Assembly: GCA_011390885.1 (NCBI GenBank)
Contig: JAABRO010000003.1
Span: forward strand, 1-64,000
Source: Gemmatimonas sp.
GTDB lineage: Bacteria; Gemmatimonadota; Gemmatimonadetes; Gemmatimonadales; Gemmatimonadaceae
Length of the DNA: 64,000 nt
Direction: 5' to 3'
In this document: positions 1-64,000 of the stretch, piece after piece
How the letters are laid out: each line of letters begins with the position of its first letter
Position numbering within the stretch: position 1 is the first letter of the stretch
Position numbers and translations under genes: made by a program
Notes under the pieces: generated by a model
Databases searched by the model: none
Told to the model about the DNA's origin: nothing
The model's input: the letters and a program-made list of their open reading frames with translations, nothing else

Positions 1-231
1 GCCGGCCTCCTCGCTCTCGCGAGGCCTCGTCGTGCGCCACCACCCAGCCGCGCCGCCGAAGGCGGCGAAGCTGATCAGCTGGGCCTCCGCTCCGCGCGGG
101 AGCAGACGTCGTCTCACCCTGCTGCCCCTCGCGCGATGCCGCGGGTCGCTGGCCAGCTCCGCAGCTGAATCAGCTCAGGGCTGTCAGCCTGCTGGCGCTC
201 ACCAGCGCCCGCCTCAGCTCCGCCGGTTTCC
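1..231 (-). repeat. Truncated, inverted copy (copy A) of the GATCAG/CAGCTG repeat array
   Basis: Read on the minus strand, this stretch aligns with the first ~230 bases of the array that begins at 11514. It shares the entry motif GCGGAAACCGGCGG, the arm starting GAGCGCC and running through CAGCTGCGGAGCTGG, the GCTGATCAGC palindrome, and the hairpin around CGCCGCC/GGCGGCG. It continues past the left edge, so total length is unknown. Its entry end overlaps the last codons and stop of the EEP-family gene at 214-1215. No protein is supported: the open frames here reflect GC content. Confidence 0.85.
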
Positions 232-1215
232 GCGCACCTCCACCACCACCGGTTCGTGCTCCCCCGGGTACCCCCGCCGCACCTCCGCCCGCACCGGCCC
301 CCACGCAGACCCAACCAGCACATGATCGATGCGCACGCGGTGCCGTCCCGCGAACAGCGTGTGCCCGAACCCCGTGCCCGCCGCCGAGAACGCGTTGGTC
401 ATATCCCCCCAATCGCGGCGGTATATCGCGCTCTCCACGGCGAGGTTGAAATCGCCCATCACTATCGTGGTCGGCGTGATCTCGCCCAGCCATCGGCGCA
501 CCAGGGCCGAGTGTGTGGCGCGGCGGCGGTGGTCGGCGGGGAGTTCCGACAGGTCGAGATTGCGGGCGGCGAACAGCGCCGTGCGCGGCGACTCGAGATG
601 CAGCACCACGATGGGGACCTCGCGGCCGGCGTGCGCGAACACGAAGCGGTGCACGCGCCCGAGCCGGCCCAATCCCACCGCCATGCCACGCGCGACCACG
701 GCGCGTGGCATGGCCTGCTGCGACACGAGCGGCAGGCGGGAGACCACGCACAGCCATGGCGAGACGAACAGTCCCGGTGGCGCGATGCGGCGCAGCGTGT
801 CGGCGACTTCCGTCTTGCAGTCGATGAGCGCGACCACGTCGGCGTCCCACTGCGCGAGGTCGTCGCGGATGCGGAAGGCCACGTCGCGCACGCGGTCGGT
901 GTTGTAGGTGACCACGCGCAGCGGCTCGCCGGCGGCGTCGCGGTCGGCGCGGCCGAGTGGCAGCTCGAACCCGGCCACGCCGAAGAGCGTCACCAGGAAT
1001 CCCGCCAGGCTCGCGAGCAGCAACCGCCAAGCCACGAACGCGCTGGCCACCACGACGGGCAGCCAGACCCACGGCGTGAGGTGGCGCGGCGCGTACATGG
1101 CCACCGTGCCGAGCGCCGACCGGTCGCCGAGCAGCTGCACCACAGCCAGCGCGACGAGCGTGGCGAGCCAGCCGAGCACGACGAGCAGGCGAAGCAGGGA
1201 GCGGAGGCGCAGCAT
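214..1215 (-). CDS. Membrane-anchored endonuclease/exonuclease/phosphatase (EEP) family protein
   Basis: This 333-residue protein has two predicted N-terminal membrane segments (about residues 6-30 and 48-84), then an EEP-fold domain from about residue 98 to the end. Visible motifs are VVTYNTD near 101-107, HLES at 206-209, GDFN at 254-257 and IDHV at 296-299; these carry metal-binding and catalytic residues in the DNase I-like superfamily. The usual LQE motif reads ALIDCKTE (129-136), so the glutamate is displaced and activity may differ. The substrate cannot be told from sequence; DNA, phosphoinositide-like lipids and phosphodiesters are all used in this superfamily. The ATG start is supported by a TAACCT box six bases upstream. 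The 3' end overlaps repeat copy A. Confidence 0.85.
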   Translation of the reverse strand: MLRLRSLLRLLVVLGWLATLVALAVVQLLGDRSALGTVAMYAPRHLTPWVWLPVVVASAFVAWRLLLASLAGFLVTLFGVAGFELPLGRADRDAAGEPLRVVTYNTDRVRDVAFRIRDDLAQWDADVVALIDCKTEVADTLRRIAPPGLFVSPWLCVVSRLPLVSQQAMPRAVVARGMAVGLGRLGRVHRFVFAHAGREVPIVVLHLESPRTALFAARNLDLSELPADHRRRATHSALVRRWLGEITPTTIVMGDFNLAVESAIYRRDWGDMTNAFSAAGTGFGHTLFAGRHRVRIDHVLVGSAWGPVRAEVRRGYPGEHEPVVVEVRGNRRS

Positions 1216-1221
1216 GGGAGG

Positions 1222-1227
1222 AGGTTA
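1222..1227 (-). promoter_or_regulatory. -10-like box TAACCT, six bases before the EEP gene ATG
   Basis: TAACCT fits TAnnnT and is followed by six bases and then ATG. The same spacing occurs before polX, leuS and the M42 peptidase gene. It suggests a leaderless transcript; there is no transcript evidence. Confidence 0.4.
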
Positions 1228-1316
1228 ACCGGAGGAGCGAGGCGAACGGTCACCATGTGGCGCATGGCTGAGGGGGAGCCTGGCCGTGGATTCCAGTCCG
1301 CAGCGCCCGGCCTGAC

Positions 1317-1322
1317 TATTTT
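1317..1322 (+). promoter_or_regulatory. Possible -10 box TATTTT for the S9 peptidase gene
   Basis: TATTTT in an otherwise GC-rich stretch lies 50 bases before the GTG start. No clear -35 was recognised. The region also separates this gene from the divergent EEP gene. Confidence 0.3.
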
Positions 1323-1372
1323 GCCACATTGCCGGAGCGCGCCGCCCGGCGCGTCCTTCGCCATCGAGATCC

Positions 1373-3529
1373 GTGTCGTTCACGTCGTCGTTCCGTCCCT
1401 CCGTTTTCCCTCTCGTTCTGGCCCTGCTCGGCGCGTCGTTCGCGGCGTGGCCACCGGGTGCGCGGTCGCTCGACGCGCAGCCGGCCGGCGGAGCGCGGAC
1501 CGGCGGGCGCGCGCTCACGTTCGAGGACGCGACGGCGATGCGGCAGGTGTCGGAGCCGCACGTGTCGCCCGACGGACGGCTGGTGCTGTACTCGGTGCGC
1601 ACCACGAACCTCGCGGCGAATCGGCGCACGGCGCGCACGTACATCGTGCCGTCGGACGGCAGCACGACGCCGCGCGCGTTTCCCGACGACACCACGCCCT
1701 CCGCCGAGGCGCGTTTCAGTCCCGACGGACGGCGCGTGGCCTACGTGCATCAGGGGCAGCTGTGGGTGTCCAACATCGACGGCTCGGCGCGGCGCATGCT
1801 GACGCGGCTGTGGGGCGGCGCGTCGGGGCCGAAGTGGGCGCCGGGCGGTGATCGCATCGCGTTCTCGTCGCGCGTGTATCCCGGCTGCCGCACCGATGCG
1901 TGCAACGCCGACTCGGCGCTGCGCGTGGACCGTGCGCCCTCGCGCGCGCGCACCTACGACCAGCTGCTCTACCGCCACTGGGACCGGTGGGACGACGGCA
2001 CGCGCGCGCACCTGTTCGTGGTGGACCTCGCGCGCGCCGAACCGCGCGACCTGGTGCCGGGGCAGCGGCTGCATGTGCCGCCCATGCCGTTCGGCGGATC
2101 GGAGGCGTACGACTGGTCGCACGACGGGCAGGAGCTCGCGTTCACGGCGCGCGTGGAATCGCCCGACGCGGCGTGGACCACCGACCTGAACCTGTTCACC
2201 GTGCCGGTGACCGGCGGCGCACCGGTGGCGATCACCTCGGCGAATCGCGCGGGGGACATGCATCCGGTGTACTCGCGCGACGGCCGGTGGATCGCGTATG
2301 CATCGCAGCGCCGGCCCGGCTTCGAAGCGGCGAAGTGGCGGCTCATGCTGCACGATCGCACCACGCGCACGAGCCGTGAGGTGGCGCCCGGGTGGGACTA
2401 TCATGCGGATCGGTTCTACTTCACGCCCGACGGCCGCACGCTGCTGGTGGAGGCGCAGGACGAGGGGCGCACGGCGCTGTGGCGGCTCGCCATCGGGAAC
2501 GACGGCACGCTCGACGGCAATCCGGAGCGTCTCCTGCGCACGAACAACTCCACGCAGTCGTCGCTCGCATACCAGCTGGGCAGCGACGGCGCGCTCACGC
2601 TCGTGTGGGTGCGCGACGCGATGCACAAGCCGGCCGACCTGTGGATGGGGCGCTACGGCAGCGCGGGCGTGCGCAATCCGCGGCAGCTCACGCGCGAGAA
2701 CGACGGACTGCTCGCGCAGCTCGACCTGCGTCCGGCGCAGGACGTGGAGTACACCGGCGCGGGCGACACGAAGGTGCACGGCTTTCTCGTGCGTCCGCCG
2801 CAGTTCGACAGCACGCGCGCGTGGCCGATGCTGGTGCTCGTGCACGGCGGGCCGCAGGGCGCATGGCTCGACAGCTGGAACGCGCGCTGGAACGCGCAGC
2901 TGTTCGCGTCGATGGGCCTGGCGGTGCTCGCGCTCAACCCGCGTGGCAGCACGGGCTACGGCCAGCAGTTCATCGACGAGGTGTCGCGCGACTGGGGCGG
3001 CAAGGCATACGACGACCTCCTGCGCGGCGTGGACACGATGCTGGCCCGTCATCCGTGGCTGGACTCGGCACGCGTGGGCGCGGCAGGCGGTTCGTTTGGC
3101 GGCTACATGGTGAACTGGATGAACGGCTCCACGACGCGTTTCGCCGCGTACGCGTCGCACGCGGGCATCTTCAACCTCGAGCACTTTGCCGGCGCGACCG
3201 ACGAACTGTGGTTCCCCGAGTGGGAGTTCGGCGGCGCGTGGTGGAATCGCGCGGCGCAGTCGCAGAACTACCGTCGCTGGTCGCCGCACCTGCTGGCGGG
3301 ACGCATGCGCACGCCCACGCTCGTGCTGCACGGCGAGCAGGACTTCCGCGTGCCGTACACGGAGGGCACGGCGCTCTTCACGGCGCTGCAGCGGCAGCGT
3401 GTGCCGAGCCGGCTGGTGCTGTTCCCGGACGAGGGGCACTGGATCACGCGACCCACGAACCAGCAGCTGTGGTGGGACGAGATGTCGGCGTGGTTCACGC
3501 GCTGGCTGGTGCGCGACGAGGATCGCTGA
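1373..3529 (+). CDS. Exported S9-family prolyl oligopeptidase-like peptidase
   Basis: A 718-residue protein with a Sec-type signal peptide (hydrophobic residues ~10-27, probable cleavage before about residue 36). A WD40/TolB-like beta-propeller follows (about 60-450, with repeated SPDGR and SRDGRW motifs), then an alpha/beta hydrolase domain (about 470-715). The catalytic triad is visible: Ser574 in GGSFGGYM, Asp657 in HGEQDF and His689 in DEGHW. This architecture is that of acylaminoacyl-peptidase/dipeptidyl-peptidase-like S9 enzymes, which cleave short peptides; here the site is probably the periplasm. The start is GTG, chosen because it gives a clean signal peptide. The gene stands alone and is followed by a 10 bp hairpin. 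Confidence 0.93.
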   Translation: MSFTSSFRPSVFPLVLALLGASFAAWPPGARSLDAQPAGGARTGGRALTFEDATAMRQVSEPHVSPDGRLVLYSVRTTNLAANRRTARTYIVPSDGSTTPRAFPDDTTPSAEARFSPDGRRVAYVHQGQLWVSNIDGSARRMLTRLWGGASGPKWAPGGDRIAFSSRVYPGCRTDACNADSALRVDRAPSRARTYDQLLYRHWDRWDDGTRAHLFVVDLARAEPRDLVPGQRLHVPPMPFGGSEAYDWSHDGQELAFTARVESPDAAWTTDLNLFTVPVTGGAPVAITSANRAGDMHPVYSRDGRWIAYASQRRPGFEAAKWRLMLHDRTTRTSREVAPGWDYHADRFYFTPDGRTLLVEAQDEGRTALWRLAIGNDGTLDGNPERLLRTNNSTQSSLAYQLGSDGALTLVWVRDAMHKPADLWMGRYGSAGVRNPRQLTRENDGLLAQLDLRPAQDVEYTGAGDTKVHGFLVRPPQFDSTRAWPMLVLVHGGPQGAWLDSWNARWNAQLFASMGLAVLALNPRGSTGYGQQFIDEVSRDWGGKAYDDLLRGVDTMLARHPWLDSARVGAAGGSFGGYMVNWMNGSTTRFAAYASHAGIFNLEHFAGATDELWFPEWEFGGAWWNRAAQSQNYRRWSPHLLAGRMRTPTLVLHGEQDFRVPYTEGTALFTALQRQRVPSRLVLFPDEGHWITRPTNQQLWWDEMSAWFTRWLVRDEDR

Positions 3530-3545
3530 CGCCACGAGACGACCG

Positions 3546-3570
3546 CGGTCCGGACCGTCAGTCCGGACCG
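3546..3570. terminator. Hairpin after the S9 peptidase gene
   Basis: CGGTCCGGAC and GTCCGGACCG form a perfect 10 bp stem around CGTCA, 17 bases after the stop codon. There is no T-run, so it may be a weak terminator or an mRNA-end stabiliser. Confidence 0.45.
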
Positions 3571-3714
3571 AAGTGCGGTGCGCGGGGTATGTGTGTGGTG
3601 CATCACCGCGCGCACGAACACCGGAACTTCCCCGCGCTGCGCCGTGTTCGATGGGCGTGACAGGCAACCGTCTGTCCGCTGTTCGCTCACCGACACTTCG
3701 ATGGAGAAGTTGCA

Positions 3715-4206
3715 ATGCGTAAGCTGACCACGATTCTTTTCGGCGCGGCGATGCTCGCCGTCGCGACGCCGTCGATCTCGCAGGCGCAGGACAAGGACAT
3801 CGTCGAGACCGCGGTTGCCGCGGGCTCGTTCAAGACGCTCGCCACCGCGCTCACGGCCGCCGGCCTGATCGAGACGCTCAAGGGCCCCGGCCCGTTCACG
3901 GTCTTCGCCCCGACGGACGAGGCGTTCGCGAAGGTGCCGAAGGCGACGCTCGACGCGCTGCTCGCCGACAAGGAAGCGCTCAAGAACGTGCTGCTGTACC
4001 ATGTCGTGCCGGGCAAGGTGATGGCCGCCGACGCGATCAAGCTCGATGGCAAGTCGGCCAAGATGGTGTCGGGCGCCGAGGCCAAGATCTCGGTCATGGG
4101 TGGCACGGTCATGGTGAACCAGGCGCACGTCACGCAGGCCGACATCGCCGCGAAGAACGGCGTGATCCACGTGATCGACGCGGTGATCCTGCCGCCGGCC
4201 AAGTAA
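3715..4206 (+). CDS. Secreted fasciclin (FAS1) domain protein
   Basis: A 163-residue protein: signal peptide ending at SQAQ (about residue 24), then one complete FAS1 domain. The conserved FAS1 boxes are visible: [15 protein letters not shown] (about 60-74), [10 protein letters not shown] (about 93-102) and [12 protein letters not shown] at the end. FAS1 proteins are extracytoplasmic adhesion or surface-binding proteins; the ligand is not evident. A GGAG ribosome-binding site lies upstream of the ATG. The gene is monocistronic, ending at a strong hairpin just downstream. Confidence 0.93.
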
Positions 4207-4251
4207 GTCGCTGCTGATTGGTGCACGTCGCGGGTTTCGCGGCGTGCGAGG

Positions 4252-4285
4252 AACGCCGTCGGACTTCGGTCCGGCGGCGTTTCTT
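4252..4285 (+). terminator. Rho-independent terminator of the fasciclin gene
   Basis: A 13 bp stem (AACGCCGTCGGAC with GTCCGGCGGCGTT, one G:T wobble) closes a TTCG tetraloop and runs into TTTCTT. It lies 46 bases after the stop codon. Confidence 0.75.
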
Positions 4286-4303
4286 GCGTTCGGGTTCTGG
4301 CGT

Positions 4304-4412
4304 GGTCCACGGGGTGGGGGCGGGCCCGTCGCGGACCACTGCCGGGGGCGCCGGGCTTCGCCGGCTCGCCCTCGGTAGACGCCGCGCCGAACCCGCCCCC
4401 ACCCCGTGGACC
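4304..4412. repeat. Nested GC-rich palindrome (family 3) between the fasciclin and amidohydrolase genes
   Basis: Perfect 21 bp arms at 4304-4324 and 4392-4412 (outer sequence GGTCCACGGGGTGG and its complement) enclose 67 bases. Inside are CCACTGCCGG and CGGTAGACGCCGCGCC, which recur almost unchanged in the palindrome at 37993-38077. It is too long and GC-rich, without a T-run, to be an ordinary terminator. It occupies the middle of a 362 bp gap holding no gene. Confidence 0.7.
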
Positions 4413-4538
4413 GACCGACAACGCAGCGCCGGCGGGATGCGACGCCGCCCGCACCGCATGCCGTGTTCGCGCCCTTCGCGCCTTCGCGTCTTTCGCAGTT
4501 CCCCGTGCCGGCGCTGCACGACGGTCCGCTCACGAACG

Positions 4539-4544
4539 TAGATT
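4539..4544 (+). promoter_or_regulatory. Possible -10 box TAGATT for the amidohydrolase gene
   Basis: TAGATT lies 24 bases before the ATG at 4569, leaving a short 5' leader. No -35 was recognised. Confidence 0.25.
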
Positions 4545-4568
4545 CGAAAGGTCCTCCACCCCACTGCC

Positions 4569-6233
4569 ATGCGTCTTTCGATCTTCGCTTTCGCGGCCTT
4601 GTTCGCCGCTCCACTCGCCGCCCAGCCGGCTGACCTCGTTGTCGTCAACGCGCGTGTGTACACGGCGGATGATGCGCGGCCCCTGGCCGATGGCTTCGCC
4701 GTGCGCGGCGGGCGCATTGCGTTCGTCGGTTCCTCGCGCGAGGCGCGCACGCTCGCGGGTGCGAACACGCGGGTGCTCGACCTGGGCGGCAAGACGGTCA
4801 TTCCGGGGATGGTCGATGCGCATGCGCACTACTCCGGGCTCGCGCAGACGCTCAGCACCGTGGACCTCATGGGGGTGCCGAGCTACGACGAGCTCATTCG
4901 GCGGGTGAAGGAGCGCGCGGCCACGCTGCCCAAGGGGAGCTGGGTGCAGGGGCGCGGCTGGGACCAGAACCAGTGGGCCGACGGCGAGTTTCCGACGCAC
5001 GAGCGGCTGTCGGCGGCGATCCCGGATCACCCCGTGTACCTGGTGCGTGTGGACGGGCACGCGGCGCTGGTGAACAGCGCGGCCATGCAGGCGGCGAAGC
5101 TCACGCGCGCCACGCGCGATCCGTCGGGCGGACGCATCCTCAAGGCCGCCAACGGCGAGCCTACCGGCGTGCTGATCGACCGCGCGCAGGGGCTCGTGAG
5201 CCAGGTCATCGCGCCGCCGTCGCGCGCCGAGACGCGGCGGGCGTTGCTCGACGCCCAGTCGGCCATGCATCGCTGGGGACTCACCGGCGTGCACGATGCG
5301 GGTGCCGGCCGCGGCACCATCGAGCTGTACGAGGAGATGGCGCAGTCCGGTGAGCTCGACCTCCGACTCTACGCCATGATCGCCGACGACGCCGCCGCGA
5401 TCTCGCACTTCATGCAGCTGGGCCCGCGCTCCGGGCTGCACAACGGCCGCGTGTGGGTGCGCGCGATCAAGCTCTACTCCGACGGCGCGCTCGGCTCGCG
5501 CGGCGCCGCACTGCTCGAGCCGTACAGCGACGATCCGGGGAACAACGGCCTGCTCATCAGCCCGCTGGAGCACATCCAGGACGTGGCCGAGCGCGCGCTG
5601 CAGCGGGGCTTCCAGGTGAACAGCCACGCCATTGGCGACCGTGGCAACCGCATCGTGCTCGACGCGTACGAGAAGGCGCTCGACAAGTTCCCGCGCGCCG
5701 ACCACCGCTTCCGCATCGAGCACGCGCAGATCATCCACTACTCGGACATCCCGCGCTTCGCGCAGCTGGGTGTGATTCCGAGCATGCAGGCCAGCCACCA
5801 GACGAGCGACATGTACTGGGCCGGCAAGCGCCTCGGCCCCGAGCGGCTGCTCGGCGCGTACGCCTGGCGCTCGCTGCTCAACACGGGCGTGATCATTCCC
5901 AATGGCAGCGATTTCCCGGTGGAGTACGTGAACCCGCTCATCTCGTTCCACGCCGCGATCGCGCGCCAGGATGCGAACGACTACCCGGTGGGAGGCTGGT
6001 ACCCCGACCAGCGCATGACGCGAGAAGAAGCACTCAAGAGCATGACGCTCTGGCCGGCGGTCAGTGCGTTCCAGGAGCAGGAGCTCGGCTCGCTGAGCGC
6101 GGGCAAGCATGCCGACTTCGTGGTGCTCGACCAGGACATCATGCGCGTGGCGCCGGAGCTGGTGCTCAAGACCGAGGTGCTGTCGACGTGGGTGGGCGGG
6201 AAGGCAGTATACGAACGGGAGGTCCAGCCGTAG
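4569..6233 (+). CDS. Exported metal-dependent amidohydrolase, YtcJ-like
   Basis: A 554-residue enzyme with a short signal peptide (about residues 1-19, ending AAPLAAQ), then an amidohydrolase fold. Metal-ligand and YtcJ-family motifs appear in order: VDAHAHYSG (about 80), GVHDAGAG (about 240), IKLYSDGALGSRGA (about 300), NSHAIGDRGN (about 350), RIEHAQIIH (about 385) and GSDFPVE (about 450). The family (COG1574) hydrolyses amide or ester bonds in small cyclic or acylated compounds. The substrate is unknown, and the signal peptide points to the periplasm. It is preceded by a 362 bp gap and followed by a family 2 palindrome, so it is probably monocistronic. Confidence 0.9.
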   Translation: MRLSIFAFAALFAAPLAAQPADLVVVNARVYTADDARPLADGFAVRGGRIAFVGSSREARTLAGANTRVLDLGGKTVIPGMVDAHAHYSGLAQTLSTVDLMGVPSYDELIRRVKERAATLPKGSWVQGRGWDQNQWADGEFPTHERLSAAIPDHPVYLVRVDGHAALVNSAAMQAAKLTRATRDPSGGRILKAANGEPTGVLIDRAQGLVSQVIAPPSRAETRRALLDAQSAMHRWGLTGVHDAGAGRGTIELYEEMAQSGELDLRLYAMIADDAAAISHFMQLGPRSGLHNGRVWVRAIKLYSDGALGSRGAALLEPYSDDPGNNGLLISPLEHIQDVAERALQRGFQVNSHAIGDRGNRIVLDAYEKALDKFPRADHRFRIEHAQIIHYSDIPRFAQLGVIPSMQASHQTSDMYWAGKRLGPERLLGAYAWRSLLNTGVIIPNGSDFPVEYVNPLISFHAAIARQDANDYPVGGWYPDQRMTREEALKSMTLWPAVSAFQEQELGSLSAGKHADFVVLDQDIMRVAPELVLKTEVLSTWVGGKAVYEREVQP

Positions 6234-6301
6234 ACGAGCGTGGGTGTCGGTACGGCAGGTTTGCAGCGGATCAGCGGTTTCAGCTGTTGCAGCTGCTTCA
6301 G

Positions 6302-6479
6302 GTGAACACTCGAGTCTCGAGGCTCGTGGCTTGAGACTCGGGTCCGTGCTGCGCGATGCCTGACAGGAGTTGCAGCGTCGTAGTACAGGCTGGCTGTGCG
6401 AACATCGCGTCGGTTCGCACGAATCTCGCGGAACGGACTCGAGCCTGAAGCCACGAGGCTCGAGACTCGTGGGTTCAAC
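6302..6479. repeat. Palindromic element, family 2, copy 1
   Basis: Arms of about 46 bp (6302-6347 and 6433-6479) are near-perfect reverse complements. The outer ends are GTGAACACTCGAGTCTCGAGG and CGAGACTCGTGGGTTCAAC, and the inner ends pair GGTCCGT with ACGGAC. The 85-base middle shows nothing recognisable. The same arm sequence recurs at 8532-8717 and 16438-16600. Just upstream (6271-6301) is a short stretch, CAGCGGTTTCAGCTG, resembling the arm of the family 1 array. Together these fill most of the 279 bp gap between two same-strand genes. Confidence 0.85.
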
Positions 6480-6512
6480 CGCACGCACGAATCACATTCA
6501 ACGTTCCTCAGC

Positions 6513-7430
6513 ATGCGCGTCATCTCACTCCTCCCCGCGGCCAGCGAGATCGTGGCCTACCTCGGTGCGACCGAGCACCTGATCGGCATCACGCACGAGT
6601 GCGACTTCCCGCCCATCATTGCGTCTCGTCCGCGCGTGACTTCGGCCACGATCCCCTCGGCGGGCGCACACGGCTCGGCGTCCGCGGGTGAAGTGGACGC
6701 CGCCGTGCGCGAGGCGAGCGAGGCGGGCCGGTCGCTGTTCACGCTCGACGAGGAGACGATTCGCGCGCTGCACCCGGACGTGATCCTCACGCAAGCGCTG
6801 TGCGACGTGTGTGCGGTGAGCGAGACCGATGTGCGCGCACTCGCGGCGCGGCTCGCCCCGGCGCCGCGCATCGTCACGCTCGGCGGCACCACGATCGACG
6901 GCATCTTCGCGGACATTCGCGCGGTGGCCGAGGCGCTCGGTGCGCAGGACGAGGCGGATGAACTGATCGCCGGCGACCTGGCGCGGCTGCGTACGGTGCA
7001 CGACACGCTCAAGGCCGAGCGAGCCCCGCGTCCGCGCGTGCTCGTGATCGAGTGGACCGACCCGGTGTACGTGGCCGGTCATTGGGCCCCGGAGCAGGTG
7101 CACCGCGCCGGCGGCCGCGACGTGCTCGGCACGGCGGGCGCACACTCGGTCACGGCCACGCTCGAACAGTGCATCGCAGCCGATCCGGAAGTGGTGGTGA
7201 TCGCGCCCTGCGGCTACGACCTGGCCGCGGCGCGCGGTGAAGCGAATCACCTGATGACGCTCCCCGAGTGGTCGTGGCTGCTGGGGCGCCAGGTGTGGGC
7301 GATGGACGCGAACGGGCTGGTGAGCCGTCCGGGACCGCGCGTGGTGGACGGGGTGGAGACGATGGCGCGCATGTTCAACCCGAGCCTCTTCTCGGAGTTG
7401 GACCCGCGGCACGGGGTGCGGGTGGCCTGA
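6513..7430 (+). CDS. BtuF-like cobalamin/metal-chelate-binding protein, cytoplasmic form
   Basis: A 305-residue protein of the helical-backbone periplasmic-binding fold (COG0614). It opens with RVISLLPAASEIVAYLGA and has DVILTQALCDVCAVSE near residue 90, and IEWTDPVYVAGHWAPE near 182-197, all typical of cobalamin-binding proteins annotated as BtuF-like. Unlike true BtuF it has no signal peptide or lipobox. I chose the ATG directly before RVISLL; an upstream in-frame ATG at 6396 lies inside the palindromic element. No BtuC or BtuD gene is nearby, so a role in uptake is uncertain. Cytoplasmic cobalamin handling is an alternative. The end of the gene overlaps the next gene's promoter region. Confidence 0.82.
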   Translation: MRVISLLPAASEIVAYLGATEHLIGITHECDFPPIIASRPRVTSATIPSAGAHGSASAGEVDAAVREASEAGRSLFTLDEETIRALHPDVILTQALCDVCAVSETDVRALAARLAPAPRIVTLGGTTIDGIFADIRAVAEALGAQDEADELIAGDLARLRTVHDTLKAERAPRPRVLVIEWTDPVYVAGHWAPEQVHRAGGRDVLGTAGAHSVTATLEQCIAADPEVVVIAPCGYDLAAARGEANHLMTLPEWSWLLGRQVWAMDANGLVSRPGPRVVDGVETMARMFNPSLFSELDPRHGVRVA

Positions 7431-7435
7431 CCCGC

Positions 7436-7441
7436 TATCTT
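7436..7441 (+). promoter_or_regulatory. -10-like box TATCTT, six bases before the M42 peptidase ATG
   Basis: The context CCGCTATCTTTCCC is identical to that before the polX start (11508-11513), although the genes are unrelated. The six-base spacing to ATG would place the transcription start at the initiation codon. Confidence 0.5.
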
Positions 7442-7447
7442 TCCCGT

Positions 7448-8515
7448 ATGCTGACAGACACCTCCATCCAGTTTCTCGAGCGCCTGCTCGACACCCCCGG
7501 CCCCTCCGGCTTCGAGGGGGCCCCGGCCCGCGTGTGGCGTGACGAAGCGTCCGCCTTCGCGACCGTGTCCGCCGACGTGGTGGGCAACTCCATGGCCGTC
7601 GTGAACGACGCCGGCGGCCCGACCATCCTGCTCGCCGGTCACATCGACGAGATCGGCGTGATCGTCACCTACATCGACGACAACGGCTACGCCTACATCG
7701 AGCCGATCGGCGGGTGGGATTCGCAGGTGCTCGTGGCGCAGCGCATCCGCTTCCTCGGGCGGCACGGTGACGTGCAGGGCGTGATCGGCAAGAAGCCGAT
7801 CCACCTCATGAAGCCCGACGAGCGCGAGAAGGTCTCGAAGATGACCGACCTGTGGGTCGACATCGGCGCGACGTCGCGCAAGGAGGCCGAGGAGCGCATC
7901 AGTGTGGGCGATGCGGGCGTGATCGACCAGCGCGTGCTGCGGCTGCCCAACGATCGCATCGTCTCGCGCGCCATCGACAACCGCATCGGCGCGTTCGTGG
8001 TGCTCGAGGCGGCGCGACGCTACGCCGCGAAGCCCGGCGCGGCCCGCGTGGTCGCGGTGGCCACGGCGCAGGAGGAGATCGGCTACAGCGGCGGCGGCGC
8101 ACGCGTGGCCGCGCACTCCACCGGCGCCACGATGGCGATCGCGGTGGACGTGACGTTCGCCACCGACCACCCCGGCGCGAAGAAGGAGGAGGTGGGCGAC
8201 CACAAGATCGGCGGTGGTCCCGTCATCACGCGCGGCTCGGTGATTCACCCGCTCGTCGTGCAGCTGCTGCGCGAGAGCGCGGAGCGACTCGCGATTCCGT
8301 ACTCGCTGCACGCCGCCGGGCGGTTCACGAGTACCGATGCGGACGCAATGCAGCTCGCGCGCGACGGCGTGGCCACCGGGCTGGTGTCGGTGCCCAATCG
8401 CTACATGCACTCGCCGAACGAGATGGTGAGCCTGGAGGACCTGGATCGCGCGGCGGAGCTGATTGCGGAGGCGTGCCGGCACGTGACGACCAATACGGAC
8501 TTCACGCAGCGATAA
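7448..8515 (+). CDS. M42-family aminopeptidase
   Basis: A 355-residue co-catalytic metallopeptidase of the M42 (glutamyl/tetrahedral aminopeptidase) family. Expected ligands are visible in order: GHIDEIG (His and Asp, about 63), AIDNRIG (Asp, about 178), the AQEEIG pair of catalytic and ligand glutamates (about 209), AVDVTFATDH (about 233) and the terminal MHSPNEMV (His, about 320). It removes N-terminal residues from peptides in the cytoplasm; no signal peptide is present. Length fits the family. The ATG is preferred over in-frame upstream starts, which lie inside the preceding gene, and is preceded by a TATCTT box six bases away. Confidence 0.94.
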   Translation: MLTDTSIQFLERLLDTPGPSGFEGAPARVWRDEASAFATVSADVVGNSMAVVNDAGGPTILLAGHIDEIGVIVTYIDDNGYAYIEPIGGWDSQVLVAQRIRFLGRHGDVQGVIGKKPIHLMKPDEREKVSKMTDLWVDIGATSRKEAEERISVGDAGVIDQRVLRLPNDRIVSRAIDNRIGAFVVLEAARRYAAKPGAARVVAVATAQEEIGYSGGGARVAAHSTGATMAIAVDVTFATDHPGAKKEEVGDHKIGGGPVITRGSVIHPLVVQLLRESAERLAIPYSLHAAGRFTSTDADAMQLARDGVATGLVSVPNRYMHSPNEMVSLEDLDRAAELIAEACRHVTTNTDFTQR

Positions 8516-8531
8516 GGTTCGGGGGCGGGGT

Positions 8532-8717
8532 GCAGTTGAACCCCCGAGACTCGCCCCTCGCCGCTTCCCGCTCGGGTCCGTTCGGTGTGATCTCGGCAAG
8601 GTTGCCATGATCTTCGCGCGTAGTCACGGAACTGCGACACGTGGCCTCATCGCTGACATCGCGCAGAACGGACCCGAGCGGGAAGCGGCGAGGGGCGAGT
8701 CTCGGGGGTTCAACTGC
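8532..8717. repeat. Palindromic element, family 2, copy 2, with perfect 52 bp arms
   Basis: Positions 8532-8583 and 8666-8717 are exact reverse complements over 52 bases. They start GCAGTTGAACCCCCGAGACT and end ACTCGGGGGTTCAACTGC. The 82-base loop holds nothing recognisable. Two degenerate half-arms follow, at about 8729-8749 (GCGAGACTCGGGAGTTCAA) and 8761-8777 (GAGCCGCGAGGGTTCAA). It lies between convergent genes, the M42 peptidase and nth. A perfect arm pair argues for recent formation or for active correction between the arms. Confidence 0.92.
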
Positions 8718-8779
8718 CAACGCCGAAGCGCGAGACTCGGGAGTTCAATTGCCGCTGACGAGCCGCGAGGGTTCAACCG

Positions 8780-9652
8780 CTACTGCACGTCCCGGCTCGG
8801 ACACACCTCGGCCACCACGCACTCCCCGCACCGTGGCTTCCGGGCGTCGCACACGCGACGGCCGTGCCAGATCAGCAGGTGGCTCAGCAGCGCCCACTTG
8901 TCGCGCGGGAACAGCGGCATGAGCGCCTGCTCGATCGCGATGGGGTCGGCTTCGCGCGTGAGCCCCAGCCGACGACTCAGGCGCTGCACGTGAGTGTCCA
9001 CGACAATCCCGTCGTTGATGTCGAACGCGTTGCCGAGGATCACGTTGGCGGTCTTGCGCCCCACCCCGGCAAGCTGCACGAGCTCGGGAATCGTGCGCGG
9101 CACGTCGCCGTGGTGCCGGTCCACGAGCGCGCCGGCCATGGCGATCAGGTTCTTCGCCTTGCTGCGAAAGAACCCGGTGGTGCGCACGATCTCCTCCACG
9201 TCCTCCTGCGTCGCCACCGCCAGCGCGGCCGCATTCGGATAGCGGGCGAACAGCGCCGGCGTGACCATGTTCACGCGCGCGTCGGTGCACTGCGCCGAGA
9301 GGATGGTGGCGCAGAGCAGCTCGAAGGCGTTCGTGTGATCGAGCTCGCAATGCGCGTCCGGGTACTCCCGCTGGAACGCCTCGAGCACCACGGCGGCCAC
9401 GTGCTTCCTGTCGGCCACGGTGCGCGGCGCGCGCGAGACGGGCGGTGCCTTCTGCGATGGCTTCTGCCCGGTGGTCTTCACCGTGCGACGCTTCGAGGGC
9501 GACTTTGCGGCGGGCAGCTTCGACGCAGGTGATTTCGCCGCGGGCACCTTCGCGGCAGGCAGCTTGGACGCGGCAACCTTGGACGCCGCCGCCGAGCCCG
9601 GCCGCTTCTGCGACAGCGGCTGCCGAGGAGCCCCACCCCCTGCCCTCGCCAT
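8780..9652 (-). CDS. nth: Endonuclease III with a lysine/alanine/proline-rich N-terminal tail
   Basis: A 290-residue bifunctional DNA glycosylase/AP lyase of base-excision repair, acting on oxidised pyrimidines. The core begins near residue 78. The helix-hairpin-helix LAGVGRKTANVILG carries catalytic Lys200, Asp219 lies in VVDTHVQR, and Cys268, Cys275, Cys278 and Cys284 give the C-x6-C-x2-C-x5-C iron-sulfur cluster. Residues 20-75 form an unusual tail of repeated SKLPAAK/VPAAKSP units resembling bacterial histone H1-like DNA-binding tails. E. coli Nth is about 211 residues, so this extension is roughly 75 residues. The start is the ATG; a GTG one codon upstream is also in frame. Convergent with the M42 gene. 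Confidence 0.94.
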   Translation of the reverse strand: MARAGGGAPRQPLSQKRPGSAAASKVAASKLPAAKVPAAKSPASKLPAAKSPSKRRTVKTTGQKPSQKAPPVSRAPRTVADRKHVAAVVLEAFQREYPDAHCELDHTNAFELLCATILSAQCTDARVNMVTPALFARYPNAAALAVATQEDVEEIVRTTGFFRSKAKNLIAMAGALVDRHHGDVPRTIPELVQLAGVGRKTANVILGNAFDINDGIVVDTHVQRLSRRLGLTREADPIAIEQALMPLFPRDKWALLSHLLIWHGRRVCDARKPRCGECVVAEVCPSRDVQ

Positions 9653-9683
9653 CACGACGCGGTCGCCCGCACGCGTCCCGCGC

Positions 9684-11501
9684 TCACAACGCCGTCACGC
9701 CGTCGGCCGGCACCTCGCACCGCGCGGTGGCCGAGTCGTAGGCCGCGATCACGTCGGCCGGATGCCGCCCCTCACGTCGCGCGCGCGCAAAGGCCATGAC
9801 CGCCTCGGCAGAACGCGTGTTGAGCACCTGCTCGGGCGACAGCCAACCCTTGCGCGCAATGCCCACGCCCAGCGTGACGTGGTCGAGTCCCTGCGGCGAG
9901 TGCGCGTCGGGGCCGATGGACACGAACGTGCCATGTCGCCGCGCAAGTCGACACAGACGCCAGTCGATGTCGAGCCGGTGCGGATCGGCGTTGAGTTCCA
10001 CCGCCACGCCGAGTTCGCCGGCGCGCGCGATCACCTCGCCCATGTCGATCGCGAACGGCTCACGCGTGAGCAGCAGGCGCCCGGTGGGATGACCGAGCAC
10101 GGTGAGATGCGGGTCCTCGAGTGCCTTCAGCACGCGATCGGTCATCTGCCGCTCGTTCATGCCGTAGCGGGTGTGCACCGAGGCGATGACGAAGTCGAAG
10201 CTGTCGAGCACCGCCGTGTCGTAGTCCACGCGCCCGCACGGCAGGATGTCGGCCTCGATGCCCTTGAGCACGCGGAAGTCCACACCGCGCGCCGCGAAGT
10301 CGGCGTTGAGCGCGTCGATTTCCTCGTGCTGCCGGAGGATCGCATCACGCGACAGTCCGCCGGCGTACGTGTTGGACTGCGAGTGATCGGACACGCCGAG
10401 ATAGCGCCAGCCGCGCGCGCGCGCCGCCTCGGCCATGTCGGCCACGGTCGCGCCGCCGTCGGAGTACTGCGAGTGACAGTGCATCGCGCCCGCGAGGTCG
10501 GGCTCGGTGATGAGCACCGGCAGCGTGCCGGCCGCGGCGGCGGCGACTTCGTCCGTGCCTTCGCGCAGCTCGGGCGCGATGGGCGCGAGGCCGAGCGTGC
10601 GATACAGGTCGGCTTCCGTGGAGATCGCGCAGGGCGCGCCCGATGCGTCACGCAGTTCGTCGCCCGCGAAGGTGTAACCGAGCGACGCCGCATGCTCCGT
10701 CACGAGCCGCACGTGCGCCTCGCTGCCGGTGGCGCGCCAGAGGGCGAGCGCGAACTGCTCAGGACGCACACAGGCGAGGTCGAGCCGCGTGCCATTGACG
10801 AAGCGCAACGTGACGATGCGTCCGCCACCACCCATGACCTCGCGCACGCCCTCGAGCTGCGCGAGCGCCGCCGCGACCACCGACGGCGTACCGCGCACCG
10901 AGGCCACGAGATCGACATCGCGCACGACTTCGCAACTGCGCCGCACCGAGCCCGCAATCGCGACGTCGAGCACATCAGGGTGCTCGGCCACGATCACGCG
11001 CAGCCGCTCGGCTTCGGCAGCGCCGTGCTCGTGCAGCACGAACGCACCGGCGTCACGCAGCGAGGCGATGCCCAGACGAATGCGCTCGGCGGTCTTCTCG
11101 CCGAACCGCGGGAGCGCGGCAAGGCGCCCGTCGGACGCGGCCGACTCGAGCTCCTGCAAGGTCTCGATGTGCAGCCCGTCGTGAATGAGGCGGATGCGCG
11201 CCGGCCCGAGCCCGGGCACGCGCAACATCTCGAGCAGCCCTTCGGGAGTCTCTTCCTGCAGTACCTCGAGCAGCAACGCGCTGTTGGTGTCCACGAGGTC
11301 GCGCACCACGTCGAACGTTTCCGCGCTGAGCCCGTCGGGCGCCGACGACGCGGCGACGGTTGCGCGCAGCTCGTCTGCGGACAACGCGGCCACGACACGC
11401 GACGCGCCCTGGAACCCGCGGACGCGCTCGGCCGGCTCGCCGTGGAGCTCGAGCAACGTGGCGATTTGCGCCAGGATGTGGGACGCGGCTCTGGGATCCA
11501 T
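9684..11501 (-). CDS. polX: DNA polymerase/3'-5' exonuclease PolX
   Basis: A 605-residue family X DNA polymerase with a C-terminal PHP domain. The N-terminal helix-hairpin-helix region (about 85-145: VPGLGPARI and RFGEKTAERI) is followed by the nucleotidyltransferase core, with GSVRR at 184-188 and the DVDLV metal aspartates at 195-199. The PHP nuclease begins HCHSQYSDG at 341 and continues with SDHSQSN, a GIEAD motif and DAHSP near the end. Such enzymes fill short gaps and trim 3' ends in base-excision repair, consistent with the neighbouring nth 31 bases downstream on the same strand; the two may be co-transcribed. The ATG has a TATCTT box six bases upstream. The promoter abuts repeat array B. 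Confidence 0.94.
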   Translation of the reverse strand: MDPRAASHILAQIATLLELHGEPAERVRGFQGASRVVAALSADELRATVAASSAPDGLSAETFDVVRDLVDTNSALLLEVLQEETPEGLLEMLRVPGLGPARIRLIHDGLHIETLQELESAASDGRLAALPRFGEKTAERIRLGIASLRDAGAFVLHEHGAAEAERLRVIVAEHPDVLDVAIAGSVRRSCEVVRDVDLVASVRGTPSVVAAALAQLEGVREVMGGGGRIVTLRFVNGTRLDLACVRPEQFALALWRATGSEAHVRLVTEHAASLGYTFAGDELRDASGAPCAISTEADLYRTLGLAPIAPELREGTDEVAAAAAGTLPVLITEPDLAGAMHCHSQYSDGGATVADMAEAARARGWRYLGVSDHSQSNTYAGGLSRDAILRQHEEIDALNADFAARGVDFRVLKGIEADILPCGRVDYDTAVLDSFDFVIASVHTRYGMNERQMTDRVLKALEDPHLTVLGHPTGRLLLTREPFAIDMGEVIARAGELGVAVELNADPHRLDIDWRLCRLARRHGTFVSIGPDAHSPQGLDHVTLGVGIARKGWLSPEQVLNTRSAEAVMAFARARREGRHPADVIAAYDSATARCEVPADGVTAL

Positions 11502-11507
11502 GGGGGA

Positions 11508-11513
11508 AAGATA
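11508..11513 (-). promoter_or_regulatory. -10-like box TATCTT, six bases before the polX ATG
   Basis: On the minus strand CCGCTATCTTTCCCCC leads directly to ATG, with the same core and spacing as the M42 gene. It abuts the entry motif of repeat array B. Confidence 0.5.
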
Positions 11514-12498
11514 GCGGAAACCGGCGGCGCTGAGGCGAGCGCTGCTGAGCGCCGGCAGGTTGCCAGCCCTGAGCGGTTTCAGCTGCGGAGCTGGCCAGCG
11601 AACCGCGGCATCGCGCGAGGGGCAACAGTGTGAGATGACGTCGGCTGCGGTGCGGAGCGAAGGCTCGGCTGATCAGCTTCGCCGCCTGCGGCGGCGCGGC
11701 TGGGCGGTGGCCCTCGACGGGGGCGCGCGCGAGCGACAAGGCCTGCCATGCCGCGATCGCGCCGGAGGCTGATCAGCTCCGCAGCTGGAAGGGCTCGGGG
11801 CTGCCGACCTGCAGGCGCTCGGCGATATCAGCCGGGTCGCGATGGTTTCCGAAAGCGGGTCGGTGCGCTGAAGGGCCGATCAGCTGGACAGCTGCGGGGC
11901 TCGTCCGCGCGCTGTGCTCCGCGCTGGCATCACCGAGCGCCGGCAGGTTGTCAGCCCTGAGCGGTTTCAGCTGCGGAGCTGGCCAGCGAACCGCGGCATC
12001 GCGCTAGGGGCAACAGGGTGGGATGACGTCGGCTGCGGTGCGGAGCGAAGGCTCGGCTGATCAGCTTCGCCGCCTGCGGCGGCGCGGCTGGGCGGTGGCC
12101 CTCGACGGGGGCGCGCGCGAGCGACAAGGCCTGCCATGCCGCGATCGCGCCGGAGGCTGATCAGCTTCGCAGCTGGAAGGGCTCGGGGCTGCCGACCTGC
12201 AGGCGCTCGGCGATATCAGCCGGGTCGCGATGGTTTCCGAAAGCGGGTCGGTGCGCTGAAGGGCCGATCAGCTGGTCAGCTGCGGGGCTCGTCCGCGCGC
12301 TGTGCTCCGCGCTGGCACCGCTGAGCGCCGGCAGGTGGTCAGCCCCGAGCGGTTTCAGCTGCGGAGCTGGCCAGCGAACCGCGGCATCGCGCGAGGGGCA
12401 GCAGGGTGAGATGCCGTCGGCCCCTGCGCGGGGCAACCACCCAGCTGATCAGCTTCGCAGCTGAAGCAGCTCAGGGCTGACCACCTGCCGGCGCTCAG
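11514..12498 (+). repeat. GATCAG/CAGCTG modular repeat array B (three inverted-arm modules, 388 bp period)
   Basis: A ~55 bp arm (GAGCGCCGGCAGGT...CAGCTGCGGAGCTGG) alternates in direct and inverted orientation. Direct arms are at 11547-11600, 11935-11988 and 12323-12376. Inverted arms are at 11765-11820, 12153-12208 and 12442-12496. The first two modules are long (about 274 bp plus a 114 bp linker, an exact 388 bp tandem period with few differences). The last is short (about 174 bp) because the middle section is missing. Inside are GCTGATCAGC, CGCCGCCTGCGGCGGCG and GCGATCGCG palindromes. Open frames do not keep phase across the 388 bp period, so it is judged non-coding. It fills the 1,041 bp gap between polX and the next leftward gene. 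Array C at 33419 has the same plan. Confidence 0.92.
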
Positions 12499-12542
12499 CG
12501 GCCCCAGCCCGAGCACCCTCCCCCGCCGAACCCCGTCCCCCT

Positions 12543-13001
12543 TCAGGATTCCACCCCCGCCAACCGCTTCGCCTGCTTCACCAACTCCACCATTTGCCGC
12601 TCCGTCAACTCCAACTCCTGCGTGGCCGCGTCGGCATCGAGCAACCCGCTGCGCATGGACACGCCGACCTGGTTCAAGTAGCGGATCTTGTCGAGCAGTT
12701 CGGTGGTGAGCGCGCGCAGCCCGTGGTAGCGCCGCTTCTCGGCGCTCGCGCGGCGGAAGCGTTGTTGCAGTTCGTCGGGGCGCAGACGGCGCCCGAGGGC
12801 GATGACTTCCGCCTCGGTGCGTCCGGGGAAGACGCCGCGATCGGGGATGCCCGCCGAGTCGGGGCCGGCGTCGTCGGCGAACCAGAGGCGGCCTACGTAT
12901 TCGATGCCATCGTGCGAGATCAGCAGCGTCGCGCGAAAGCGCCGCCCGTCGACGTCGAGGGTGGCGACCGAGGTGTGGGTGACCGCGCCGAACTGATACA
13001 T
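12543..13001 (-). CDS. Conserved-looking hypothetical protein
   Basis: A 152-residue cytoplasmic protein I cannot assign to a family. The N-terminal third (about 1-50) looks beta-rich, with alternating hydrophobic residues such as RFRATLLISHDGIEYVGRLW. The rest is helical and charged (LRPDELQQRFRRASAEKRR, then ELTERQMVELVKQAKRL). No metal or catalytic motif and no membrane segment is visible. It is the third leftward gene after the HDAC-like and alpha/beta hydrolase genes (45 bp gap), so it may be their co-transcribed partner. Its stop codon is 44 bp from repeat array B. Codon and GC usage match the neighbours, which supports it being real. Confidence 0.72.
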   Translation of the reverse strand: MYQFGAVTHTSVATLDVDGRRFRATLLISHDGIEYVGRLWFADDAGPDSAGIPDRGVFPGRTEAEVIALGRRLRPDELQQRFRRASAEKRRYHGLRALTTELLDKIRYLNQVGVSMRSGLLDADAATQELELTERQMVELVKQAKRLAGVES

Positions 13002-13046
13002 GCGTGAGGTGCTGGGACGGTCGACGAGGCGCGCCGTTGCGCCCCG

Positions 13047-13922
13047 TCAGCCGCCGGAAGTCTCGTGCAGGAACGTCTCGATCGCGCCGAACAGCGCCGC
13101 CGGCTGCTCAACGTACGGCACATGGCCGCAGTCGTCGAGCGGCATGAACCGCGCGCCCAGCGCCTCGGCGGCGGCACGCGCCGACTCGAGCGGGATCGGA
13201 TCCTGCACCCCATGCACGACGAGCGCGGGCACCCGCACGGCACGCAGGGACTGGCACAGATCGTAACGCCCGAGGCTCTCCCACACGGCCTGCTGCACCT
13301 TGCCGGTGACGCGAAAGGGGGTGAGTGCGGTGGCGCGGGCCGGGTCGGCGAAGTAGCCGGCCACGCTGAGTTCGAACGCCCGCTGGCGATAGACGTCGGG
13401 GTCGCGCTCGCGCAGCCCCGAGTCGGCCAGCGCGCGCCGAGCGCCGGCGATGGCCTCGCTGCGCTGCCGCTCCGCGAACTCGGCCTCGAACTGGTCGCGC
13501 CACCTGCGCGAGACGGGCGCGGGCGAGACGAGCACGAGCCGCGCCGGCATGGGGAGCGCCGGGTTCTGCGTGGCCTCGATGGCGTAGAGCATGGCGAGCA
13601 GCGCTCCCCAGGAGTAGCCCACCAGCGTGGGCGATGCGAGGCTGAGCTCGGCGATGACGGCCGCGAGGTCGGCCACCTGCACCTGCCACGTCACTGGTGT
13701 CGGGTCGTTGGTGCGCGACTGCCCGCCCCCGCGCTGGTCGTACGTCACGAGCCGGTGGCGCTCGGCAAGCGCGAGGAACTGCGGGTACAGGTAGTCGTGG
13801 TGCGCCCCGGGGCCGCCGTGCAGCAGGAGGAGCGGGGACGCGTTGCCCACGGAGGCGTCGCGCGGGCCGTCCTCGCGCAGGAAGAGCGGGACGGGCGTGG
13901 TGGTGGTGAAGGAAGTCGCCAT
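13047..13922 (-). CDS. Alpha/beta hydrolase, proline iminopeptidase-like
   Basis: A 291-residue alpha/beta hydrolase. HGGPG at 35-39 gives the oxyanion-hole motif typical of proline iminopeptidases (S33). YDQRGGGQS follows at 61-69, the nucleophile is Ser104 in GYSWG, the acid is Asp in VHGVQDPIP (about 238) and the base is His in DCGHVPY (about 263). It probably removes N-terminal proline or hydrolyses a small ester or amide in the cytoplasm; the substrate is not certain. It sits 63 bp downstream of the HDAC-like gene on the same strand, and a TACCCT box lies five bases before the ATG, so it may also have its own leaderless promoter. Confidence 0.9.
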   Translation of the reverse strand: MATSFTTTTPVPLFLREDGPRDASVGNASPLLLLHGGPGAHHDYLYPQFLALAERHRLVTYDQRGGGQSRTNDPTPVTWQVQVADLAAVIAELSLASPTLVGYSWGALLAMLYAIEATQNPALPMPARLVLVSPAPVSRRWRDQFEAEFAERQRSEAIAGARRALADSGLRERDPDVYRQRAFELSVAGYFADPARATALTPFRVTGKVQQAVWESLGRYDLCQSLRAVRVPALVVHGVQDPIPLESARAAAEALGARFMPLDDCGHVPYVEQPAALFGAIETFLHETSGG

Positions 13923-13927
13923 GCTGA

Positions 13928-13933
13928 AGGGTA
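13928..13933 (-). promoter_or_regulatory. -10-like box TACCCT, five bases before the hydrolase ATG
   Basis: Fits TAnnnT placed directly before ATG, as in four other genes here, though the spacing is five rather than six. It could serve as an internal promoter within the HDAC-hydrolase pair. Confidence 0.3.
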
Positions 13934-13985
13934 ACGCCGGTGCGAGGCCGGCTCACGCCGCAGGGTGAGCGAAGGCGCCTCGCCG

Positions 13986-14888
13986 TCAGAGGAACGTGCG
14001 CGCCACCTCGGCCGTCCCGACGTGCACCGCCACCGTGTCGTGGATCGAGCGACCGTAGCCGCCGGCGATGGTGATCACCACCGGCAGCCCCACCTCGCGG
14101 CAGGCCTCGAGCACCATCGCGTCGCGACGTCGGAGTCCGGCGTGCGTGAGCGCGAGCCGGCCGAGGGCGTCGCCTTCGTGCGGGTCGGCACCGGCGAGGT
14201 AGAACACCACGTCGGGGCGCGCGTCATGCAGCACGCGCGGCAGCGCGTCGGCGAGCAGCGCGAGATACGCCGCGTCGGCGGTGCCGTCGTCGAGCTCCAC
14301 GTCGAGGGTGCCGGGCACCTTGGTGAACGGGTAGTTGCGCCGGCCGTGCATGCTGAAGGTGTACGTGTCTGCGTCGTTCGCGAAGATCGCGTGCGTGCCG
14401 TTCCCCTGGTGCACGTCGAGGTCGATCACTGCGACGCGACGCGCGCTCCCCGACGCACGCAGGTCGGCGATGGCCACGGCCACGTCGTTGAACACGCAGA
14501 ACCCCTCGCCGCGGTCGGCGAAGGCGTGATGCGTGCCGCCAGCGAGGTTCATGGCGACACCGTGGCCGAGCGCGTGATGTGCGGCCGCGAGCGTGCCGCC
14601 GACCGCGCGCAGCGAGCGTTCCACGAGCGCCGACGACCAGGGGAAGCCCAGGCGGCGCACGGCCGTCGGCTCGAGGGTGCCGTCCATGATCGCGCGCACG
14701 TAGTCGTCGGTGTGCACGCGCACGAGTTGCTCCGGGGTGGCGCGCGCCGGGTCGTGCACCGCCTCGGCGCGCACGATGCCAGCGGACACGAGCGCGTCGC
14801 GCAGCAGGGCGTACTTGGCGATGGGAAACCGATGCCCGTCGGGGAGCGGGATCACGTAGTGCGCCGAACTCCAGACGTGCAGCGTCAT
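13986..14888 (-). CDS. Histone deacetylase-like amidohydrolase (HDAC/AcuC superfamily)
   Basis: A 300-residue arginase/deacetylase-fold enzyme. The signature residues are present: the charge-relay pair His120-His121 in GGTHHAF, the zinc ligands Asp158 and His160 in DLDVHQGNGT, a third zinc ligand Asp in AGADPHEGD (about 245), and the GGYG tyrosine near 285. Bacterial relatives deacetylate acetyl-CoA synthetase, polyamines or other small amides; the substrate here is not visible. The ATG chosen begins the family-typical sequence; the frame is open far upstream only because of GC content. It is divergent from the HEAT-repeat gene. Confidence 0.93.
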   Translation of the reverse strand: MTLHVWSSAHYVIPLPDGHRFPIAKYALLRDALVSAGIVRAEAVHDPARATPEQLVRVHTDDYVRAIMDGTLEPTAVRRLGFPWSSALVERSLRAVGGTLAAAHHALGHGVAMNLAGGTHHAFADRGEGFCVFNDVAVAIADLRASGSARRVAVIDLDVHQGNGTHAIFANDADTYTFSMHGRRNYPFTKVPGTLDVELDDGTADAAYLALLADALPRVLHDARPDVVFYLAGADPHEGDALGRLALTHAGLRRRDAMVLEACREVGLPVVITIAGGYGRSIHDTVAVHVGTAEVARTFL

Positions 14889-14998
14889 GCGCGCACCATG
14901 CGCGAACGTGCGGGGCGCGTCATGCGCCCGCTCAGTGGTGAAACGCCGATTCTGCTGTAGCTTGCCCCGCATGTCGTCATCGGCCCTCCGAAGCCTCC

Positions 14999-16417
14999 GT
15001 GCCTCCAAAGGATAGCGCCGCGCCCGCGGGGCCGGTCGGGGCGTCCGCCGGTTCGTTCGACGACGCGCTCTCGCTGGCGCGTGCGCTCGGGCGACTCGTG
15101 GTCTCGCTCGGCGAGCCGCCCTCGCCGTCGGAGGCACTGACCGACGCGGATGCGCCCAGCGTGGCGCGGCGCGAGCGGGTGCGTCGCGCGCTGCGCTTTG
15201 CCGTGGCGGCCGCGCGGCGGGCCTCGCTCGAGCTGCGGCTGGCCGATGGGCTGCTGCACCTCGCGGGACGAGCGCTGCCGCCGGACTCGCCGCTGCGCGA
15301 CGAGGCGCTCGACGCACTCATCGGCGGGCTCGACGCCAACGGCACGCTCTCGCTCGACGTGCGCCGCGCGGCGTCGCCGGGGGAACTGCTCGCGCTGGCC
15401 CAGCTGCTGGCCACGGACGTGCCCGGCGAGCGGCCGACGGAGCGCACGGCGTGGCGCTCGTGGTCGGTACGCATCACCCCCAAGTCGGTGCCGGCGGTGG
15501 ACGACGCCGCGGCGCTGCCGCTGGCCGTTCGGGACGCGCTCGACCGGCTGGCGGGAGCGCGGTCGGACGAGGCGACGGGCGCGGTGGTGGGTGAGTTGCT
15601 GCAGCTGCTGGCCACCCCGCCCTGGTTCGCGGACCCGGCGGTGGTGGAGGCGGTGGCGCTCGGGGTGGCGGGCGAAGCGCGCCGCCGGGGGAGCCGAGCG
15701 GGGCGTCTGGCGCTCGAGGCGGGGGTGCGGCGGCTGCTCACACCCGCGGCGGTGCAGGCGCTCGTGCGCCGGCTGCCGCGCTCCGCCCGCCGCGACGACC
15801 TGATGCCCGTGCTGGCCCGGGCCGGCGACCTGGCGGTGCAGACGCTCGTGCAGCTGCTGCAGGACGCGGAGTCGCTGACCGACCGGCGCGTGTGCTTCGA
15901 CGCGATCGTGGCCCTCGACGCGGGTGAGGAGGCGCTGTGCGCGGCGCTGCAGGACCCGCGCTGGTACGTGGCCCGCAACGCCGCCGCGCTGCTCGGCGAG
16001 ATGGGGGTGGTGGAGGCGGACAGTCACCTGATCCCGCTGCTCGAGCATGACGACGAGCGGCTGCGCGTGGCCGCGGCGCGTGCGCTCACCCGGCTGGCCA
16101 CGGCGCCCGGGCTGGCCGCGCTGCAGGGTCGTCTGGCCGACGCGGCCCCCGAGATGCGGCGCCTGGCCGCGAGCGCGCACGGGGCTCGCAGTCAGGGCAA
16201 GCCGTCCACGATCGCCCTGCTGGCCGCGCTGGAGTCGGAGCCGGACGAGGACGTGGTGCTGGAGATCGTGTCGGTGATGGGCACGCTGGCCAGCCCGGAG
16301 TGCGTGCAGCGGCTGGTGCGGATGGTGCGGGAGGAGGGTTCGCCGGAGTGGCTGCGGGATGCGGCCTATCAGGCGCTGCTGGCCGCGCGCGGGGAAGCGG
16401 TACAGAAGCTGTTGTAA
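14999..16417 (+). CDS. HEAT-repeat protein
   Basis: A 472-residue, entirely helical, cytoplasmic protein. From about residue 270 it contains tandem HEAT/PBS-lyase-like repeats, for example DPRWYVARNAAALLGEMG (about 318-336) and HDDERLRVAAARALTRLA (about 350-368). The N-terminal half is Ala/Leu/Arg-rich, with weaker repeats. Such solenoids serve as protein-protein scaffolds; no catalytic motif is visible. Initiation is probably GTG at 14999, about 35 bases after a TAGCTT box. An ATG at 14971 is out of frame and soon stopped. No obvious partner gene: the next gene, a cyclophilin, lies beyond a palindromic element. Confidence 0.82.
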   Translation: MPPKDSAAPAGPVGASAGSFDDALSLARALGRLVVSLGEPPSPSEALTDADAPSVARRERVRRALRFAVAAARRASLELRLADGLLHLAGRALPPDSPLRDEALDALIGGLDANGTLSLDVRRAASPGELLALAQLLATDVPGERPTERTAWRSWSVRITPKSVPAVDDAAALPLAVRDALDRLAGARSDEATGAVVGELLQLLATPPWFADPAVVEAVALGVAGEARRRGSRAGRLALEAGVRRLLTPAAVQALVRRLPRSARRDDLMPVLARAGDLAVQTLVQLLQDAESLTDRRVCFDAIVALDAGEEALCAALQDPRWYVARNAAALLGEMGVVEADSHLIPLLEHDDERLRVAAARALTRLATAPGLAALQGRLADAAPEMRRLAASAHGARSQGKPSTIALLAALESEPDEDVVLEIVSVMGTLASPECVQRLVRMVREEGSPEWLRDAAYQALLAARGEAVQKLL

Positions 16418-16437
16418 GCGCTGGACAGCCAGCCGTT

Positions 16438-16600
16438 GCGGTTGAACCCCGTGGCTCGAGGCTCGCCCCTTGGCCCTTGCCGGCCGGGCAGGCGGGATCG
16501 GTGCGATGAGCCCGGACGGGCGTTCCGGCACCCGGCGGCCATCGCCCGGAACGGACCCGAGCGGGAAGCGGCGAGCCTCGAGCCTCGGGGGGTCGACTGC
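16438..16600. repeat. Palindromic element, family 2, copy 3 (diverged)
   Basis: The outer arms (16438-16467 and 16570-16600) match the family: GCGGTTGAACCCCG at the left, with CTCGAGGCTCGCC inside, and GGCGAGCCTCGAGCCTCGG at the right. The right inner arm (GGAACGGACCCGAGCGGGAA, 16549-16568) equals copy 2 exactly, but its left partner has decayed. A secondary stem, CGTTCCGG/CCGGAACG, lies at 16521-16553. It sits between two same-strand genes and ends 33 bp before a promoter box. Confidence 0.8.
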
Positions 16601-16632
16601 CCGCTTCGCTCCCCCTCGACGGTGACGCCGGG

Positions 16633-16638
16633 TATAAT
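16633..16638 (+). promoter_or_regulatory. -10 box TATAAT for the cyclophilin gene
   Basis: A perfect TATAAT in GC-rich DNA, 27 bases before the GTG start. No good -35 was found 16-18 bases upstream. Confidence 0.5.
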
Positions 16639-16665
16639 TCCGGCTTCACCTTCATCCCGACATCC

Positions 16666-17136
16666 GTGCCCAAGCTCGCCACCATCGAGACCAATCGCGG
16701 GACCTTCGTCGCCGAGCTGTTCGCCGCCGAGGCCCCCAAGACCGTCGCGAACTTCGAGAAGCTCGCCAACGACAAGTTCTACGACGGCGTGAAGTTCCAC
16801 CGGGTGATCCCGGACTTCGTCATCCAGGGCGGCGATCCGCTCTCCCGCGACCTGCCCGAGGGCGACCGTCGCGTCGGCACGGGCGGACCCGGCTACAAGA
16901 TCCCCTGCGAGACCGCCGGCAATCCGCACACGCACAAGGTGGGCGCACTGTCCATGGCGCACGCGGGACGCGACACGGGCGGCAGCCAGTTCTTCGTCGT
17001 GCTGCACGAGGGGAACACGCGCCACCTCAACGGCGTGCACACCGTGTTCGGCCAGGTGCGCGACGGCCTCGACGTGATTTCGAAGATCGGCCCGAACGAC
17101 GTGATGACCTCGGTGCGCGTCGCCGACGTCGACTGA
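16666..17136 (+). CDS. Peptidyl-prolyl cis-trans isomerase, cyclophilin type
   Basis: A 156-residue single-domain cyclophilin that catalyses proline isomerisation during protein folding. Core motifs are visible: [17 protein letters not shown] (about 42-58, active-site Arg in FHRV), [19 protein letters not shown] (about 92-110) and [11 protein letters not shown]. The usual tryptophan in the LDGxHxVFG region is absent, as in many bacterial forms. No signal peptide is present, so it is cytoplasmic (PpiB-like). The start is GTG directly before the conserved N-terminus. It is followed after 20 bp by a small membrane-protein gene that is probably co-transcribed. Confidence 0.95.
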
Positions 17137-17156
17137 CCCTCCATCCGGACCCTGTC

Positions 17157-17339
17157 ATGGCCTCCACCAGTCACTCCCACGGCTCCGACAAGGGCGCGGC
17201 GTTTGCCGGCCTGATCGGCGGCGCGCTGTTCATCGCCGCCGTGGTCTACGCGCTCGTCGTGTGGACGAACAGCCGGTTCGACGCGCACGAGGGCGACCAC
17301 GCCGTCGTGCCCGTGCCGTCGGCGTCCGTCACCGCCTGA
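17157..17339 (+). CDS. Small single-pass membrane protein
   Basis: A 60-residue protein with a His/Ser-rich N-terminus, one transmembrane helix (about residues 16-37, GLIGGALFIAAVVYALVVW) and a short acidic/histidine tail. I do not recognise a family. The ATG is 20 bp after the cyclophilin stop codon. Its clear membrane helix and tight spacing support it being real, but nothing indicates a function. Confidence 0.62.
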   Translation: MASTSHSHGSDKGAAFAGLIGGALFIAAVVYALVVWTNSRFDAHEGDHAVVPVPSASVTA

Positions 17340-17384
17340 TCCTGCCTCGGCGGCGCGGGACGGCTCGCGCCCCGACACTGGTTC

Positions 17385-17421
17385 GCCGTCGGTCCCCCTT
17401 AACGCGGGGCGGCCGACGGCG
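17385..17421. terminator. Hairpin before the HD-domain gene
   Basis: CGCCGTCGG and CCGACGGCG form a 9 bp stem around a 19-base loop, 45 bp after the small membrane-protein stop codon. There is no T-run. A possible terminator or attenuator. Confidence 0.35.
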
Positions 17422-17450
17422 TCCTCCGTTTGAGCCCTCTCCCCGACCCG

Positions 17451-18077
17451 ATGACCGCACTCTCCCGCGCCGACGCGCTCGCCCTGATGGAGTCGTGGAC
17501 CGCGAGCGACTCGCTGCGCAAGCACATGCTCTCGGTCGAAGCCGCCATGCGCGCGTACGCCGAGCGGTTCGGCGAGGATGCGGACCTGTGGGGTATCACC
17601 GGGTTGCTGCACGACTTCGACTACGAGCGCTTCCCGAATGCCGCGCAGGCGGCCGACGCGGAGCACCCGGCCGAAGGGGTGCGGCACCTGCGGTCCCTGG
17701 GCCTGCCGGAGACGGTTTGCGAGGCCATCCTCGGCCACGCACACTACACGGGCGTGGCCCGGGTCACGCCGCTGGCGAAGACGCTGTTCGCGTGCGACGA
17801 GCTGTGCGGGCTGCTGACGGCCTGCGCGCTGGTCAAACCGAGCAAGGCGATCGCCGACGTCGAGGTGCCGGGCGTGCGCAAGAAGCTCAAGGACAAGGCC
17901 TTCGCTCGCGGAGTGAGTCGTGACGACATCGTGCAGGGCGCCGAGGCGCTGGGGGTCCCGCTCGACGAGCACATCGCGTTCGTGCTCGGCGCGATGCGAG
18001 CGGCCGCGCCGGCGCTCGGGCTCGACGGGCGGCTGCAAGCGAGCTCGGCCTCAACGCCGTCTTCCGGGGGCGCGTAA
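17451..18077 (+). CDS. HD-domain hydrolase
   Basis: A 208-residue HD-superfamily phosphohydrolase. His25 (RKHMLSVEA) and the His54-Asp55 pair in GLLHDFDYE fit the metal-binding HD motif, and GHAHYTG (about 103-109) adds further histidines. Related small HD proteins are often annotated HDIG-domain hydrolases; the substrate, probably a nucleotide or phosphoester, is unknown. The ATG is preferred over a TTG seven codons upstream. The C-terminus is a low-complexity Ser/Ala tail. The stop codon is 5 bp from the sigma-factor GTG, so it may be the first gene of the downstream sigma/efflux operon. Confidence 0.85.
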   Translation: MTALSRADALALMESWTASDSLRKHMLSVEAAMRAYAERFGEDADLWGITGLLHDFDYERFPNAAQAADAEHPAEGVRHLRSLGLPETVCEAILGHAHYTGVARVTPLAKTLFACDELCGLLTACALVKPSKAIADVEVPGVRKKLKDKAFARGVSRDDIVQGAEALGVPLDEHIAFVLGAMRAAAPALGLDGRLQASSASTPSSGGA

Positions 18078-18082
18078 GGCCA

Positions 18083-18796
18083 GTGACACGACCCGACCGC
18101 ATGCACTCCGCCACGCTCTCCTTCCCGATCCCGGCCACCGCGCCGGCGCCACGCCCCGCTCGCGGGGTGCAGGGGGCGCACGGTGGTGAGCGGGTGACGA
18201 CGGGCACGCGAGGCGGGTCGGCGGACGACGCGCGGCTCGGGACCAGCGAGGTCTCGTCCGACGTGCTGGCCGAGCGGGCGCTGGTGCTGTCGGCGCAGGC
18301 GGGCGACGACACGGCGTTCGCGGGGCTCGTGCATCGGCATCAGCGCCGGGCCTACGCGGTGGCGCGGTCGATCGTGCTGACGCACGACGACGCGGAGGAC
18401 GCGGTGCAGGAAGGGTTTCTGCACGCGTGGCGCGCGATGGCACGGTTTCGCCCCGAGCAGGCGTTCGGAGCGTGGCTGCACCGGATCGTGGCCAATGCGG
18501 CGCTCGACATCGCGCGCCGCAAGAAGGTGCGGGACGCGGACGAACTGCAGGAGTCGGTGTCGTCCCCGTTTCGCGACCCGGCGATCAGCGCGGAGCTGCG
18601 CAGCCGCCTGTCGAGCGCACTGGTGGAGCTGCCCGAGCGGCAGCGCGCGGTGCTGGTGCTGCACGACGTGGAAGGGTACAAGCATTCGGAGATCGGCCAG
18701 ACGCTCGGGATTCCCGAGGGCACGGCACGGTCGGATCTCCATCATGCGCGGGCGGCATTGCGTCGCCTGCTGAGCAATTTGCGGAGAGCGGAATGA
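18083..18796 (+). CDS. ECF-type RNA polymerase sigma factor
   Basis: A 237-residue sigma-70-family protein. Region 2 spans about residues 75-150 (DTAFAGLVHRHQRRAYAVAR, DAEDAVQEGFLHAW and FGAWLHRIVANAALD). Region 4 spans about 170-230 (LPERQRAVLVLHDVEGY, then a helix-turn-helix with SEIGQTLGIPEGTARSDLHH). An N-terminal Pro/Gly/Ala-rich extension of about 65 residues is unusual. Initiation may be at the GTG or at an ATG six codons downstream (18101). The stop codon overlaps the next start (ATGA), so translational coupling to the probable anti-sigma gene is likely. By analogy it directs transcription of an envelope-related regulon, perhaps including this operon. Confidence 0.93.
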   Translation: MTRPDRMHSATLSFPIPATAPAPRPARGVQGAHGGERVTTGTRGGSADDARLGTSEVSSDVLAERALVLSAQAGDDTAFAGLVHRHQRRAYAVARSIVLTHDDAEDAVQEGFLHAWRAMARFRPEQAFGAWLHRIVANAALDIARRKKVRDADELQESVSSPFRDPAISAELRSRLSSALVELPERQRAVLVLHDVEGYKHSEIGQTLGIPEGTARSDLHHARAALRRLLSNLRRAE

Positions 18797-19218
18797 ACAC
18801 GCATTCGGGCCGGAGCGACACCGGCCGGAGTTCCATCAACGATCCCGAGCTCGTGGCGGCGCTGCGCGCGGTGTATGCCGCGCCGGCCGACGACCGCTAC
18901 TGGAGCGGCCTCGAGGGGCGCATCATGTCGCGCCTGCGGCAGGCCGAGACGCCACTGGAGTGGTGGAACGTGCTGGCGGAGTGGCGGATCGCGCGCGTCG
19001 CCGGCCTGGCGGCGGCGGGGCTCATGCTCACGCTCGCGGGCTTCTCGCTCTGGAAGGAGCATCAGATCGACGCCGACCTGCGCAAGCTCGCGGCGGGTGC
19101 CGCGTACTGGACCGTGTTCGAGGAAGCGTCCGACGACGTGTCCATCGCGTTCACGGCGCCGGCGGGCCGCGCCAAGTCGGCCACGGTGGACCGGCACCTG
19201 TTCAACGTCGAGCCCTGA
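18793..19218 (+). CDS. Single-pass membrane protein, probable anti-sigma factor
   Basis: A 141-residue protein: a cytoplasmic N-terminal region (about 1-70, helical, WSGLEGRIMSRLRQAE), one transmembrane helix (about 73-91, VAGLAAAGLMLTLAGFSLW) and a short periplasmic tail. No zinc-binding HxxxCxxC anti-sigma motif is visible, so the anti-sigma assignment rests on topology and on the 4 bp ATGA overlap with the sigma gene. It could instead be an unrelated membrane protein. The C-terminus ends 7 bp before the next GTG. Confidence 0.75.
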   Translation: MNTHSGRSDTGRSSINDPELVAALRAVYAAPADDRYWSGLEGRIMSRLRQAETPLEWWNVLAEWRIARVAGLAAAGLMLTLAGFSLWKEHQIDADLRKLAAGAAYWTVFEEASDDVSIAFTAPAGRAKSATVDRHLFNVEP

Positions 19219-19225
19219 GGTCGCC

Positions 19226-19639
19226 GTGGCTGCCGCTGCCTCGTCCCGGTCCAAGTCGGTCGCGCTGGCCTTCCTGCTCGGCGCGTTCCTGACGGGTGGT
19301 GCCAGCGGTTTCGCCGCCGGCCGCTCGACCGCGACCACGAAGAAGGACGGGAGCGTCTCGCGCGAGTACACCTACAGCAGCATGGTGCAGGAACTCGCGC
19401 GCGAGCTCACGCTGTCGCCGGAGCAGACGGCCGCGGTCGACTCGATTCTCACGTGGCGCCGCGGGCGCTACGACCTGATCATGCTGCCCATCCGGCCCGC
19501 GCTCGATTCGGCGCGAGACAGCGCGCGCACGCTCATCGAGCTCCGGCTCGACGCAGCGCAGCGCGAGGCCTTCATCCAACTGCGCAATCGCATGTCGGCC
19601 CAGTCCGACAGTGCCCGAGCCGCTTCCAGGGAGCGCTGA
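19226..19639 (+). CDS. Spy/CpxP-like envelope protein
   Basis: A 137-residue protein with an N-terminal signal anchor (about residues 9-30, SVALAFLLGAFLTGGASGFAAG) and a helical periplasmic domain. The LTLSPEQTAAVDSILTWRR segment (about 60-78) and the later RLDAAQREAFIQLRNRM (about 108-124) resemble the helical pairs of Spy/CpxP/ZraP-type periplasmic stress chaperones. The LTxxQ-like motif is approximate. The GTG start lies 7 bp after the previous stop codon. Its place between the sigma/anti-sigma pair and the efflux genes fits an envelope-stress operon. Confidence 0.75.
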   Translation: MAAAASSRSKSVALAFLLGAFLTGGASGFAAGRSTATTKKDGSVSREYTYSSMVQELARELTLSPEQTAAVDSILTWRRGRYDLIMLPIRPALDSARDSARTLIELRLDAAQREAFIQLRNRMSAQSDSARAASRER

Positions 19640-19643
19640 CCGC

Positions 19644-20996
19644 GTGACAACCCGTTCGTCTTTCCTTGTCGCGGCTTCGGTCGCGGCGGTATTCGCCGTC
19701 CCTGCTGTTTCGACGCTGTCGGCTCAGTCGCCCATGGACGACGCGCGCCCCATCGCGCTCGGTGAGGCCGTGTCGGCCGCGCAGCGCAACCTGCCGAGCG
19801 CCGTGCAGGCCCGCGGTGCCCTGCGCACCGCGTCCGCGCAGCGCCGCAGCGCGCTCGGCGCCTTCATGCCGTCGCTCAACATGAACATGGGCACCGGCTT
19901 CACCGAAGGCGCCATCTTCTTCCAGGGTAACCTGGTGCCGCTCACGGGCAACCCGTGGAACTACAGCAATGGCCTCAGCTCGCAGCTCGAGCTGTTCGAC
20001 GGCGGGCGTCGCCTCTATGAGCTGCGCCGCACCGGCGCCGCGCTCGACGCGGCCGACGTGGCGCTCGTGGCCAACAAGTTCGACATCGCCCTGCAGGTCA
20101 AGCAGCAGTACTACGCCGTGCTGGCCGCGCGCGAAACCGAGTCGGCCGCCCGGGCCCAGCTCGAGCAGGCCGAGGCGCAGCTGCAGGCCTCCGTGGCGCG
20201 TGTCGGCGCCGGTGCGGCCACCAAGTCGGACTCGCTGCGCTCGATCATCCAGGTGGGCAATGCGCAGCTGGCGATCCTCACCGCGGAGAACGACCTGCGC
20301 GTGGCCAACGCGGCGCTCACGCGCCTCGTGGGCAGCGACGTGCAGGTCACGGCACTGCCGAGCGACACCACCACGCTCCCCGACGAGGCGGCGCTGCCGT
20401 CGGTCGAGGATCTCGAGCGTCTGGCCATGCGTGGCCCCGCGGTGGAAGCGGCGCAGGCCAACGTGACCGCCGCGCGCGCGACGCGACGCAGCGCGCGCAC
20501 GCAGTACATGCCCACCATCAGCATGTCGTTCAACTACGGGCTCAACGCCGCGAGCCAGGCCTTCGCCAGCAACAACCTGCTGCTGTTCGGCGAACGCGCG
20601 GCGACGCGGCAGACGTACAACTTCAATCTGTCGTTCCCGCTCTTCAACGGCTTCAACCGCGAGGCGCAGCAGGTGACGGCCAGCGTCGCGGTGGAGAACG
20701 CCGAATCCGCCGCGCGTGACGCACAGCTCGCGGCGCGTCAGACGCTCACCCAGCAGCTGCGCGCGCTGCAGACCGCGGCCGCGCGCGTGCAGGTGCAGCT
20801 CGCCTCCATCGCTGCCGCCGAGGAGGACCTGCGCGTGCAGCAGCAGCGCTACCAGCTCGGCGCGTCCACCGTGCTCGACCTGCTCACCTCGCAGACGCAG
20901 CTCAATGCCGCGCGCACCGCGCTCATCCAGGCGCGCCTCGACGCGCGCGTGGCCAAGGCGCAGCTCGAGGCCCTCCTCGGCCAGGAACTTCCGTGA
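19644..20996 (+). CDS. TolC-family outer-membrane efflux protein
   Basis: A 450-residue protein with a signal peptide (about 1-28, ending STLSAQ) and two outer-membrane efflux protein repeats. Long alpha-helical heptads are evident (about 150-215 and 330-440, e.g. QQQRYQLGASTVLDLLTSQ), as in the TolC tunnel. The family forms trimers bridging the outer membrane and the periplasmic adaptor. The GTG start is 4 bp after the Spy-like stop codon. The stop codon overlaps the adaptor's GTG (GTGA), so the outer-membrane channel, adaptor and permease are clearly co-translated. Confidence 0.93.
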   Translation: MTTRSSFLVAASVAAVFAVPAVSTLSAQSPMDDARPIALGEAVSAAQRNLPSAVQARGALRTASAQRRSALGAFMPSLNMNMGTGFTEGAIFFQGNLVPLTGNPWNYSNGLSSQLELFDGGRRLYELRRTGAALDAADVALVANKFDIALQVKQQYYAVLAARETESAARAQLEQAEAQLQASVARVGAGAATKSDSLRSIIQVGNAQLAILTAENDLRVANAALTRLVGSDVQVTALPSDTTTLPDEAALPSVEDLERLAMRGPAVEAAQANVTAARATRRSARTQYMPTISMSFNYGLNAASQAFASNNLLLFGERAATRQTYNFNLSFPLFNGFNREAQQVTASVAVENAESAARDAQLAARQTLTQQLRALQTAAARVQVQLASIAAAEEDLRVQQQRYQLGASTVLDLLTSQTQLNAARTALIQARLDARVAKAQLEALLGQELP

Positions 20997-22516
20997 CCCA
21001 CTTCGCTGCTTCCCCGACGGGTGCACCGGCGCGTCGCGCCGCGCGCCGTCCCCTGCTGCTGGTGCTGGGCGCCACGGCGCTGCTTGCGGCGTGTGGCGAG
21101 AAGGTCGAACCGCCCGCACCGATCGGCGAGGTGGCCGTCGAGCGCCGCGACATCGTGGTCGATGCACAGGCCACTGGCACCGTCGAGCCGATCGAAATCG
21201 TGGAAGTGAAGTCGCAGGCGTCCGGGCTCGTGCTGCAGATGCCGGTCGAAACCGGCACGAACGTGAAGCCGGGCGACCTCATCGTGCAGATCGACACGCG
21301 CGACCTCACCAACCAGGTGGAGCAGGCGCAGGCCGACCTGCGCTCGGCCGAAGCATCGCTCGAGGTCGCGAAGGCGAACCGGGATCGTTCCGACGACCTG
21401 TTCAAGGCGCGCATCATCACCGCGCAGGAGAACGAGCAGGCCAACCTCGCGTACACGCAGGCGCAGGCCAATGTGATCCGCGTGCGCACGAGCGTGGACA
21501 TCGCGCAGCGCCGCCTCGACGAGGCGCGCGTGACGGCGCCGGTTGCGGGCACGATCATCGCCAAGACCGTGTCGCTCGGACAGGTGATCCAGTCGGCCAC
21601 CAGCGTGATGGGTGGCGGCACGACGCTCGTGACCATGGCCGACCTGTCGCGCGTGCAGATGCGCGCCTTCATGAACGAGACCGACATCGGCCGCATCACG
21701 GCCGGCCAGGACGCGCGCGTGGTCGTGGACGCATTCCCGAATCGCGTGTTCGAGGGCTCGGTGGAGAAGGTCGAGCCGCAGGCGGTGATCCAGCAGTCGG
21801 TCACGATGTTTCCCGTGATCATCTCGCTCGCGAACAACGAGCGCCTGCTCCTCCCCGGCATGAACGGCGAGGTGTCGGTGAACGTGGAGCGGAAGCTCAA
21901 CGTGGTGGCCGTGCCGAACGACGCGGTGCGCAACATGCGCGACGCGGCGGCCGCCGCCGAGATGCTCGGCCTCGACCCGGAGACGGTCATGGCGTCGCTC
22001 AACGCGTCGCGCCCCGCCGGTGAGGCCACGGCCGCCGCGGCGGATACGACCGCCGGCCGCAGCGTGCCGATGGGCGGCGCGGCCGCGGGCGGGGCACCCG
22101 CCGGGGGCGCACGCGGTACGGACACCGGGACCGCGCGCACCGCGCAGGCGGGCGGTGCGGCGGCGCGCGGCGGCGCCGGCCGTCCCTCGGGCATGGGAAG
22201 CGGCGGCGGCCTCGCGGCGCGTCGCAACCCGACGCCGGCGCGTCAGGGCGTGGTGTTCGTGGTGACCGACAGCGGCAAGTACGAGCCGCGCATGGTGCGC
22301 CTCGGCGTGTCCGACTACGACTTCTCCGAAGTGATCAGTGGGCTGCAGGAAGGCGAGAAGGTGGCCTCGCTCGCCATGGCGGCGCTGCAGGCTGCGCGTG
22401 AACAGCGCAACGCGCGCTTCAGCGGCATGGGTGGCGTGCCTGGCCTTTCGCGGCAGACGCCCGCGGCGGGCGGTGGTGGTGGCGGCGGTGGCGGCGGTCC
22501 GCGCGGAGGGAGCTGA
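20993..22516 (+). CDS. MacA-like periplasmic adaptor lipoprotein
   Basis: A 507-residue membrane-fusion protein. The lipobox ALLAAC places the lipidated Cys at 34. A lipoyl/barrel-sandwich half (about 45-90), a coiled-coil hairpin (about 100-165) and the second lipoyl half (VTAPVAGTIIAKTVSLGQV, about 180) follow. A beta-barrel and a membrane-proximal domain come after. A low-complexity Gly/Ala/Arg insert (about 340-420) interrupts the C-terminal part, and the protein ends in a glycine-rich tail. In MacAB-type systems this subunit links the inner-membrane ABC permease to TolC. The genes for both partners flank it directly. Confidence 0.92.
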   Translation: MTHFAASPTGAPARRAARRPLLLVLGATALLAACGEKVEPPAPIGEVAVERRDIVVDAQATGTVEPIEIVEVKSQASGLVLQMPVETGTNVKPGDLIVQIDTRDLTNQVEQAQADLRSAEASLEVAKANRDRSDDLFKARIITAQENEQANLAYTQAQANVIRVRTSVDIAQRRLDEARVTAPVAGTIIAKTVSLGQVIQSATSVMGGGTTLVTMADLSRVQMRAFMNETDIGRITAGQDARVVVDAFPNRVFEGSVEKVEPQAVIQQSVTMFPVIISLANNERLLLPGMNGEVSVNVERKLNVVAVPNDAVRNMRDAAAAAEMLGLDPETVMASLNASRPAGEATAAAADTTAGRSVPMGGAAAGGAPAGGARGTDTGTARTAQAGGAAARGGAGRPSGMGSGGGLAARRNPTPARQGVVFVVTDSGKYEPRMVRLGVSDYDFSEVISGLQEGEKVASLAMAALQAAREQRNARFSGMGGVPGLSRQTPAAGGGGGGGGGGPRGGS

Positions 22517-22518
22517 CC

Positions 22519-23739
22519 ATGCTTTGGGGCGAGGTGTTCCGTGTCGCGCTGAGCGCCCTGCGCGCGAACAAGCTGCGCAGCCTGCTCACCATGCTCGGCA
22601 TCGTGATCGGTGTCGGTGCCGTGATCGCAATGGACGGCATCGGCCGCGGCGCGCAGCGCGCGATCAACGATCGCATCACCGCGCTGGGCACCACGCTGCT
22701 CACGGTCAACCCCGGCCAGGTGGCGGCGCGCGGCGTGGCGTCGGAGACCGACCGGGCCCGGCTGCGCATTCGCGATGCCGAGGCGCTGATCGCGCAGGCG
22801 AAGGTCATGAAGGCGATCCAGCCGGAGATGAACCGCCAGTTCCAGGTGCAGTATCTGAGCAAGAACACCAGCACGCAGGTGGTCGGCACGACCGCCAACT
22901 ACCTCGACGTGCGCAAGTACGAGCTCGCCTTCGGCCGCATGTTCTCCGACCGCGAGGACGAGGGGAAGCAGCGCGTCGCGGTGGTCGGCTCGAACGTGCT
23001 CGAGAAGCTCGGCATCGAGAACCCGGCGGCGATCATCGACCAGCCGGTGCGCATTCGCGGCATCCAGTTCACGGTGGTCGGCGTGCTGGCCTCGAAGGGG
23101 CAGACCACGCCGTGGCAGAACCCCGACGACCAGGTGCTGATCCCGCTCCAGACGGCGCGCTTCCGTCTCATGGGCACCGACCGCCTGCGCTCGATCTCGG
23201 TGCTCGCGCCGAGCGAGGACTCGATTCCGCAGACGATGGCCGAGATCCAGAAGATCCTGCGGCGCGAGCATCGCCTCATGCGCGACACGCCGGACGACTT
23301 CGAGATCCGCAACCAGGCCGACTTCCTGAACACGGCGGCCGAGACGAGCAAGGTGTTCGGCACGCTGCTCGCCGGCATCGCGGCCGTGTCGCTGCTCGTG
23401 GGCGGCATCGGCATCATGAACATCATGCTGGTGTCGGTGACCGAACGCACGCGCGAGATCGGCGTGCGCAAGGCGCTGGGCGCGACCGGTCCGAACATCC
23501 TGCTGCAGTTCCTCATCGAGGCCGTGGTGCTCTGCCTGCTCGGCGGGCTGATCGGCGTGGTGCTGGGCGGCGGCGGCGCGATCCTGCTCGGCAACGCCTT
23601 CAACTGGAACACCGAGCTCAGCGCGCAATCGGTCGGCATGGCGTTCGCCTTCTCGGCCACGGTGGGCGTGCTGTTCGGCGTGTGGCCGGCGCGGCGCGCC
23701 GCCAAGCTCGACCCGATCACCGCGCTGCGGTACGAGTAG
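22519..23739 (+). CDS. MacB-type ABC transporter permease (FtsX fold) without an ATPase domain
   Basis: A 406-residue permease. One N-terminal transmembrane helix (about 20-42, LLTMLGIVIGVGAVIAM) is followed by a large periplasmic MacB_PCD domain (about 45-260). Three C-terminal helices of the FtsX domain complete it, including LLVGGIGIMNIMLVSVTERT (about 296-315) with the EIGVRKALGA signature. Classical MacB carries its ATPase on the same chain; here no ATPase is fused and none lies in this operon, so it must be supplied elsewhere. A GGAGGG ribosome-binding site sits in the end of the adaptor gene. This is probably the last gene of the operon. Confidence 0.93.
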   Translation: MLWGEVFRVALSALRANKLRSLLTMLGIVIGVGAVIAMDGIGRGAQRAINDRITALGTTLLTVNPGQVAARGVASETDRARLRIRDAEALIAQAKVMKAIQPEMNRQFQVQYLSKNTSTQVVGTTANYLDVRKYELAFGRMFSDREDEGKQRVAVVGSNVLEKLGIENPAAIIDQPVRIRGIQFTVVGVLASKGQTTPWQNPDDQVLIPLQTARFRLMGTDRLRSISVLAPSEDSIPQTMAEIQKILRREHRLMRDTPDDFEIRNQADFLNTAAETSKVFGTLLAGIAAVSLLVGGIGIMNIMLVSVTERTREIGVRKALGATGPNILLQFLIEAVVLCLLGGLIGVVLGGGGAILLGNAFNWNTELSAQSVGMAFAFSATVGVLFGVWPARRAAKLDPITALRYE

Positions 23740-23760
23740 CAGGGCGAGCAAGCGGACTCA

Positions 23761-23783
23761 TCCGGGCGCGTGACGCGCCCGGA
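23761..23783 (+). terminator. Hairpin after the efflux operon
   Basis: TCCGGGCGCG and CGCGCCCGGA form a perfect 10 bp stem with a TGA loop, 21 bp after the permease stop codon. There is no T-run. Probable terminator between the permease and receptor genes. Confidence 0.5.
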
Positions 23784-23888
23784 CTTGCGGGCCGCGGACT
23801 CCGGCGTGTATGTGAGCGAAGGCGCAGCGCAGGGCGACTCGGTGGTCGTCCGTGCGCGCGCACCCGCCCGACACCCCGGAGATCCTGC

Positions 23889-26800
23889 ATGCCGAGCTCC
23901 CTCCGTCCTTTCGTGCGCCAGACTGTCGCCATGCTGCTCGCGGTCGCAGCGCTCGCCCTGCCCTCGCGGCTGCGCGCGCAGACCTCGCAGACCGGCATCC
24001 TGCAGGGCACGGTGACGCTCGAGAACGGACGCGCCATTGCCAACGCCACGGTGCTGCTGCGGCAGGCCGACGGATCGTATCCGCGCACCGCGCAGACCGA
24101 CGAGCGCGGCGCCTTCCGCATCAACTTCATCACGCCCGGCGTCTACGAGCTGACGGCCCGCCAGATCGGCTTCCAGCCCGTCACCGTGCAGGGCATCGTG
24201 ATCCGCGCCGCCGAGGTGCAGCGTGCATCCGTGACGCTCGCTCCCGCTCGCACCGAACTGCAGGCGGTAACGGTCACGGCCACGCAGGCCACGATCAGCA
24301 CGACCACCACGGAGTTCACCCGCTCGCTGCAGGCGAAGGAGCGGGAGCTGCTCCCGGCGGCGCGCGATGCGAACGCGCTCATCGCCTTCACGCCGGGCGC
24401 GCGACCGGGGCAGGTGTTCGGCGGCTCCACCGGACAGGCCAACCTGTACCAGCTCGACGGCGTGATGGTGAACCAGCCCGGCAGCGGCGGCTCGTTCCTG
24501 CTGCCGAACGTGGACTGGATCGAGGACTTCAAGGTGATCGGCCTCGGGGCCGGCGCGGAGTTCGGCAACTTCCAGGGCGGCCTGATCAACATCGTGACCA
24601 AGTCGGGATCGAACACCACACAGGGGCAGTTCCGCACGTTCTACGAGAATCGCGCAATCAACCGCAGCAACGTGAACGCGTTCGAGAACGGCTCGGAGCT
24701 CGACAACCGCTTCGAGGTGAACGCGGAGCTGCGCGGTCCGCTCGTACGCGACCGGCTCTACTACTACATCTCGGGGCAGGAAGCGCGCACCGAAGGGCGC
24801 GTGGTGGACTTCCGCAGCGCGACCTCCGACGCGGTGACCTGGCTGCCCGCGCTCACCGACCGGCGCGAGCAGAAGTACTACGGCAAGCTCACCTGGCAGG
24901 CCTCGGATCGCGACATCTTCAACGCCTCGGTGGGCGTGGACAACGTGTTCCGCGAGCGAGCCGGCCTCTCGGGCTACGATGCCGTGGAGGCCACGTACAG
25001 GGGACGCTCGCCGAGCACCTTCTACCAGGCCAACTGGCAGCGCACGATCAGCCCGCGGAACTTCCTCGAGTTCAAGTTTTCGGGGTACAGCGCGCAGGAC
25101 AACGAGCTGCCCTACAACGGTTCCGACTTCCCGGCGGTGGCGCTGCTCGACGCGCCCAACTCGCCGCAGTTCGCCAACGCCTTCTACACGCGCCGCAACG
25201 CGCCGTCGAGCTACGGCCTCACGGGTGTGTGGGACAGCTACTTCAACACCGGCGGCGCCCAGCACAACCTGAAGGTGGGCGGCGACTACAACATGGGGCT
25301 CTGGCGCGAGCGTCGCACGCGCAATGGCGGCGTCACCTGGTACACCGAGGCGGGCGCGAACTTCGACCCGCTCAGCCCGGCCACGTGGCAGGAGATCCCG
25401 AGCCTCGGCGTGTACGCCACCACCGACACGGGCGGACGCATCGACCTGGACGCGGACACGCGCAACGGCGCCGTGTACATGCAGGACTACATCCGCATCA
25501 ACGACCGGCTGTCGGTGAACGCGGGGCTGCGGCTGGGACTCTGGTCGGGACGCATCACGCCTGGAAACGGCGGGGGCAGCCGCGGGAGCGAGGCCTTCGA
25601 GGCGGTACGCGCCACCGGGCTCGACCCGCGCATCGGCGCCACGTACGACGTGTTCGGCGATGCCAGCCTCGTGGCCAAGGCGCACTGGGGACGCTTCCAC
25701 CAGAACCTGTTCGCGCTCTTCTACGATCGCGCACCGGGCGCGAACGTGTTCACGAACATCGAGTACTGCGACTGGAACGACGTGAACAAGACGGTGCTGC
25801 CCGAACTCGGCCGCCAGTACTCGGCGGCCGAGTTCGACGCGCTGTTCAGCTGCTTCCCGGGCGCGAACCTGTTCAATGAAGCCAGCGCGATCGAGGACTA
25901 CCGGCAGCCGTACATGGACCAGATCACGATCGGCGTGGAGAAAGCGATCAATCGCAACCTCAAGGCCGAGGTGGTCTACATCAATCGCCGCAACCGCGCC
26001 GTGCTGTCACTCGTGGACAAGAACCTCGATCGCAACTGGTCGCCGATCGCGAACGTGCGCGCCGTGGAGACGCGCGGCGCGGTGAAGAACCCCGACGGAC
26101 AGGACGTCGTGCTGCCGGTGGTCTACGTGCGCAACGACGACCTCTCGGCGCGCCTCCGTGCCGGCGATGTAGTGCCGGGCTATGTCGCCACGGACACGCT
26201 GCGCCTCACCTTCGCGCAGAACCTGGTGATCCGCCCGGTGGACGACGCGCGCCGCGATTTCGACCAGGTGCAGCTGTCGCTCGCCGGCTCCTACTCGCGC
26301 GTGAGCTTCAACGCCGCGCTCGTGTGGACCAACCTCACCGGCAACCTCTTCTCGGTGAACGGCTACTTCAACCCGAGCGGGGAGGAGAACGGACCGTTCG
26401 TCGAGCCGAACGGCCAGCTGAACTACGACGGGAAGCTCGGCAACTTCTCGCCGTGGGACTTCAAGCTGCGCATGAGCGGCCAGCTGCCGTGGGGTGTCGA
26501 AGGGGGCGCGTTCCTCACGTACACGTCGGGTGATTTCTGGACGCCCACGCTCGATGTCTCGCGCCAGCTGTTCTTCGACGCGGAGCTCCCGGGCGGCGGC
26601 ACGGTCGAACTCGACGACCGGCTGTTCCGCAACACCGTGGGGCAGTCGCTGTTCACCGAGCCGCGCGGCAGCCGACAGTTCGAGGGGCGGACCAACCTCG
26701 ACCTGCGCCTGCAGAAGGTGCTGCGCCTGCGGCGGCACGACGTGATCGTGGGCGCGGAGGTGTTCAACGTGTTCAACGCCAACGCGATCTCCGACCTCAA

Positions 26801-26909
26801 GTCGGCGCTGAACAACCAGGACCCCTCAGACCCGACGTCGCTGGTGGGCGCCGTGCGGCTCCGGCAGCAGCCGACCACCTTCCGGCTCAACGTGCAGTAC
26901 CGGCTGTGA
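23889..26909 (+). CDS. TonB-dependent receptor with an N-terminal carboxypeptidase-regulatory-like domain (Oar type)
   Basis: A 1,006-residue outer-membrane protein. It has a signal peptide (about 1-31, ending RLRAQ) and a CarboxypepD-regulatory-like beta domain (about 36-115, GILQGTVTLENGRAIANATV). The plug domain (about 120-240) includes YQLDGVMVNQPG and the NFQGGLINIVTKSG motif. A 22-strand-type barrel runs to the terminal FRLNVQYRL, with a final aromatic-flanked strand as expected for BAM recognition. Oar/SusC-like receptors import large ligands using TonB energy; the ligand is not evident. It is separated from the efflux operon by a hairpin, so co-regulation is uncertain. The start ATG follows a GGAG site. 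Confidence 0.93.
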   Translation: MPSSLRPFVRQTVAMLLAVAALALPSRLRAQTSQTGILQGTVTLENGRAIANATVLLRQADGSYPRTAQTDERGAFRINFITPGVYELTARQIGFQPVTVQGIVIRAAEVQRASVTLAPARTELQAVTVTATQATISTTTTEFTRSLQAKERELLPAARDANALIAFTPGARPGQVFGGSTGQANLYQLDGVMVNQPGSGGSFLLPNVDWIEDFKVIGLGAGAEFGNFQGGLINIVTKSGSNTTQGQFRTFYENRAINRSNVNAFENGSELDNRFEVNAELRGPLVRDRLYYYISGQEARTEGRVVDFRSATSDAVTWLPALTDRREQKYYGKLTWQASDRDIFNASVGVDNVFRERAGLSGYDAVEATYRGRSPSTFYQANWQRTISPRNFLEFKFSGYSAQDNELPYNGSDFPAVALLDAPNSPQFANAFYTRRNAPSSYGLTGVWDSYFNTGGAQHNLKVGGDYNMGLWRERRTRNGGVTWYTEAGANFDPLSPATWQEIPSLGVYATTDTGGRIDLDADTRNGAVYMQDYIRINDRLSVNAGLRLGLWSGRITPGNGGGSRGSEAFEAVRATGLDPRIGATYDVFGDASLVAKAHWGRFHQNLFALFYDRAPGANVFTNIEYCDWNDVNKTVLPELGRQYSAAEFDALFSCFPGANLFNEASAIEDYRQPYMDQITIGVEKAINRNLKAEVVYINRRNRAVLSLVDKNLDRNWSPIANVRAVETRGAVKNPDGQDVVLPVVYVRNDDLSARLRAGDVVPGYVATDTLRLTFAQNLVIRPVDDARRDFDQVQLSLAGSYSRVSFNAALVWTNLTGNLFSVNGYFNPSGEENGPFVEPNGQLNYDGKLGNFSPWDFKLRMSGQLPWGVEGGAFLTYTSGDFWTPTLDVSRQLFFDAELPGGGTVELDDRLFRNTVGQSLFTEPRGSRQFEGRTNLDLRLQKVLRLRRHDVIVGAEVFNVFNANAISDLKSALNNQDPSDPTSLVGAVRLRQQPTTFRLNVQYRL

Positions 26910-26934
26910 GGCGCGGGCGTTCGCCTCGCGCGTG

Positions 26935-26979
26935 ATCCGGGGCGGCGGGGCGACGGGGACGCGGCGTCGCCCCGGATCG
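26935..26979 (+). terminator. Hairpin terminator of the TonB-receptor gene
   Basis: GATCCGGGGCGGCG and CGTCGCCCCGGATC form a 14 bp stem with one mismatch, 25 bp after the stop codon and just before a TATTGT box that may serve the kinase gene. Confidence 0.6.
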
Positions 26980-27029
26980 TCTATTGTTCGCTGCCCTCGC
27001 TGTCACCCCTGCTCCCTGTCCACCGGCTC

Positions 27030-28949
27030 GTGACGCTGCCCCCCTTCCGACCGCTGCTCCCCGAGCAGATCGCGCTCGTCGCGCACAATCCCGTACCCGT
27101 GCTGGTGCTCGACGGGCACGAGCGCGTGCGCTACGTGAACGCCGCCGGCCGCGCGCTGTCGGAGGACCCGTCCTGCGACCCGACCGGGGGCGTGGTGTGG
27201 CAGCAGTATCCCGGCCTCGCGGGCTCCGGGCTGCAGCGCGAGTACGGCCGCGTGCTGCGCGACCGCCTCCCGGCACGGTTCGAGGAGTACCGGCCGGAGG
27301 TGGACCGGTGGTTCGCCGTGCTCGCCTATCCGGTGGAGGACGGCCTGATCGCCACCCTGCGCGACATCACGCAGGAGAAGCGCAACGCCGACGCCGTGCG
27401 TCGCAGTGAACAGACACTGCGACTGGCGCAGGAATCGGCGCGCATCGGCACCTTCTCGCGCGACCTGCGCCTCAACCAGTCGGAGTGGTCGGACCAGCTC
27501 TTCCGCCTGCTCGCCATGGAGCCCGGCGCGATCGACCCGAACGTGGCCGACCATGACCCCGACCAGAGCTTCGTGCATGCGGACGACCGTGCACGCCTTC
27601 GCGCGACGTGGAAGCGGGCGCTGATCTCGGGACGCACGGAGCAGCTGCGCCACCGCGTGGTGCGCCGCGATGGCGAGGAGCGCCTCTTCGACTCGCACAT
27701 CGTCACGGTGCGCGACCAGCACGACGAGCCGGAGCGCGTGGTCGGCACCGTGCGCGACGTGACCGATGAGGTGCGCGCCGACACGGAGCGCGCGCAGATC
27801 GCCGCGCAGATGCAGCAGGCGCAGAAGCTCGAGTCGCTCGGCATCCTCGCGGGCGGCATCGCGCACGACTTCAACAACCTGCTGGTCGGCATCCTCGGGA
27901 ATGCCTCGCTCGCGCTGCTCGACCTGCCGAACGAGTCGCCCGTGCGCGACAGCGTGCTGGAGATCGAGCACGCGGCGCAGCGCGCGGCCGAACTCACGCG
28001 GCAGCTGCTGGCCTACGCGGGCAAGGGACGCTTCGTGGTGGAGCAGGTGGACTGCTCGCAGGTGGTACGCGAGATGACGGCGCTGCTGCGCACCGCGGTG
28101 TCGCGCAACGCGCAGGTGAGCCTGCAGCTCGAGGAGGCGCTGCCCGCCATCGAGGTGGACGTCACCCAGCTGCGGCAGGTGGTCATGAACCTCATCACGA
28201 ACGCGTCCGACGCGCTGCCGGAGGCGGGTGGCCTCGTGCTGCTGCGCACCGGGGAGCAGGCGATCGATGCGGCCTACCTCGATAGCTGCGTGCCCGGCAC
28301 CGATGCGGCACCGGGGCGACACGTGTTCATCGAGGTCAGCGATCAGGGCGCGGGCATGGACGCCGACACCCGCGCGCGCATGTTCGACCCGTTCTTCACG
28401 ACCAAGTTCACGGGCCGCGGACTGGGCCTCGCGGCCACGCTCGGCATCGTGCGCGGGCATCGCGGCGCCATTCGCGTGCACAGCGAGCCCGGCCAGGGCA
28501 CGTCCATCCGGCTGCACTTCCCGGCGCGCCAGCAGCCGACCGTGCCACTCGCATCGTCGCCAACGTCGCGGGTCTGGAACAGCGATGGCGAGGTGCTCGT
28601 GGTGGACGACGAGCCCAGCGTGCGCGCGGTGACGCGTGCCCTGCTCCGTCGACGTGGCTTCACGGTGACCGAAGCGGCGAGCGGCGGTGAGGCGGTGGAC
28701 ATCGTGCGCGACGATCCGATGCGCTTCCGTCTCGTGCTGCTCGACCTCACCATGCCCGGCATGAGCGGGGAGCAGACGTTTCGCGAACTGCGTCAGCTCG
28801 TGCCGGGGCTCACGGTGATCCTCATGAGCGGCTACAACGAGCAGGAGGTCACGCGGCTGTTCGCGGGCCACGACTGGGCCGCGTTCCTCCAGAAGCCGTT
28901 TCGTGCCGAGGACCTGGACAGCACCGTGCAGCGGGTCCTCGGCACGTAG
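27030..28949 (+). CDS. Hybrid histidine kinase: PAS-PAS-HisKA-HATPase-REC
   Basis: A 639-residue soluble sensor kinase with no membrane segment. PAS domains lie at about 8-110 and 125-245. The dimerisation/phosphoacceptor helix has LESLGILAGGIAHDFNNLL (phospho-His near 289), followed by an ATPase domain with N-box NLITNASDAL (about 389), DQGAGM and GRGLGLAATLGIV boxes. A C-terminal receiver (about 525-637) has VVDDEP, phosphoacceptor Asp in LLDLTMPGMSG and Lys in LQKPF. The HDFNN form is typical of NtrB-like and hybrid kinases that sense cytoplasmic signals. The start is GTG. No cognate regulator gene is adjacent, so output may pass through its own receiver to a remote partner. Convergent with the RND pump gene. 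Confidence 0.94.
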   Translation: MTLPPFRPLLPEQIALVAHNPVPVLVLDGHERVRYVNAAGRALSEDPSCDPTGGVVWQQYPGLAGSGLQREYGRVLRDRLPARFEEYRPEVDRWFAVLAYPVEDGLIATLRDITQEKRNADAVRRSEQTLRLAQESARIGTFSRDLRLNQSEWSDQLFRLLAMEPGAIDPNVADHDPDQSFVHADDRARLRATWKRALISGRTEQLRHRVVRRDGEERLFDSHIVTVRDQHDEPERVVGTVRDVTDEVRADTERAQIAAQMQQAQKLESLGILAGGIAHDFNNLLVGILGNASLALLDLPNESPVRDSVLEIEHAAQRAAELTRQLLAYAGKGRFVVEQVDCSQVVREMTALLRTAVSRNAQVSLQLEEALPAIEVDVTQLRQVVMNLITNASDALPEAGGLVLLRTGEQAIDAAYLDSCVPGTDAAPGRHVFIEVSDQGAGMDADTRARMFDPFFTTKFTGRGLGLAATLGIVRGHRGAIRVHSEPGQGTSIRLHFPARQQPTVPLASSPTSRVWNSDGEVLVVDDEPSVRAVTRALLRRRGFTVTEAASGGEAVDIVRDDPMRFRLVLLDLTMPGMSGEQTFRELRQLVPGLTVILMSGYNEQEVTRLFAGHDWAAFLQKPFRAEDLDSTVQRVLGT

Positions 28950-28980
28950 CGGCCGCGATCAGGCGGGGATCACGCCGTGA

Positions 28981-31900
28981 TCACGCCGTGGGCAGCACCT
29001 CGGGCACCGACGGCGTGACCCCACGCTGGCGCGCGCGCTTGCGGGCCGCTCGCCACTGCGCGAACTGGTCGAAGTAGGTGTAGATCACCGGCGTGACGTA
29101 CAGCGTGACGAGCTGCGAGAACGCCATGCCGCCCACGACCGCCAAACCGAGCGGCTGCCGCGACTCGGCGCCGGCGCCGTAGCCCACGGCGATCGGCAGC
29201 GTGCCCATGAGCGCGGCGAACGTCGTCATCATGATGGGCCGGAAGCGCACGCGCGCCGCCTCGAGGATCGCCGCGCGCGGTGCGAGCTGCTGGTCGCGCT
29301 CCACCTCGATCGCGAAGTCGATCATCATGATCGCGTTCTTCTTCACGAGGCCGACGAGCAGGATGATGCCCACGAAGGCGTAGACGCTGAGGTCCTTGTC
29401 GAAGATCAGCAGCGTGGCCAGCGCGCCCATGGCGGCGAAGGGCAGCCCCGACAGGATGGTGACGGGGTGGATGTAGCTCTCGTAGAGAATGCCGAGCACC
29501 ACGTAGATCACGAACACCGCGACGACGAGCAGCAGCAGGAGTCCTTCCTGCGCGTCGGCGAAGGCCTTGGTGTCACCGGTGAGGCTGGTGGCGATGTCGG
29601 GCGGCAGCTCCTGCGCCGCGAGCGTCTGCACCGCGTCCACCGCGGTGCCGAGGGCGACGCCGGGGCGCGTGTTGTACGAGATCGTCACGGCGGGCAGCTG
29701 GCCCACACGCTGCACCGACAGCGGGCCCACGCCGCGCGAGAAGCGCGCCACTGCGCCGAGCGGCACCAGGGTGCCGTCCGCGGCGCGCACGTGCAGCATC
29801 TTGAGCGCCTCCACGTCGCGCTGGTACTCGGGCTTGAGCTCCATGATCACCCAGTACTGGTTGACCTGGGTGAAGATGGTGGAGACCTGCCGCGAGCCGT
29901 ACGCATTGTAGAGCGCGCGCTCGATCTGTCCCGCCGTCACGCCCAGCGACGCCGCGCGCTCGCGATCGATGTCCACCGACACCTGCGGATTGCCGATCTG
30001 CAGGTCGCTGGTGACGCCTTCCACGAGGTCGAGCGCGCGCATCTTGCCTTCGAACGCGCGAGCGGCGGTGTACAGCTGCGCGATGTCCGTGCTCTGCAGC
30101 GTGATCTGGTAGGCGCTGTTGGAGCGGAAGCCACCGATGCTGATCGGCGGCGGGTTGCGGAAGAAGGTCTGCATGCCGGGCACGACCGCGGCCTCGCGCT
30201 GCAGCTGCCGCATGACCACGTCCACGTGGGGCCGCTGGTCGCGCGGCTTGAGGCGGATGATGAGGCGCCCGTTGTTGCCGGTGGACGCGCGGCCGCCGCC
30301 GCCCACGCTCGAGAGCACCGTTTCCACATGCGGGTTGGCCCGCACGATGGTGGCGACATCGGTCTGTCGGGCGAGCATGGACTCGAAGCCGATGCCCTCG
30401 GGGCCGAGGATGGAGGCCTCCACCCGCCCGGTGTCCTCACTCGGCAGGAAGCCCTTCGGGATCACGATGAACAGCCCAACGGTCGCGGCCAGCGTGAGGA
30501 AGCTGAACAGCATGGTGGCCGGCCGGTGCCGCATCACCCAGTCGAGCGAGCGCACGTAGCCGTTCTCGCCCGCCTGGTAGATCCGCTCCACCGAGCGCCA
30601 CTTGCCCTCGGTGTGCCCGTGTCCTTCGTCACCCTTGAGCCAGCGCGCGCACAGCATCGGCGTGAGCGTGAGCGACACGAAGCCCGACACGAGGATGGCC
30701 ACGCCGATCGTGACCGCGAACTCGCGGAACAGCCGCCCCACGAGCCCCGGCATGAACATGATCGGGATGAACACCGCCACGAGCGACAGCGTGATGGAGA
30801 GGATCGTGAAGCTGATCTCCTTCGAGCCGTCGAGCGCGGCCTGCATGGGCTTCTTTCCCATCTCCAGGTGCCGCACGATGTTCTCGAGCATCACGATGGC
30901 GTCGTCGACCACGAACCCCACCGAGAGCGTAAGCGCCATCAGCGTGAGGTTGTTGAGCGAGTAGCCCAGCGCCCACATGACCGAGAAGGTGCCCACGATC
31001 GAGAATGGCAGCGCGAGCGACGGAATCGACGTCGCGCGCATGTTCCGCAGGAACAGGAAGATCACCAGCACGACGAGGCCGAGCGTGAGCACGAGCGTGA
31101 ACTGCACGTCGTGCACCGACTCCTTGATGCTCACCGCGCGGTCGTAGAGCGGCAGGAACTGGATCGACGCCGGCAGCTGCGGCTTGAGCGCCTCGACGGT
31201 GGCCTTGACCGCGTCGGCCACGGCCACGGTGTTCGTGCCGGGCTGGCGGATGATGGCCAGCGCGATGTTGCCGCGCCCGTTGACCTGGCTCGAGACGCGG
31301 TTGTTCTGCACGTCGTCGAGCACCACGCCGAGGTCGCCCAGTCGCACGGGCGCGCCGTTGCGGTACGCCACCACGAGCTGGCGGAACTCGGCCGCGCTGC
31401 GCAGCTGACCGGTGGCCTGCACGGTGAACGACTGGTTGGGCCCCATGAGCACGCCGGCGGGCAGCGCCGAGTTGCCGTTGGCCACCGCCGCCTGCACCTC
31501 GTCGATGCCGATGCCGCGCGACGCCATCGCGCCCGGGTCGAGCTGGATGCGCACGGCGAACTTCGCCGAGCCGTACACCTGCACCTGCGCCACGCCCTCG
31601 ATCGTGGAGAGGCGCTGCGCGAGGAACGTCTCGGCCCATTCGTTCAGCTCCGTCCGCGACAGCTGGTCGGAGTTCATGCTGAGGATCAGCACCGGTGTCG
31701 CGTCCGAGTTGGACTTGCGATACGTGGGCGGCTGGATCCCCTCGGGCAGATTGCGCAGCGAGCCGGCGATGGCGGCCTGCACGTCGTTGGCCGCACCGTC
31801 GAGGTCGCGCGAGAGCGAGAACTGCAGGTTGATGTTCGTCGCACCCTGCGTGCTCTGCGACGAGATGTCCTCGATGCCGGGGATCGTCGCGAACGCCTGC

Positions 31901-32103
31901 TCGAGCGGCGTCGCCACGGTGGACGCCATCACCTCCGGGCTCGCGCCCGGCAGGTTGGCGCTCACCGAGATGGTGGGGTAGTCGATCGTGGGCAGGTCGC
32001 TCACCGGCAGGTTGCGGTACGCGACGGAGCCGAACACGAGCACGGCCAGCATGACCAGCGTGGTCATGACCGGCCGACGGATCCAGATGCCGCTCAGGTT
32101 CAT
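28981..32103 (-). CDS. RND efflux pump inner-membrane transporter (HAE1/AcrB-like)
   Basis: A 1,040-residue proton-driven transporter. The N-terminus (MNLSGIWIRRPVMTTLVMLA) and internal features are typical: two large periplasmic loops and about 12 transmembrane helices in two homologous halves. The proton-relay DDAIVMLEN motif lies near residue 405. The 'LPVSDLPTIDYPTISVS' stretch after the first helix is a hallmark of the MdtB/MdtC/AcrB group. It exports hydrophobic or amphiphilic compounds using the proton gradient. A strong AGGAGG ribosome-binding site lies seven bases upstream, and the start overlaps the adaptor stop codon (ATGA). The outer-membrane partner is not adjacent; the TolC-like protein at 19644 or another could serve. 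Confidence 0.95.
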   Translation of the reverse strand: MNLSGIWIRRPVMTTLVMLAVLVFGSVAYRNLPVSDLPTIDYPTISVSANLPGASPEVMASTVATPLEQAFATIPGIEDISSQSTQGATNINLQFSLSRDLDGAANDVQAAIAGSLRNLPEGIQPPTYRKSNSDATPVLILSMNSDQLSRTELNEWAETFLAQRLSTIEGVAQVQVYGSAKFAVRIQLDPGAMASRGIGIDEVQAAVANGNSALPAGVLMGPNQSFTVQATGQLRSAAEFRQLVVAYRNGAPVRLGDLGVVLDDVQNNRVSSQVNGRGNIALAIIRQPGTNTVAVADAVKATVEALKPQLPASIQFLPLYDRAVSIKESVHDVQFTLVLTLGLVVLVIFLFLRNMRATSIPSLALPFSIVGTFSVMWALGYSLNNLTLMALTLSVGFVVDDAIVMLENIVRHLEMGKKPMQAALDGSKEISFTILSITLSLVAVFIPIMFMPGLVGRLFREFAVTIGVAILVSGFVSLTLTPMLCARWLKGDEGHGHTEGKWRSVERIYQAGENGYVRSLDWVMRHRPATMLFSFLTLAATVGLFIVIPKGFLPSEDTGRVEASILGPEGIGFESMLARQTDVATIVRANPHVETVLSSVGGGGRASTGNNGRLIIRLKPRDQRPHVDVVMRQLQREAAVVPGMQTFFRNPPPISIGGFRSNSAYQITLQSTDIAQLYTAARAFEGKMRALDLVEGVTSDLQIGNPQVSVDIDRERAASLGVTAGQIERALYNAYGSRQVSTIFTQVNQYWVIMELKPEYQRDVEALKMLHVRAADGTLVPLGAVARFSRGVGPLSVQRVGQLPAVTISYNTRPGVALGTAVDAVQTLAAQELPPDIATSLTGDTKAFADAQEGLLLLLVVAVFVIYVVLGILYESYIHPVTILSGLPFAAMGALATLLIFDKDLSVYAFVGIILLVGLVKKNAIMMIDFAIEVERDQQLAPRAAILEAARVRFRPIMMTTFAALMGTLPIAVGYGAGAESRQPLGLAVVGGMAFSQLVTLYVTPVIYTYFDQFAQWRAARKRARQRGVTPSVPEVLPTA

Positions 32104-33311
32104 GAGGCACCTCCTGCGCCACGCGCGCTGTCGGCGCCTGGCGCCGGAGTCCCGGGAGCCGCCGTGCCCACCGCGGCGGACGCGTCACGGGCCTGCACGG
32201 CCATGCCGTCGGCCACGCGCTGCTGTCCGTCCACGATCACGCGCTCGCCACCGCTCAGCCCTTCGGTGATGAGCACCTTTGTGCCCGTCTGCCGGCCAAG
32301 GCGCACCGGCACGCGACGCGCCTTCCCCTCGCCGTCCACGGTGAACACGAAGTACGCATCGGCCACCTGCACCACCGCCTGCGCCGGCACCGTCACCGCC
32401 TCGGTCTCGATGGCGAGCTCGAGGGCGACCTGCACGAACTGTCCGGGCCAAAGCGCGCCGTCGCTGTTGGGGACGCGCGCCTTGAGCGTGACGGCACCGG
32501 TGCTCTGGTCGATGGCATTGTCCACGAAGGCGAGCGTGCCGGCAATTCGCTTCGCGGTATCCCCGACCGAGGGCTTCACCTGCACCGGCAACGGCCGGTC
32601 GAGGCCGCCACGCGTGCGCAGCTCGGCGAAGTCGGTCTCGGGCACGGCGAAGCGCACGAGCACCGGCCGCACCTCGTTGATGGTCACGAGCGGCGTTTCG
32701 TTGAGCGCGCGCACCACGTTGCCCTCGCGGAACGCGAGCTGCCCGGTGCGACCGGCGATCGGCGCACGCACGGTGGCGTTCGAGAAGTCGAACTGCGCGC
32801 GCTCCACGGCGGCGCGATCGGCGGCGACGGTGGCGGTGAGCGCCCGCACGTCGGCCTGGATCTGGTCGTACTGCTCGCGTGTGACGTAGCCGTCCTTGGC
32901 GAGCGTCTCGTAGCGCGCAGAATCGGTGCGCGCACGCGACAACTGCGCCTCGTCGCGCGCGAGCACGCCCTGCACACGATCGAGCTCGGCGCGGAACGGG
33001 CGCGGGTCGATTTCGAACAGCACCTGCCCCTGCCGCACGTCGTCGCCCTCGGCGAACGCGACGCGCGTGAGCAGGCCGGTGACCTGCGATTGCACGGCGA
33101 CGAACCGATTGGGCTCGACCTGGCCGTTGGCGATGACCACGAAGGGCACCGCCCCACGCTCGGCGGTGGCCGTACCGACCACCGGCGCCGGACGCTGTGG
33201 CGGCGGGGCGTCCTCGCAGGCCGCGAGGAGCAGTCCGCCGGTGAGCAGCGACAGTGTCCGCCGCGTCGAAAGCAGGCGCGTAGCGTACGCCCGCGGGAAT
33301 CGATCGATCAT
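32100..33311 (-). CDS. RND efflux periplasmic adaptor lipoprotein (MdtA-like)
   Basis: A 403-residue membrane-fusion protein. The lipobox LLLAAC places the lipidated Cys at 32. The barrel-sandwich halves (about 70-100 and ATVRAPIAGRTGQLAFREGN near 180) flank a coiled-coil hairpin. A beta-barrel and a membrane-proximal domain follow, and the end is Ala/Pro-rich. The ATG at 33311 gives a proper lipoprotein signal; a GTG 18 codons upstream is less likely. It is translationally coupled to the RND transporter and is the first gene of a two-gene operon. Its upstream region abuts repeat array C. Confidence 0.93.
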   Translation of the reverse strand: MIDRFPRAYATRLLSTRRTLSLLTGGLLLAACEDAPPPQRPAPVVGTATAERGAVPFVVIANGQVEPNRFVAVQSQVTGLLTRVAFAEGDDVRQGQVLFEIDPRPFRAELDRVQGVLARDEAQLSRARTDSARYETLAKDGYVTREQYDQIQADVRALTATVAADRAAVERAQFDFSNATVRAPIAGRTGQLAFREGNVVRALNETPLVTINEVRPVLVRFAVPETDFAELRTRGGLDRPLPVQVKPSVGDTAKRIAGTLAFVDNAIDQSTGAVTLKARVPNSDGALWPGQFVQVALELAIETEAVTVPAQAVVQVADAYFVFTVDGEGKARRVPVRLGRQTGTKVLITEGLSGGERVIVDGQQRVADGMAVQARDASAAVGTAAPGTPAPGADSARGAGGAS

Positions 33312-33418
33312 GGGGGAACGAAGAGGGGAGCGTCCGCGGCAGAACACCGCGAACCGACTCTCCACTAACGCAATGCGGGGCGGTTTGGTTGTCAGGGGGG
33401 CGCGGTTCGCCCCCGTTC

Positions 33419-34385
33419 CGTGTTCCGCGCTGGCACCACCGAGCGCCTGCAGGTGATCAGCCCTGAGCTGGTTCAGCGGCGGAGCTGGGCAGCGAACGGC
33501 GGCATTGCGCGAGGGGCAACAGGATGAGACGACGTCGGCTGCGGAGCGGAGCGGAGGCTCGGCTGCTCAGCTTCGCCGCCTGCGGCGGCGCGGCTGGGGG
33601 GTGGCACTCGACGAGGGGGCGCGAGAGCGACAAGGCCTGCCATGCCGCGATCGCGCGGGAGGCTGAACAGCTCCGCAGCTGGAAGGGCTCGGGGCTGGGG
33701 ACCTGCCGGCGCTCGGCGGGGCCGGCTCGGGTCGCGATGGTTTCCGCAAGCGGGTCGGTGCGCTGGTCAGCTGGACAGCCGCGGGGCTCGCCCGCGCGCC
33801 GTGCTGCACGCGAGCGCCGCGGGTCGCCTGCAGGTGAACAGCCCTGAGCTGCTTCAGCTGCAGAGCTGGCCAGCGAACCGCGGCATCGCGCGAGGAGCAG
33901 CAGGGTGAGCCGGCGTCGGCCCCTGCGCGGAGCAACCACCCAGCTGAGCAGCTGCGCCGCCTGAGGCGGCGCGGCTGGGCGGTCGCCCTCGATGAGGCCA
34001 CACGTGAGCGGAGTGGCCCGCCACGCCGCGATCATGCAGGAGGCTGATCAGCTCCGCCGCTGGAACGGCTCGGGGCTGTGAACCTGCAGGCGCTCGGCGA
34101 TGTCAGCCGGGGTCGCGATGGTTTCCGAAAGCGGGTCGGTGCGCTGAAGGCTGGTCAGCTGGACAGCTGTGGGGCTCGCCCGCGCGCCGTGCTCCGCGCC
34201 AGCGCCGCGGATCGCCTGCAGGTGAACAGCGCTGAGCTGCTTCAGCTGCAGAGCTGGCCAGCGAACCGCGGCATCGCGCGAGGAGCAGCAGTGTGAGCTG
34301 CTGTCAGCACCGGCGCGGAGCAGCCACCCAGCTGATCAGCTGCTCGGCTGAAACGGCTCACAGCTGCCCACCTGCAGGCGTTCAG
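33419..34385 (+). repeat. GATCAG/CAGCTG modular repeat array C (long-long-short modules)
   Basis: The array has the same architecture as the one at 11514-12498. Direct arms begin at 33441, 33822 and 34210; inverted arms are at 33659-33714, 34040-34095 and 34330-34385. Periods are 381 and 388 bp, and the last module is again the short one. Arm sequence has drifted (GCCTGCAGGTGATCAG in place of GCCGGCAGGTTGCCAG), often with matching changes in the opposite arm. The core GCTGATCAGC, CAGCTG and CGCCGCC/GGCGGCG palindromes persist. No coding signal is credible. It fills most of the 1,084 bp between two leftward genes; its short end is 10 bp from the PDZ-protein stop codon. Confidence 0.92.
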
Positions 34386-34395
34386 CCCCCTCCGC

Positions 34396-35394
34396 TCACG
34401 GCGCCCGCGCTGGCCGAGGTACCCCCGGCGCCCCCGGCGCCATCGGGCGCGCCATCCACCCGGGTCCCACTATCGTCGCTGCGCCGTCCGGCCCGCTCCG
34501 GAACTCGACGCGGTACCCACTCCCGCCGAACTCCGACGCCTTGCCGGCCGTCACCGTGACGTCCCGGTAGCGACCGCCTCCGTACACCCGAAGCGCGATG
34601 CGATCGCCGGGCGCGGCCTTCTCCACCTCCCGGAGCAGCCGTGCCACGCGGGCCTGGCGTGCCTGCGCGTCCTCGGCGTCTTCCCGGGGCACGCGCACGT
34701 CCACCCCGTTGATGGCGGCGATGCGCTCCCCTTCCACGACGCCGGCCTGGTCGGCCGGCCCCTTGTCGGTCACGCTGGTCACGAACACGCCCAGCGTGTC
34801 GCGGGCGTTGCCGGCGCTCCCCACGCCGAGGCCGAGCGCGGCGCGCGACTCGAGGGACTCGCGCACGCCGCGCAGGCGCGGCGCCACCGTCGCCACGCGT
34901 GAGCGGGCGAGGTCGGCGGCGGAGACGGTCGTCAGGGTGACGGTGCGCACGCCCGTGCCCTCCCGCACGCGCAGTTCGACCGCGTCGCCGGGTTTCGCCT
35001 TGCCGAGTTCGCGCTGCAGGCGGCGATAGCCGGCATCGGCGGTGAGCGGGTCGGCCGCGTCATCGGCGGAGATGCGCAGCGAAACACCGTTGATCGCCTC
35101 GATGCGCGCGCCGGCGACGAGCCCCGCCTTCGCGGCGGGTCCATCGGGCGTGACCTCGGTGATCTCGAGGCCGGCGGTGTCGGCGCGCGTGCCGGTGGAC
35201 AGTCCCACGCCGAGCACGGCGCGGTTGGCGTCGGCCAGCGCGAACGCCATTGCGCGCGGTGCTTCGAGCGCGCGGATGCGCACCTGCGGGTCCTGCGCGT
35301 GCAGCACGGACAGCGGCGCAGCGACCACCAGCGCGAACGCGCGGGCGAACGGGCCGGCGATCGATCCGCGGGTGACGAAGACGAAACGGGTCAT
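34396..35394 (-). CDS. Secreted protein with two PDZ domains
   Basis: A 332-residue protein: signal peptide (about 1-33, ending LSVLHAQ) and two PDZ domains. The first spans about 60-155 (LGVGLSTGTR, then GPAAKAGLVAGARIEAINGV); the second about 190-290 (LGLGVGSAG, then GPADQAGVVEGERIAAINGV). No protease domain is fused, so it is not a DegP-type enzyme. It probably acts as a periplasmic binding or scaffold protein; the partner is unknown. The C-terminus is Pro/Ala/Gly-rich. It lies 63 bp downstream of leuS on the same strand and may be co-transcribed. Confidence 0.87.
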   Translation of the reverse strand: MTRFVFVTRGSIAGPFARAFALVVAAPLSVLHAQDPQVRIRALEAPRAMAFALADANRAVLGVGLSTGTRADTAGLEITEVTPDGPAAKAGLVAGARIEAINGVSLRISADDAADPLTADAGYRRLQRELGKAKPGDAVELRVREGTGVRTVTLTTVSAADLARSRVATVAPRLRGVRESLESRAALGLGVGSAGNARDTLGVFVTSVTDKGPADQAGVVEGERIAAINGVDVRVPREDAEDAQARQARVARLLREVEKAAPGDRIALRVYGGGRYRDVTVTAGKASEFGGSGYRVEFRSGPDGAATIVGPGWMARPMAPGAPGVPRPARAP

Positions 35395-35457
35395 GTCGAC
35401 TCTCCGAAAGGGTTCGGCGATGTGACACGACCCGGCGCGGGCGGGGTTGCCGCGCGA

Positions 35458-37920
35458 CTACACGACGAGGTTGAGCAGCCGCCCCTTCACGTAGATGACC
35501 TTCTTCGGCTCGCCCGTGACGAACTTGGCGATCGTCGGGTCGTCGAGCGCCGCGCGCACCACGTCCTCCTGTGTGGCATCGGCCGCCACCTGCACGCGGC
35601 CACGCGTCTTGCCCTGCACCTGCACCGCGACCTCGACGGTGTCCTCCACCATGAGCGCGGCATCCCACGCCGGCCACCCGGCGTCGAACACGCTGCCCGT
35701 GTGCCCGAGCTGTTCCCAGCACTCTTCGGCGAGGTGCGGCGCGTACGGCGCGACGAGCTGCACGAGCGGCGCGACTTCGTCGACGTGCACGGTGCGCTCG
35801 GCACGACGCAGCACGTTCATGTACTCCATCATGGCGGCGATTGCCGTGTTGTACGCGAGCGCGCCGGTGTCCTCGCCCACCTTGCGGATGGTCTGGTGCA
35901 GCTTGCGCATGACATCCGCATCGGGCGTGCCTTCACGATCCGCGTCGCGCACCGCCGCCCAGAGGCGATCGAGGAAACGACGCACGCCGCTGATGCCCTG
36001 CGAACGGAAGTCGCCGCCCTCCTGGTACGGCCCCAGGAACATGAGGTACATGCGGAAGGAGTCCGCGCCCCACTCGTTCACGTACTCGTCGGGGTTGATG
36101 ACGTTCCCCTTCGTCTTCGACATCTTCGCGCCATCGCGAATGATGAGGCCGTGCGCGCGGAAGCGCGTGAACGGCTCCTCGAAGTCGAGATGGCCACCAT
36201 CCTTGAGCGCCATCGTCACGAAGCGCGAATACAGCAGGTGCAGCACCGCGTGCTCGTTGCCGCCGATGTACGAATCCACCGGGAGCCAGCGCTGCGTGAT
36301 GCCCGCGTCGAACGCGACGTCCTCGCGGCGCGCGTTCGGGTAGCGCAGGAAGTACCACGCGCTGTCGAGGAACGTGTCGGACACGTCGGTCTCGCGGCGC
36401 GCGTTCCCGCCGCAGGTCGGGCACGGCACGTTGTACCACTCGGCGTGCCGCGCGAGCGGCGAGACGCCGGAGTCATCGGGCTTGAAGTCGGCGATGTGCG
36501 GCAGCTCGACCGGCAGCTGTTCCTCGGGCACGGGCACCGTGCCGCAGGTGTCGCAGTACACGATGGGAATGGGCGGGCCCCAGTAGCGCTGCCGCGACAC
36601 GCACCAGTCGTGCAGGCGGAAGTTCACTACCGGCTCGGCGTGTCCGCCAGCGCGCAGCCACTCGGTGACCTTCGCCTTGGCATCGGCGACCGGCGTGCCG
36701 TCGAACGCGCCCGAGTTCACGAGGTGCGCCGCGGCGTCGTCGGTGAACGCGGCCTCGAGCGGCGTATTCGCGTCCGCGTCACCGCCCGCCACCACGCGCT
36801 TGATCACCGCCTCGCGCGACAGGCCGCACTGCGACGCGAACTGCGCGCCGAGCACCTCGGCGAACTCGAAGTCGCGCTCGTCGTGGCCAGGCACGGCCAT
36901 GATCGCGCCGGTGCCGTACTGCATGAGCACATAGTCGGCAATCCAGATCGGCACGCGCGCGCCGGTGGCCGGGTTGATCGCCCAGCTGCCGGTGAACTCG
37001 CCCGTCTTCTCGGTGACCGACTTGCGCGAGACGAGATCCTGCTTCGTGGTGCGCTCCTGGTACGCGCGCACGGCACTGACGCGATCGGGCGTGGTGAGCA
37101 CGTCCACGAGCGGATGCTCGGGCGCCAGCACGAGGTACGTCGCGCCGAAGATCGTGTCGGGGCGCGTGGTGAACACGCGCACCTGCGCATCGCGCGCATC
37201 GACCCGGAAGGAGACTTCCGCGCCTTCGCTGCGGCCGATCCAGTTGCGCTGCGCGCTCTTCGTGACCTCCGACCAGTCGAGCGTGTCGAGGTTGGTGAGC
37301 AGCCGCTCGGCGTACTGCCCGATGCGGAAGAACCACTGCTCGAGGAAGCGCTGCTCGACCACGGTGCCGCATCGCTCGCACGCGCCGCCCTCGACCTGCT
37401 CGTTGGCGAGCACGGTCTTGCAGCTCGGGCACCAGTTCACCGCGGCGGCCTTCTTGTACGCGAGCCCCTGCTTGTGCAGCTGCAGGAACACCCACTGCGT
37501 CCAGCGATAGTAGTCGCGCTGCGACGTGTCCACCTTGTAGCGCCAGTCCACCATGAGGCCGGCGCGCTCGAGCTGGCGCTGGAAGTTGCCGACGTTCTTC
37601 GGCGTCAGCTCCATGGGGTGCGCGCCGATCTTCAGCGCGTAGTTCTCGGAGTGGATGCCGAACGCATCGTAGCCGAGCGGCTGGAAGACGGTGTGGCCGA
37701 GCAGCCGGTGATAGCGCGCGGAGATGTCGCTGCCGGTGAAGGCGAAGAGGTTCCCGACGTGCAGCCCTTCGGCGCTCGGGTACGGGAACATCATGAGCGC
37801 ATAGAACGGACGCTCGCCGTTGGCGAGGTCGACGTGATTGGTGCCGCGCTCGGCCCAGGCGCGCTGCCAGCGCGCTTCGACGGCCTGCGGATCGTAGGCG
37901 ACGGGTTCGGTCGTGTGCAT
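35458..37920 (-). CDS. leuS: Leucyl-tRNA synthetase
   Basis: An 820-residue class Ia aminoacyl-tRNA synthetase charging tRNA-Leu. The HIGH motif appears as HVGN in PYPSAEGLHVGNL (about 47-59) and KMSKS as KMSKTKGN (about 600). Zinc-finger cysteines are at CPSCKTVLANEQ...CERCG (about 160-180), CDTCG and CPTCGGN (about 455-505), and the CP1 editing domain lies between. The C-terminal anticodon-binding and leucine-specific parts are complete, ending KVIYVKGRLLNLVV. A TATGTT box sits six bases before the ATG, with GGGAGG filling that gap. Confidence 0.97.
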   Translation of the reverse strand: MHTTEPVAYDPQAVEARWQRAWAERGTNHVDLANGERPFYALMMFPYPSAEGLHVGNLFAFTGSDISARYHRLLGHTVFQPLGYDAFGIHSENYALKIGAHPMELTPKNVGNFQRQLERAGLMVDWRYKVDTSQRDYYRWTQWVFLQLHKQGLAYKKAAAVNWCPSCKTVLANEQVEGGACERCGTVVEQRFLEQWFFRIGQYAERLLTNLDTLDWSEVTKSAQRNWIGRSEGAEVSFRVDARDAQVRVFTTRPDTIFGATYLVLAPEHPLVDVLTTPDRVSAVRAYQERTTKQDLVSRKSVTEKTGEFTGSWAINPATGARVPIWIADYVLMQYGTGAIMAVPGHDERDFEFAEVLGAQFASQCGLSREAVIKRVVAGGDADANTPLEAAFTDDAAAHLVNSGAFDGTPVADAKAKVTEWLRAGGHAEPVVNFRLHDWCVSRQRYWGPPIPIVYCDTCGTVPVPEEQLPVELPHIADFKPDDSGVSPLARHAEWYNVPCPTCGGNARRETDVSDTFLDSAWYFLRYPNARREDVAFDAGITQRWLPVDSYIGGNEHAVLHLLYSRFVTMALKDGGHLDFEEPFTRFRAHGLIIRDGAKMSKTKGNVINPDEYVNEWGADSFRMYLMFLGPYQEGGDFRSQGISGVRRFLDRLWAAVRDADREGTPDADVMRKLHQTIRKVGEDTGALAYNTAIAAMMEYMNVLRRAERTVHVDEVAPLVQLVAPYAPHLAEECWEQLGHTGSVFDAGWPAWDAALMVEDTVEVAVQVQGKTRGRVQVAADATQEDVVRAALDDPTIAKFVTGEPKKVIYVKGRLLNLVV

Positions 37921-37926
37921 CCTCCC

Positions 37927-37932
37927 AACATA
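37927..37932 (-). promoter_or_regulatory. -10-like box TATGTT, six bases before the leuS ATG
   Basis: On the minus strand GGCTATGTT is followed by GGGAGG and ATG. If TATGTT is the -10 the transcript is leaderless; if GGGAGG is a ribosome-binding site then the promoter lies further upstream. Both readings are possible. Confidence 0.4.
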
Positions 37933-37992
37933 GCCGATTTTGGGGGTGTGCGGTCCGGCCGTTTTGTACGGTGTGGCGGCCCCGGCATGGGC

Positions 37993-38077
37993 ACGCGGGG
38001 CGCGGCCACTGCCGGTCCGGGCGCGCCGGGAGCGGCGGGGCCGCCCGGCGCTGACCGGCAGACGCCGCGCCCCGCGT
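37993..38077. repeat. Nested GC-rich palindrome (family 3) upstream of leuS
   Basis: Outer arms ACGCGGGGCGCGGC (37993-38006) and GCCGCGCCCCGCGT (38064-38077), middle arms CTGCCGGT/ACCGGCAG and inner arms GCGCCGGG/CCCGGCGC form three concentric stems. CCACTGCCGG and CGGCAGACGCCGCGCC are shared with the palindrome at 4304-4412. With the next two entries it occupies most of the 398 bp gap between the asparaginase-like gene and leuS. Confidence 0.75.
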
Positions 38078-38138
38078 CCCCGAGCCAGGTCCGACGGTGG
38101 TGCTCGGGCGGCTCAGCGCAGGAGATTGCGCGCGCACA

Positions 38139-38167
38139 CTGCCGCGCGGCCAGCCCGCCGTGCGGCA
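38139..38167. repeat. Small hairpin between two large palindromes
   Basis: CTGCCGCGCGG pairs with CCGTGCGGCAG (one mismatch) around a 7-base loop. It lies between the 37993 and 38175 palindromes and may be part of the same structure. Confidence 0.5.
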
Positions 38168-38174
38168 GATCAGG

Positions 38175-38292
38175 GGTCGGTCACGGGGCGGGGACCGACG
38201 CGCCGTCGGTCGGCCAGCGCCGGGCGGCCCTGGCCGCTCCCGGCGCGCTCGGGCCGACCGTTGGGCGCGGAGGCCCCGTCCCGGGACCGACC
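38175..38292. repeat. Nested GC-rich palindrome (family 3), second copy in the leuS upstream gap
   Basis: Outer arms at 38175-38193 (GGTCGGTCACGGGGCGGGG) and 38274-38292 pair with two mismatches. Inner arms at 38208-38224 and 38239-38259 (GGTCGGCC..GCGCCGGG with CCCGGCGC..GGCCGACC) pair again. It ends 26 bp before the stop codon of the leftward asparaginase-like gene. No T-run is present. Confidence 0.7.
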
Positions 38293-38318
38293 GCGCGCCG
38301 AGCGCCGCGCGTCGAGGA

Positions 38319-39383
38319 CTACCGCGGCCGCTCGGAGGCCTTGAAGAGGTACGCGCACTTCTCGAGGCGGGCGCCCTGCTCGTCGCAGACCGCGAACGAC
38401 GCGCCCTCGTAGGCGGTGGCACCGGCGAACCGGCCGTCCTTGGAGAGCGCGTAGAACTGCAGGTCGAATCGGGGCCGGCCGTTCTCGCCGAGCAGGCGGT
38501 CCTCGGTCATGGCGATGACGCGCTGCATGACACGCAGCAGCGCTTCCTCCGGCGCGACGCCCTGCCGCATGAACTCCACGGCGAGGAAGGCCCCGCAGGC
38601 CTTGATGTTGGCCTCGCCGCGCCCGGTGGAGCCCGCCGCGCCCACCGTGTTGTCGCAGTACTGCCCCGCCCCGACGATCGGCGAGTCGCCCACGCGCCCC
38701 GGCACCTTCCAGGCCATGCCGCTCGTGGTGGTGACCGAGGCGACATCGCCGGCGGCCGTGACGGCGTTCATGTTGATCGTGCCCGTGTGGAACTTGATCG
38801 CGATGTCGCCGTCGTAGTCGAGATACATGTCGCGCGGGTTCAGGCGCGCGCGCCAGCGCAGCCAGTCCTGCCGGCTCTTCTCGGTGAGCAGGTTCTGCGG
38901 CGTGAAGCCCAGCTCCAGGGCGAATCGGCGCGCGTCGGGCCCGGCGAGCAGCACGTGGTCGGTGTAGTCCATGACCGCCTTTGCCACGAGCGACGGGGTG
39001 GCGATGTCCTCGAGGCAGGCCACGGCGCCGGCGCGGCGCGTGGGGCCGTGCATGCACGACGCATCGAGTTGCACGATCCCGTTGGCGTTGGGCAGCCCGC
39101 CCAGCCCCACCGACTGGTCGTCCGGGTCGAGCTCCTGGATGTTCACCCCCGCGATGATCGCGTCGAGCGGGTCCTCGCCGGCGATGATGCGGTCGTACGC
39201 CACCTTCACGCCGCGCAGGCCGTTGGCCGACGACACGACGCAGGGACGCGCCCGCACCGTCGATGCGCCGCCCCGCGCTCCTCCGGGCGCCTCGGCGAGT
39301 GGATGCGCCGACAGGGCACGCGGAACGAAGCCCGCGGCAGCGAGCGCACTGGCGGTCTGCAGAAAGTCACGGCGGCTGGTCAT
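38319..39383 (-). CDS. Tat-exported glycosylasparaginase-like N-terminal nucleophile hydrolase
   Basis: A 354-residue precursor of the aspartylglucosaminidase/plant-type asparaginase family. A twin-arginine signal is visible (TSRRDFLQ, Arg4-Arg5, then a hydrophobic stretch to about 27). In the Ntn family the chain cleaves itself before a catalytic threonine. Here the matching site is Thr220 in TTTSGMAWK, followed by RVGDSPIVGAGQYCDN and GSTGRGE substrate-site motifs (about 230-260). The expected reaction is release of aspartate from beta-linked asparaginyl compounds, in the periplasm. The ATG at 39383 is chosen because it begins the Tat signal. A TAAGAT box lies about 38 bp upstream. Confidence 0.92.
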   Translation of the reverse strand: MTSRRDFLQTASALAAAGFVPRALSAHPLAEAPGGARGGASTVRARPCVVSSANGLRGVKVAYDRIIAGEDPLDAIIAGVNIQELDPDDQSVGLGGLPNANGIVQLDASCMHGPTRRAGAVACLEDIATPSLVAKAVMDYTDHVLLAGPDARRFALELGFTPQNLLTEKSRQDWLRWRARLNPRDMYLDYDGDIAIKFHTGTINMNAVTAAGDVASVTTTSGMAWKVPGRVGDSPIVGAGQYCDNTVGAAGSTGRGEANIKACGAFLAVEFMRQGVAPEEALLRVMQRVIAMTEDRLLGENGRPRFDLQFYALSKDGRFAGATAYEGASFAVCDEQGARLEKCAYLFKASERPR

Positions 39384-39565
39384 CACGGGCTCCGAGGCTG
39401 CGAACGGACGGGGGTCACGCGATCTTACGGGCAGCGCCCGGTCGCGGGAAGGGCGCCGGTGTCGGCGCCGCGGATGGGTTTCCGGAACGCACACCGGTCG
39501 TCATCCTGTAGGCGTCATCGGCGGCCCTTCGCCATCGACCACCTGCTCGTCGCCTCCCCCGCCGC

Positions 39566-41497
39566 GTGACCGCCCAGACGACGCTCCCGGTCCGGAGCGC
39601 CGGTGTTCCCCCAGCCTCGCCCATGCTCACCCCTGCCGACATCGCAACCCGCCTCGAAGCCGCCAGCTTCGTCGCCGGTTTCTCCGAAGCCTACCTGTGG
39701 CGCCTCGCGCGGGCGGTCAAGCCGCGCCGGATGGCCAGCGAGGAAACCCTGTTCGAAGAAGGCGATCCTCGCCGCCTGTTCGCGATCCTGCTCAGTGGCG
39801 CCGTGGCCGTGGAGAAGGCGCACGAAGGGCGTGTCACGCGGCTCGCCACCCTCGGACCCGGCGAGGCCGTCGGGGAGGGGATCTTCCTCGACGACGAACC
39901 ACACGGCACCACCGCGCGCATGATCATGCCGGGGGACGTGCTCGTGATGGCGCGTGCGGAGCTCGACGCGCTCGTGCGCGAGCATCCTCAACTCTACGCC
40001 GCGCTGGTCAACCGGGCCGCACGCACCATTTCCGCGCGCTTGCGTGCCGCCGACGCCACGCTCGTCGGCCGAGGACGCGCGCTCGGTTTCGGGGGCCACC
40101 GGACGCGAACCGAGAAGGACCTGCTCGGCGAGCGCGAAGTGCCGTTCGAGGCGCTCTACGGTGTGCAGACGCTGCGCGCGCTCGAGAACTTCCCCATCAC
40201 CGGCATTCCCATCCGGGAGATGCCCGAGCTGATCGACGGGCTCGCCGCCGTCAAGGAAGCCGCCGCGCATGCCAACCACGAGCTGGGGCTGCTCCCCACG
40301 GCGATCTACGAGCCGATCGTGAAGGCCGCGCGCGAGATCCGCGCCGGCCGCCATCACGAACAATTCCTCGTGGACGTGATCCAGGGCGGCGCGGGCACGT
40401 CCACCAACATGAACGCCAACGAGGTGATCGCGAACCGCGCCCTCGAGCTCATCGACTGTCCGCGCGGCGACTACGCGACCATCTCGCCCAACTCGCACGT
40501 CAACTTCAGCCAGTCCACCAACGACGTCTATCCCACCGCCGTCAAGCTCGCGCTGCACGCCTCGCTCGCGGAGTACGAGCGCGAACTCTCGGCGCTCGCC
40601 GAGGCGTTCCTCGCGAAGGGACGCGAGTTCGCGCCCTTCGTGAAGATGGGGCGCACCCAGATGCAGGACGCGGTGCCCATGACGCTCGGCCAGGAGTTCA
40701 GCGCCTACGGCAACACGCTGCGGGAGGACGTGGAGCGCATCGGCGAGGCGCGGCAGCTGATCCGGGAGATCAACCTCGGCGCGACCGCGATAGGCACCGG
40801 CATCACGGCGAGTCCGGCCTACACCGATGCCGTTCGCCGGCATCTGTCCGCGATCACGGGCATCGACCTCATCACCGCGCCCGACCTGGTCGAGGCAACG
40901 AGCGACACCGGCGCCTTCGTGCAGCTGTCGGGGGTGCTCAAGCGCACGGCCACGAAGCTGTCGAAGATCTGCAACGACCTGCGCCTGCTCTCCTCGGGGC
41001 CGCGTGCCGGATTCGGCGAGATCAACCTGCCCGCCGTCCAGCCTGGCTCGTCGATCATGCCCGGCAAGGTCAACCCCGTCATTCCCGAGGTCGTCAACCA
41101 GGTCTGCTTCGACGTCATTGGCGCCGACGTGACGGTGACGCTCGCCGCCGAGGCCGGACAGTTGCAGCTGAATGCCTTCGAACCGATCATTGCGTATCGC
41201 CTCATGCGCTCGCTGCTCTCGCTGCGGAATGCCTGTCACACCCTGCGGGAGCGCTGCGTCACCGGAATCACCGCCAACGTCGACCGCATGCGGTCCTTCG
41301 TCGAGCAGTCCGTCGGCATCGTGACGGCGCTGGTGCCCGTGCTCGGGTACGAGCGCGCTACGGAGGTCGCCAAGGCCGCGTACAAGAGCAACCGCGGGGT
41401 GTTCGAGATCGTGCTCGAGCGGGCCCTGCTCACCCGCGAGCAACTCGACGACGTCCTGAATCCTGCGTCCATGACCGTGCATCGCCCCGCCCCCTGA
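39566..41497 (+). CDS. aspA: Aspartate ammonia-lyase fused to an N-terminal cyclic-nucleotide-binding-like domain
   Basis: A 643-residue fusion. Residues ~38-150 form a CRP-type cNMP-binding-like domain (LFEEGDPRRLFAILLSGAVAV, then GPGEAVGEGIFLDDEPHGTT). Residues ~180-635 form a full aspartase of the fumarase/aspartase superfamily, which converts aspartate to fumarate and ammonia. The signature GSSIMPGKVNP lies at 494-504, with GGAGTSTNMNANEV and SQSTNDVYPTAVK upstream. Standard aspartases are about 470 residues and lack this domain. In the phosphate-binding cassette the ligand arginine of CRP is a histidine (EPHGT), so cAMP binding is doubtful. The start is GTG; an ATG at 39623 (20th codon) also fits. 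The next gene starts 2 bp downstream. Confidence 0.93.
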   Translation: MTAQTTLPVRSAGVPPASPMLTPADIATRLEAASFVAGFSEAYLWRLARAVKPRRMASEETLFEEGDPRRLFAILLSGAVAVEKAHEGRVTRLATLGPGEAVGEGIFLDDEPHGTTARMIMPGDVLVMARAELDALVREHPQLYAALVNRAARTISARLRAADATLVGRGRALGFGGHRTRTEKDLLGEREVPFEALYGVQTLRALENFPITGIPIREMPELIDGLAAVKEAAAHANHELGLLPTAIYEPIVKAAREIRAGRHHEQFLVDVIQGGAGTSTNMNANEVIANRALELIDCPRGDYATISPNSHVNFSQSTNDVYPTAVKLALHASLAEYERELSALAEAFLAKGREFAPFVKMGRTQMQDAVPMTLGQEFSAYGNTLREDVERIGEARQLIREINLGATAIGTGITASPAYTDAVRRHLSAITGIDLITAPDLVEATSDTGAFVQLSGVLKRTATKLSKICNDLRLLSSGPRAGFGEINLPAVQPGSSIMPGKVNPVIPEVVNQVCFDVIGADVTVTLAAEAGQLQLNAFEPIIAYRLMRSLLSLRNACHTLRERCVTGITANVDRMRSFVEQSVGIVTALVPVLGYERATEVAKAAYKSNRGVFEIVLERALLTREQLDDVLNPASMTVHRPAP

Positions 41498-41499
41498 GC

Positions 41500-44400
41500 A
41501 TGCCGATGCGCTCGCGCTTCCTGTCGCTCCCGCCGCTGTGGATCGTCACGGTGGCATCGCTGCTGCTGGCCGCGGGCTGTGCCGCGGGCCGCGACGGAGA
41601 TGCCGGCATCGGCGTGGTGGCGCCCGCATCGATCACCCTGCCTGCGCCGGCGATCACCCTCGCATCGATCGGCGGCACCGATGCCCTCCAGGCCATCGTC
41701 CGCGACGCCAATGGCGCCGCTTTGCCGACGGCCAGCGTGAGCTGGCACAGCGACGCACCCGCCGTCGCCATCGTCTCGGGCAGCGGCGCCAGTGCCACGG
41801 TCACGGCCACAGGCCGAGGCGTCGCCGTCGTCACCGCCCGCTCGAGCGGCATGACCAGCAGCGTCACCGTGTTCGTGCGCACACCGACCGGTGTGACCGT
41901 GCTGCCGGATGCAGCCACCGTGCGGGTCGGGGGCAGCACGCCCCTTGTCGCGTCAGTGCGTGGCGAAGCGGGCGTGTCCGCGGCGGTCACCTGGTCGAGC
42001 GCATCACCGGCCGTCGCCAGCGTGGGCGCCGACGGCGTCGTCACGGGCGTCAGCATCGGCACCACCGTGGTGACGGCGCGCAGTGTCAGCGACCCGCGCG
42101 TCACAGGCAGTGCCACGATCACCGTCACCCCCGCACGCGGCTTGCGCCTCACACCGGCCGAGTTGCAGCTCGGACGCGACGAGTCCCGACCGATCACGGC
42201 CGATGTGACGGTCGGTCCTGGTGAGTCGACCGACGTCACCTGGCGCTCCAGCCGCCCGCTCGTCGCCACCGTCTCCGACCGCGGCATCGTCACCGGCGTG
42301 AGCGTCGGCGACGCCATCATCACGGCGCGCTCCATCGCCGACACCACGCTCCGGGACTCGGTGCGCGTGCGCGTCGTGCCGATCGTGCGCAGCATCGTCA
42401 TCGCTCCCGACAGTGCCCTGCTCCGCACCGGTCAGACGCTCACCTTCACCGCGGCGACGGTGGTCGATTCCGGCGTCTCCGGCGCGATCGCCTGGTCCTC
42501 CTCGAACGCGGCCGTCGCCACGATCAATGCGGCGGGCATTGCCACTGCCGTCGGCCTCGGCACGACCACCATTCGCGCACGCGCCATGGCCGACACGTCG
42601 CGCGTCGCCGAGGCCACGCTGCGCGTGGAGCCGCGTCCGGTGCAGCTGCTGCTCGGCACCCGCGCGCTCGGCCTCACGATCGGGCGCACGTCCAACCTGT
42701 CCGCAACGGTCGCGGGCGACCCGGGCATCTCCACGGCGGTGTTGTGGAGCAGCCGCGACCCGGCGGTTGCGACCGTCAGCGCCAGCGGCATGGTCACGGC
42801 GACCGGACGTGGTGTCACGCGCGTGATCGCCCAGGCCGTCGCCGATCCGAACGCCCGGGACTCGCTCCTCGTCACCGTCACCCCACAGCTGGCCACGGCA
42901 TGGCGCAGCGAACGCATCGGTGGCCCGCTGATCGAGGACATCGTCTCACTCTGGGCGGTGAATGCATCGCTCGCGTACGCCGTGAATGCGCCGGGTGACG
43001 TGTATCGCTGGGATGGCACCGCCTGGTCGGTGGCGGCGCGTGGCGCGCAGTTCAACACGAGCTTCACGGCCGTACATGGCGTCACCCCCGAGGCGATCAC
43101 CGCCGTGGGAACGCGCGGCGTCATCGCGCGCTTCGACGGCAACGGCTGGACGGCCACGCCGTCTGGCACGACGTCCGACCTCTCGGATGTGTGGATGACG
43201 GGCACGCGAAGCGCGTGGGCGGTGGGAGCGGGCGGCACCGCACTGCGCCTGCGCAACGATGCCTGGTCACCCACCGACGCCGGCACGACCGCAACACTGC
43301 GCGCGGTGTCGGGAAGCGACACGGAGGCGTTCGCCGTGGGCGACGGTGGCACGGTGCGCCGATTCGTGCAGGAGCAATGGGTGACCGTGGGGTCCGGCAC
43401 CACCGAGGTCCTGCGGGACGTGCTCGTGCCTGGTGGAGGCGCGGCCGTGTACGTGGCAGGGAACCGAGGCATCGTGCTGCGATGGAACGGCCAGTTCTTC
43501 GAGCGCGAGCAGACCGGCACGACGGCACCGCTGATCGCCCTCGCCAGCGCCCCCGGCGGCTCGGTGCTCGCCAGCGGTGACGGCGTCGTGCTCACGCGCA
43601 TCGGCAGCAGTTGGAGCGAGCAGGATGTGCCCTACCGCACGCGCTTCGGTGCCGTCGCGGTCGAGGTCGGCGGCGCCTTGTGGGTTGGGGGGCAGCGCGG
43701 GTTGGTGCTGCGCAGCGACGTCGCTGGTGCGTGGTCCACGCTCAACCTCACGCCTGACCTGCTCGACGTGTGGCGCACCAGCGCCACGCATGCGATCGCG
43801 GTCGGCGAGCTCGGCTTCATCTTCCGGTACGACGGCTCATCCTGGATGCGGCAGCCAGCCCCCACCCTGGAGCGGCTCAACACCGTCTGGGCGGCGAGCC
43901 CCGGCGTCGCGTTCGCGGCCGGCGACAATGGCGAGTTGCTGCGATGGAACGGGACGACCTGGTCGAGGCAGCCGTCGCCCACCTCAGCACACATCTACGC
44001 GATGTGGGGGGCCGACGCGGACGCCGTGTGGGCGGTCGCCGAGGGCGGCGAGATCCTGCACTGGAATGGCGTGACCTGGCGCGTCGCGGAAACGGTCGCG
44101 AGCACGCTCTATGCAATTCACGGCACCAGCCGCACCGATGTGTCCGCGGTGGGCCTCGACGGGGCGGCCGTTCACTGGAACGGGACGCGCTGGAACGCGC
44201 GCAGCACGGAGACCACCCACCTGCTCGTGGGCGTGTGGGCGTCGCCGAGCGGGACTGTGCTTGCGGTCGGAGCGCGCAACTTCGCCGACGGCGTCGCGAT
44301 CCGCTACGATGGTGCACGGTGGACCAACGTACCGCTTCCGACGAGCCGCGTGCCCAGCGCGGTGTGGGGCGCCGTGGACACCGACGTGTACGCGGTGGGT

Positions 44401-44691
44401 GACCAGGGCAGCATCATGCGCTTCGACGGGACAGGATGGCAACTGATGACGGCCGGCACGACCGAGTTCCTCTGGGCCGTCTCGGGCGCACCGGACGCCG
44501 TCGGCGGTGGGCTGGTCGTGGGCGTGAACGGCACCGTGCTCCGCGCGGAGAACGGAAGCGCGGCCACGGCACGCACGGTGTCTGCATCGGGAGTGGCACG
44601 GCGCGGCACGCTCGAACCGGCGCCGGGGGTCCAGCCACGGCGGGCAGGCGCGCTACCAAGTGGAGCGGCTCGAAGGCGCCGCGGCGGCTAG
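41500..44691 (+). CDS. Large surface lipoprotein with Big_2 domains and a C-terminal propeller-like repeat region
   Basis: A 1,063-residue protein. The lipobox LLLAAGC gives lipidated Cys27. About five bacterial Ig-like (Big_2) domains occupy ~45-455, each with a variant of AVTWSSASPAVASVGADGVVTG. The rest (~470-1030) carries many ~45-residue units of the type LxxVWxxxxxxAxAVGxxGxxxRxDGxxW, as in Ycf48-like or WD-like propellers. No enzymatic motif is visible. It is probably an outer-surface adhesion or sensing lipoprotein. The ATG is 2 bp after the aspartase stop codon; co-transcription is likely, although the functional link is unclear. The 3' end overlaps the convergent dacB gene by 4 bp. 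Confidence 0.88.
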   Translation: MPMRSRFLSLPPLWIVTVASLLLAAGCAAGRDGDAGIGVVAPASITLPAPAITLASIGGTDALQAIVRDANGAALPTASVSWHSDAPAVAIVSGSGASATVTATGRGVAVVTARSSGMTSSVTVFVRTPTGVTVLPDAATVRVGGSTPLVASVRGEAGVSAAVTWSSASPAVASVGADGVVTGVSIGTTVVTARSVSDPRVTGSATITVTPARGLRLTPAELQLGRDESRPITADVTVGPGESTDVTWRSSRPLVATVSDRGIVTGVSVGDAIITARSIADTTLRDSVRVRVVPIVRSIVIAPDSALLRTGQTLTFTAATVVDSGVSGAIAWSSSNAAVATINAAGIATAVGLGTTTIRARAMADTSRVAEATLRVEPRPVQLLLGTRALGLTIGRTSNLSATVAGDPGISTAVLWSSRDPAVATVSASGMVTATGRGVTRVIAQAVADPNARDSLLVTVTPQLATAWRSERIGGPLIEDIVSLWAVNASLAYAVNAPGDVYRWDGTAWSVAARGAQFNTSFTAVHGVTPEAITAVGTRGVIARFDGNGWTATPSGTTSDLSDVWMTGTRSAWAVGAGGTALRLRNDAWSPTDAGTTATLRAVSGSDTEAFAVGDGGTVRRFVQEQWVTVGSGTTEVLRDVLVPGGGAAVYVAGNRGIVLRWNGQFFEREQTGTTAPLIALASAPGGSVLASGDGVVLTRIGSSWSEQDVPYRTRFGAVAVEVGGALWVGGQRGLVLRSDVAGAWSTLNLTPDLLDVWRTSATHAIAVGELGFIFRYDGSSWMRQPAPTLERLNTVWAASPGVAFAAGDNGELLRWNGTTWSRQPSPTSAHIYAMWGADADAVWAVAEGGEILHWNGVTWRVAETVASTLYAIHGTSRTDVSAVGLDGAAVHWNGTRWNARSTETTHLLVGVWASPSGTVLAVGARNFADGVAIRYDGARWTNVPLPTSRVPSAVWGAVDTDVYAVGDQGSIMRFDGTGWQLMTAGTTEFLWAVSGAPDAVGGGLVVGVNGTVLRAENGSAATARTVSASGVARRGTLEPAPGVQPRRAGALPSGAARRRRGG

Positions 44692-46298
44692 CGCGAGAAC
44701 GCCGCCAGCGTCGGCCCCATCGCGTCGATCGTCTCGCGGGCGTTCCATCGGTCCACGCCGTTGTACAGGAAGGCAAAGGCGAGGATCTCGCCATTCTCCG
44801 CCGTGGCGTAGCCGGAGAGCGACACCACCTCGTTGGTCGTGCCGGTCTTGGCGTGCAGGTTGCCCTGCGCCGGCGTGTTGCGCATGCGCAGCCGCAGCGT
44901 TTCCGACTCGCCCGCCACCGGCAGCGATCCGTGGAACACGCCGGCCCACGGGGCGCGATGCGCATAGTCCATGAGCTGCACGAGCGCGCGCGGCGTCACC
45001 CGGTCGAGCACCGACAGGCCGCTGCCGTCCGAGGCCACCACATGCCCAGGGAGCACGCCCACGCGCCCCTCGAGGAAGGTGCGAAGCTGCGCGTACGCAT
45101 GCTCCGCCGTGCCGGGCTCCGCACGCTCGCGGCCGCGCGCCGCATTGCGGAAGATCTGCTCGGCGTAGTGGTTGATGCTCTCGCGATTCATCACCGACAC
45201 CAGGCGCGACAACGGCGGTGACGGCAGCGACGTGACCGGCGCCGCACCTGCGGGCGTTCGCCCCACGCGCACACGTCCCGTCACCGTGATGCCCTGCGCC
45301 CGCAGCGCCTCGGCGAACGCGCCGGCCGTGAACGTCACCGGGTCACTGACCACCAGCTGCACGCGATGCGGCGAGGCGCTCGCCCCGATCGTGCCGGTCA
45401 CCACCACCTGCGTCTCGCCCACCATGCGCACGGTCACGCGCGCGGCACGCCCGGCCACCACCCGCACGCTCGAGACCACCTGCAGCCCCGAACTCGCCGG
45501 CTCGAGCCGCACCGACGCCTCGCCCCGCTGCGGGTAGACGCCCACGATCACGATGTTCTCGTTGAGCGACAGCGCGCTGAACGGTGCCGCATAGGCCGCT
45601 CCGGCATAGCGCGTGAGCCACCCGTCGGGAATGCGGCGCCCCTCCATGCCCGTGGCATCGGCCACGATGTCGCCTTCCACGCGCGTGACGCCCGCCCCCG
45701 CCACGAAGCGCGCGAGCAGCTCCATTGGCGCCTCGGGACCTCCGCGCACGAAGCGCGGCGACAGCCCGGGATCACCGTCGCCCCGGAGGATCAGGTCGCC
45801 GCGCACCACGCCGTCGCTGCCCAGCGGTCCGTCGCGCAGCACGTCGGTGGAGAAGGTGTGGTCTGGACCGAGCCGGTCGAGCGCGAGTGCAGCCGTGAAC
45901 GTCTTCATCGTGGACGCCGGCACGAGCGGCGTGTCGGGCGCCATCGAGAACAGCGTGTCGCCATTGGTGAGCGACACCACCAGCGCGCCCCACTGCCCGT
46001 TGCGCGTGCGCGCCGAGAGCATGGTGGCGAGGTCGCTGGCGAGCGCCGGCGCACCGCGCGGCGACGTGAAGCGGAGCTCCGGCACGCGCGCGGGGGCCTT
46101 GGCCGGCGTGGCGCGGGTGGTGCGCGGCGGCGTCTTGCGGCGCGAGGGCGGCGCACTGCGCGACTGCTGCAGCACGAACGCGGCGCGGTGCGGAGCGGGC
46201 GACGGACCGGCGGCGGCCACATCGGTCGGCAGCGTGAACGCCAACGCCATCGCGGCGGCGCAAGCGAACATCGGACGTCGTGCAGCGAATGGGAGCAT
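44688..46298 (-). CDS. dacB: D-alanyl-D-alanine carboxypeptidase/endopeptidase (PBP4, S13 family)
   Basis: A 536-residue penicillin-binding protein that trims or cross-cleaves peptidoglycan peptides. A signal peptide (about 1-30) and a basic linker (about 45-72) precede the catalytic domain. Motifs are complete: S129-x-x-K132 in PASTMK, SxN in ESINHYAE (about 400), DGSGLS and KTG in HAKTGTTNEV (about 495). The inserted domains between SxxK and SxN are typical of DacB. The ATG is chosen at the start of the signal peptide; the open frame extends upstream only because of GC content. It follows the acyltransferase gene by 95 bp on the same strand. Confidence 0.95.
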   Translation of the reverse strand: MLPFAARRPMFACAAAMALAFTLPTDVAAAGPSPAPHRAAFVLQQSRSAPPSRRKTPPRTTRATPAKAPARVPELRFTSPRGAPALASDLATMLSARTRNGQWGALVVSLTNGDTLFSMAPDTPLVPASTMKTFTAALALDRLGPDHTFSTDVLRDGPLGSDGVVRGDLILRGDGDPGLSPRFVRGGPEAPMELLARFVAGAGVTRVEGDIVADATGMEGRRIPDGWLTRYAGAAYAAPFSALSLNENIVIVGVYPQRGEASVRLEPASSGLQVVSSVRVVAGRAARVTVRMVGETQVVVTGTIGASASPHRVQLVVSDPVTFTAGAFAEALRAQGITVTGRVRVGRTPAGAAPVTSLPSPPLSRLVSVMNRESINHYAEQIFRNAARGRERAEPGTAEHAYAQLRTFLEGRVGVLPGHVVASDGSGLSVLDRVTPRALVQLMDYAHRAPWAGVFHGSLPVAGESETLRLRMRNTPAQGNLHAKTGTTNEVVSLSGYATAENGEILAFAFLYNGVDRWNARETIDAMGPTLAAFSR

Positions 46299-46393
46299 GG
46301 CCACCGAGCAGAGGAGAAGACGCGTCGTACCCTGCCAATCTCGGCACGTGCCCGCGCTTCGTGCAACGCGGACACGTTCCGTCGCCCTGCCGT

Positions 46394-47584
46394 TCACACC
46401 TTCACCACGATGCCGCGGCGATGCAGTTGCACGAGAATCCCGTACCAGAGCAGCACGAAGCACAGCGCAAACGCCAGCGACGCCGGTTTCGGCGAAAGCC
46501 ACGAGGCGAACAGCTCGCGATGGATCAACGCCTGCAGCGACACGCGCGCTCCGTCCCTCTCGAAGACGATCATGCCGCCGATCAGTCGCGCCATGAGGCC
46601 GGAGCCGAGGAAGGCGACGAGCGGGTTGGTGCCGTACACCACGAAGAAACGCGTCCAGCCGCGCAGCCCGAGCCCGTCGATGAGCCAGAGACAGGTGGCC
46701 AGCGACACCGCCGCCATGCCACCCGTGAAGACCACGTACGAACTGGTCCAGAGCCCCTTGTTGATCGGAAACACCCACCCCCAGCAGAGGCCGATCACCA
46801 TGGCGATCGCGCCCACGGCGAACATCGCCGCGAGCCGGTCGCCGAGCGCGCGCTCCCGCTGCGCGAGCCACGCGCCGCAGAGGGCGCCGAGCAGCGCCGT
46901 GGCCACGGCAGGCAGCGTGGAGAGCAGCCCTTCCGGGTCCCACGTGCGGCTGCCGCTCCAGAGGTGCGCCTCGCCGAGCACGCGCCGATCGAACCAGGCG
47001 CTGAGCACCTGCGACGGCTCGTCGAGCAGCGCGGCGCCCAACTGGCCGGTGCCGGGTACCGGCACGAGCGTCATGAGCGCCCAGTAACCCAGCAGCAGCC
47101 CGGCGGCCACGGCGGCCTGGCCTCGCCACGCGAAGCGCAGCGTGACGAGTCCCGCGAGCGTGTACGCCAACCCGATGCGCTGCAGCACGCCCATGATGCG
47201 CAGGTGCGCGAGACGGTGCAGCACCTTGTCCCCGAACGAGGCGTCCGCGAGTTCCGCGCTCGGCGTGTACGTCCAGCCCGGAAACCAGGTGAGGAAGAGA
47301 CCGCAGGCGAAGATGAGCGCGCCGCGTCGGATGACCTGTCGCACGAGCACGGCGGTGTCATCGCCGCGAGCCCGACGCGCCGAGAGCGACAGGTGCGTGG
47401 TGATGCCGACGATGAACAGGAAGAACGGGAAGATCAGGTCGGTGGGCGTCCAGCCATGCCACGCCGCGTGCGCGAGCGGCGGGTAGATCGCTCCCCAGCT
47501 GCCGGGGTTGTTCACGAGCAGCATGCCGGCCACCGTCATGCCCCGGAAGACATCGAGGGCCAGCAGCCGCTCGCGCGTGTTCAT
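46394..47584 (-). CDS. NagX/HGSNAT-like multi-pass membrane acyltransferase
   Basis: A 396-residue membrane protein with about ten transmembrane helices. It begins RLLALDVFRGMTVAGMLLVNNPG and continues with GWTPTDLIFPFFLFIVG, both hallmarks of the heparan-alpha-glucosaminide N-acetyltransferase/DUF5009 (NagX) group. Relatives transfer acetyl groups to glucosamine across the membrane; the bacterial ones are linked to amino-sugar or cell-wall recycling. The neighbouring dacB is compatible with a peptidoglycan role, though this is inference. The ATG overlaps the preceding lipoprotein stop codon (ATGA). Confidence 0.9.
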   Translation of the reverse strand: MNTRERLLALDVFRGMTVAGMLLVNNPGSWGAIYPPLAHAAWHGWTPTDLIFPFFLFIVGITTHLSLSARRARGDDTAVLVRQVIRRGALIFACGLFLTWFPGWTYTPSAELADASFGDKVLHRLAHLRIMGVLQRIGLAYTLAGLVTLRFAWRGQAAVAAGLLLGYWALMTLVPVPGTGQLGAALLDEPSQVLSAWFDRRVLGEAHLWSGSRTWDPEGLLSTLPAVATALLGALCGAWLAQRERALGDRLAAMFAVGAIAMVIGLCWGWVFPINKGLWTSSYVVFTGGMAAVSLATCLWLIDGLGLRGWTRFFVVYGTNPLVAFLGSGLMARLIGGMIVFERDGARVSLQALIHRELFASWLSPKPASLAFALCFVLLWYGILVQLHRRGIVVKV

Positions 47585-48144
47585 GCGCCGCCGGCGAGCG
47601 TGGCGTCGGTGACTTTCCAGGCGCTCGGGTCCCCGATGATGCACGAGACGGTGTACGCCTTCTCGGGGCTCTCGGTGCCGTGCGAGGGGCCCCCGATGTA
47701 GCGCCCGCCCACCCGCACGGTCCAGGTGCCGTCGCCGTGATCGGTCTGCTCGCGCACCACGACGAGCATGTTCGTCCACGCGCCGTCGCCTTCGAGCTTG
47801 GCGCGCATCTGCGCCTGCATGGCCGGATCGGGGAGCCAGAAGAACAGCGGCCCCTTGCGGGACACGACGCTCTCGGCGGCCTGCGGCAGCGCGGAATCGG
47901 TGGTGGCGGCCGTGAGGAACCGCTCGGGCTTGGGATCGGCAGCGCCGATGAAGTCGGTGACGGCGAGCGCCACCGGCGTCGGCGTGGCCGAGAGACAGGC
48001 CGTGGCCGGATCAGGCGGCGGTGGCTCCTCGTTGCTGGCCTCCTGACGCTCCGGGGCGCCGCCGCAAGCAAGGAGCGCGGCGGACATCGCGCCCGCGAGG
48101 AGTGGTCGCCATTGGGCCGTCGAGCGGGAACGGAGGGGGGCCAT
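47581..48144 (-). CDS. Lipoprotein of unknown function
   Basis: A 187-residue protein. The lipobox ALLAC gives lipidated Cys27, followed by a Glu/Pro-rich linker. The rest looks like a small alpha/beta domain, with GDGTWTVRVGGRYIG (about 148-162) and a terminal beta region. I do not recognise a family, and no catalytic motif is visible. The stop codon overlaps the acyltransferase start by 4 bp, so the two are coupled and may act together in the envelope. The ATG at 48144 is preferred over one 15 codons upstream because it gives a standard lipoprotein signal. Confidence 0.78.
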   Translation of the reverse strand: MAPLRSRSTAQWRPLLAGAMSAALLACGGAPERQEASNEEPPPPDPATACLSATPTPVALAVTDFIGAADPKPERFLTAATTDSALPQAAESVVSRKGPLFFWLPDPAMQAQMRAKLEGDGAWTNMLVVVREQTDHGDGTWTVRVGGRYIGGPSHGTESPEKAYTVSCIIGDPSAWKVTDATLAGGA

Positions 48145-48352
48145 GCGAGTATTGCTTAGGGTGGGCAGCGATGGGAGCGTCGCTCCCAATCTGGGACGTT
48201 GGGGCCGCTCGGCGCTATACGGCCCTCCCCGCCTCTGGCGCTCGCCGCCGCCCGACTGAAGATTCTGCAGTTCCCCCCCCTCGCGTCACCGCACCGGGCC
48301 GTCCCGGGCAGGTGGCCCCCCTGCCAGTTCGTTCCCCTGGAGGTAGTCGCGT

Positions 48353-48844
48353 ATGTCGACAGAGCGCAATTCGGTCGTGCGGGAAGGTGTATCCGCCGGC
48401 CTCATCGGAGCGACCGCCATCGCCGTGTGGTTCGGCGTCCTCGACGCGGTGGCCGGCCAGCTGCTCGCCACGCCGATCATGCTCGGCTCCTCGCTCGCCA
48501 CGCTCTTCACCGGCAGTGCCGCGCCCGATCCGGCGGCCGCGTTCCTGCTCTACACGGTGTTCCACTTCGGCATGTTCACCGCGATCGGGCTGTTCTTCGC
48601 GTGGGTGGTGAGCCTCGCCGAGGAGGCGCCGTCGGCGCTGATCGGCTTCACCGGTCTGTTCGTGATGTTCGAGGTGGGCTGGGTGGGGTGGACGACGGTG
48701 CTGGCGCAGGGATTCGGGGAGCTCACCTGGCTGCAGGTGTTCATCGCGAACCTGATCGGTGCGGCGGCAATGGGCTACTACATGTACCGCCAGCATCCCG
48801 CGCTGCCGCGTCGTGTTCGGCAGGTGCTGGTGGCGGCGGAGTAG
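48353..48844 (+). CDS. Small four-helix integral membrane protein
   Basis: A 163-residue inner-membrane protein with four predicted transmembrane helices (about 14-35, 63-88, 95-118 and 124-142). It has short charged ends and no catalytic residues that I can recognise. A GGAGG ribosome-binding site lies nine bases before the ATG. It is divergent from the lipoprotein gene and convergent with the cta operon; a 43 bp perfect palindrome follows the stop codon. Nothing in the sequence indicates its role. Confidence 0.8.
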   Translation: MSTERNSVVREGVSAGLIGATAIAVWFGVLDAVAGQLLATPIMLGSSLATLFTGSAAPDPAAAFLLYTVFHFGMFTAIGLFFAWVVSLAEEAPSALIGFTGLFVMFEVGWVGWTTVLAQGFGELTWLQVFIANLIGAAAMGYYMYRQHPALPRRVRQVLVAAE

Positions 48845-48863
48845 CCGCACCACCCTGGAGATG

Positions 48864-48906
48864 CGCGAAGGGCGCGACGCCGATGATCGGCGTCGCGCCC
48901 TTCGCG
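48864..48906. terminator. Bidirectional hairpin between convergent genes
   Basis: Twenty-one bases from CGCGAAGGGCGCGACGCC onward are mirrored exactly around one central base. The stem can serve both the rightward membrane-protein gene and the leftward ctaG end. No T-run on either side. Confidence 0.6.
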
Positions 48907-48955
48907 TATGCAGCCGCCGCCGTGCGTCGACTTCCGCCACTGACCGCCGCGGCCG

Positions 48956-49891
48956 TCAGTCCCCCGCGACCGCCACCGGCGTGCCGGGGAGCGCGCTCGC
49001 CCCGCCCACGTCTTCCAGCGTGTCCTCCGCGTCGCGGTTGGACCACTTGAAGAAGACGACCGTCATCACGGCGTAGAAGAACACGCCGCCGGGAATCCAC
49101 ATGATGAGCCCGCCGTACTGCTGGTCGGCGAGCGGCGAGATGCCCCAGATGCGTGGAGCGATCGCGTACGCCGGGTAGAGCAGCGCGTCGGCCATCACGA
49201 TGTAGATCGACACGACCGACATCGGGATCACCATGAGGAAGCAGAACAGCATCTGCCCCGGGAACGCCAGCCGCGGCAGCTCCGCGACGCGACTCGCGAG
49301 CGGCCACCACATGAGCACCGACGTGCTGATGAACATGAGGTGCTGCACGATGTGCACGGCGTGATACTCGAGCGCCGCGTTGTACATGGGCGGCAGGTGC
49401 CACACCGCGAGCACCACGTTGAACCAGAGGAAGGTGCTTGCCGTGGACGTGAGCGAGCGCGCCAGCCGGCCCAACAGTGGCACGCGCAGCAGCGGGCGCA
49501 GCATCCAGCCGGGCGTGCCGTAGAGCAGCAGCGGCGGCACGACGAGCGTGAGGATGAGGTGCTGCACCATGTGCGCGCTGAACAGGTAATAGTCGCTCAG
49601 GTCGTGCAGCGGCCCGTTCAGCGTGAAGAAGATGAGCGCGATCGCGTGGAAGAACGCGGCGCGCTGCGCGAGGCTCGGCCCGTCGGCGTCCGCATCGGGT
49701 GCGGGCGTGCCGGTGAGGGCATCGCCGCGCGCGCGCGGAGGCAGCGGCAGGGCCGGCTGGAGGTCGAGCGCCGACGGCCCGCGCTTCGCTCGCCAGAGGT
49801 AGAGCGCCGCGAGGGCCGTCAAGCCGATCACCGTGCTCGGGTGGAGCGTGAAGCTCCGCCCGAGGTCCACGGCGGGGTGCAGCAGGTACAT
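48956..49891 (-). CDS. ctaG: Cytochrome c oxidase assembly protein, caa3_CtaG type
   Basis: A 311-residue membrane protein with about seven or eight helices. Family features include ALIFFTLNGPLHDLSDYYLFSAHMVQHLIL (about 92-120) and the later HAVHIVQHLMFISTSVLMWW (about 185-205), with histidines likely involved in copper handling. In Bacillus this family is needed for assembly or activity of caa3 oxidase. It is the last gene of the leftward cta operon, 18 bp after ctaF, which fits that role. Confidence 0.92.
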   Translation of the reverse strand: MYLLHPAVDLGRSFTLHPSTVIGLTALAALYLWRAKRGPSALDLQPALPLPPRARGDALTGTPAPDADADGPSLAQRAAFFHAIALIFFTLNGPLHDLSDYYLFSAHMVQHLILTLVVPPLLLYGTPGWMLRPLLRVPLLGRLARSLTSTASTFLWFNVVLAVWHLPPMYNAALEYHAVHIVQHLMFISTSVLMWWPLASRVAELPRLAFPGQMLFCFLMVIPMSVVSIYIVMADALLYPAYAIAPRIWGISPLADQQYGGLIMWIPGGVFFYAVMTVVFFKWSNRDAEDTLEDVGGASALPGTPVAVAGD

Positions 49892-49909
49892 GGTCGGTCG
49901 GGTGACCGC

Positions 49910-50263
49910 CTAGCTCAGCAGGCCCAGGCGGATGGACAGCTTGCTGAAGAGGAACATCAGGCCGATGAGCGTGAGCGCCGCCACGATGAGCGGGCCCGTG
50001 AACAGCGACCGGAAGAGCTTGTGGTCGTACTTGAGGTGCATGTAGTACATGACCACGAGCACGAACTTGATCGTGGACAGCGTGAGCATGCTGGGCACAT
50101 ACACCCACGACGTTTCCCACGCCGGGATGTAGAAGGCGGACACCTCGACCGCAGTGATCACGAACAGGATCACCGCAATCTTCCAGTAGGTGGACCAGCC
50201 CGGGTGCTCGTGCCCGTCGACGTGGGCCGCGTGGCCCGCGGCAGCAGCGGATTCGATGGCCAT
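49910..50263 (-). CDS. ctaF: Cytochrome c oxidase subunit IV
   Basis: A 117-residue protein with three transmembrane helices (about 25-45, 52-75 and 86-108). It has the STYWKIAVILFVITAVEV and KFVLVVMYYMHLKYD motifs characteristic of the CtaF/CyoD-like subunit IV of bacterial haem-copper oxidases. It stabilises the oxidase complex and has no cofactor. The His-rich N-terminus is not unusual. The start is 7 bp after the subunit III stop codon, within the ctaCDEFG operon. Confidence 0.93.
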   Translation of the reverse strand: MAIESAAAAGHAAHVDGHEHPGWSTYWKIAVILFVITAVEVSAFYIPAWETSWVYVPSMLTLSTIKFVLVVMYYMHLKYDHKLFRSLFTGPLIVAALTLIGLMFLFSKLSIRLGLLS

Positions 50264-50270
50264 GCGGTGC

Positions 50271-50957
50271 CTACTTGATGAGGTACACGAGAGTGAAGAT
50301 CACGATCCAGATCACGTCCACGAAGTGCCAGTACAGGGCGGCGATGTCCACGTTGGTGGCGTCGCTCGGCTGCAGCCCGCGCTTGTAGTCGATGGCCAGG
50401 AGCGAGAAGAGCCAGCACACGCCGACGGCCACGTGCGCGCCGTGGAAGCCCGTGAGCGTGAAGAAGCTCGAGCCGAACAGGTTGGTGCGGATGCTCAGCC
50501 CTTCGCGGATGAACGCGGTGAACTCGAACGCCTGGAAGCCGAGGAACGCCGTGCCCATGAGGCAGGTCATCCACAGCCACAGCTTGCTGGAGCCGAGGAT
50601 CTTCTCGCCGAGCGTGACCTTGGGGAGGTTCTTGTTCTGCACGGCGGCCAGCGCGAGCACCATGGCGAACGACGACATCAGCAGCACGAAGGTGGAGGCC
50701 GACGTGACGGGAATGTCGAGAATCGCCGGGAAGGCCTTGCCGGACACCGGGTCGGTCCACGGCTCGTGCGGGAAGGGGCCCTTGATCGAGCGCCCCTTGT
50801 ACACGAGGTAGGTCGAGATCAGCGAGGCGAACAGCATGCACTCGGACCCGATGAAGGTCCAGATCGCGATCTTGCGGTTGTCGAGCCCGAGCGTGGTGTA
50901 GTGGTGCCCGTGGCCGTGCGCGGCGTCGCCCGCGGCGGGGAGTGTCGTGGCGGTCAT
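50271..50957 (-). CDS. ctaE: Cytochrome c oxidase subunit III
   Basis: A 228-residue subunit III with five transmembrane helices, the short form typical of caa3/SoxM-type oxidases. Family features include KIAIWTFIGSECMLFASLIS (about 30-50), FTLTGFHGAHVAVGVCWL (about 165-182) and the terminal WHFVDVIWIVIFTLVYLIK. The fused or separate subunit III contributes to proton-pump stability. Its ATG directly follows the ctaD stop codon (TAGATG). Confidence 0.95.
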   Translation of the reverse strand: MTATTLPAAGDAAHGHGHHYTTLGLDNRKIAIWTFIGSECMLFASLISTYLVYKGRSIKGPFPHEPWTDPVSGKAFPAILDIPVTSASTFVLLMSSFAMVLALAAVQNKNLPKVTLGEKILGSSKLWLWMTCLMGTAFLGFQAFEFTAFIREGLSIRTNLFGSSFFTLTGFHGAHVAVGVCWLFSLLAIDYKRGLQPSDATNVDIAALYWHFVDVIWIVIFTLVYLIK

Positions 50958-52838
50958 CTAGTGCGCGTCCTCGAGCGGCGTGAGCAGCCAGTTGTACAGG
51001 CCGGCGATCCACCACACCGCGCCCGCGATCATGATGCCGACCGCGAGCTTCATGTTGGAATCGGTGAAGAGCATGCCGCTGAACATGAAGATCACGCCGG
51101 CGGCGGTGATGAGGGGCATGATCGACGGGTTCGGCATCGGGATGCCGAGCTGCTTCGCGCTCAGCTGCACGCGACCGGCCTCCTCGGCGTACGTCGTCTC
51201 CTTCGCGATCACGGTGCCCTTGAGGTCCCAGAGCGGGTAGCGCGAGGTGATCTTCGGCAGCTCGTCGAAGTTGTGCTCCGGCGGCGGCGACGGGATCGTC
51301 CACTCGATCGTGGGCGCGCCCCACGGGTTGCTCGAGGCGCGCTCCCCCGACTTCCACGACTTCCACAGGTTGATCAGGCCGAACAGCGTGCCGAGCATGA
51401 GCACGAGCGTGCCGATGGTCGAAAGCATGTTGAACACCTCGATGCCCTGACCGGCGTCGTACTGGTACGTGCGGCGCGGCATGCCGAGCAGCCCGCTGAA
51501 GTGCATCGGGAAGAACGTGAGGTTCATGCCGATGAGCGACAGCCAGAAGTGCCAGTTGCCGAGCGACTCGCTCATGAAGCGGCCGGTGATCTTCGGGAAG
51601 TAGTAGTACAGGCCGGCAAAGAGGCCGAACATCGAGCCACCGAAGAGCACGTAGTGGAAGTGCGCCACGATGAAATACGTGTCGGTCTGCTGCAGGTCGG
51701 CCGGCGGCGAGCTGTGCATCACGCCCGAGATGCCGCCGATGGTGAACATGCCCACGAGGGCGACGCCGAACTTCATGGCCACGGTGAAGCGCAGCTGGCC
51801 GTCCCACATCGTGGCGAGCCAGTTGAAGATCTTCACGCCCGTGGGGATCGCGATCAGCATCGTGGTGAGCGAGAACACCGCGTCGGCGATCGGGCCCATG
51901 CCCACCGAGAACATGTGGTGCGCCCACACGCCGAAGCCGAGGAAGCCGATCAGAATGCCCGAGTACACCATCACCGGGTAACCGAACAGCGGCTTGCGCG
52001 AGAAGGTGGGCAGCACCTCGGACACGAGGCCGAAGGCGGGCAGGATCAGGATGTAGACCTCGGGGTGGCCGAACACCCAGAACAGGTGCTGCCACAGCAG
52101 CGGGTCCGCGCCGGCGCCGATCGCGTAGAAGTTCGTGCCGAAGAAACGGTCGAACTGCAGGAACACGAGCGCAATGGTGATCACCGGGAACGCCAGCGCC
52201 ACCAGGAACTGCACCACGAACGACATCCACGTGAAGATGGGCATGCGCATCAGGTGCATGCCCGGCGCCCGCATGTTGATGATCGTGGTGATGAAGTTGA
52301 ACGCGGCCGCCAGCGACGAGATGCCGAGGATCTGCAGGCCGAGCACCCAGAAGTCCATGTTGATCTGGGGCGAGAACTGCTTCGTGCTCAGCGGCGCGTA
52401 CCCGAACCAGCCGCCATCGGGAGCGACGGAGAAGAAGATCGGCACCGTGATGAAGATGCCGCCGAGCAGGTAGACCCAGTAGCTGAAGGCGTTCAGTCGC
52501 GGGAACGCGACGTCACGGGCGCCGATCTGCAGCGGGATCAGGAAGTTGAAGAAGGCGGCCGACAGCGGCATGATGGCGAGGAACACCATCGTGGTGCCGT
52601 GCATGGTGAACAGCTGGTTGTACATGTCGGCCGACAGGACTTGCCCGTTCGGCACGGCCAGCTGCGCGCGGATGAGGAACGCTTCGAGCCCGCCGATCAC
52701 GAAGAAGACGAGTGCCGTGATCAGGTACAGGACGCCGATGCGCTTGTGGTCGACCGTCGTCAGCCAGCTCCAGAGCCCGGTGTTCGCGGACTCCGTGGCG
52801 GTTGACGTGTACGGCGGGGCGGCGACGAGGGTGGCCAT
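50958..52838 (-). CDS. ctaD: Cytochrome c oxidase subunit I
   Basis: A 626-residue haem-copper oxidase catalytic subunit with at least 12 transmembrane helices. It binds low-spin haem and the high-spin haem/CuB site and reduces oxygen to water with proton pumping. Markers are TTVDHKRIGVLYLI (about 27-40), the His-Tyr motif in FWVFGHPEVYILILPAFG (about 254-271), and the haem-ligand region VAHFHYVLFGGSMFG (about 392-406). The C-terminal extension (about 540-626) adds two more helices, as in caa3 oxidases. It starts 18 bp after ctaC. Confidence 0.97.
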   Translation of the reverse strand: MATLVAAPPYTSTATESANTGLWSWLTTVDHKRIGVLYLITALVFFVIGGLEAFLIRAQLAVPNGQVLSADMYNQLFTMHGTTMVFLAIMPLSAAFFNFLIPLQIGARDVAFPRLNAFSYWVYLLGGIFITVPIFFSVAPDGGWFGYAPLSTKQFSPQINMDFWVLGLQILGISSLAAAFNFITTIINMRAPGMHLMRMPIFTWMSFVVQFLVALAFPVITIALVFLQFDRFFGTNFYAIGAGADPLLWQHLFWVFGHPEVYILILPAFGLVSEVLPTFSRKPLFGYPVMVYSGILIGFLGFGVWAHHMFSVGMGPIADAVFSLTTMLIAIPTGVKIFNWLATMWDGQLRFTVAMKFGVALVGMFTIGGISGVMHSSPPADLQQTDTYFIVAHFHYVLFGGSMFGLFAGLYYYFPKITGRFMSESLGNWHFWLSLIGMNLTFFPMHFSGLLGMPRRTYQYDAGQGIEVFNMLSTIGTLVLMLGTLFGLINLWKSWKSGERASSNPWGAPTIEWTIPSPPPEHNFDELPKITSRYPLWDLKGTVIAKETTYAEEAGRVQLSAKQLGIPMPNPSIMPLITAAGVIFMFSGMLFTDSNMKLAVGIMIAGAVWWIAGLYNWLLTPLEDAH

Positions 52839-52856
52839 CGCTGGGGGTGTCGGGGG

Positions 52857-54149
52857 TTACTTGAGAGCCTGCAGGTAGGCGACGATGTCGGCGATCTGCG
52901 CGTCCGTGAGGCCGCCCATCGCCGCCGAAATGGTGTTCTTGCGCACCGCGTCCCGCTCGCCGATGCCAATGGTCGGCATCAGGCTGCCCGGCTTCATGGC
53001 CGGCGCGTTCTTGATCCAGAGCGCCAGGTGCTTCGCGTCGTTCTGGTAGAGCCCGGACGCGATCGTGTGCCGCGTGGCCACGTGCGTGAGGTTCGGCCCC
53101 ACGTTGGACACCGACATCGGGTTGCCCTTGATCGCATGGCAGCCGATGCAGCTCGAGCGCGAGTACAGCTCGCGGCCACGCTCCGCGTCGCCCTGCGCCA
53201 GCAGCGACTCGTCGAACGTCAGCCCCTTCGGCAGGCGCGTGGTGGGAATCACGTGCGCCGGCAGCTGCTCACGCGGGAACCAGTAGCCGTCCACCGCCGG
53301 CGCCGTGGCCGCCGCGGCCGTGTCGCCCGCCATCGGCATGGCCGACGCGGAATCCTGCACGAGCGCCACGCCGGCACCGCTCGGCACCACCGGCACCGCC
53401 GCCTGCACCGGGAACACCGCCGGTCGCGCCTGGTGCTGCGCCCAGCGCTCGAACTCGTCCGGCTCCACCGTGTACACGCGGAACTTCATGTTCGCGTGCG
53501 ACGACCCGCAGTACTCCGCGCAGAACCCGTTGAAGGCATCCGTCTGGATGTCCGCGTTCGGCGTGAACCACAGGTAGTTCGTCTTGTTGGTGATCAGGTC
53601 GCGCTTGCCGCCGAGCTGCGGCACCCAGAACGAGTGCAGCACGTCGACGGTGGTGAGCGCGAAGTTCACCGTGCGCCCCTTCGGCAGGTAGATCTCGTTC
53701 GCCGTCGTGATGCCGTACTCGGGGTAGCGGAACTCCCACCACCACTGGTGACCCACGACCTCGATCTGCAGCGCATCCGGCGCAGCCTTCGCCTGCGTGG
53801 CGAAGATCGTGCGCACCGTCGGGATCGCGATGAAGATCAGGATGACCGCTGGAATCGCGGTCCAGAGGATCTCGAGCGTCGTGTTGCCGTGCACCGGCTT
53901 CGGATCGGCCGCATTCGGCCGCCGACGGAAGCGCACGATCACGTACACGAGTGCGACTTCCACGGCAATGAACACCAGCGTGCCCCAGAACATCAACTTG
54001 TCGAACAGCGTGTCGATCGACGCGTTGAACTCGGTGGTGTGGTTGAACGTGGAGTTGGGGTACTCGCCGCCGCATGCACCGACGATCATCGCCAGTGCCA
54101 TGAGAAGCGCCGAGGAGAGCCATCGGCGCGGACGGAACGTATGGGCCAT
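52857..54149 (-). CDS. ctaC: Cytochrome c oxidase subunit II fused to cytochrome c (caa3 type)
   Basis: A 430-residue lipoprotein (lipobox VGAC, Cys26) with two transmembrane helices. The CuA domain follows, with GHQWWWEFRYPEYG (about 130) and the CuA ligands in FCAEYCGSSHANM (about 207-219). After a linker of about 80 residues, a cytochrome c domain carries CIGCH (about 335) and an axial Met in KPGSLMP. The fused haem c allows direct electron delivery to CuA, as in caa3 oxidases. The ATG at 54149 is preferred because it begins the lipoprotein signal; an in-frame ATG nine codons upstream is possible. First gene of the operon. Confidence 0.95.
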   Translation of the reverse strand: MAHTFRPRRWLSSALLMALAMIVGACGGEYPNSTFNHTTEFNASIDTLFDKLMFWGTLVFIAVEVALVYVIVRFRRRPNAADPKPVHGNTTLEILWTAIPAVILIFIAIPTVRTIFATQAKAAPDALQIEVVGHQWWWEFRYPEYGITTANEIYLPKGRTVNFALTTVDVLHSFWVPQLGGKRDLITNKTNYLWFTPNADIQTDAFNGFCAEYCGSSHANMKFRVYTVEPDEFERWAQHQARPAVFPVQAAVPVVPSGAGVALVQDSASAMPMAGDTAAAATAPAVDGYWFPREQLPAHVIPTTRLPKGLTFDESLLAQGDAERGRELYSRSSCIGCHAIKGNPMSVSNVGPNLTHVATRHTIASGLYQNDAKHLALWIKNAPAMKPGSLMPTIGIGERDAVRKNTISAAMGGLTDAQIADIVAYLQALK

Positions 54150-54378
54150 GCCAGTTCCGAGAGTAAGTGGAAACATCCGTGTGGACCTGCGTCGCATGAT
54201 TCAGTCCGTCGAAGCTAAACCGCGGTTTCAGCGCAAGGCAAGCAACGAACGTCGCGTTTGCCTCGCGACGCCATGATCGTCCTGCACATGGACAAGATCG
54301 GTGAGTGCACCGCGTTGCACGATTGGACCGACCGTTCCGAACGCTGCGCCCCGATTCGCGATCGCCCGCTCCCTCGTC

Positions 54379-55512
54379 ATGCTTCGCTCGACACCGTCGT
54401 CACAGTGGCCAGGAGCCGCGCCGTCGCTCGCGCGGCGGTTCGCGCCGTGCATCGTGCTCGCCGCGCTCGCCGCCTGCGCGCCAGAGGCCACCGCGCGCGA
54501 GGAAGTGGCCATCGGCGTGGGCGCACTCCCCGGTCGGCCCGGGTACGACAACGTGGTGCGTGGCGTGACACTGGCCGTCGAGCGACTCAACGAGGCCGGT
54601 GGCCGGCGCTTCCGGGTCGCCCTCCCCGCGGACTCCGCCCGCAGCGCCGTGGCCGTCGCCGCCGCCCACCGCGCCGATCCGGCCGTCATCGCCGTGGTCG
54701 GGCATCCGGAAAGCGGCGCCACCCAGGCCACCATCCCGGTCTACGCCGGCGTCGGGGAGGACGACCACGAGGCGGTCGCCCTCGTCTCCCCCACCGCCTC
54801 CTCCCCCGCCCTCTCGGGGATCAGCCCATGGTTCTTCCGCGTCGCGCCCAGCGACGCCGCCGGCGCGCGCGACGTGGCCCGCTACGCCTGGGACTCGCTT
54901 CGGGTCGGCATCGCGGCGGTGATCTACCGCAACGACGCGTACGGCCGGGACTGGGCCGACGCCTTCGCCACCGCCTGGAAGGACCGCGGCGGCACCGTCC
55001 CCATCCGCGACCCCTACCGGACCGGCCAGACCGACTGGGCCATCCAGGCCGCGCACATCGCGCACGTCGACCCCGATGTCGTGCTCTTCCCCGGCGATAC
55101 CGACGACGCCATCGCGCTGCTGCGTGCCCTGCGCGCCGCCGGTGCCCGCGCCGCGTTCATCGCCGGTGACGGCGCCGAGGGGATCGCCCGGGTCCCGGAG
55201 TTTGCCGGCGCGCGCTATGTGAGCTTCTACCGCGAGGACTCCACCGCCGGCGCGGCCGCCACGCGGTTCGCGAACGCCTGGCGGGCCGCCTACCGCGACA
55301 CCCCCGACATGTTCGGCGCCCTCTCCTACGACGCGGCGCTCGCCATCGGAAGCGCCTGGCGGGCCGCGTCCGACAAGACACGCGCCGGCCTGCGCGATGC
55401 GCTCGCGCGCGTCCAGCTCGACGGCGCCGGCGGACGCATCGCCTTCGATGCCGCCACGCACGACGTCGTGGGCCGCAACATCGTGGTCGTCACCGTCGGC
55501 GGGACGCCATGA
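54379..55512 (+). CDS. Type I periplasmic substrate-binding lipoprotein (amino-acid/branched-chain type)
   Basis: A 377-residue Venus-flytrap protein. The lipobox LAALAAC gives lipidated Cys33. The fold opens [20 protein letters not shown] and continues with typical LivJ-like motifs: [17 protein letters not shown] (about 105-121), the [11 protein letters not shown] region (about 136-146), [14 protein letters not shown] (about 184-197) and [16 protein letters not shown] (about 236-251). No ABC permease or ATPase gene is nearby. Instead its stop codon overlaps the chemoreceptor start (ATGA), so it probably delivers ligand to that receptor. The ligand is unknown. The ATG at 54379 is preferred over a GTG 26 codons upstream because it yields the lipoprotein signal. 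Confidence 0.9.
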
Positions 55513-57233
55513 TCGGGCGGCTGCGGCGCTTCCGGCTGGCCACCATTCGCGGGCGACTGCTCGCCGGATTCACCACCAGCATCGGCCTGCTGCTGCTCGC
55601 CGGCGTGCTCGGCTGGATCGGGCTGCAGCGCACGAACGCCCTCTCCGAGCGCACCGTCGCCGAACTCGGCGCGAAGACCGAGGTCACCGAGCAGGTCATC
55701 ACGGCCATCCTTCGTGAGGTCGTCGGCGCCTTGCGCTACACGCAGACCGGTGCCGATGCGGAGTCCGATCGCTACCTCGCGCTCGCGCGCGAGGCCGACC
55801 GCGTGCTGCGCACGGCGAGCGCGGACACCCTGCTCGGCGACCGCGAGCGGCTCGTGCTCGAGCGCGTGGCCGACCTGCAGTCCACCTTCGAGGTCCGCAT
55901 TGCCACGGCGCACGCGCTGCAGGTGCTCGGCCGCGACGTCGATGCGGCGCGCCTGCTCGAGGAGGCAGCGCTGGACATCGGTCGCATCGAGGCGCAACTG
56001 CAGGAGTTGCGCGGCGCCGCGCGCGTCGGCGCGGCGTTCGCCCTCGCCGACATGGAGGGCGCGCAGCGCCAGGGCGAGTGGTCGCTGGCCGTGGTCATCC
56101 TGCTCGCCTTCGCCGTGGCCGCCTTCTTCGGCAGCACCACCGCACGCGCCGTCTCCGAGCCGTTGGCCGCGCTGCAGGGGGAGATGGCCGCGATGGGTGC
56201 CGGCGACCTGCACGAACCCGACACCACGCTTGACGAGCTGGTGATCGCGCGCGAATACGCCGACCTGCTCGGCGCGATGCGACAGGCCCGCGCGCGACTG
56301 CGCGAACTGCTGCGCGAAGTGCAGGTCGAGGCCGACCAGGTGACGCTCGCCGCCAGCGAGCTCTCGGCCTCCTCGTCGGCGGCCGCCGCCTCCTCGCAGC
56401 ATGTCACCGCGGCCGTCATGGATATCTCGCACGGTGCCGCCGTGCAGCTCGACGCGCTGCAGGCAGCGAGCGATGCGGTGCGCCAGCTGGTGGACGCGGG
56501 GGCGTCGATCGCCGAAGCAGCTGCCGAGACCGGCGAGGCCGGCGCCGACATCCGCACCACCGCCAATGCCACGCGCGACCAGGTGCAGAAGGCGCTCGAC
56601 GCCCTCGACGCCGCGCGCGCCACGGTGCTCGAGTCGCAGGCCGAGATGGGCGCGCTGCGTGACGTCACCAGCACGGTGGACGACTTCGTCACCGTGATCT
56701 CCGACATCGCCACGCAGACCAACCTGCTCGCCCTCAACGCCGCCATCGAGGCGGCACGTGCCGGCCCCGCCGGCCGCGGCTTCGCCGTCGTGGCGCAGGA
56801 GGTGCGCACGCTCGCGGAACAGAGCGCGAACGCCGCGCAGGAAGTCACGGAGAATGTGCAGCGCATCCGCGCGCGCCTCGCGAGTGCCTCGCAGGCGGTG
56901 GAGTCCGGCGTCACACGCATGCGCGACGCCGGCGACGTGGCGCAGGATGTGTCCTCCGCCCTCGGACGCATCGAGCGCGTGGTGGACCGCGTGGAGCAGT
57001 CCACCAACCGCGTGGTCGTCTCGGTGTCGGTCAACCACGCGTCGCTCGGTGCCGTGCAGCAGTCGCTCACGAGCGCGCGCGACACGTCGGAAGGGCACGC
57101 CGCCGCGGCGCAGGAGGTGGCCGCCAGCACCGAGGAGACCAGCGCGTCGGCTGAGGAAGTGTCCGCCACGGCCGACGTACTGCAGACGGCCAGCGTGCGA
57201 TTGCGCACGCTGGTCGGGGCTTTCCGGACGTAG
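55509..57233 (+). CDS. Methyl-accepting chemotaxis protein
   Basis: A 574-residue transducer. Transmembrane helices lie at about 14-36 and 191-210, flanking a ~150-residue helical periplasmic sensor region. A HAMP domain follows (about 211-265), then the signalling domain (about 290-540). The conserved hairpin tip [20 protein letters not shown] (about 407-426) and [21 protein letters not shown] are clear. There is no CheR-tether pentapeptide at the C-terminus. It is translationally coupled to the upstream binding lipoprotein, suggesting ligand sensing through that protein, as in Tar-MBP-type sensing. It ends one base before the stop codon of the convergent gene. Confidence 0.94.
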
Positions 57234-57234
57234 C

Positions 57235-58377
57235 CTACGCCACCTGCTCCACCACGATGCCGCGCTCGGCGAGCATGGCGAGGTAGCGCTCCGCCGGCAT
57301 GCATTCATCGGGGGTGTGCACACCGGGCCTGATCACGCCCTCGGCCTGCAGCTGCGCCGTGATGGACAGCGTGAAGCCCGTGGTCTGCATCATCGCGGTC
57401 AGTCCGTTCGCTTCATCGTAGCGGGCCACGAGTTGCCACGCGCGCGTGGCCGGCGCGCCGTCCTTCGTGCCCGACACGACCACGCGCAGCGCCACGAGGT
57501 CGCGGCCGCCCGGCTTGCGCAGCTTCTCGCCCGCGACCTTCACGAACACGTCGCGCGGCACCACCTGCTGCCCCTTCACGTCGACGGGCTCGAGCGACAG
57601 CAGCCCGAGGTCACGGATCGCCTCCATGATCTTCGCGTGCCCGGGGTAGCGAAGGGTCTTGTATTCCATGTTCGGAATCTTGCCTTCGTACCGGAAGGGC
57701 ATCGTGGACAGGCCACCCGCCGTGTGGAACGCTTCGAGCGTGCCCACCGGCGCCGGGAACTCGACGTCCTCACGCTCCGAGAGCGCCGTGACCGTGACGC
57801 GCCGTCCGTCGCGCACGACCAGCGACTCGGTGGTGTAGTAGTCCACCACCCCCTCGAGCGAGTACACGATCTGGTAGTTGAGCGGCGGCTGCGGGTCCTG
57901 CGGCAGGCCACCCACGTACAACTGCACCCGGTCGACGCGATCGAGCTGCGAGATGCCGAGCTGCGCGATCACGTTCACCATGCCGGGCGCGAGCCCGGTG
58001 TCCGGCACCACGCTCACGCCCTTGGCTTCGGCGTCGGCATCGAGTCCCTTCTGCTGCAGCACGATCTCGGTGTTGCCGCCGAGGTCCGTGAAGTGCACGC
58101 CGCATTCCACGGCGAGCTGCGCGAGCGGATAGTTGAAGTAGTACGGGATCGCGCTCATCACCGCCGTGGCGTCGCGCATGAGCGCGCGCACGGCCTCGTG
58201 GTTGCGCACGTCCACTTCGGCGGTCGCCAGGCGGCCGCCGAGATGCGGCTGGAGAAATGCCGGCAGCGCGCCGACGCGCAGGTCGGCGAGGACCACGCGC
58301 TCGACGGCGGGATTCTTGAGCAGGTCGAATGCGCACGCCGAGCCCTGAAGGCCGGCGCCGAGCACGAGCATCCGCAT
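57235..58377 (-). CDS. Saccharopine dehydrogenase-like oxidoreductase
   Basis: A 380-residue NAD(P)-dependent enzyme of the Lys9/saccharopine-dehydrogenase-like family. The Rossmann GxGxxG equivalent is LGAGLQGSA (about 5-13), followed by ATAVMSAIPYYFNYPLAQLAVE (about 70-91) and the GVSVVPDTGLAPGMVNVIA substrate region (about 120-138). In lysine metabolism such enzymes convert saccharopine or carry out related reductive aminations. No lysine-pathway neighbour is present, so the substrate is unconfirmed. The ATG at 58377 starts directly before the nucleotide-binding motif. Confidence 0.9.
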   Translation of the reverse strand: MRMLVLGAGLQGSACAFDLLKNPAVERVVLADLRVGALPAFLQPHLGGRLATAEVDVRNHEAVRALMRDATAVMSAIPYYFNYPLAQLAVECGVHFTDLGGNTEIVLQQKGLDADAEAKGVSVVPDTGLAPGMVNVIAQLGISQLDRVDRVQLYVGGLPQDPQPPLNYQIVYSLEGVVDYYTTESLVVRDGRRVTVTALSEREDVEFPAPVGTLEAFHTAGGLSTMPFRYEGKIPNMEYKTLRYPGHAKIMEAIRDLGLLSLEPVDVKGQQVVPRDVFVKVAGEKLRKPGGRDLVALRVVVSGTKDGAPATRAWQLVARYDEANGLTAMMQTTGFTLSITAQLQAEGVIRPGVHTPDECMPAERYLAMLAERGIVVEQVA

Positions 58378-58469
58378 GCGGAGGTCTCCGTTCGGGGGAG
58401 TGACTGGGGGTGGTAGCACCGAAAGGTAACCCGGCGCGCGGACCCCCTGCAGGAACTCCGGCGCCGCGG

Positions 58470-59945
58470 CTAGCGGCGCACCCGATCCCGACCGTCGGCC
58501 TTCGCGCGGTACAGCGCCGCATCGGCACGCGCGAACAGGTCCTCGACGGTGTCGATGCGCGCGGCCGGAAAGGTGGCCACGCCGATGCTCGCCGACAGGG
58601 CGATCGCCTCCTCACCAGGCCGCGACGCGAAGCCGGTGCCTTTCACCGCTGCGCGGACCCGCTCGGCGAAGGCGTCTGCCCCGGCATCGTCGGTTTCGGG
58701 GAGCACGATCACGAACTCCTCGCCGCCGTAGCGCGCGACGAGGTCGTTCTCGCGCACGAGATCGTGCAGCAGCCGCGCCATGTCGCGCAGCACGTCGTCG
58801 CCGATGAGGTGTCCGTAGGTGTCGTTCACCTGCTTGAAGTGATCGAGGTCGATCATGAGCAGGGCGAGCGACGAATCGTAGCGCAGCGCGCGCTCCATCT
58901 CCGCCGTGATGTTCTCGGCGAGCGCGCGGCGGTTGAGCAGTTGCGTGAGCGGGTCGGTCTGCGCGAGCTGCTCGAGGCGCGCATTGTCGGCCATGGTGTG
59001 TTCGACCATGCGCGCGCGCTGGATGACCGAGACCGCCGCCGTGATCACGGCCTCGGCGAACTCCAGGTCGGCCGGCCCGAGCGGGTCCTGGTCGCGCGTG
59101 CGCCGCACGAGGAACACGCCGTAGGCGCCGCGGTCCACGGTGAACGGCAGCGCGATGACCGAGCGGATGTTGACCTGCGTGCCCTCGAGCCCCCAGACGT
59201 GGCGCACCCCGTCGTAGAGCGGATGCGTGGCGATGTCTTCCACGAGCACCGGCTGGCCCGTCTCGAGCGCGGCTTCGAGTTCCGGATAGCGATCGAGCGA
59301 GACCTCGAGATTGGTGATCTTGGGGTTCTCCACCGCCGCCACCACCGAGGCCGTGCGTCCCCCCGCGTTGGCCAGGATCACCGAGCAGTGCGACACGCCA
59401 AGGGCGCGCGCCGCGCGGCCGACGAGCAGCTGGTACAACTCGCTCACCGACAGGTCGCCGGTGACCTCGTGCAGGATGTCCACCAGCTTGCGCCGGCTCT
59501 CGGCGTCTTCCTGCGCACGCTGCAGCGCCGTTTCCGTGCGCTGCAGCGCCTCACGCGTGGCGCGAAACATCGCACCGTGGCGGAGGTGCGCCTGCACGCG
59601 GGCCACGAGCTCCTTGGGGCGATACGGCTTGCGCACGAAGTCCACCGCGCCGAGGCCGAGCGCGCGCACCGAGGCCTCTTCCGGCGGCAGCGCCGACAGC
59701 ATGAGCACGGGCAGTTCGTGCCAGCGCGGGTCGGCCTTGATGCGCTGCAGCAGGTCGTAGCCCTGCGCATCGGGGAGCAGGATGTCGAGCAGTACCAGAT
59801 CGGGACGACGCTCCTCGAGCGCGGCCAAACACGCCGCGCCCGAGGTGGTGCGCACCACGTCGTACCCGTTCTCCTCCAGCAGCCACCCGAGGGATTCGAG
59901 GACGGCCGGATCATCGTCGGCCAGGAGGATGCGCGCCGACGCCAT
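58470..59945 (-). CDS. Response regulator with REC, GAF and GGDEF domains (diguanylate cyclase)
   Basis: A 491-residue regulator. The receiver (about 4-120) has phosphoacceptor Asp54 in LLDILLPDA and Lys in VRKPYR. A short coiled coil and a GAF domain (about 170-310) follow, then GGDEF (about 330-488). The active site reads GGEEF and the product-inhibition RxxD site is intact five residues before it (RENDLVARYGGEEF), so it should make c-di-GMP with feedback control. The start ATG overlaps the dehydratase stop codon by one base (TGATG), so the two are co-translated although functionally unrelated at first sight. The kinase partner is unknown. Confidence 0.95.
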   Translation of the reverse strand: MASARILLADDDPAVLESLGWLLEENGYDVVRTTSGAACLAALEERRPDLVLLDILLPDAQGYDLLQRIKADPRWHELPVLMLSALPPEEASVRALGLGAVDFVRKPYRPKELVARVQAHLRHGAMFRATREALQRTETALQRAQEDAESRRKLVDILHEVTGDLSVSELYQLLVGRAARALGVSHCSVILANAGGRTASVVAAVENPKITNLEVSLDRYPELEAALETGQPVLVEDIATHPLYDGVRHVWGLEGTQVNIRSVIALPFTVDRGAYGVFLVRRTRDQDPLGPADLEFAEAVITAAVSVIQRARMVEHTMADNARLEQLAQTDPLTQLLNRRALAENITAEMERALRYDSSLALLMIDLDHFKQVNDTYGHLIGDDVLRDMARLLHDLVRENDLVARYGGEEFVIVLPETDDAGADAFAERVRAAVKGTGFASRPGEEAIALSASIGVATFPAARIDTVEDLFARADAALYRAKADGRDRVRR

Positions 59946-60946
59946 CAGCGCGGGTCCGCCGTCTCCGCGGCCATGGCCTCGTCGGCGACGTGCGCCGCGA
60001 GGCCGTCCCACTCGATGTTGCCACCGCTCAGCACGGCCACGATCGGGCCGTCGGCGGGCACCTTCCCTTCGAGCACGGCGGCAAGCGTGATCGCCCCGCT
60101 GGGCTCGCACACCAGTTTGAGGCGGTCGAGCAGGAAGCGCATGGTGCAGCGGATGGGCCCGTCCTCCACCGACACGACTTCGTCGGTGAGCTGCGACAGG
60201 TGGTCCCAGTTGCGATCACCGAGGCGCACGCCGAGCAGGCCGTCGGCGATGGACGCCGTGCGATCGAGGGTGACCGGCCCGCCGGCGGCGAGTGCACGCG
60301 AGAGCTTCGGCGCGCCCGCCGGCTCCACGCAGACCACGCGCACGGACGGCTTGCGCGCCTTCACCGCCGCCGCCACCCCTGACGACAACCCGCCGCCACC
60401 CACCGGCACGACGACCGTGGCCACGTCGGGGAGGTCGTCCACGATTTCGAGCCCCGTGGTGCCCTGGCCGGCGATGATCGTGTCATCGTCGAAGGGCGGC
60501 ACGACCACGGCGCCGGTCGCGGCCGACAGCTCCTCGGCACGCGCAATGCGCTCGATGGTGGTGGTGCCCACGAGCTCGACGGTGGCGCCCAGGCGCTTCG
60601 CGCCCGCCGCCTTGGCGGGGGACACGGTGACGGGCATGACCACCGTGCACGGGACGCCGAAGTGCCGGGCTGCGTACGCCACGGCCTGTGCGTGGTTGCC
60701 GCTCGAGGGGGCGATGACGCCACGCGCCCGATCCTCGGGGCGCATGGTCGCGAGGTAGTTGTAGGCGCCGCGCACCTTGAAGGCACCGACGCGCTGGAGA
60801 CACTCCGCCTTCACCCACACGCCGTGCGGAAAGCGCTCGGCGAGGGCGTCGACGGGGAGCAGGGGCGTGCGCAGGGCCACCCCGCGAAGACGCGAGGCGG
60901 CCGCTTCGAACGCCGGAAGGGCCACGAGTGCAGGGGAGTGAGTCAT
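59945..60946 (-). CDS. PLP-dependent threonine/serine dehydratase, catabolic short form
   Basis: A 333-residue fold-type II PLP enzyme converting threonine (or serine) to 2-oxobutyrate (or pyruvate) and ammonia. Lys57 in GAFKVRGA binds PLP, SSGNHAQAVA (81-90) contacts the substrate, and VVPVGGGGLSSG (about 178-189) holds the phosphate. There is no C-terminal ACT domain, so it resembles the non-allosteric TdcB type rather than IlvA; serine racemase is an alternative. It lies 26 bp downstream of gyrA on the same strand and overlaps the GGDEF gene start. Confidence 0.93.
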   Translation of the reverse strand: MTHSPALVALPAFEAAASRLRGVALRTPLLPVDALAERFPHGVWVKAECLQRVGAFKVRGAYNYLATMRPEDRARGVIAPSSGNHAQAVAYAARHFGVPCTVVMPVTVSPAKAAGAKRLGATVELVGTTTIERIARAEELSAATGAVVVPPFDDDTIIAGQGTTGLEIVDDLPDVATVVVPVGGGGLSSGVAAAVKARKPSVRVVCVEPAGAPKLSRALAAGGPVTLDRTASIADGLLGVRLGDRNWDHLSQLTDEVVSVEDGPIRCTMRFLLDRLKLVCEPSGAITLAAVLEGKVPADGPIVAVLSGGNIEWDGLAAHVADEAMAAETADPR

Positions 60947-60972
60947 GGTGGTCTGACGATCGCGGGGGCGGC

Positions 60973-63498
<2,526 letters not shown>

Positions 63499-63564
63499 GG
63501 ATGGGTCGGAGGGGGTCGGAACGGGCCCCGTCGGCGCCGCGTCGGCGCAGGGGGCAACCTGTGA

Positions 63565-63570
63565 AATTTA
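63565..63570 (-). promoter_or_regulatory. Possible -10 box TAAATT for gyrA
   Basis: TAAATT (minus strand) is the only AT-rich hexamer in the 106 bp upstream of gyrA. It lies about 67 bp before the ATG. The -35 is not clear. Confidence 0.35.
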
Positions 63571-63604
63571 GTCGGTCGGCACCCCGACCTGTACCGCCGC
63601 CGGA

Positions 63605-64000
63605 CTACTGGGCCAGCGGCTCCGCGGGCGCGGTGGACACGCCCGACTCGGGGCGCGGGGCCTCGAACTCTTCCGTTTCCGGGAAATCCTCCGCCTCCTC
63701 CGCCGCCGCCTCACGCTCCACGGCTTCGCGCTCGGCGCGGTACCGGACGTACCAGGCCCGCGTGATCTCGCCGGCCAGCTCCCGGTTGCCCAGCCCGAAG
63801 GCCAGCCCGAGCGCCAGCGCCACCGCCCCGAAGAGGATCGCGAAGGCCGTCGTCACGATGTCGGTGGCCACCCCGATCTCCTGCAGCGCCATGAACACCG
63901 CCAGCACGATCACGCTCACCCGCCCCACCCGGGCGATCGCCGCCGCCCCGAGCACCGCCCCCGCCGCCGCGCGCAGCAGCCCCTCCACGAAGCCGCCCAG
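63605..64000 (-). CDS. C-terminal part of a TM-helix/mechanosensitive-channel-like membrane protein (cut by window edge)
   Basis: The frame is open to the right edge; residues LGGFVEGLL lie upstream of the first available GTG, so the true start is outside the window. Two transmembrane helices are visible (about 13-33, with GRVSVIVLAVFMALQEIGV, and 45-70, with TTAFAILFGAVALALGLAFG), followed by a charged, Glu-rich tail (about 75-127). The pair resembles the conserved TM-helix repeat seen beside MscS-like channels. The charged tail is probably cytoplasmic. Function beyond a membrane role cannot be stated. Confidence 0.7.
   Translation of the reverse strand: MGGFVEGLLRAAAGAVLGAAAIARVGRVSVIVLAVFMALQEIGVATDIVTTAFAILFGAVALALGLAFGLGNRELAGEITRAWYVRYRAEREAVEREAAAEEAEDFPETEEFEAPRPESGVSTAPAEPLAQ

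Follow-up and report, generated by a model that had tools for sequence, protein, structure and literature searches.

A tandem array of giant quasi-palindromes upstream of polX in Gemmatimonas belongs to a dispersed, probably mobile, foldback element family

In a Gemmatimonas sp. genome, the spacer upstream of polX, a gene of the DNA polymerase X family, is filled by a long block of alternating inverted repeats, which raises the question of what kind of sequence has come to occupy it. The window analyzed here is a stretch of 64,000 nucleotides (contig JAABRO010000003.1), and its own genome, referred to here as G000, is a Gemmatimonadaceae MAG of 4.07 Mb in 62 contigs that is 95% complete. The original prediction, made from the letters alone, could name no known repeat class for the block and offered three options: a MITE-like element, a structured RNA, or a site for a nucleoid or partition protein. 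Our data favor the first of these, and we put the probability at roughly 0.6 that the block (array 1) consists of tandem copies of a MITE-like foldback mobile element that is non-autonomous and carries no genes. The family of approximately 270-bp elements to which it belongs is apparently undescribed, and the enzyme that mobilizes them is putative.

We found that array 1 consists of three tandem foldback units (Table 1) that start at 11551, 11939, and 12327, so that the predicted period of exactly 388 bp is seen twice. Units 1 and 2 are 98% identical across 300 bp, and the tandem score of the array is 1665. Each unit is a giant quasi-palindrome; two are long (267 bp) and one is short (167 bp), the short unit 3 jumping from the first GCTGATCAGCT to the second GCTGATCAGCT with the 100 bp in between deleted. 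Six arms alternating in orientation are present, as predicted, and all were located; they are 68-81 nt long, with a complementarity of 77-87%. The array is real but extends slightly beyond the limits first drawn (11514-12498), and its third module has lost 100 bp. The units have GCCTGCAGG...CCTGCAGGCG at their ends. The hairpin folding proposed for the modules goes beyond chance for unit 1 (z = -4.5) and for the short unit 3 (z = -11.0), with none of 200 dinucleotide shuffles of each being as extreme. A repetitive protein gene was ruled out: 388 is not a multiple of 3 (388 = 3 x 129 + 1), so the reading frame is lost over the period, as had been claimed. Across the element gaps all frames have a negative coding score, with no credible gene within the elements.

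Table 1. Positions in the window of the array 1 features, the flanking genes, and the other element copies.
Feature	Position	Strand	Remarks
polX (DNA polymerase X family)	9684..11501	-	protein conserved by tblastn; outside the element
up1, conserved gene upstream of polX	12543..13001	-	outside the element
Array 1	11516..12516	+	three units, which take up the spacer from gene 12543-13001 to polX
Unit 1, long form (267 bp)	11551..11817	+	251.6 bits with model R1, itself built from unit 1
Unit 2, long form (267 bp)	11939..12205	+	model R1 match; near-copy of unit 1
Unit 3, short form (167 bp)	12327..12493	+	model R1 match; left out of the building of R1
Unit 1 5' arm	11544..11615	+	inverted-repeat pair I8
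Unit 1 3' arm, inverted	11752..11832	-	inverted-repeat pairs I1 and I8
Unit 2 5' arm	11923..12003	+	inverted-repeat pair I4
Unit 2 3' arm, inverted	12140..12220	-	inverted-repeat pair I4
Unit 3 5' arm	12308..12375 (six-arm listing: 12308-12391)	+	inverted-repeat pair I6, 87% complementary
Unit 3 3' arm, inverted	12444..12511	-	inverted-repeat pair I6
Unit 1 inner core	11596..11770	+	part conserved with G002; model R2
Linker, units 1-2	11818..11938	+	holds GGTTTCCG and CAGCTG/GATCAG words
Array 2	33425..34386	+	85% identical to array 1 over 950 bp; order long-long-short, as in array 1
Unit 4, long form	33445..33711	+	model R1 match
Unit 5, long form	33826..34092	+	model R1 match
Unit 6, short form	34214..34380	+	model R1 match
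Copy cut by the contig start	1..213	-	left end supplies the last codons of gene 214-1215

Searching G000 at the DNA level gave 46 matches to the array. A covariance model (R1), built from the 17 long copies of G000 with the short forms set aside, recovered these 17 as full copies, the two short forms (at 117 and 107 bits), the copy truncated where the contig begins, and a small number of weak fragments. Together these are spread over 7 contigs, and array 1 is thus not unique but part of a set of about 20 dispersed copies. All element copies examined sit in intergenic gaps. Two of the occurrences within the window, array 2 and the cut copy, had escaped the original prediction, which saw array 1 only. 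Given their 85% identity and shared unit order, the two arrays indicate a past duplication or copying event that took in an entire array. At the cut copy, the last codons of gene 214-1215 (RGNRRS) run into the element end sequence GCGGAAACCGGCGGAGCTGA, which is also found at the left end of array 1. Outside G000, a DNA identity search of 40 relatives returned only short weak matches, and none in G002, a genome of the same genus. No match to the element was found in the plasmid sequences searched, nor in viral contigs searched with the exact core pattern. The original prediction could name no known repeat class for the array, and our searches likewise matched it to no IS or MITE already described and to no Rfam family.

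The gene order up2-up1-polX is kept in many Gemmatimonadaceae, which allows the occupied spacer to be compared with its counterparts. The up1-polX spacer measures 58, 62, and 43 bp in the three nearest relatives (L055, L056, and L057, respectively) versus 1041 bp in the window. Likewise, at mnmE a genome of the same genus (G004) has a 10-bp spacer between convergent stop codons versus 359 bp with one element in G000. Spacers are therefore occupied in one genome and short in its relatives at two loci, polX and mnmE. The simplest reading would be a gain in G000; with spacers in the relatives that have diverged beyond alignment, an ancestral element since lost from them may instead account for the difference, and the exact insertion points are putative. 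As a separate observation, nearly all relatives have a TATCTTT/TAGATTT motif, resembling a leaderless promoter, approximately 7 bases ahead of the ATG of polX, and in the window (11502-11515) the array stands just upstream of it.

We next considered the orientation of the neighboring genes. At the 12 loci where both neighbors are visible, 7 gene pairs are convergent, 3 are co-directional (including both arrays of the window), and 2 are divergent. If about one quarter were expected to be convergent at random, the binomial chance of at least 7 of 12 would be about 0.014, a rough figure. Several copies also start close to a stop codon, no more than tens of bases away. A strong hairpin that follows a stop codon is a usual mark of transcription termination, and this arrangement would therefore fit elements that act as bidirectional transcription barriers or terminators at gene ends. 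We regard such a role as improbable, since five of the loci are divergent or co-directional and a scan of array 1 found no terminator with a T-tract. Furthermore, the size and tandem copies of the elements far exceed what termination needs, relatives do without elements at the same loci, and insertion tolerance explains the gene-end bias equally well.

The fold itself was analyzed in an alignment of the G000 copies (A1). Nearly the entire element lies on one mirror register, in which column i pairs with column 274-i. The outer stem extends to column 65, columns 66-109 are unpaired, an inner stem occupies columns 110-126, and an apical GCCGCC-GGCGGC hairpin sits slightly off the axis. The consensus structure comprises 74 pairs, with standard pairs in 94.7% of cells, and 13 of the 74 pairs are changed on both sides within G000 alone. 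Five pairing measures lie above all or nearly all shuffles, and controls with slid partners are only 27-46% paired. In a strand-neutral register, G-U pairs outnumber A-C mismatches 97 to 21 when G000 copies are read as + strand RNA, and 22 columns to 3, although the copies are not independent. The unpaired middle, used as a control, has no such G-U excess (58 versus 93). This excess would suit folding of the + strand, whether as RNA or as single-stranded DNA. Three of the 17 copies (C18a, C18b, and C56) show the reversed bias and a better fold on the opposite strand, and the sister genome G002 shows no bias (11 G-U versus 19 A-C). Since the test looks convincing in G000 alone but fails in G002, we do not take it as proof of RNA.

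These results bear on whether the elements are a structured noncoding RNA family of approximately 270 nt, expressed from the spacers and kept paired by selection on the RNA. The 74-pair consensus with its double changes (13 pairs in G000 and 37 relative to G002), the G-U excess, and the inner hairpin and core kept between the two species all speak for it, and the structured RNA option of the original prediction is the main rival reading; its weak side is a strand bias that is confined to G000 and reversed in three copies there. A fixed role as RNA is hard to reconcile with a patchy distribution and with dispersal among differing gene neighborhoods, and strand-specific folding of single-stranded DNA would leave an identical bias. 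Array 1 contains neither a consensus promoter nor a consensus terminator. Rfam gave no match at gathering score, and a lax threshold gave one chance-level match (E 0.16, 24.8 bits against a cut-off of 90), by which a known RNA family was ruled out. Template switching can also make and maintain hairpins without any RNA function (PMC8794818). Because covariation in such repeats can have either origin, template switching or selection (PMC8794818), we do not claim an RNA function and consider this explanation unlikely. For annotators, strong covariation in intergenic repeats should not by itself be taken as evidence of a functional RNA.

We found homologues of the element in the sister genome G002, a fragmented MAG that is 64% complete, only by means of covariance model R1 (up to 116 bits). 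The palindromic word CAGCTGATCAGCTG is frequent there, with 13 sites in this 64%-complete genome. Alignment A4 indicates that the inner hairpin and core are conserved between G000 and G002, while the arm sequences are unrelated yet still pair. Among 481 pair cells of G002, 291 are as in G000, 24 have changed on one side, 116 have changed on both sides, and 50 are broken. Double changes relative to G000 affect 37 of the 74 pairs, and approximately 90% of cells are paired compared to 27-46% with partners slid; the G002 alignment was fitted to the structure, and these figures lean towards it. Pairing has thus been kept despite turnover of the sequence. A model of the core (R2, 22 sequences), applied with strict filters that may lose weak matches, found the core in G000 and G002 only among 179 genomes of the family. 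The core is therefore present in two of five species of the genus and absent from three, and this restriction suggests that its gain or loss was recent.

The structure of the arms is informative as to how the palindromes arose. The outer ends of G002 units are long and symmetric, and the word CACGGAAACGGGTGG recurs in them. At one G002 locus (C379) the order of word variants is mirrored between the two arms, and at another (C57; L173 1323-1839) both arms carry a 60-bp tandem duplication, each duplicating its own version; both arrangements are provisional, coming from a fragmented MAG. The arms of C57 are approximately 20% different from each other while the copies inside one arm are nearly identical. 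Since the duplications differ, one arm is not a simple copy of the other.

Such palindromes might have formed and grown where they stand through errors of replication (template switching or unequal exchange), with no transposition. Mirrored word repeats in the arms speak for this process, and unrelated giant palindromes are common in Gemmatimonadaceae: self-complementary segments above a fixed score number 9 in 233 kb around polX in this family versus 0 in 458 kb around the same gene in other phyla, counts that are indicative since they cover one neighborhood and base composition differs between the groups. Shuffles of the window gave no self-complementary segment above this score. The palindrome families of Gemmatimonadaceae are unrelated in sequence. 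We give an origin in place little credence, as sequence must have been copied from one site to another to yield approximately 20 homologous copies at unrelated loci, and the C57 duplications differ between arms. Binding sites for a nucleoid-associated or partition protein are a still more remote explanation. The array does hold repeated palindromic words (GCTGATCAGC, CAGCTG, and GCGATCGC), but elements occur at about a dozen loci, what is conserved is a large folded unit rather than a short site, and the absence from three of five species makes the partition-site option of the original prediction unlikely.

Of the options first proposed, the MITE-like element is thus the best supported, by approximately 20 dispersed intergenic copies, by the spacers at two loci, and by occurrence in two of five species. 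Under this reading, one unit would be a quasi-palindrome of approximately 270 bp, with two arms of approximately 65 bp, a branched inner core, and variable outer words. An enzyme supplied in trans would presumably insert copies into intergenic spacers. Unequal recombination or slippage could then produce tandem arrays, and deletions from one internal repeat to another could produce the short forms. Pairing may be kept since movement would act on the folded strand, with template switching between the arms contributing.

We searched for candidate enzymes in two transposase families, Y1 and Tn3, out of the many classes that exist. The Y1/RAYT transposase (PF01797) is absent from G000 and from all four other genomes of the genus, while control genomes were positive, and a RAYT/IS200-605 mover was ruled out on this basis (G000 being 95% and G002 64% complete). 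A Tn3-type MITE or TIME, suggested by GGGG at the G002 ends, was ruled out by the absence of the Tn3-family transposase (PF01526) from all five genomes of the genus. In G000, DNA and model searches found no non-element locus with homologous ends that might be an autonomous parent. In the incomplete G002, sites matching the end word with no or one mismatch were elements, contig ends carrying element pieces, and one further site (C298). No target-site duplication was recognized among ends that vary and empty sites that have diverged.

We compared the array element with known systems. Like REPINs and the REPIN/BIME clusters of Pseudomonas and E. coli, it is extragenic and gene-free, with two inverted arms around a spacer, a predicted hairpin, and tandem clusters; REPIN clusters of SBW25 are ordered tandem series in which nearly identical units recur together with their flanks, reaching four units and more than 700 bp (PMC3116915). 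A REPIN is a pair of REPs of approximately 20-40 bp, whereas the array element is several times larger, at approximately 270 bp with 65-bp arms, a branched core, and approximately 20 copies. REP units of 20-40 bp carry a GTAG or CGTC end tag (PMC3733652), and the arms here, at 65-80 bp, fall outside this description. The array behaves as a REPIN cluster does, yet with no RAYT/Y1 transposase in G000 or G002 it falls outside that class by the RAYT criterion. TIR repeats mobilized by TIRYTs, which are Y1 transposases, form moderately abundant long-TIR families, some of them outside Proteobacteria (PMC3733652); the array element is likewise a moderately abundant family of long TIR repeats, but Y1 transposases are missing from G000 and the genus.

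Bacterial MITEs (e.g., ERIC, NEMIS, RUP, and Nezha) are defined as 70-300 bp in size, without coding capacity, located next to genes, and strongly folding (PMC3733652). The array element agrees in size and coding content, with a core of 267 bp, inverted ends, and no credible ORF. It differs in that the whole unit is one quasi-palindrome, while MITE TIRs are 15-30 bp, and in that no parental IS or target duplication was found. Eukaryotic foldback (FB) elements are kilobase-sized and have very long inverted repeats made partly of short tandem subrepeats. The G002 copies likewise have long inverted repeats with short tandem subrepeats, a likeness of design, whereas FB elements are eukaryotic and far larger. 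Structured RNAs in Rfam share a branched covarying fold with the array element, which matched none of them at gathering score. The literature searched contained no paper on such repeats in Gemmatimonadota, a phylum that PMC13155455 and PMC3733652 do not mention.

If the mobile-element reading is right, a large foldback form joins the small set of bacterial miniature mobile elements, and it does so from a phylum for which the literature searched offers no such repeat, and in the absence of RAYT, the enzyme behind REPINs. The G000/G002 pair is also a natural experiment, in which long hairpins keep pairing while both arms change, and comparing the two could separate selection on a folded strand from template-switch repair. 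A bolder and more doubtful proposal would place these giant palindromes in a new bacterial foldback class of their own, spread by a putative enzyme that would recognize a folded single strand (DNA or RNA) by its shape. The sequence of the arms could then be replaced entirely from one sister species to the next, with the fold and inner core retained, and unrelated families of the same design would populate Gemmatimonadaceae.

Other long palindromes were observed along the way. A second foldback family, unrelated to the first and approximately 170 bp long, with CTCGAG-type words and GTTGAAC/GTTCAAC near its ends, has three copies in a 10-kb part of the window (6303-6477, 8532-8717, and 16447-16600). 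A third palindromic region, rich in GC (37977-38269), precedes leuS (35458-37920) on its upstream side. G002 has a palindrome plainly related to it at the equivalent location (L042, about 3000-3400), which indicates that this one is shared by position. In the polX upstream spacer, where the window has array 1, other Gemmatimonadaceae (L059, L067, and L078) carry unrelated long hairpins with word repeats (GAACTGC and GATCTGAG). A hairpin unit of approximately 130 bp, CTGCCGTCTGC...GCAGACGGCAG, forms tandem arrays common to several Gemmatimonadaceae bins (L066 7431-8148, L067 5075-5412, and L064 3262-3465). Finally, G002 (L038-L041) contains other hairpin arrays with a period of approximately 370-400 bp, in which arms of CTGCAGCTGTTCAGGGACCATCCAGCCCGCACCAGCTCC alternate with a second hairpin.

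Follow-up and report, generated by a model that had tools for sequence, protein, structure and literature searches.

A genus-restricted family of intergenic fold-back repeats in Gemmatimonas whose arms may stay complementary mainly through arm-to-arm copying

The ERIC/IRU and YPAL (RU-1 and RU-2) elements of enterobacteria are intergenic palindromic repeat units of 127 to 168 bp with a TA target duplication (PMC2759123), and REPINs are doublets of REP sequences that form hairpins and occur with RAYT transposases (PMC3116915). In a 64,000-nucleotide stretch of a Gemmatimonas sp. contig, here referred to as the window, we analyzed a repeat family that by description resembles ERIC/IRU and YPAL in being dispersed, mostly intergenic, MITE-like and able to form stable long hairpins, but that differs from them in its length (at least 280 bp), its tandem arrays, the replacement of its arms between species, and the lack of a recognized TA duplication. 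Like REPINs, the elements are hairpin forming, extragenic, dispersed, and nonautonomous; unlike REPINs, they consist of modules several times longer than the 20- to 40-bp REPs, and no Y1/RAYT gene was found with them. A search for RAYT (Y1_Tnp, PF01797) gave no match in the source genome and matches in 5 of 14 control genomes, and a RAYT/REP system was rejected because the source genome has no Y1_Tnp gene. With bacterial MITEs and fold-back elements the family shares long inverted repeats, a short element, and insertions that are absent from relatives, but neither a partner transposase nor a target-site duplication was identified here. A dispersed intergenic fold-back repeat is an ordinary kind of element; the unusual feature is that the arms have been rewritten and yet are still complementary. 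In this regard, template switching has been described as a process that maintains the stems of RNA genes by copying multibase compensatory changes from arm to arm (PMC8794818), and the same copying process takes place in bacterial quasipalindrome mutagenesis at reporter loci (PMC7202029). These precedents concern RNA genes and reporter loci, whereas we infer such copying across a dispersed bacterial repeat family.

The array at positions ~33418 to 34388, here referred to as array C, was resolved by a repeat finder into three head-to-tail modules with start-to-start periods of 381 and then 388 bp. Each module is an imperfect palindrome of ~280 bp that is able to fold on itself, with the third copy carrying an internal deletion. 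The array and its flanking genes are laid out as follows.

32100..33311, minus strand: gene for an RND/HlyD membrane-fusion protein, flanking array C on its low side (Pfam HlyD_D23, HlyD_3)
33418..33438, plus strand: linker remnant GTGTTCCGCGCTGGCACCACC at the low end of array C, resembling the inter-module linkers and with no counterpart in the left flank of array B
33439..33720, plus strand: module C1, full-length imperfect palindrome of ~280 bp (nhmmer and repeat finder), 90% identical to B1
33562..33596, plus strand: C1 core hairpin GCTGNNCAGCNNCGCCGCCNNNGGCGGCGNNGCTG (exact pattern match)
33721..33819, plus strand: C1-C2 linker with CAGCTGGACAGC-type motifs, 86% identical to the array B linkers
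33820..34101, plus strand: module C2, full-length palindrome with a C3-like left half (92% identical to C3)
33943..33977, plus strand: C2 core hairpin, same exact pattern as the C1 core
34102..34206, plus strand: C2-C3 linker, 90% identical to the array B linkers
34207..34388, plus strand: short module C3, whose middle was lost between two GCTGATCAGCT direct repeats (from the alignment; junction common to B3)
34396..35394, minus strand: PDZ-domain protein gene on the high side of array C (Pfam PDZ_6, PDZ)

A long module has outer arms of ~70 nt and a middle that is variable; its core hairpin follows the pattern GCTGNNCAGC-NN-CGCCGCC-NNN-GGCGGCG-NN-GCTG, for which there are 15 exact matches in the source genome and none in 393 other genomes of the class searched. 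An earlier note on this DNA had described six pairing arms in three modules. The repeat periods bear out the three modules, and each long one forms a single imperfect palindrome, as seen in the RNA fold of C2 (-180.5 kcal/mol on the plus strand and -180.6 kcal/mol on the minus strand; z = -7.2 on either strand, with none of 200 shuffles folding as well); folded as DNA, C2 has a z score of -4.7. The window contains seven palindromes whose arms reach 45 nt or more, whereas five shuffles contained none, and a short palindrome with 31-nt arms that are 90% complementary was noticed at 4304 to 4412. Long open frames are common at 70% GC, and minus-strand frames of 144 to 192 amino acids running across array C were dropped by the codon-composition gene caller; the 388-bp period is not divisible by 3.

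The window contains a second array, array B (positions 11544 to 12501), with the following modules.

11544..11826, plus strand: B1, full-length palindrome
11932..12214, plus strand: B2, near copy of B1 (97.5% identity)
12320..12501, plus strand: B3, short, with the same deletion junction as C3

Both arrays follow a long-long-short order in which the third module lacks the middle, as had been stated before, and the B3 and C3 junctions are identical. The periods of 381 and 388 bp, however, had been wrongly assigned to C and B, respectively, as array C has one of each and array B has 388 bp twice. The two arrays can be aligned over 955 bp with 85% identity, and there is no similarity beyond the ends. 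B1, B2, and C1 group together, as do the left halves of B3, C2, and C3 with that of the C56 copy, and left-half and right-half trees agree; the left half of C2 is only 78% identical to B2, compared with its match to C3 given above. Judged from these groupings, arrays B and C are probably descended from one ancestral composite, which would account for the first and last modules; the middle modules differ in origin, having been duplicated or overwritten differently in each array. The common order is therefore partly convergent or overwritten, and the suggestion that a unit of ~950 bp had been copied finds support for the array ends but not for the middle modules. The B3/C3 junction is explained by a deletion between two GCTGATCAGCT repeats; since this repeat is a natural hotspot, the common junction alone is no proof of a single event.

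The source genome is assembled into 62 contigs totaling 4.07 Mb, at 95% completeness. BLAST and pattern searches of it revealed 21 modules at 14 loci, 19 with the core and two short, on contigs C3, C14, C18, C27, C34, C43, and C56; they stand alone or in arrays of two or three. Since the assembly has probably broken at copies of this family, 21 is a lower bound on their number. Every copy is intergenic and most are separated from the nearest end of a gene by no more than a few tens of bases, as judged from gene calls made with a simple codon-composition script whose gene starts are approximate. Convergent, tandem, and two divergent contexts were seen, and the orientation of the copies relative to the flanking genes is mixed. 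There is no conserved host gene partner, the neighbors being varied housekeeping genes, and none of 20 neighboring proteins scanned was a transposase. The family may not be restricted to one chromosome domain, as the flanking genes map to scattered positions (about six points) in a relative with a one-contig genome. One copy lies at the edge of the window.

1..205, minus strand: family copy cut by the contig start, core at 45 to 79

Contigs C3 and C56 of the source genome (G000:C3:1 and G000:C56:1) begin inside or within ~70 bp of a copy.

The stop codon of the PDZ gene lies ~10 bp from the high end of array C. The gene order leuS-PDZ-HlyD is kept in three congeners (G001, G003, and G004) without an array between PDZ and HlyD. 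At the MnmE/DUF2268 site, the stop codons are about a dozen bases apart in G004 versus ~360 bp here, and the gap between the DnaB-like and PorX genes is 203 bp in G004 versus 1,045 bp here. The family copies are therefore insertions, or ancestral elements since lost from these relatives; gain is the simpler of the two, because most relatives are without the family. When the flanks were read by eye, no target-site duplication was recognized, the element ends being blurred with palindromes that extend to different lengths. At the DnaB-like/PorX locus, a gene for a response-regulator/PglZ fusion (PorX-like; L100, 12996 to 14558) adjoins the two-module copy, and the gene for the DnaB-like helicase domain is on the opposite side. 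A further palindromic stretch, at 37975 to 38270, lies just upstream of leuS (start at 37920); it may represent a repeat or else a leader that is conserved. It has no Rfam match, and similar sequences are present in each of the five genomes of the genus that were searched, beside leuS in G004 and also at other loci.

Plain BLAST searches of 99 relatives gave short, chance-like matches only, and a profile search of the loci so matched identified a single real one, L033 in another genome of the genus (G002; E = 5e-16). A covariance model of the core, the training set of which included L033, detected the repeat family in G002, with at least seven copies, and in none of 58 other relatives. The rest of the 179 genomes of the taxonomic family gave no copy under stricter filters, with which weak matches may be lost. 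Among the genomes searched, the repeat family is limited to two species of one genus. The core hairpin is kept in both species, and L033 combines the same core with arms of different sequence that pair over nearly their whole length (fold of -258.7 kcal/mol on the plus strand and -222.7 kcal/mol on the minus strand); several other copies, in G002 and here, form palindromes that reach 150 to 230 nt from the center. The core pattern was not found in GTDB contigs, from which records of the source genome were possibly left out. Phage, plasmid, and viral collections contained no match to a module, and an origin from such elements was rejected on this ground, as was a known structured RNA family, given that no Rfam family was matched in the window at the gathering threshold. 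Likewise, the linkers were not considered homologous to the G002 outer arms, as only a 14-bp motif stood above shuffles.

The earlier note had also proposed that the arms of arrays B and C pair partly through matched changes. When counted module by module, 12 of 82 stem pairs had changed between B1 and C1 and 21 of 82 between B2 and C2 (B2 being placed on the alignment via B1, ungapped), and neither comparison contained a Watson-Crick-to-Watson-Crick double change. In arm alignments, the change cited as an example, GCCGGCAGG/CCTGCCGGC versus GCCTGCAGG/CCTGCAGGC, was seen only in module 3 (B3 versus C3), in which several pairing-breaking changes occurred as well. The same pair is mismatched as GCCGGCAGG/CCTGCAGGC in B1 and B2 and as GCCTGCAGG/CCTGCCGGC in C1, and it is Watson-Crick in 8 of 16 family elements. 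Across the family, however, pairing goes well beyond slid controls. Sixteen full-length copies were aligned without reference to structure, and the stem was defined by symmetry, with column i facing column 292-i. Standard pairs made up 84% of this symmetric stem, with an outer stem of 67 pairs, versus 24 to 45% in slid registers; pairs changed on both sides numbered 24 (versus 6 to 9), the covariation score was 0.183 (versus 0.04 to 0.06), and parsimony gave ~22 Watson-Crick double changes (versus 0.5 to 3). As this covariation is far above that of the slid registers, the outer arms have changed together. Many of the double changes are transversions. In addition, the arms contain the invariant motifs CAGC, GCTG, and TTCAGC, which suggests some sequence constraint.

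When paired positions covary, this is commonly regarded as the strongest evidence that an RNA or DNA structure is functional, and a single strand under selection should tolerate G.T but not A.C. On one strand of the outer stem of the source-genome copies, G.T outnumbered A.C by 76 to 27 cells (23 versus 8 columns; P = 0.011), the inferred changes away from Watson-Crick in the outer stem were ~29 to G.T and 15 to A.C, and the consensus fold of these copies was -119 kcal/mol on the plus strand versus -78 kcal/mol on the minus strand. In the same G.T/A.C tally, the middle segment leaned in the opposite direction (43 versus 75 cells), and per element the bias flipped, with C2, the C56 and C18 copies, G165, G167, and G169 leaning the other way. 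Several sets of pairs were tallied, namely those of the plus-strand, minus-strand, and common folds, then those of symmetric segments, and finally those of each element; the strand test quoted is that of the symmetric segments, and the arms of individual elements were found by local alignment with no fixed frame. The strand asymmetry is thus suggestive at most as a sign of a single folded strand, and one folded strand, at which the aligned set had hinted, was rejected because the elements were inconsistent.

Arm matches clustered at spacings of up to 8 nt (z = 4.2, 3.7, and 3.2) and not at 9 to 70 nt, in a block test that holds the match rates of rows and columns fixed and controls only partly for phylogeny. 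With 11 less related representatives, a smaller excess remained (z scores of 3.3 for spacing 1, 1.1 for spacings 2 to 3, and 2.0 for spacings 4 to 8). Three spacings were tested on all copies first, followed by distance bins and the representatives; the idea of block copying came from reading the arm alignment, and the tests were run on the same data. Both arms carried the same version of a variable trinucleotide in 6 of 16 elements, and an intermediate state (2 of 3) was seen in a single element. In the arm tree, most arms from the source genome group by side, but the two arms of G157, and likewise those of G159, are each other's closest relatives, and the hetero-arm copies B1, C1, and G161 look like intermediates. 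Multibase tracts that match between the arms of a copy and differ between copies, as in the template-switch precedents, are therefore present in the family (short-range excess; G157 and G159). Taken together, the block pattern, the strand tally, and the arm trees favor episodic arm-to-arm copying, and selection may act too. With the matches in blocks, as if copied, matched changes alone are no proof of a selected structure; and with no strand consistently favored, copying is indicated at least as much as selection of the structure that had been suggested before, although the pairing itself is kept family-wide.

In light of this, we consider array C to be a tandem triplet of a dispersed intergenic fold-back repeat restricted to one genus, the arms of which are complementary mainly by arm-to-arm copying, and we give this reading a probability of about 60%. 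The family would be a mobile or formerly mobile repeat. Linked modules were probably copied as a composite to sites B and C, where tandem duplication (giving B2 from B1) and recombination between direct repeats (giving the common short third module) would then have reshaped the arrays locally. One arm would occasionally be copied onto the other in short tracts by template switching in the hairpin (quasipalindrome correction), and matched changes would for this reason appear in blocks; this copying is deduced from the arm patterns of existing copies. The excess of G.T over A.C on one strand is not predicted by pure copying and could instead reflect a hairpin that is itself selected, as folded RNA or single-stranded DNA (a noncoding RNA, a transcript-end stabilizer, or a protein-binding site), with the paired changes being compensatory. 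The 24 two-sided pairs versus 6 to 9 in slid registers, the different fold energies of the two strands in the source genome, the core hairpin kept in two species, and the position of the elements very near gene ends are all consistent with such selection, but the asymmetry is not shared by the six elements or groups of copies named above, the orientation relative to flanking genes is mixed, the matches lie in blocks with many transversions among the double changes, sites in congeners are empty, and no Rfam family is matched. We therefore regard a selected hairpin as an unlikely main cause of the complementarity. That the three-module plan is a selected functional unit is very improbable: module order, deletion junction, and linkers are alike in B and C, but the middle modules are of different origin, there is no insertion at the C site in the three congeners, and loci carry one, two, or three modules, the last being the outcome that the earlier note had itself named as speaking against such a plan.

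How the family spread is a separate matter. For such elements, one would usually invoke a transposase that acts in trans. It would recognize the terminal inverted repeats of a classical MITE or REPIN, and this is compatible with arm copying. The 67-pair outer stem of the 16 copies provides such repeats on a short element, insertion polymorphism is seen at the C site (G001, G003, and G004) and the MnmE/DUF2268 site (G004), and intergenic dispersal and confinement to two species fit as well, with REPINs as a precedent (PMC3116915). All 42 arm matches obtained by BLAST in the source genome, however, fall inside copies of the element, so that no autonomous partner with the same ends is seen in this incomplete assembly, in which (at 95% completeness and 62 contigs) a partner transposase could be missing. 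The source genome lacks a RAYT-type Y1_Tnp gene, no target-site duplication was recognized, and the 20 neighboring proteins include no transposase, which makes spread by this route possible but doubtful. Quite improbable in our estimation is spread via a hairpin-primed fold-back intermediate that uses one arm to template the other, so that each round rewrites the arms; if true, this would be mobile DNA that conserves its shape and a small core but not its end sequence.

To return to arm-to-arm copying within existing copies, the block pattern of the covariation fits such a mutational origin. If confirmed, this would call for caution in covariation-based RNA discovery, and the family would offer natural copies for measuring the lengths of arm-copying tracts in bacteria. 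A second, unrelated family of long palindromes was noticed in the window at 8521 to 8728 and 6296 to 6484. It has 60 matches in the source genome (~20 to 25 loci), and each of four congeners gave at most one weak match; by inspection, element-specific blocks are common to both arms in several of its copies (L206, L207, and L215).
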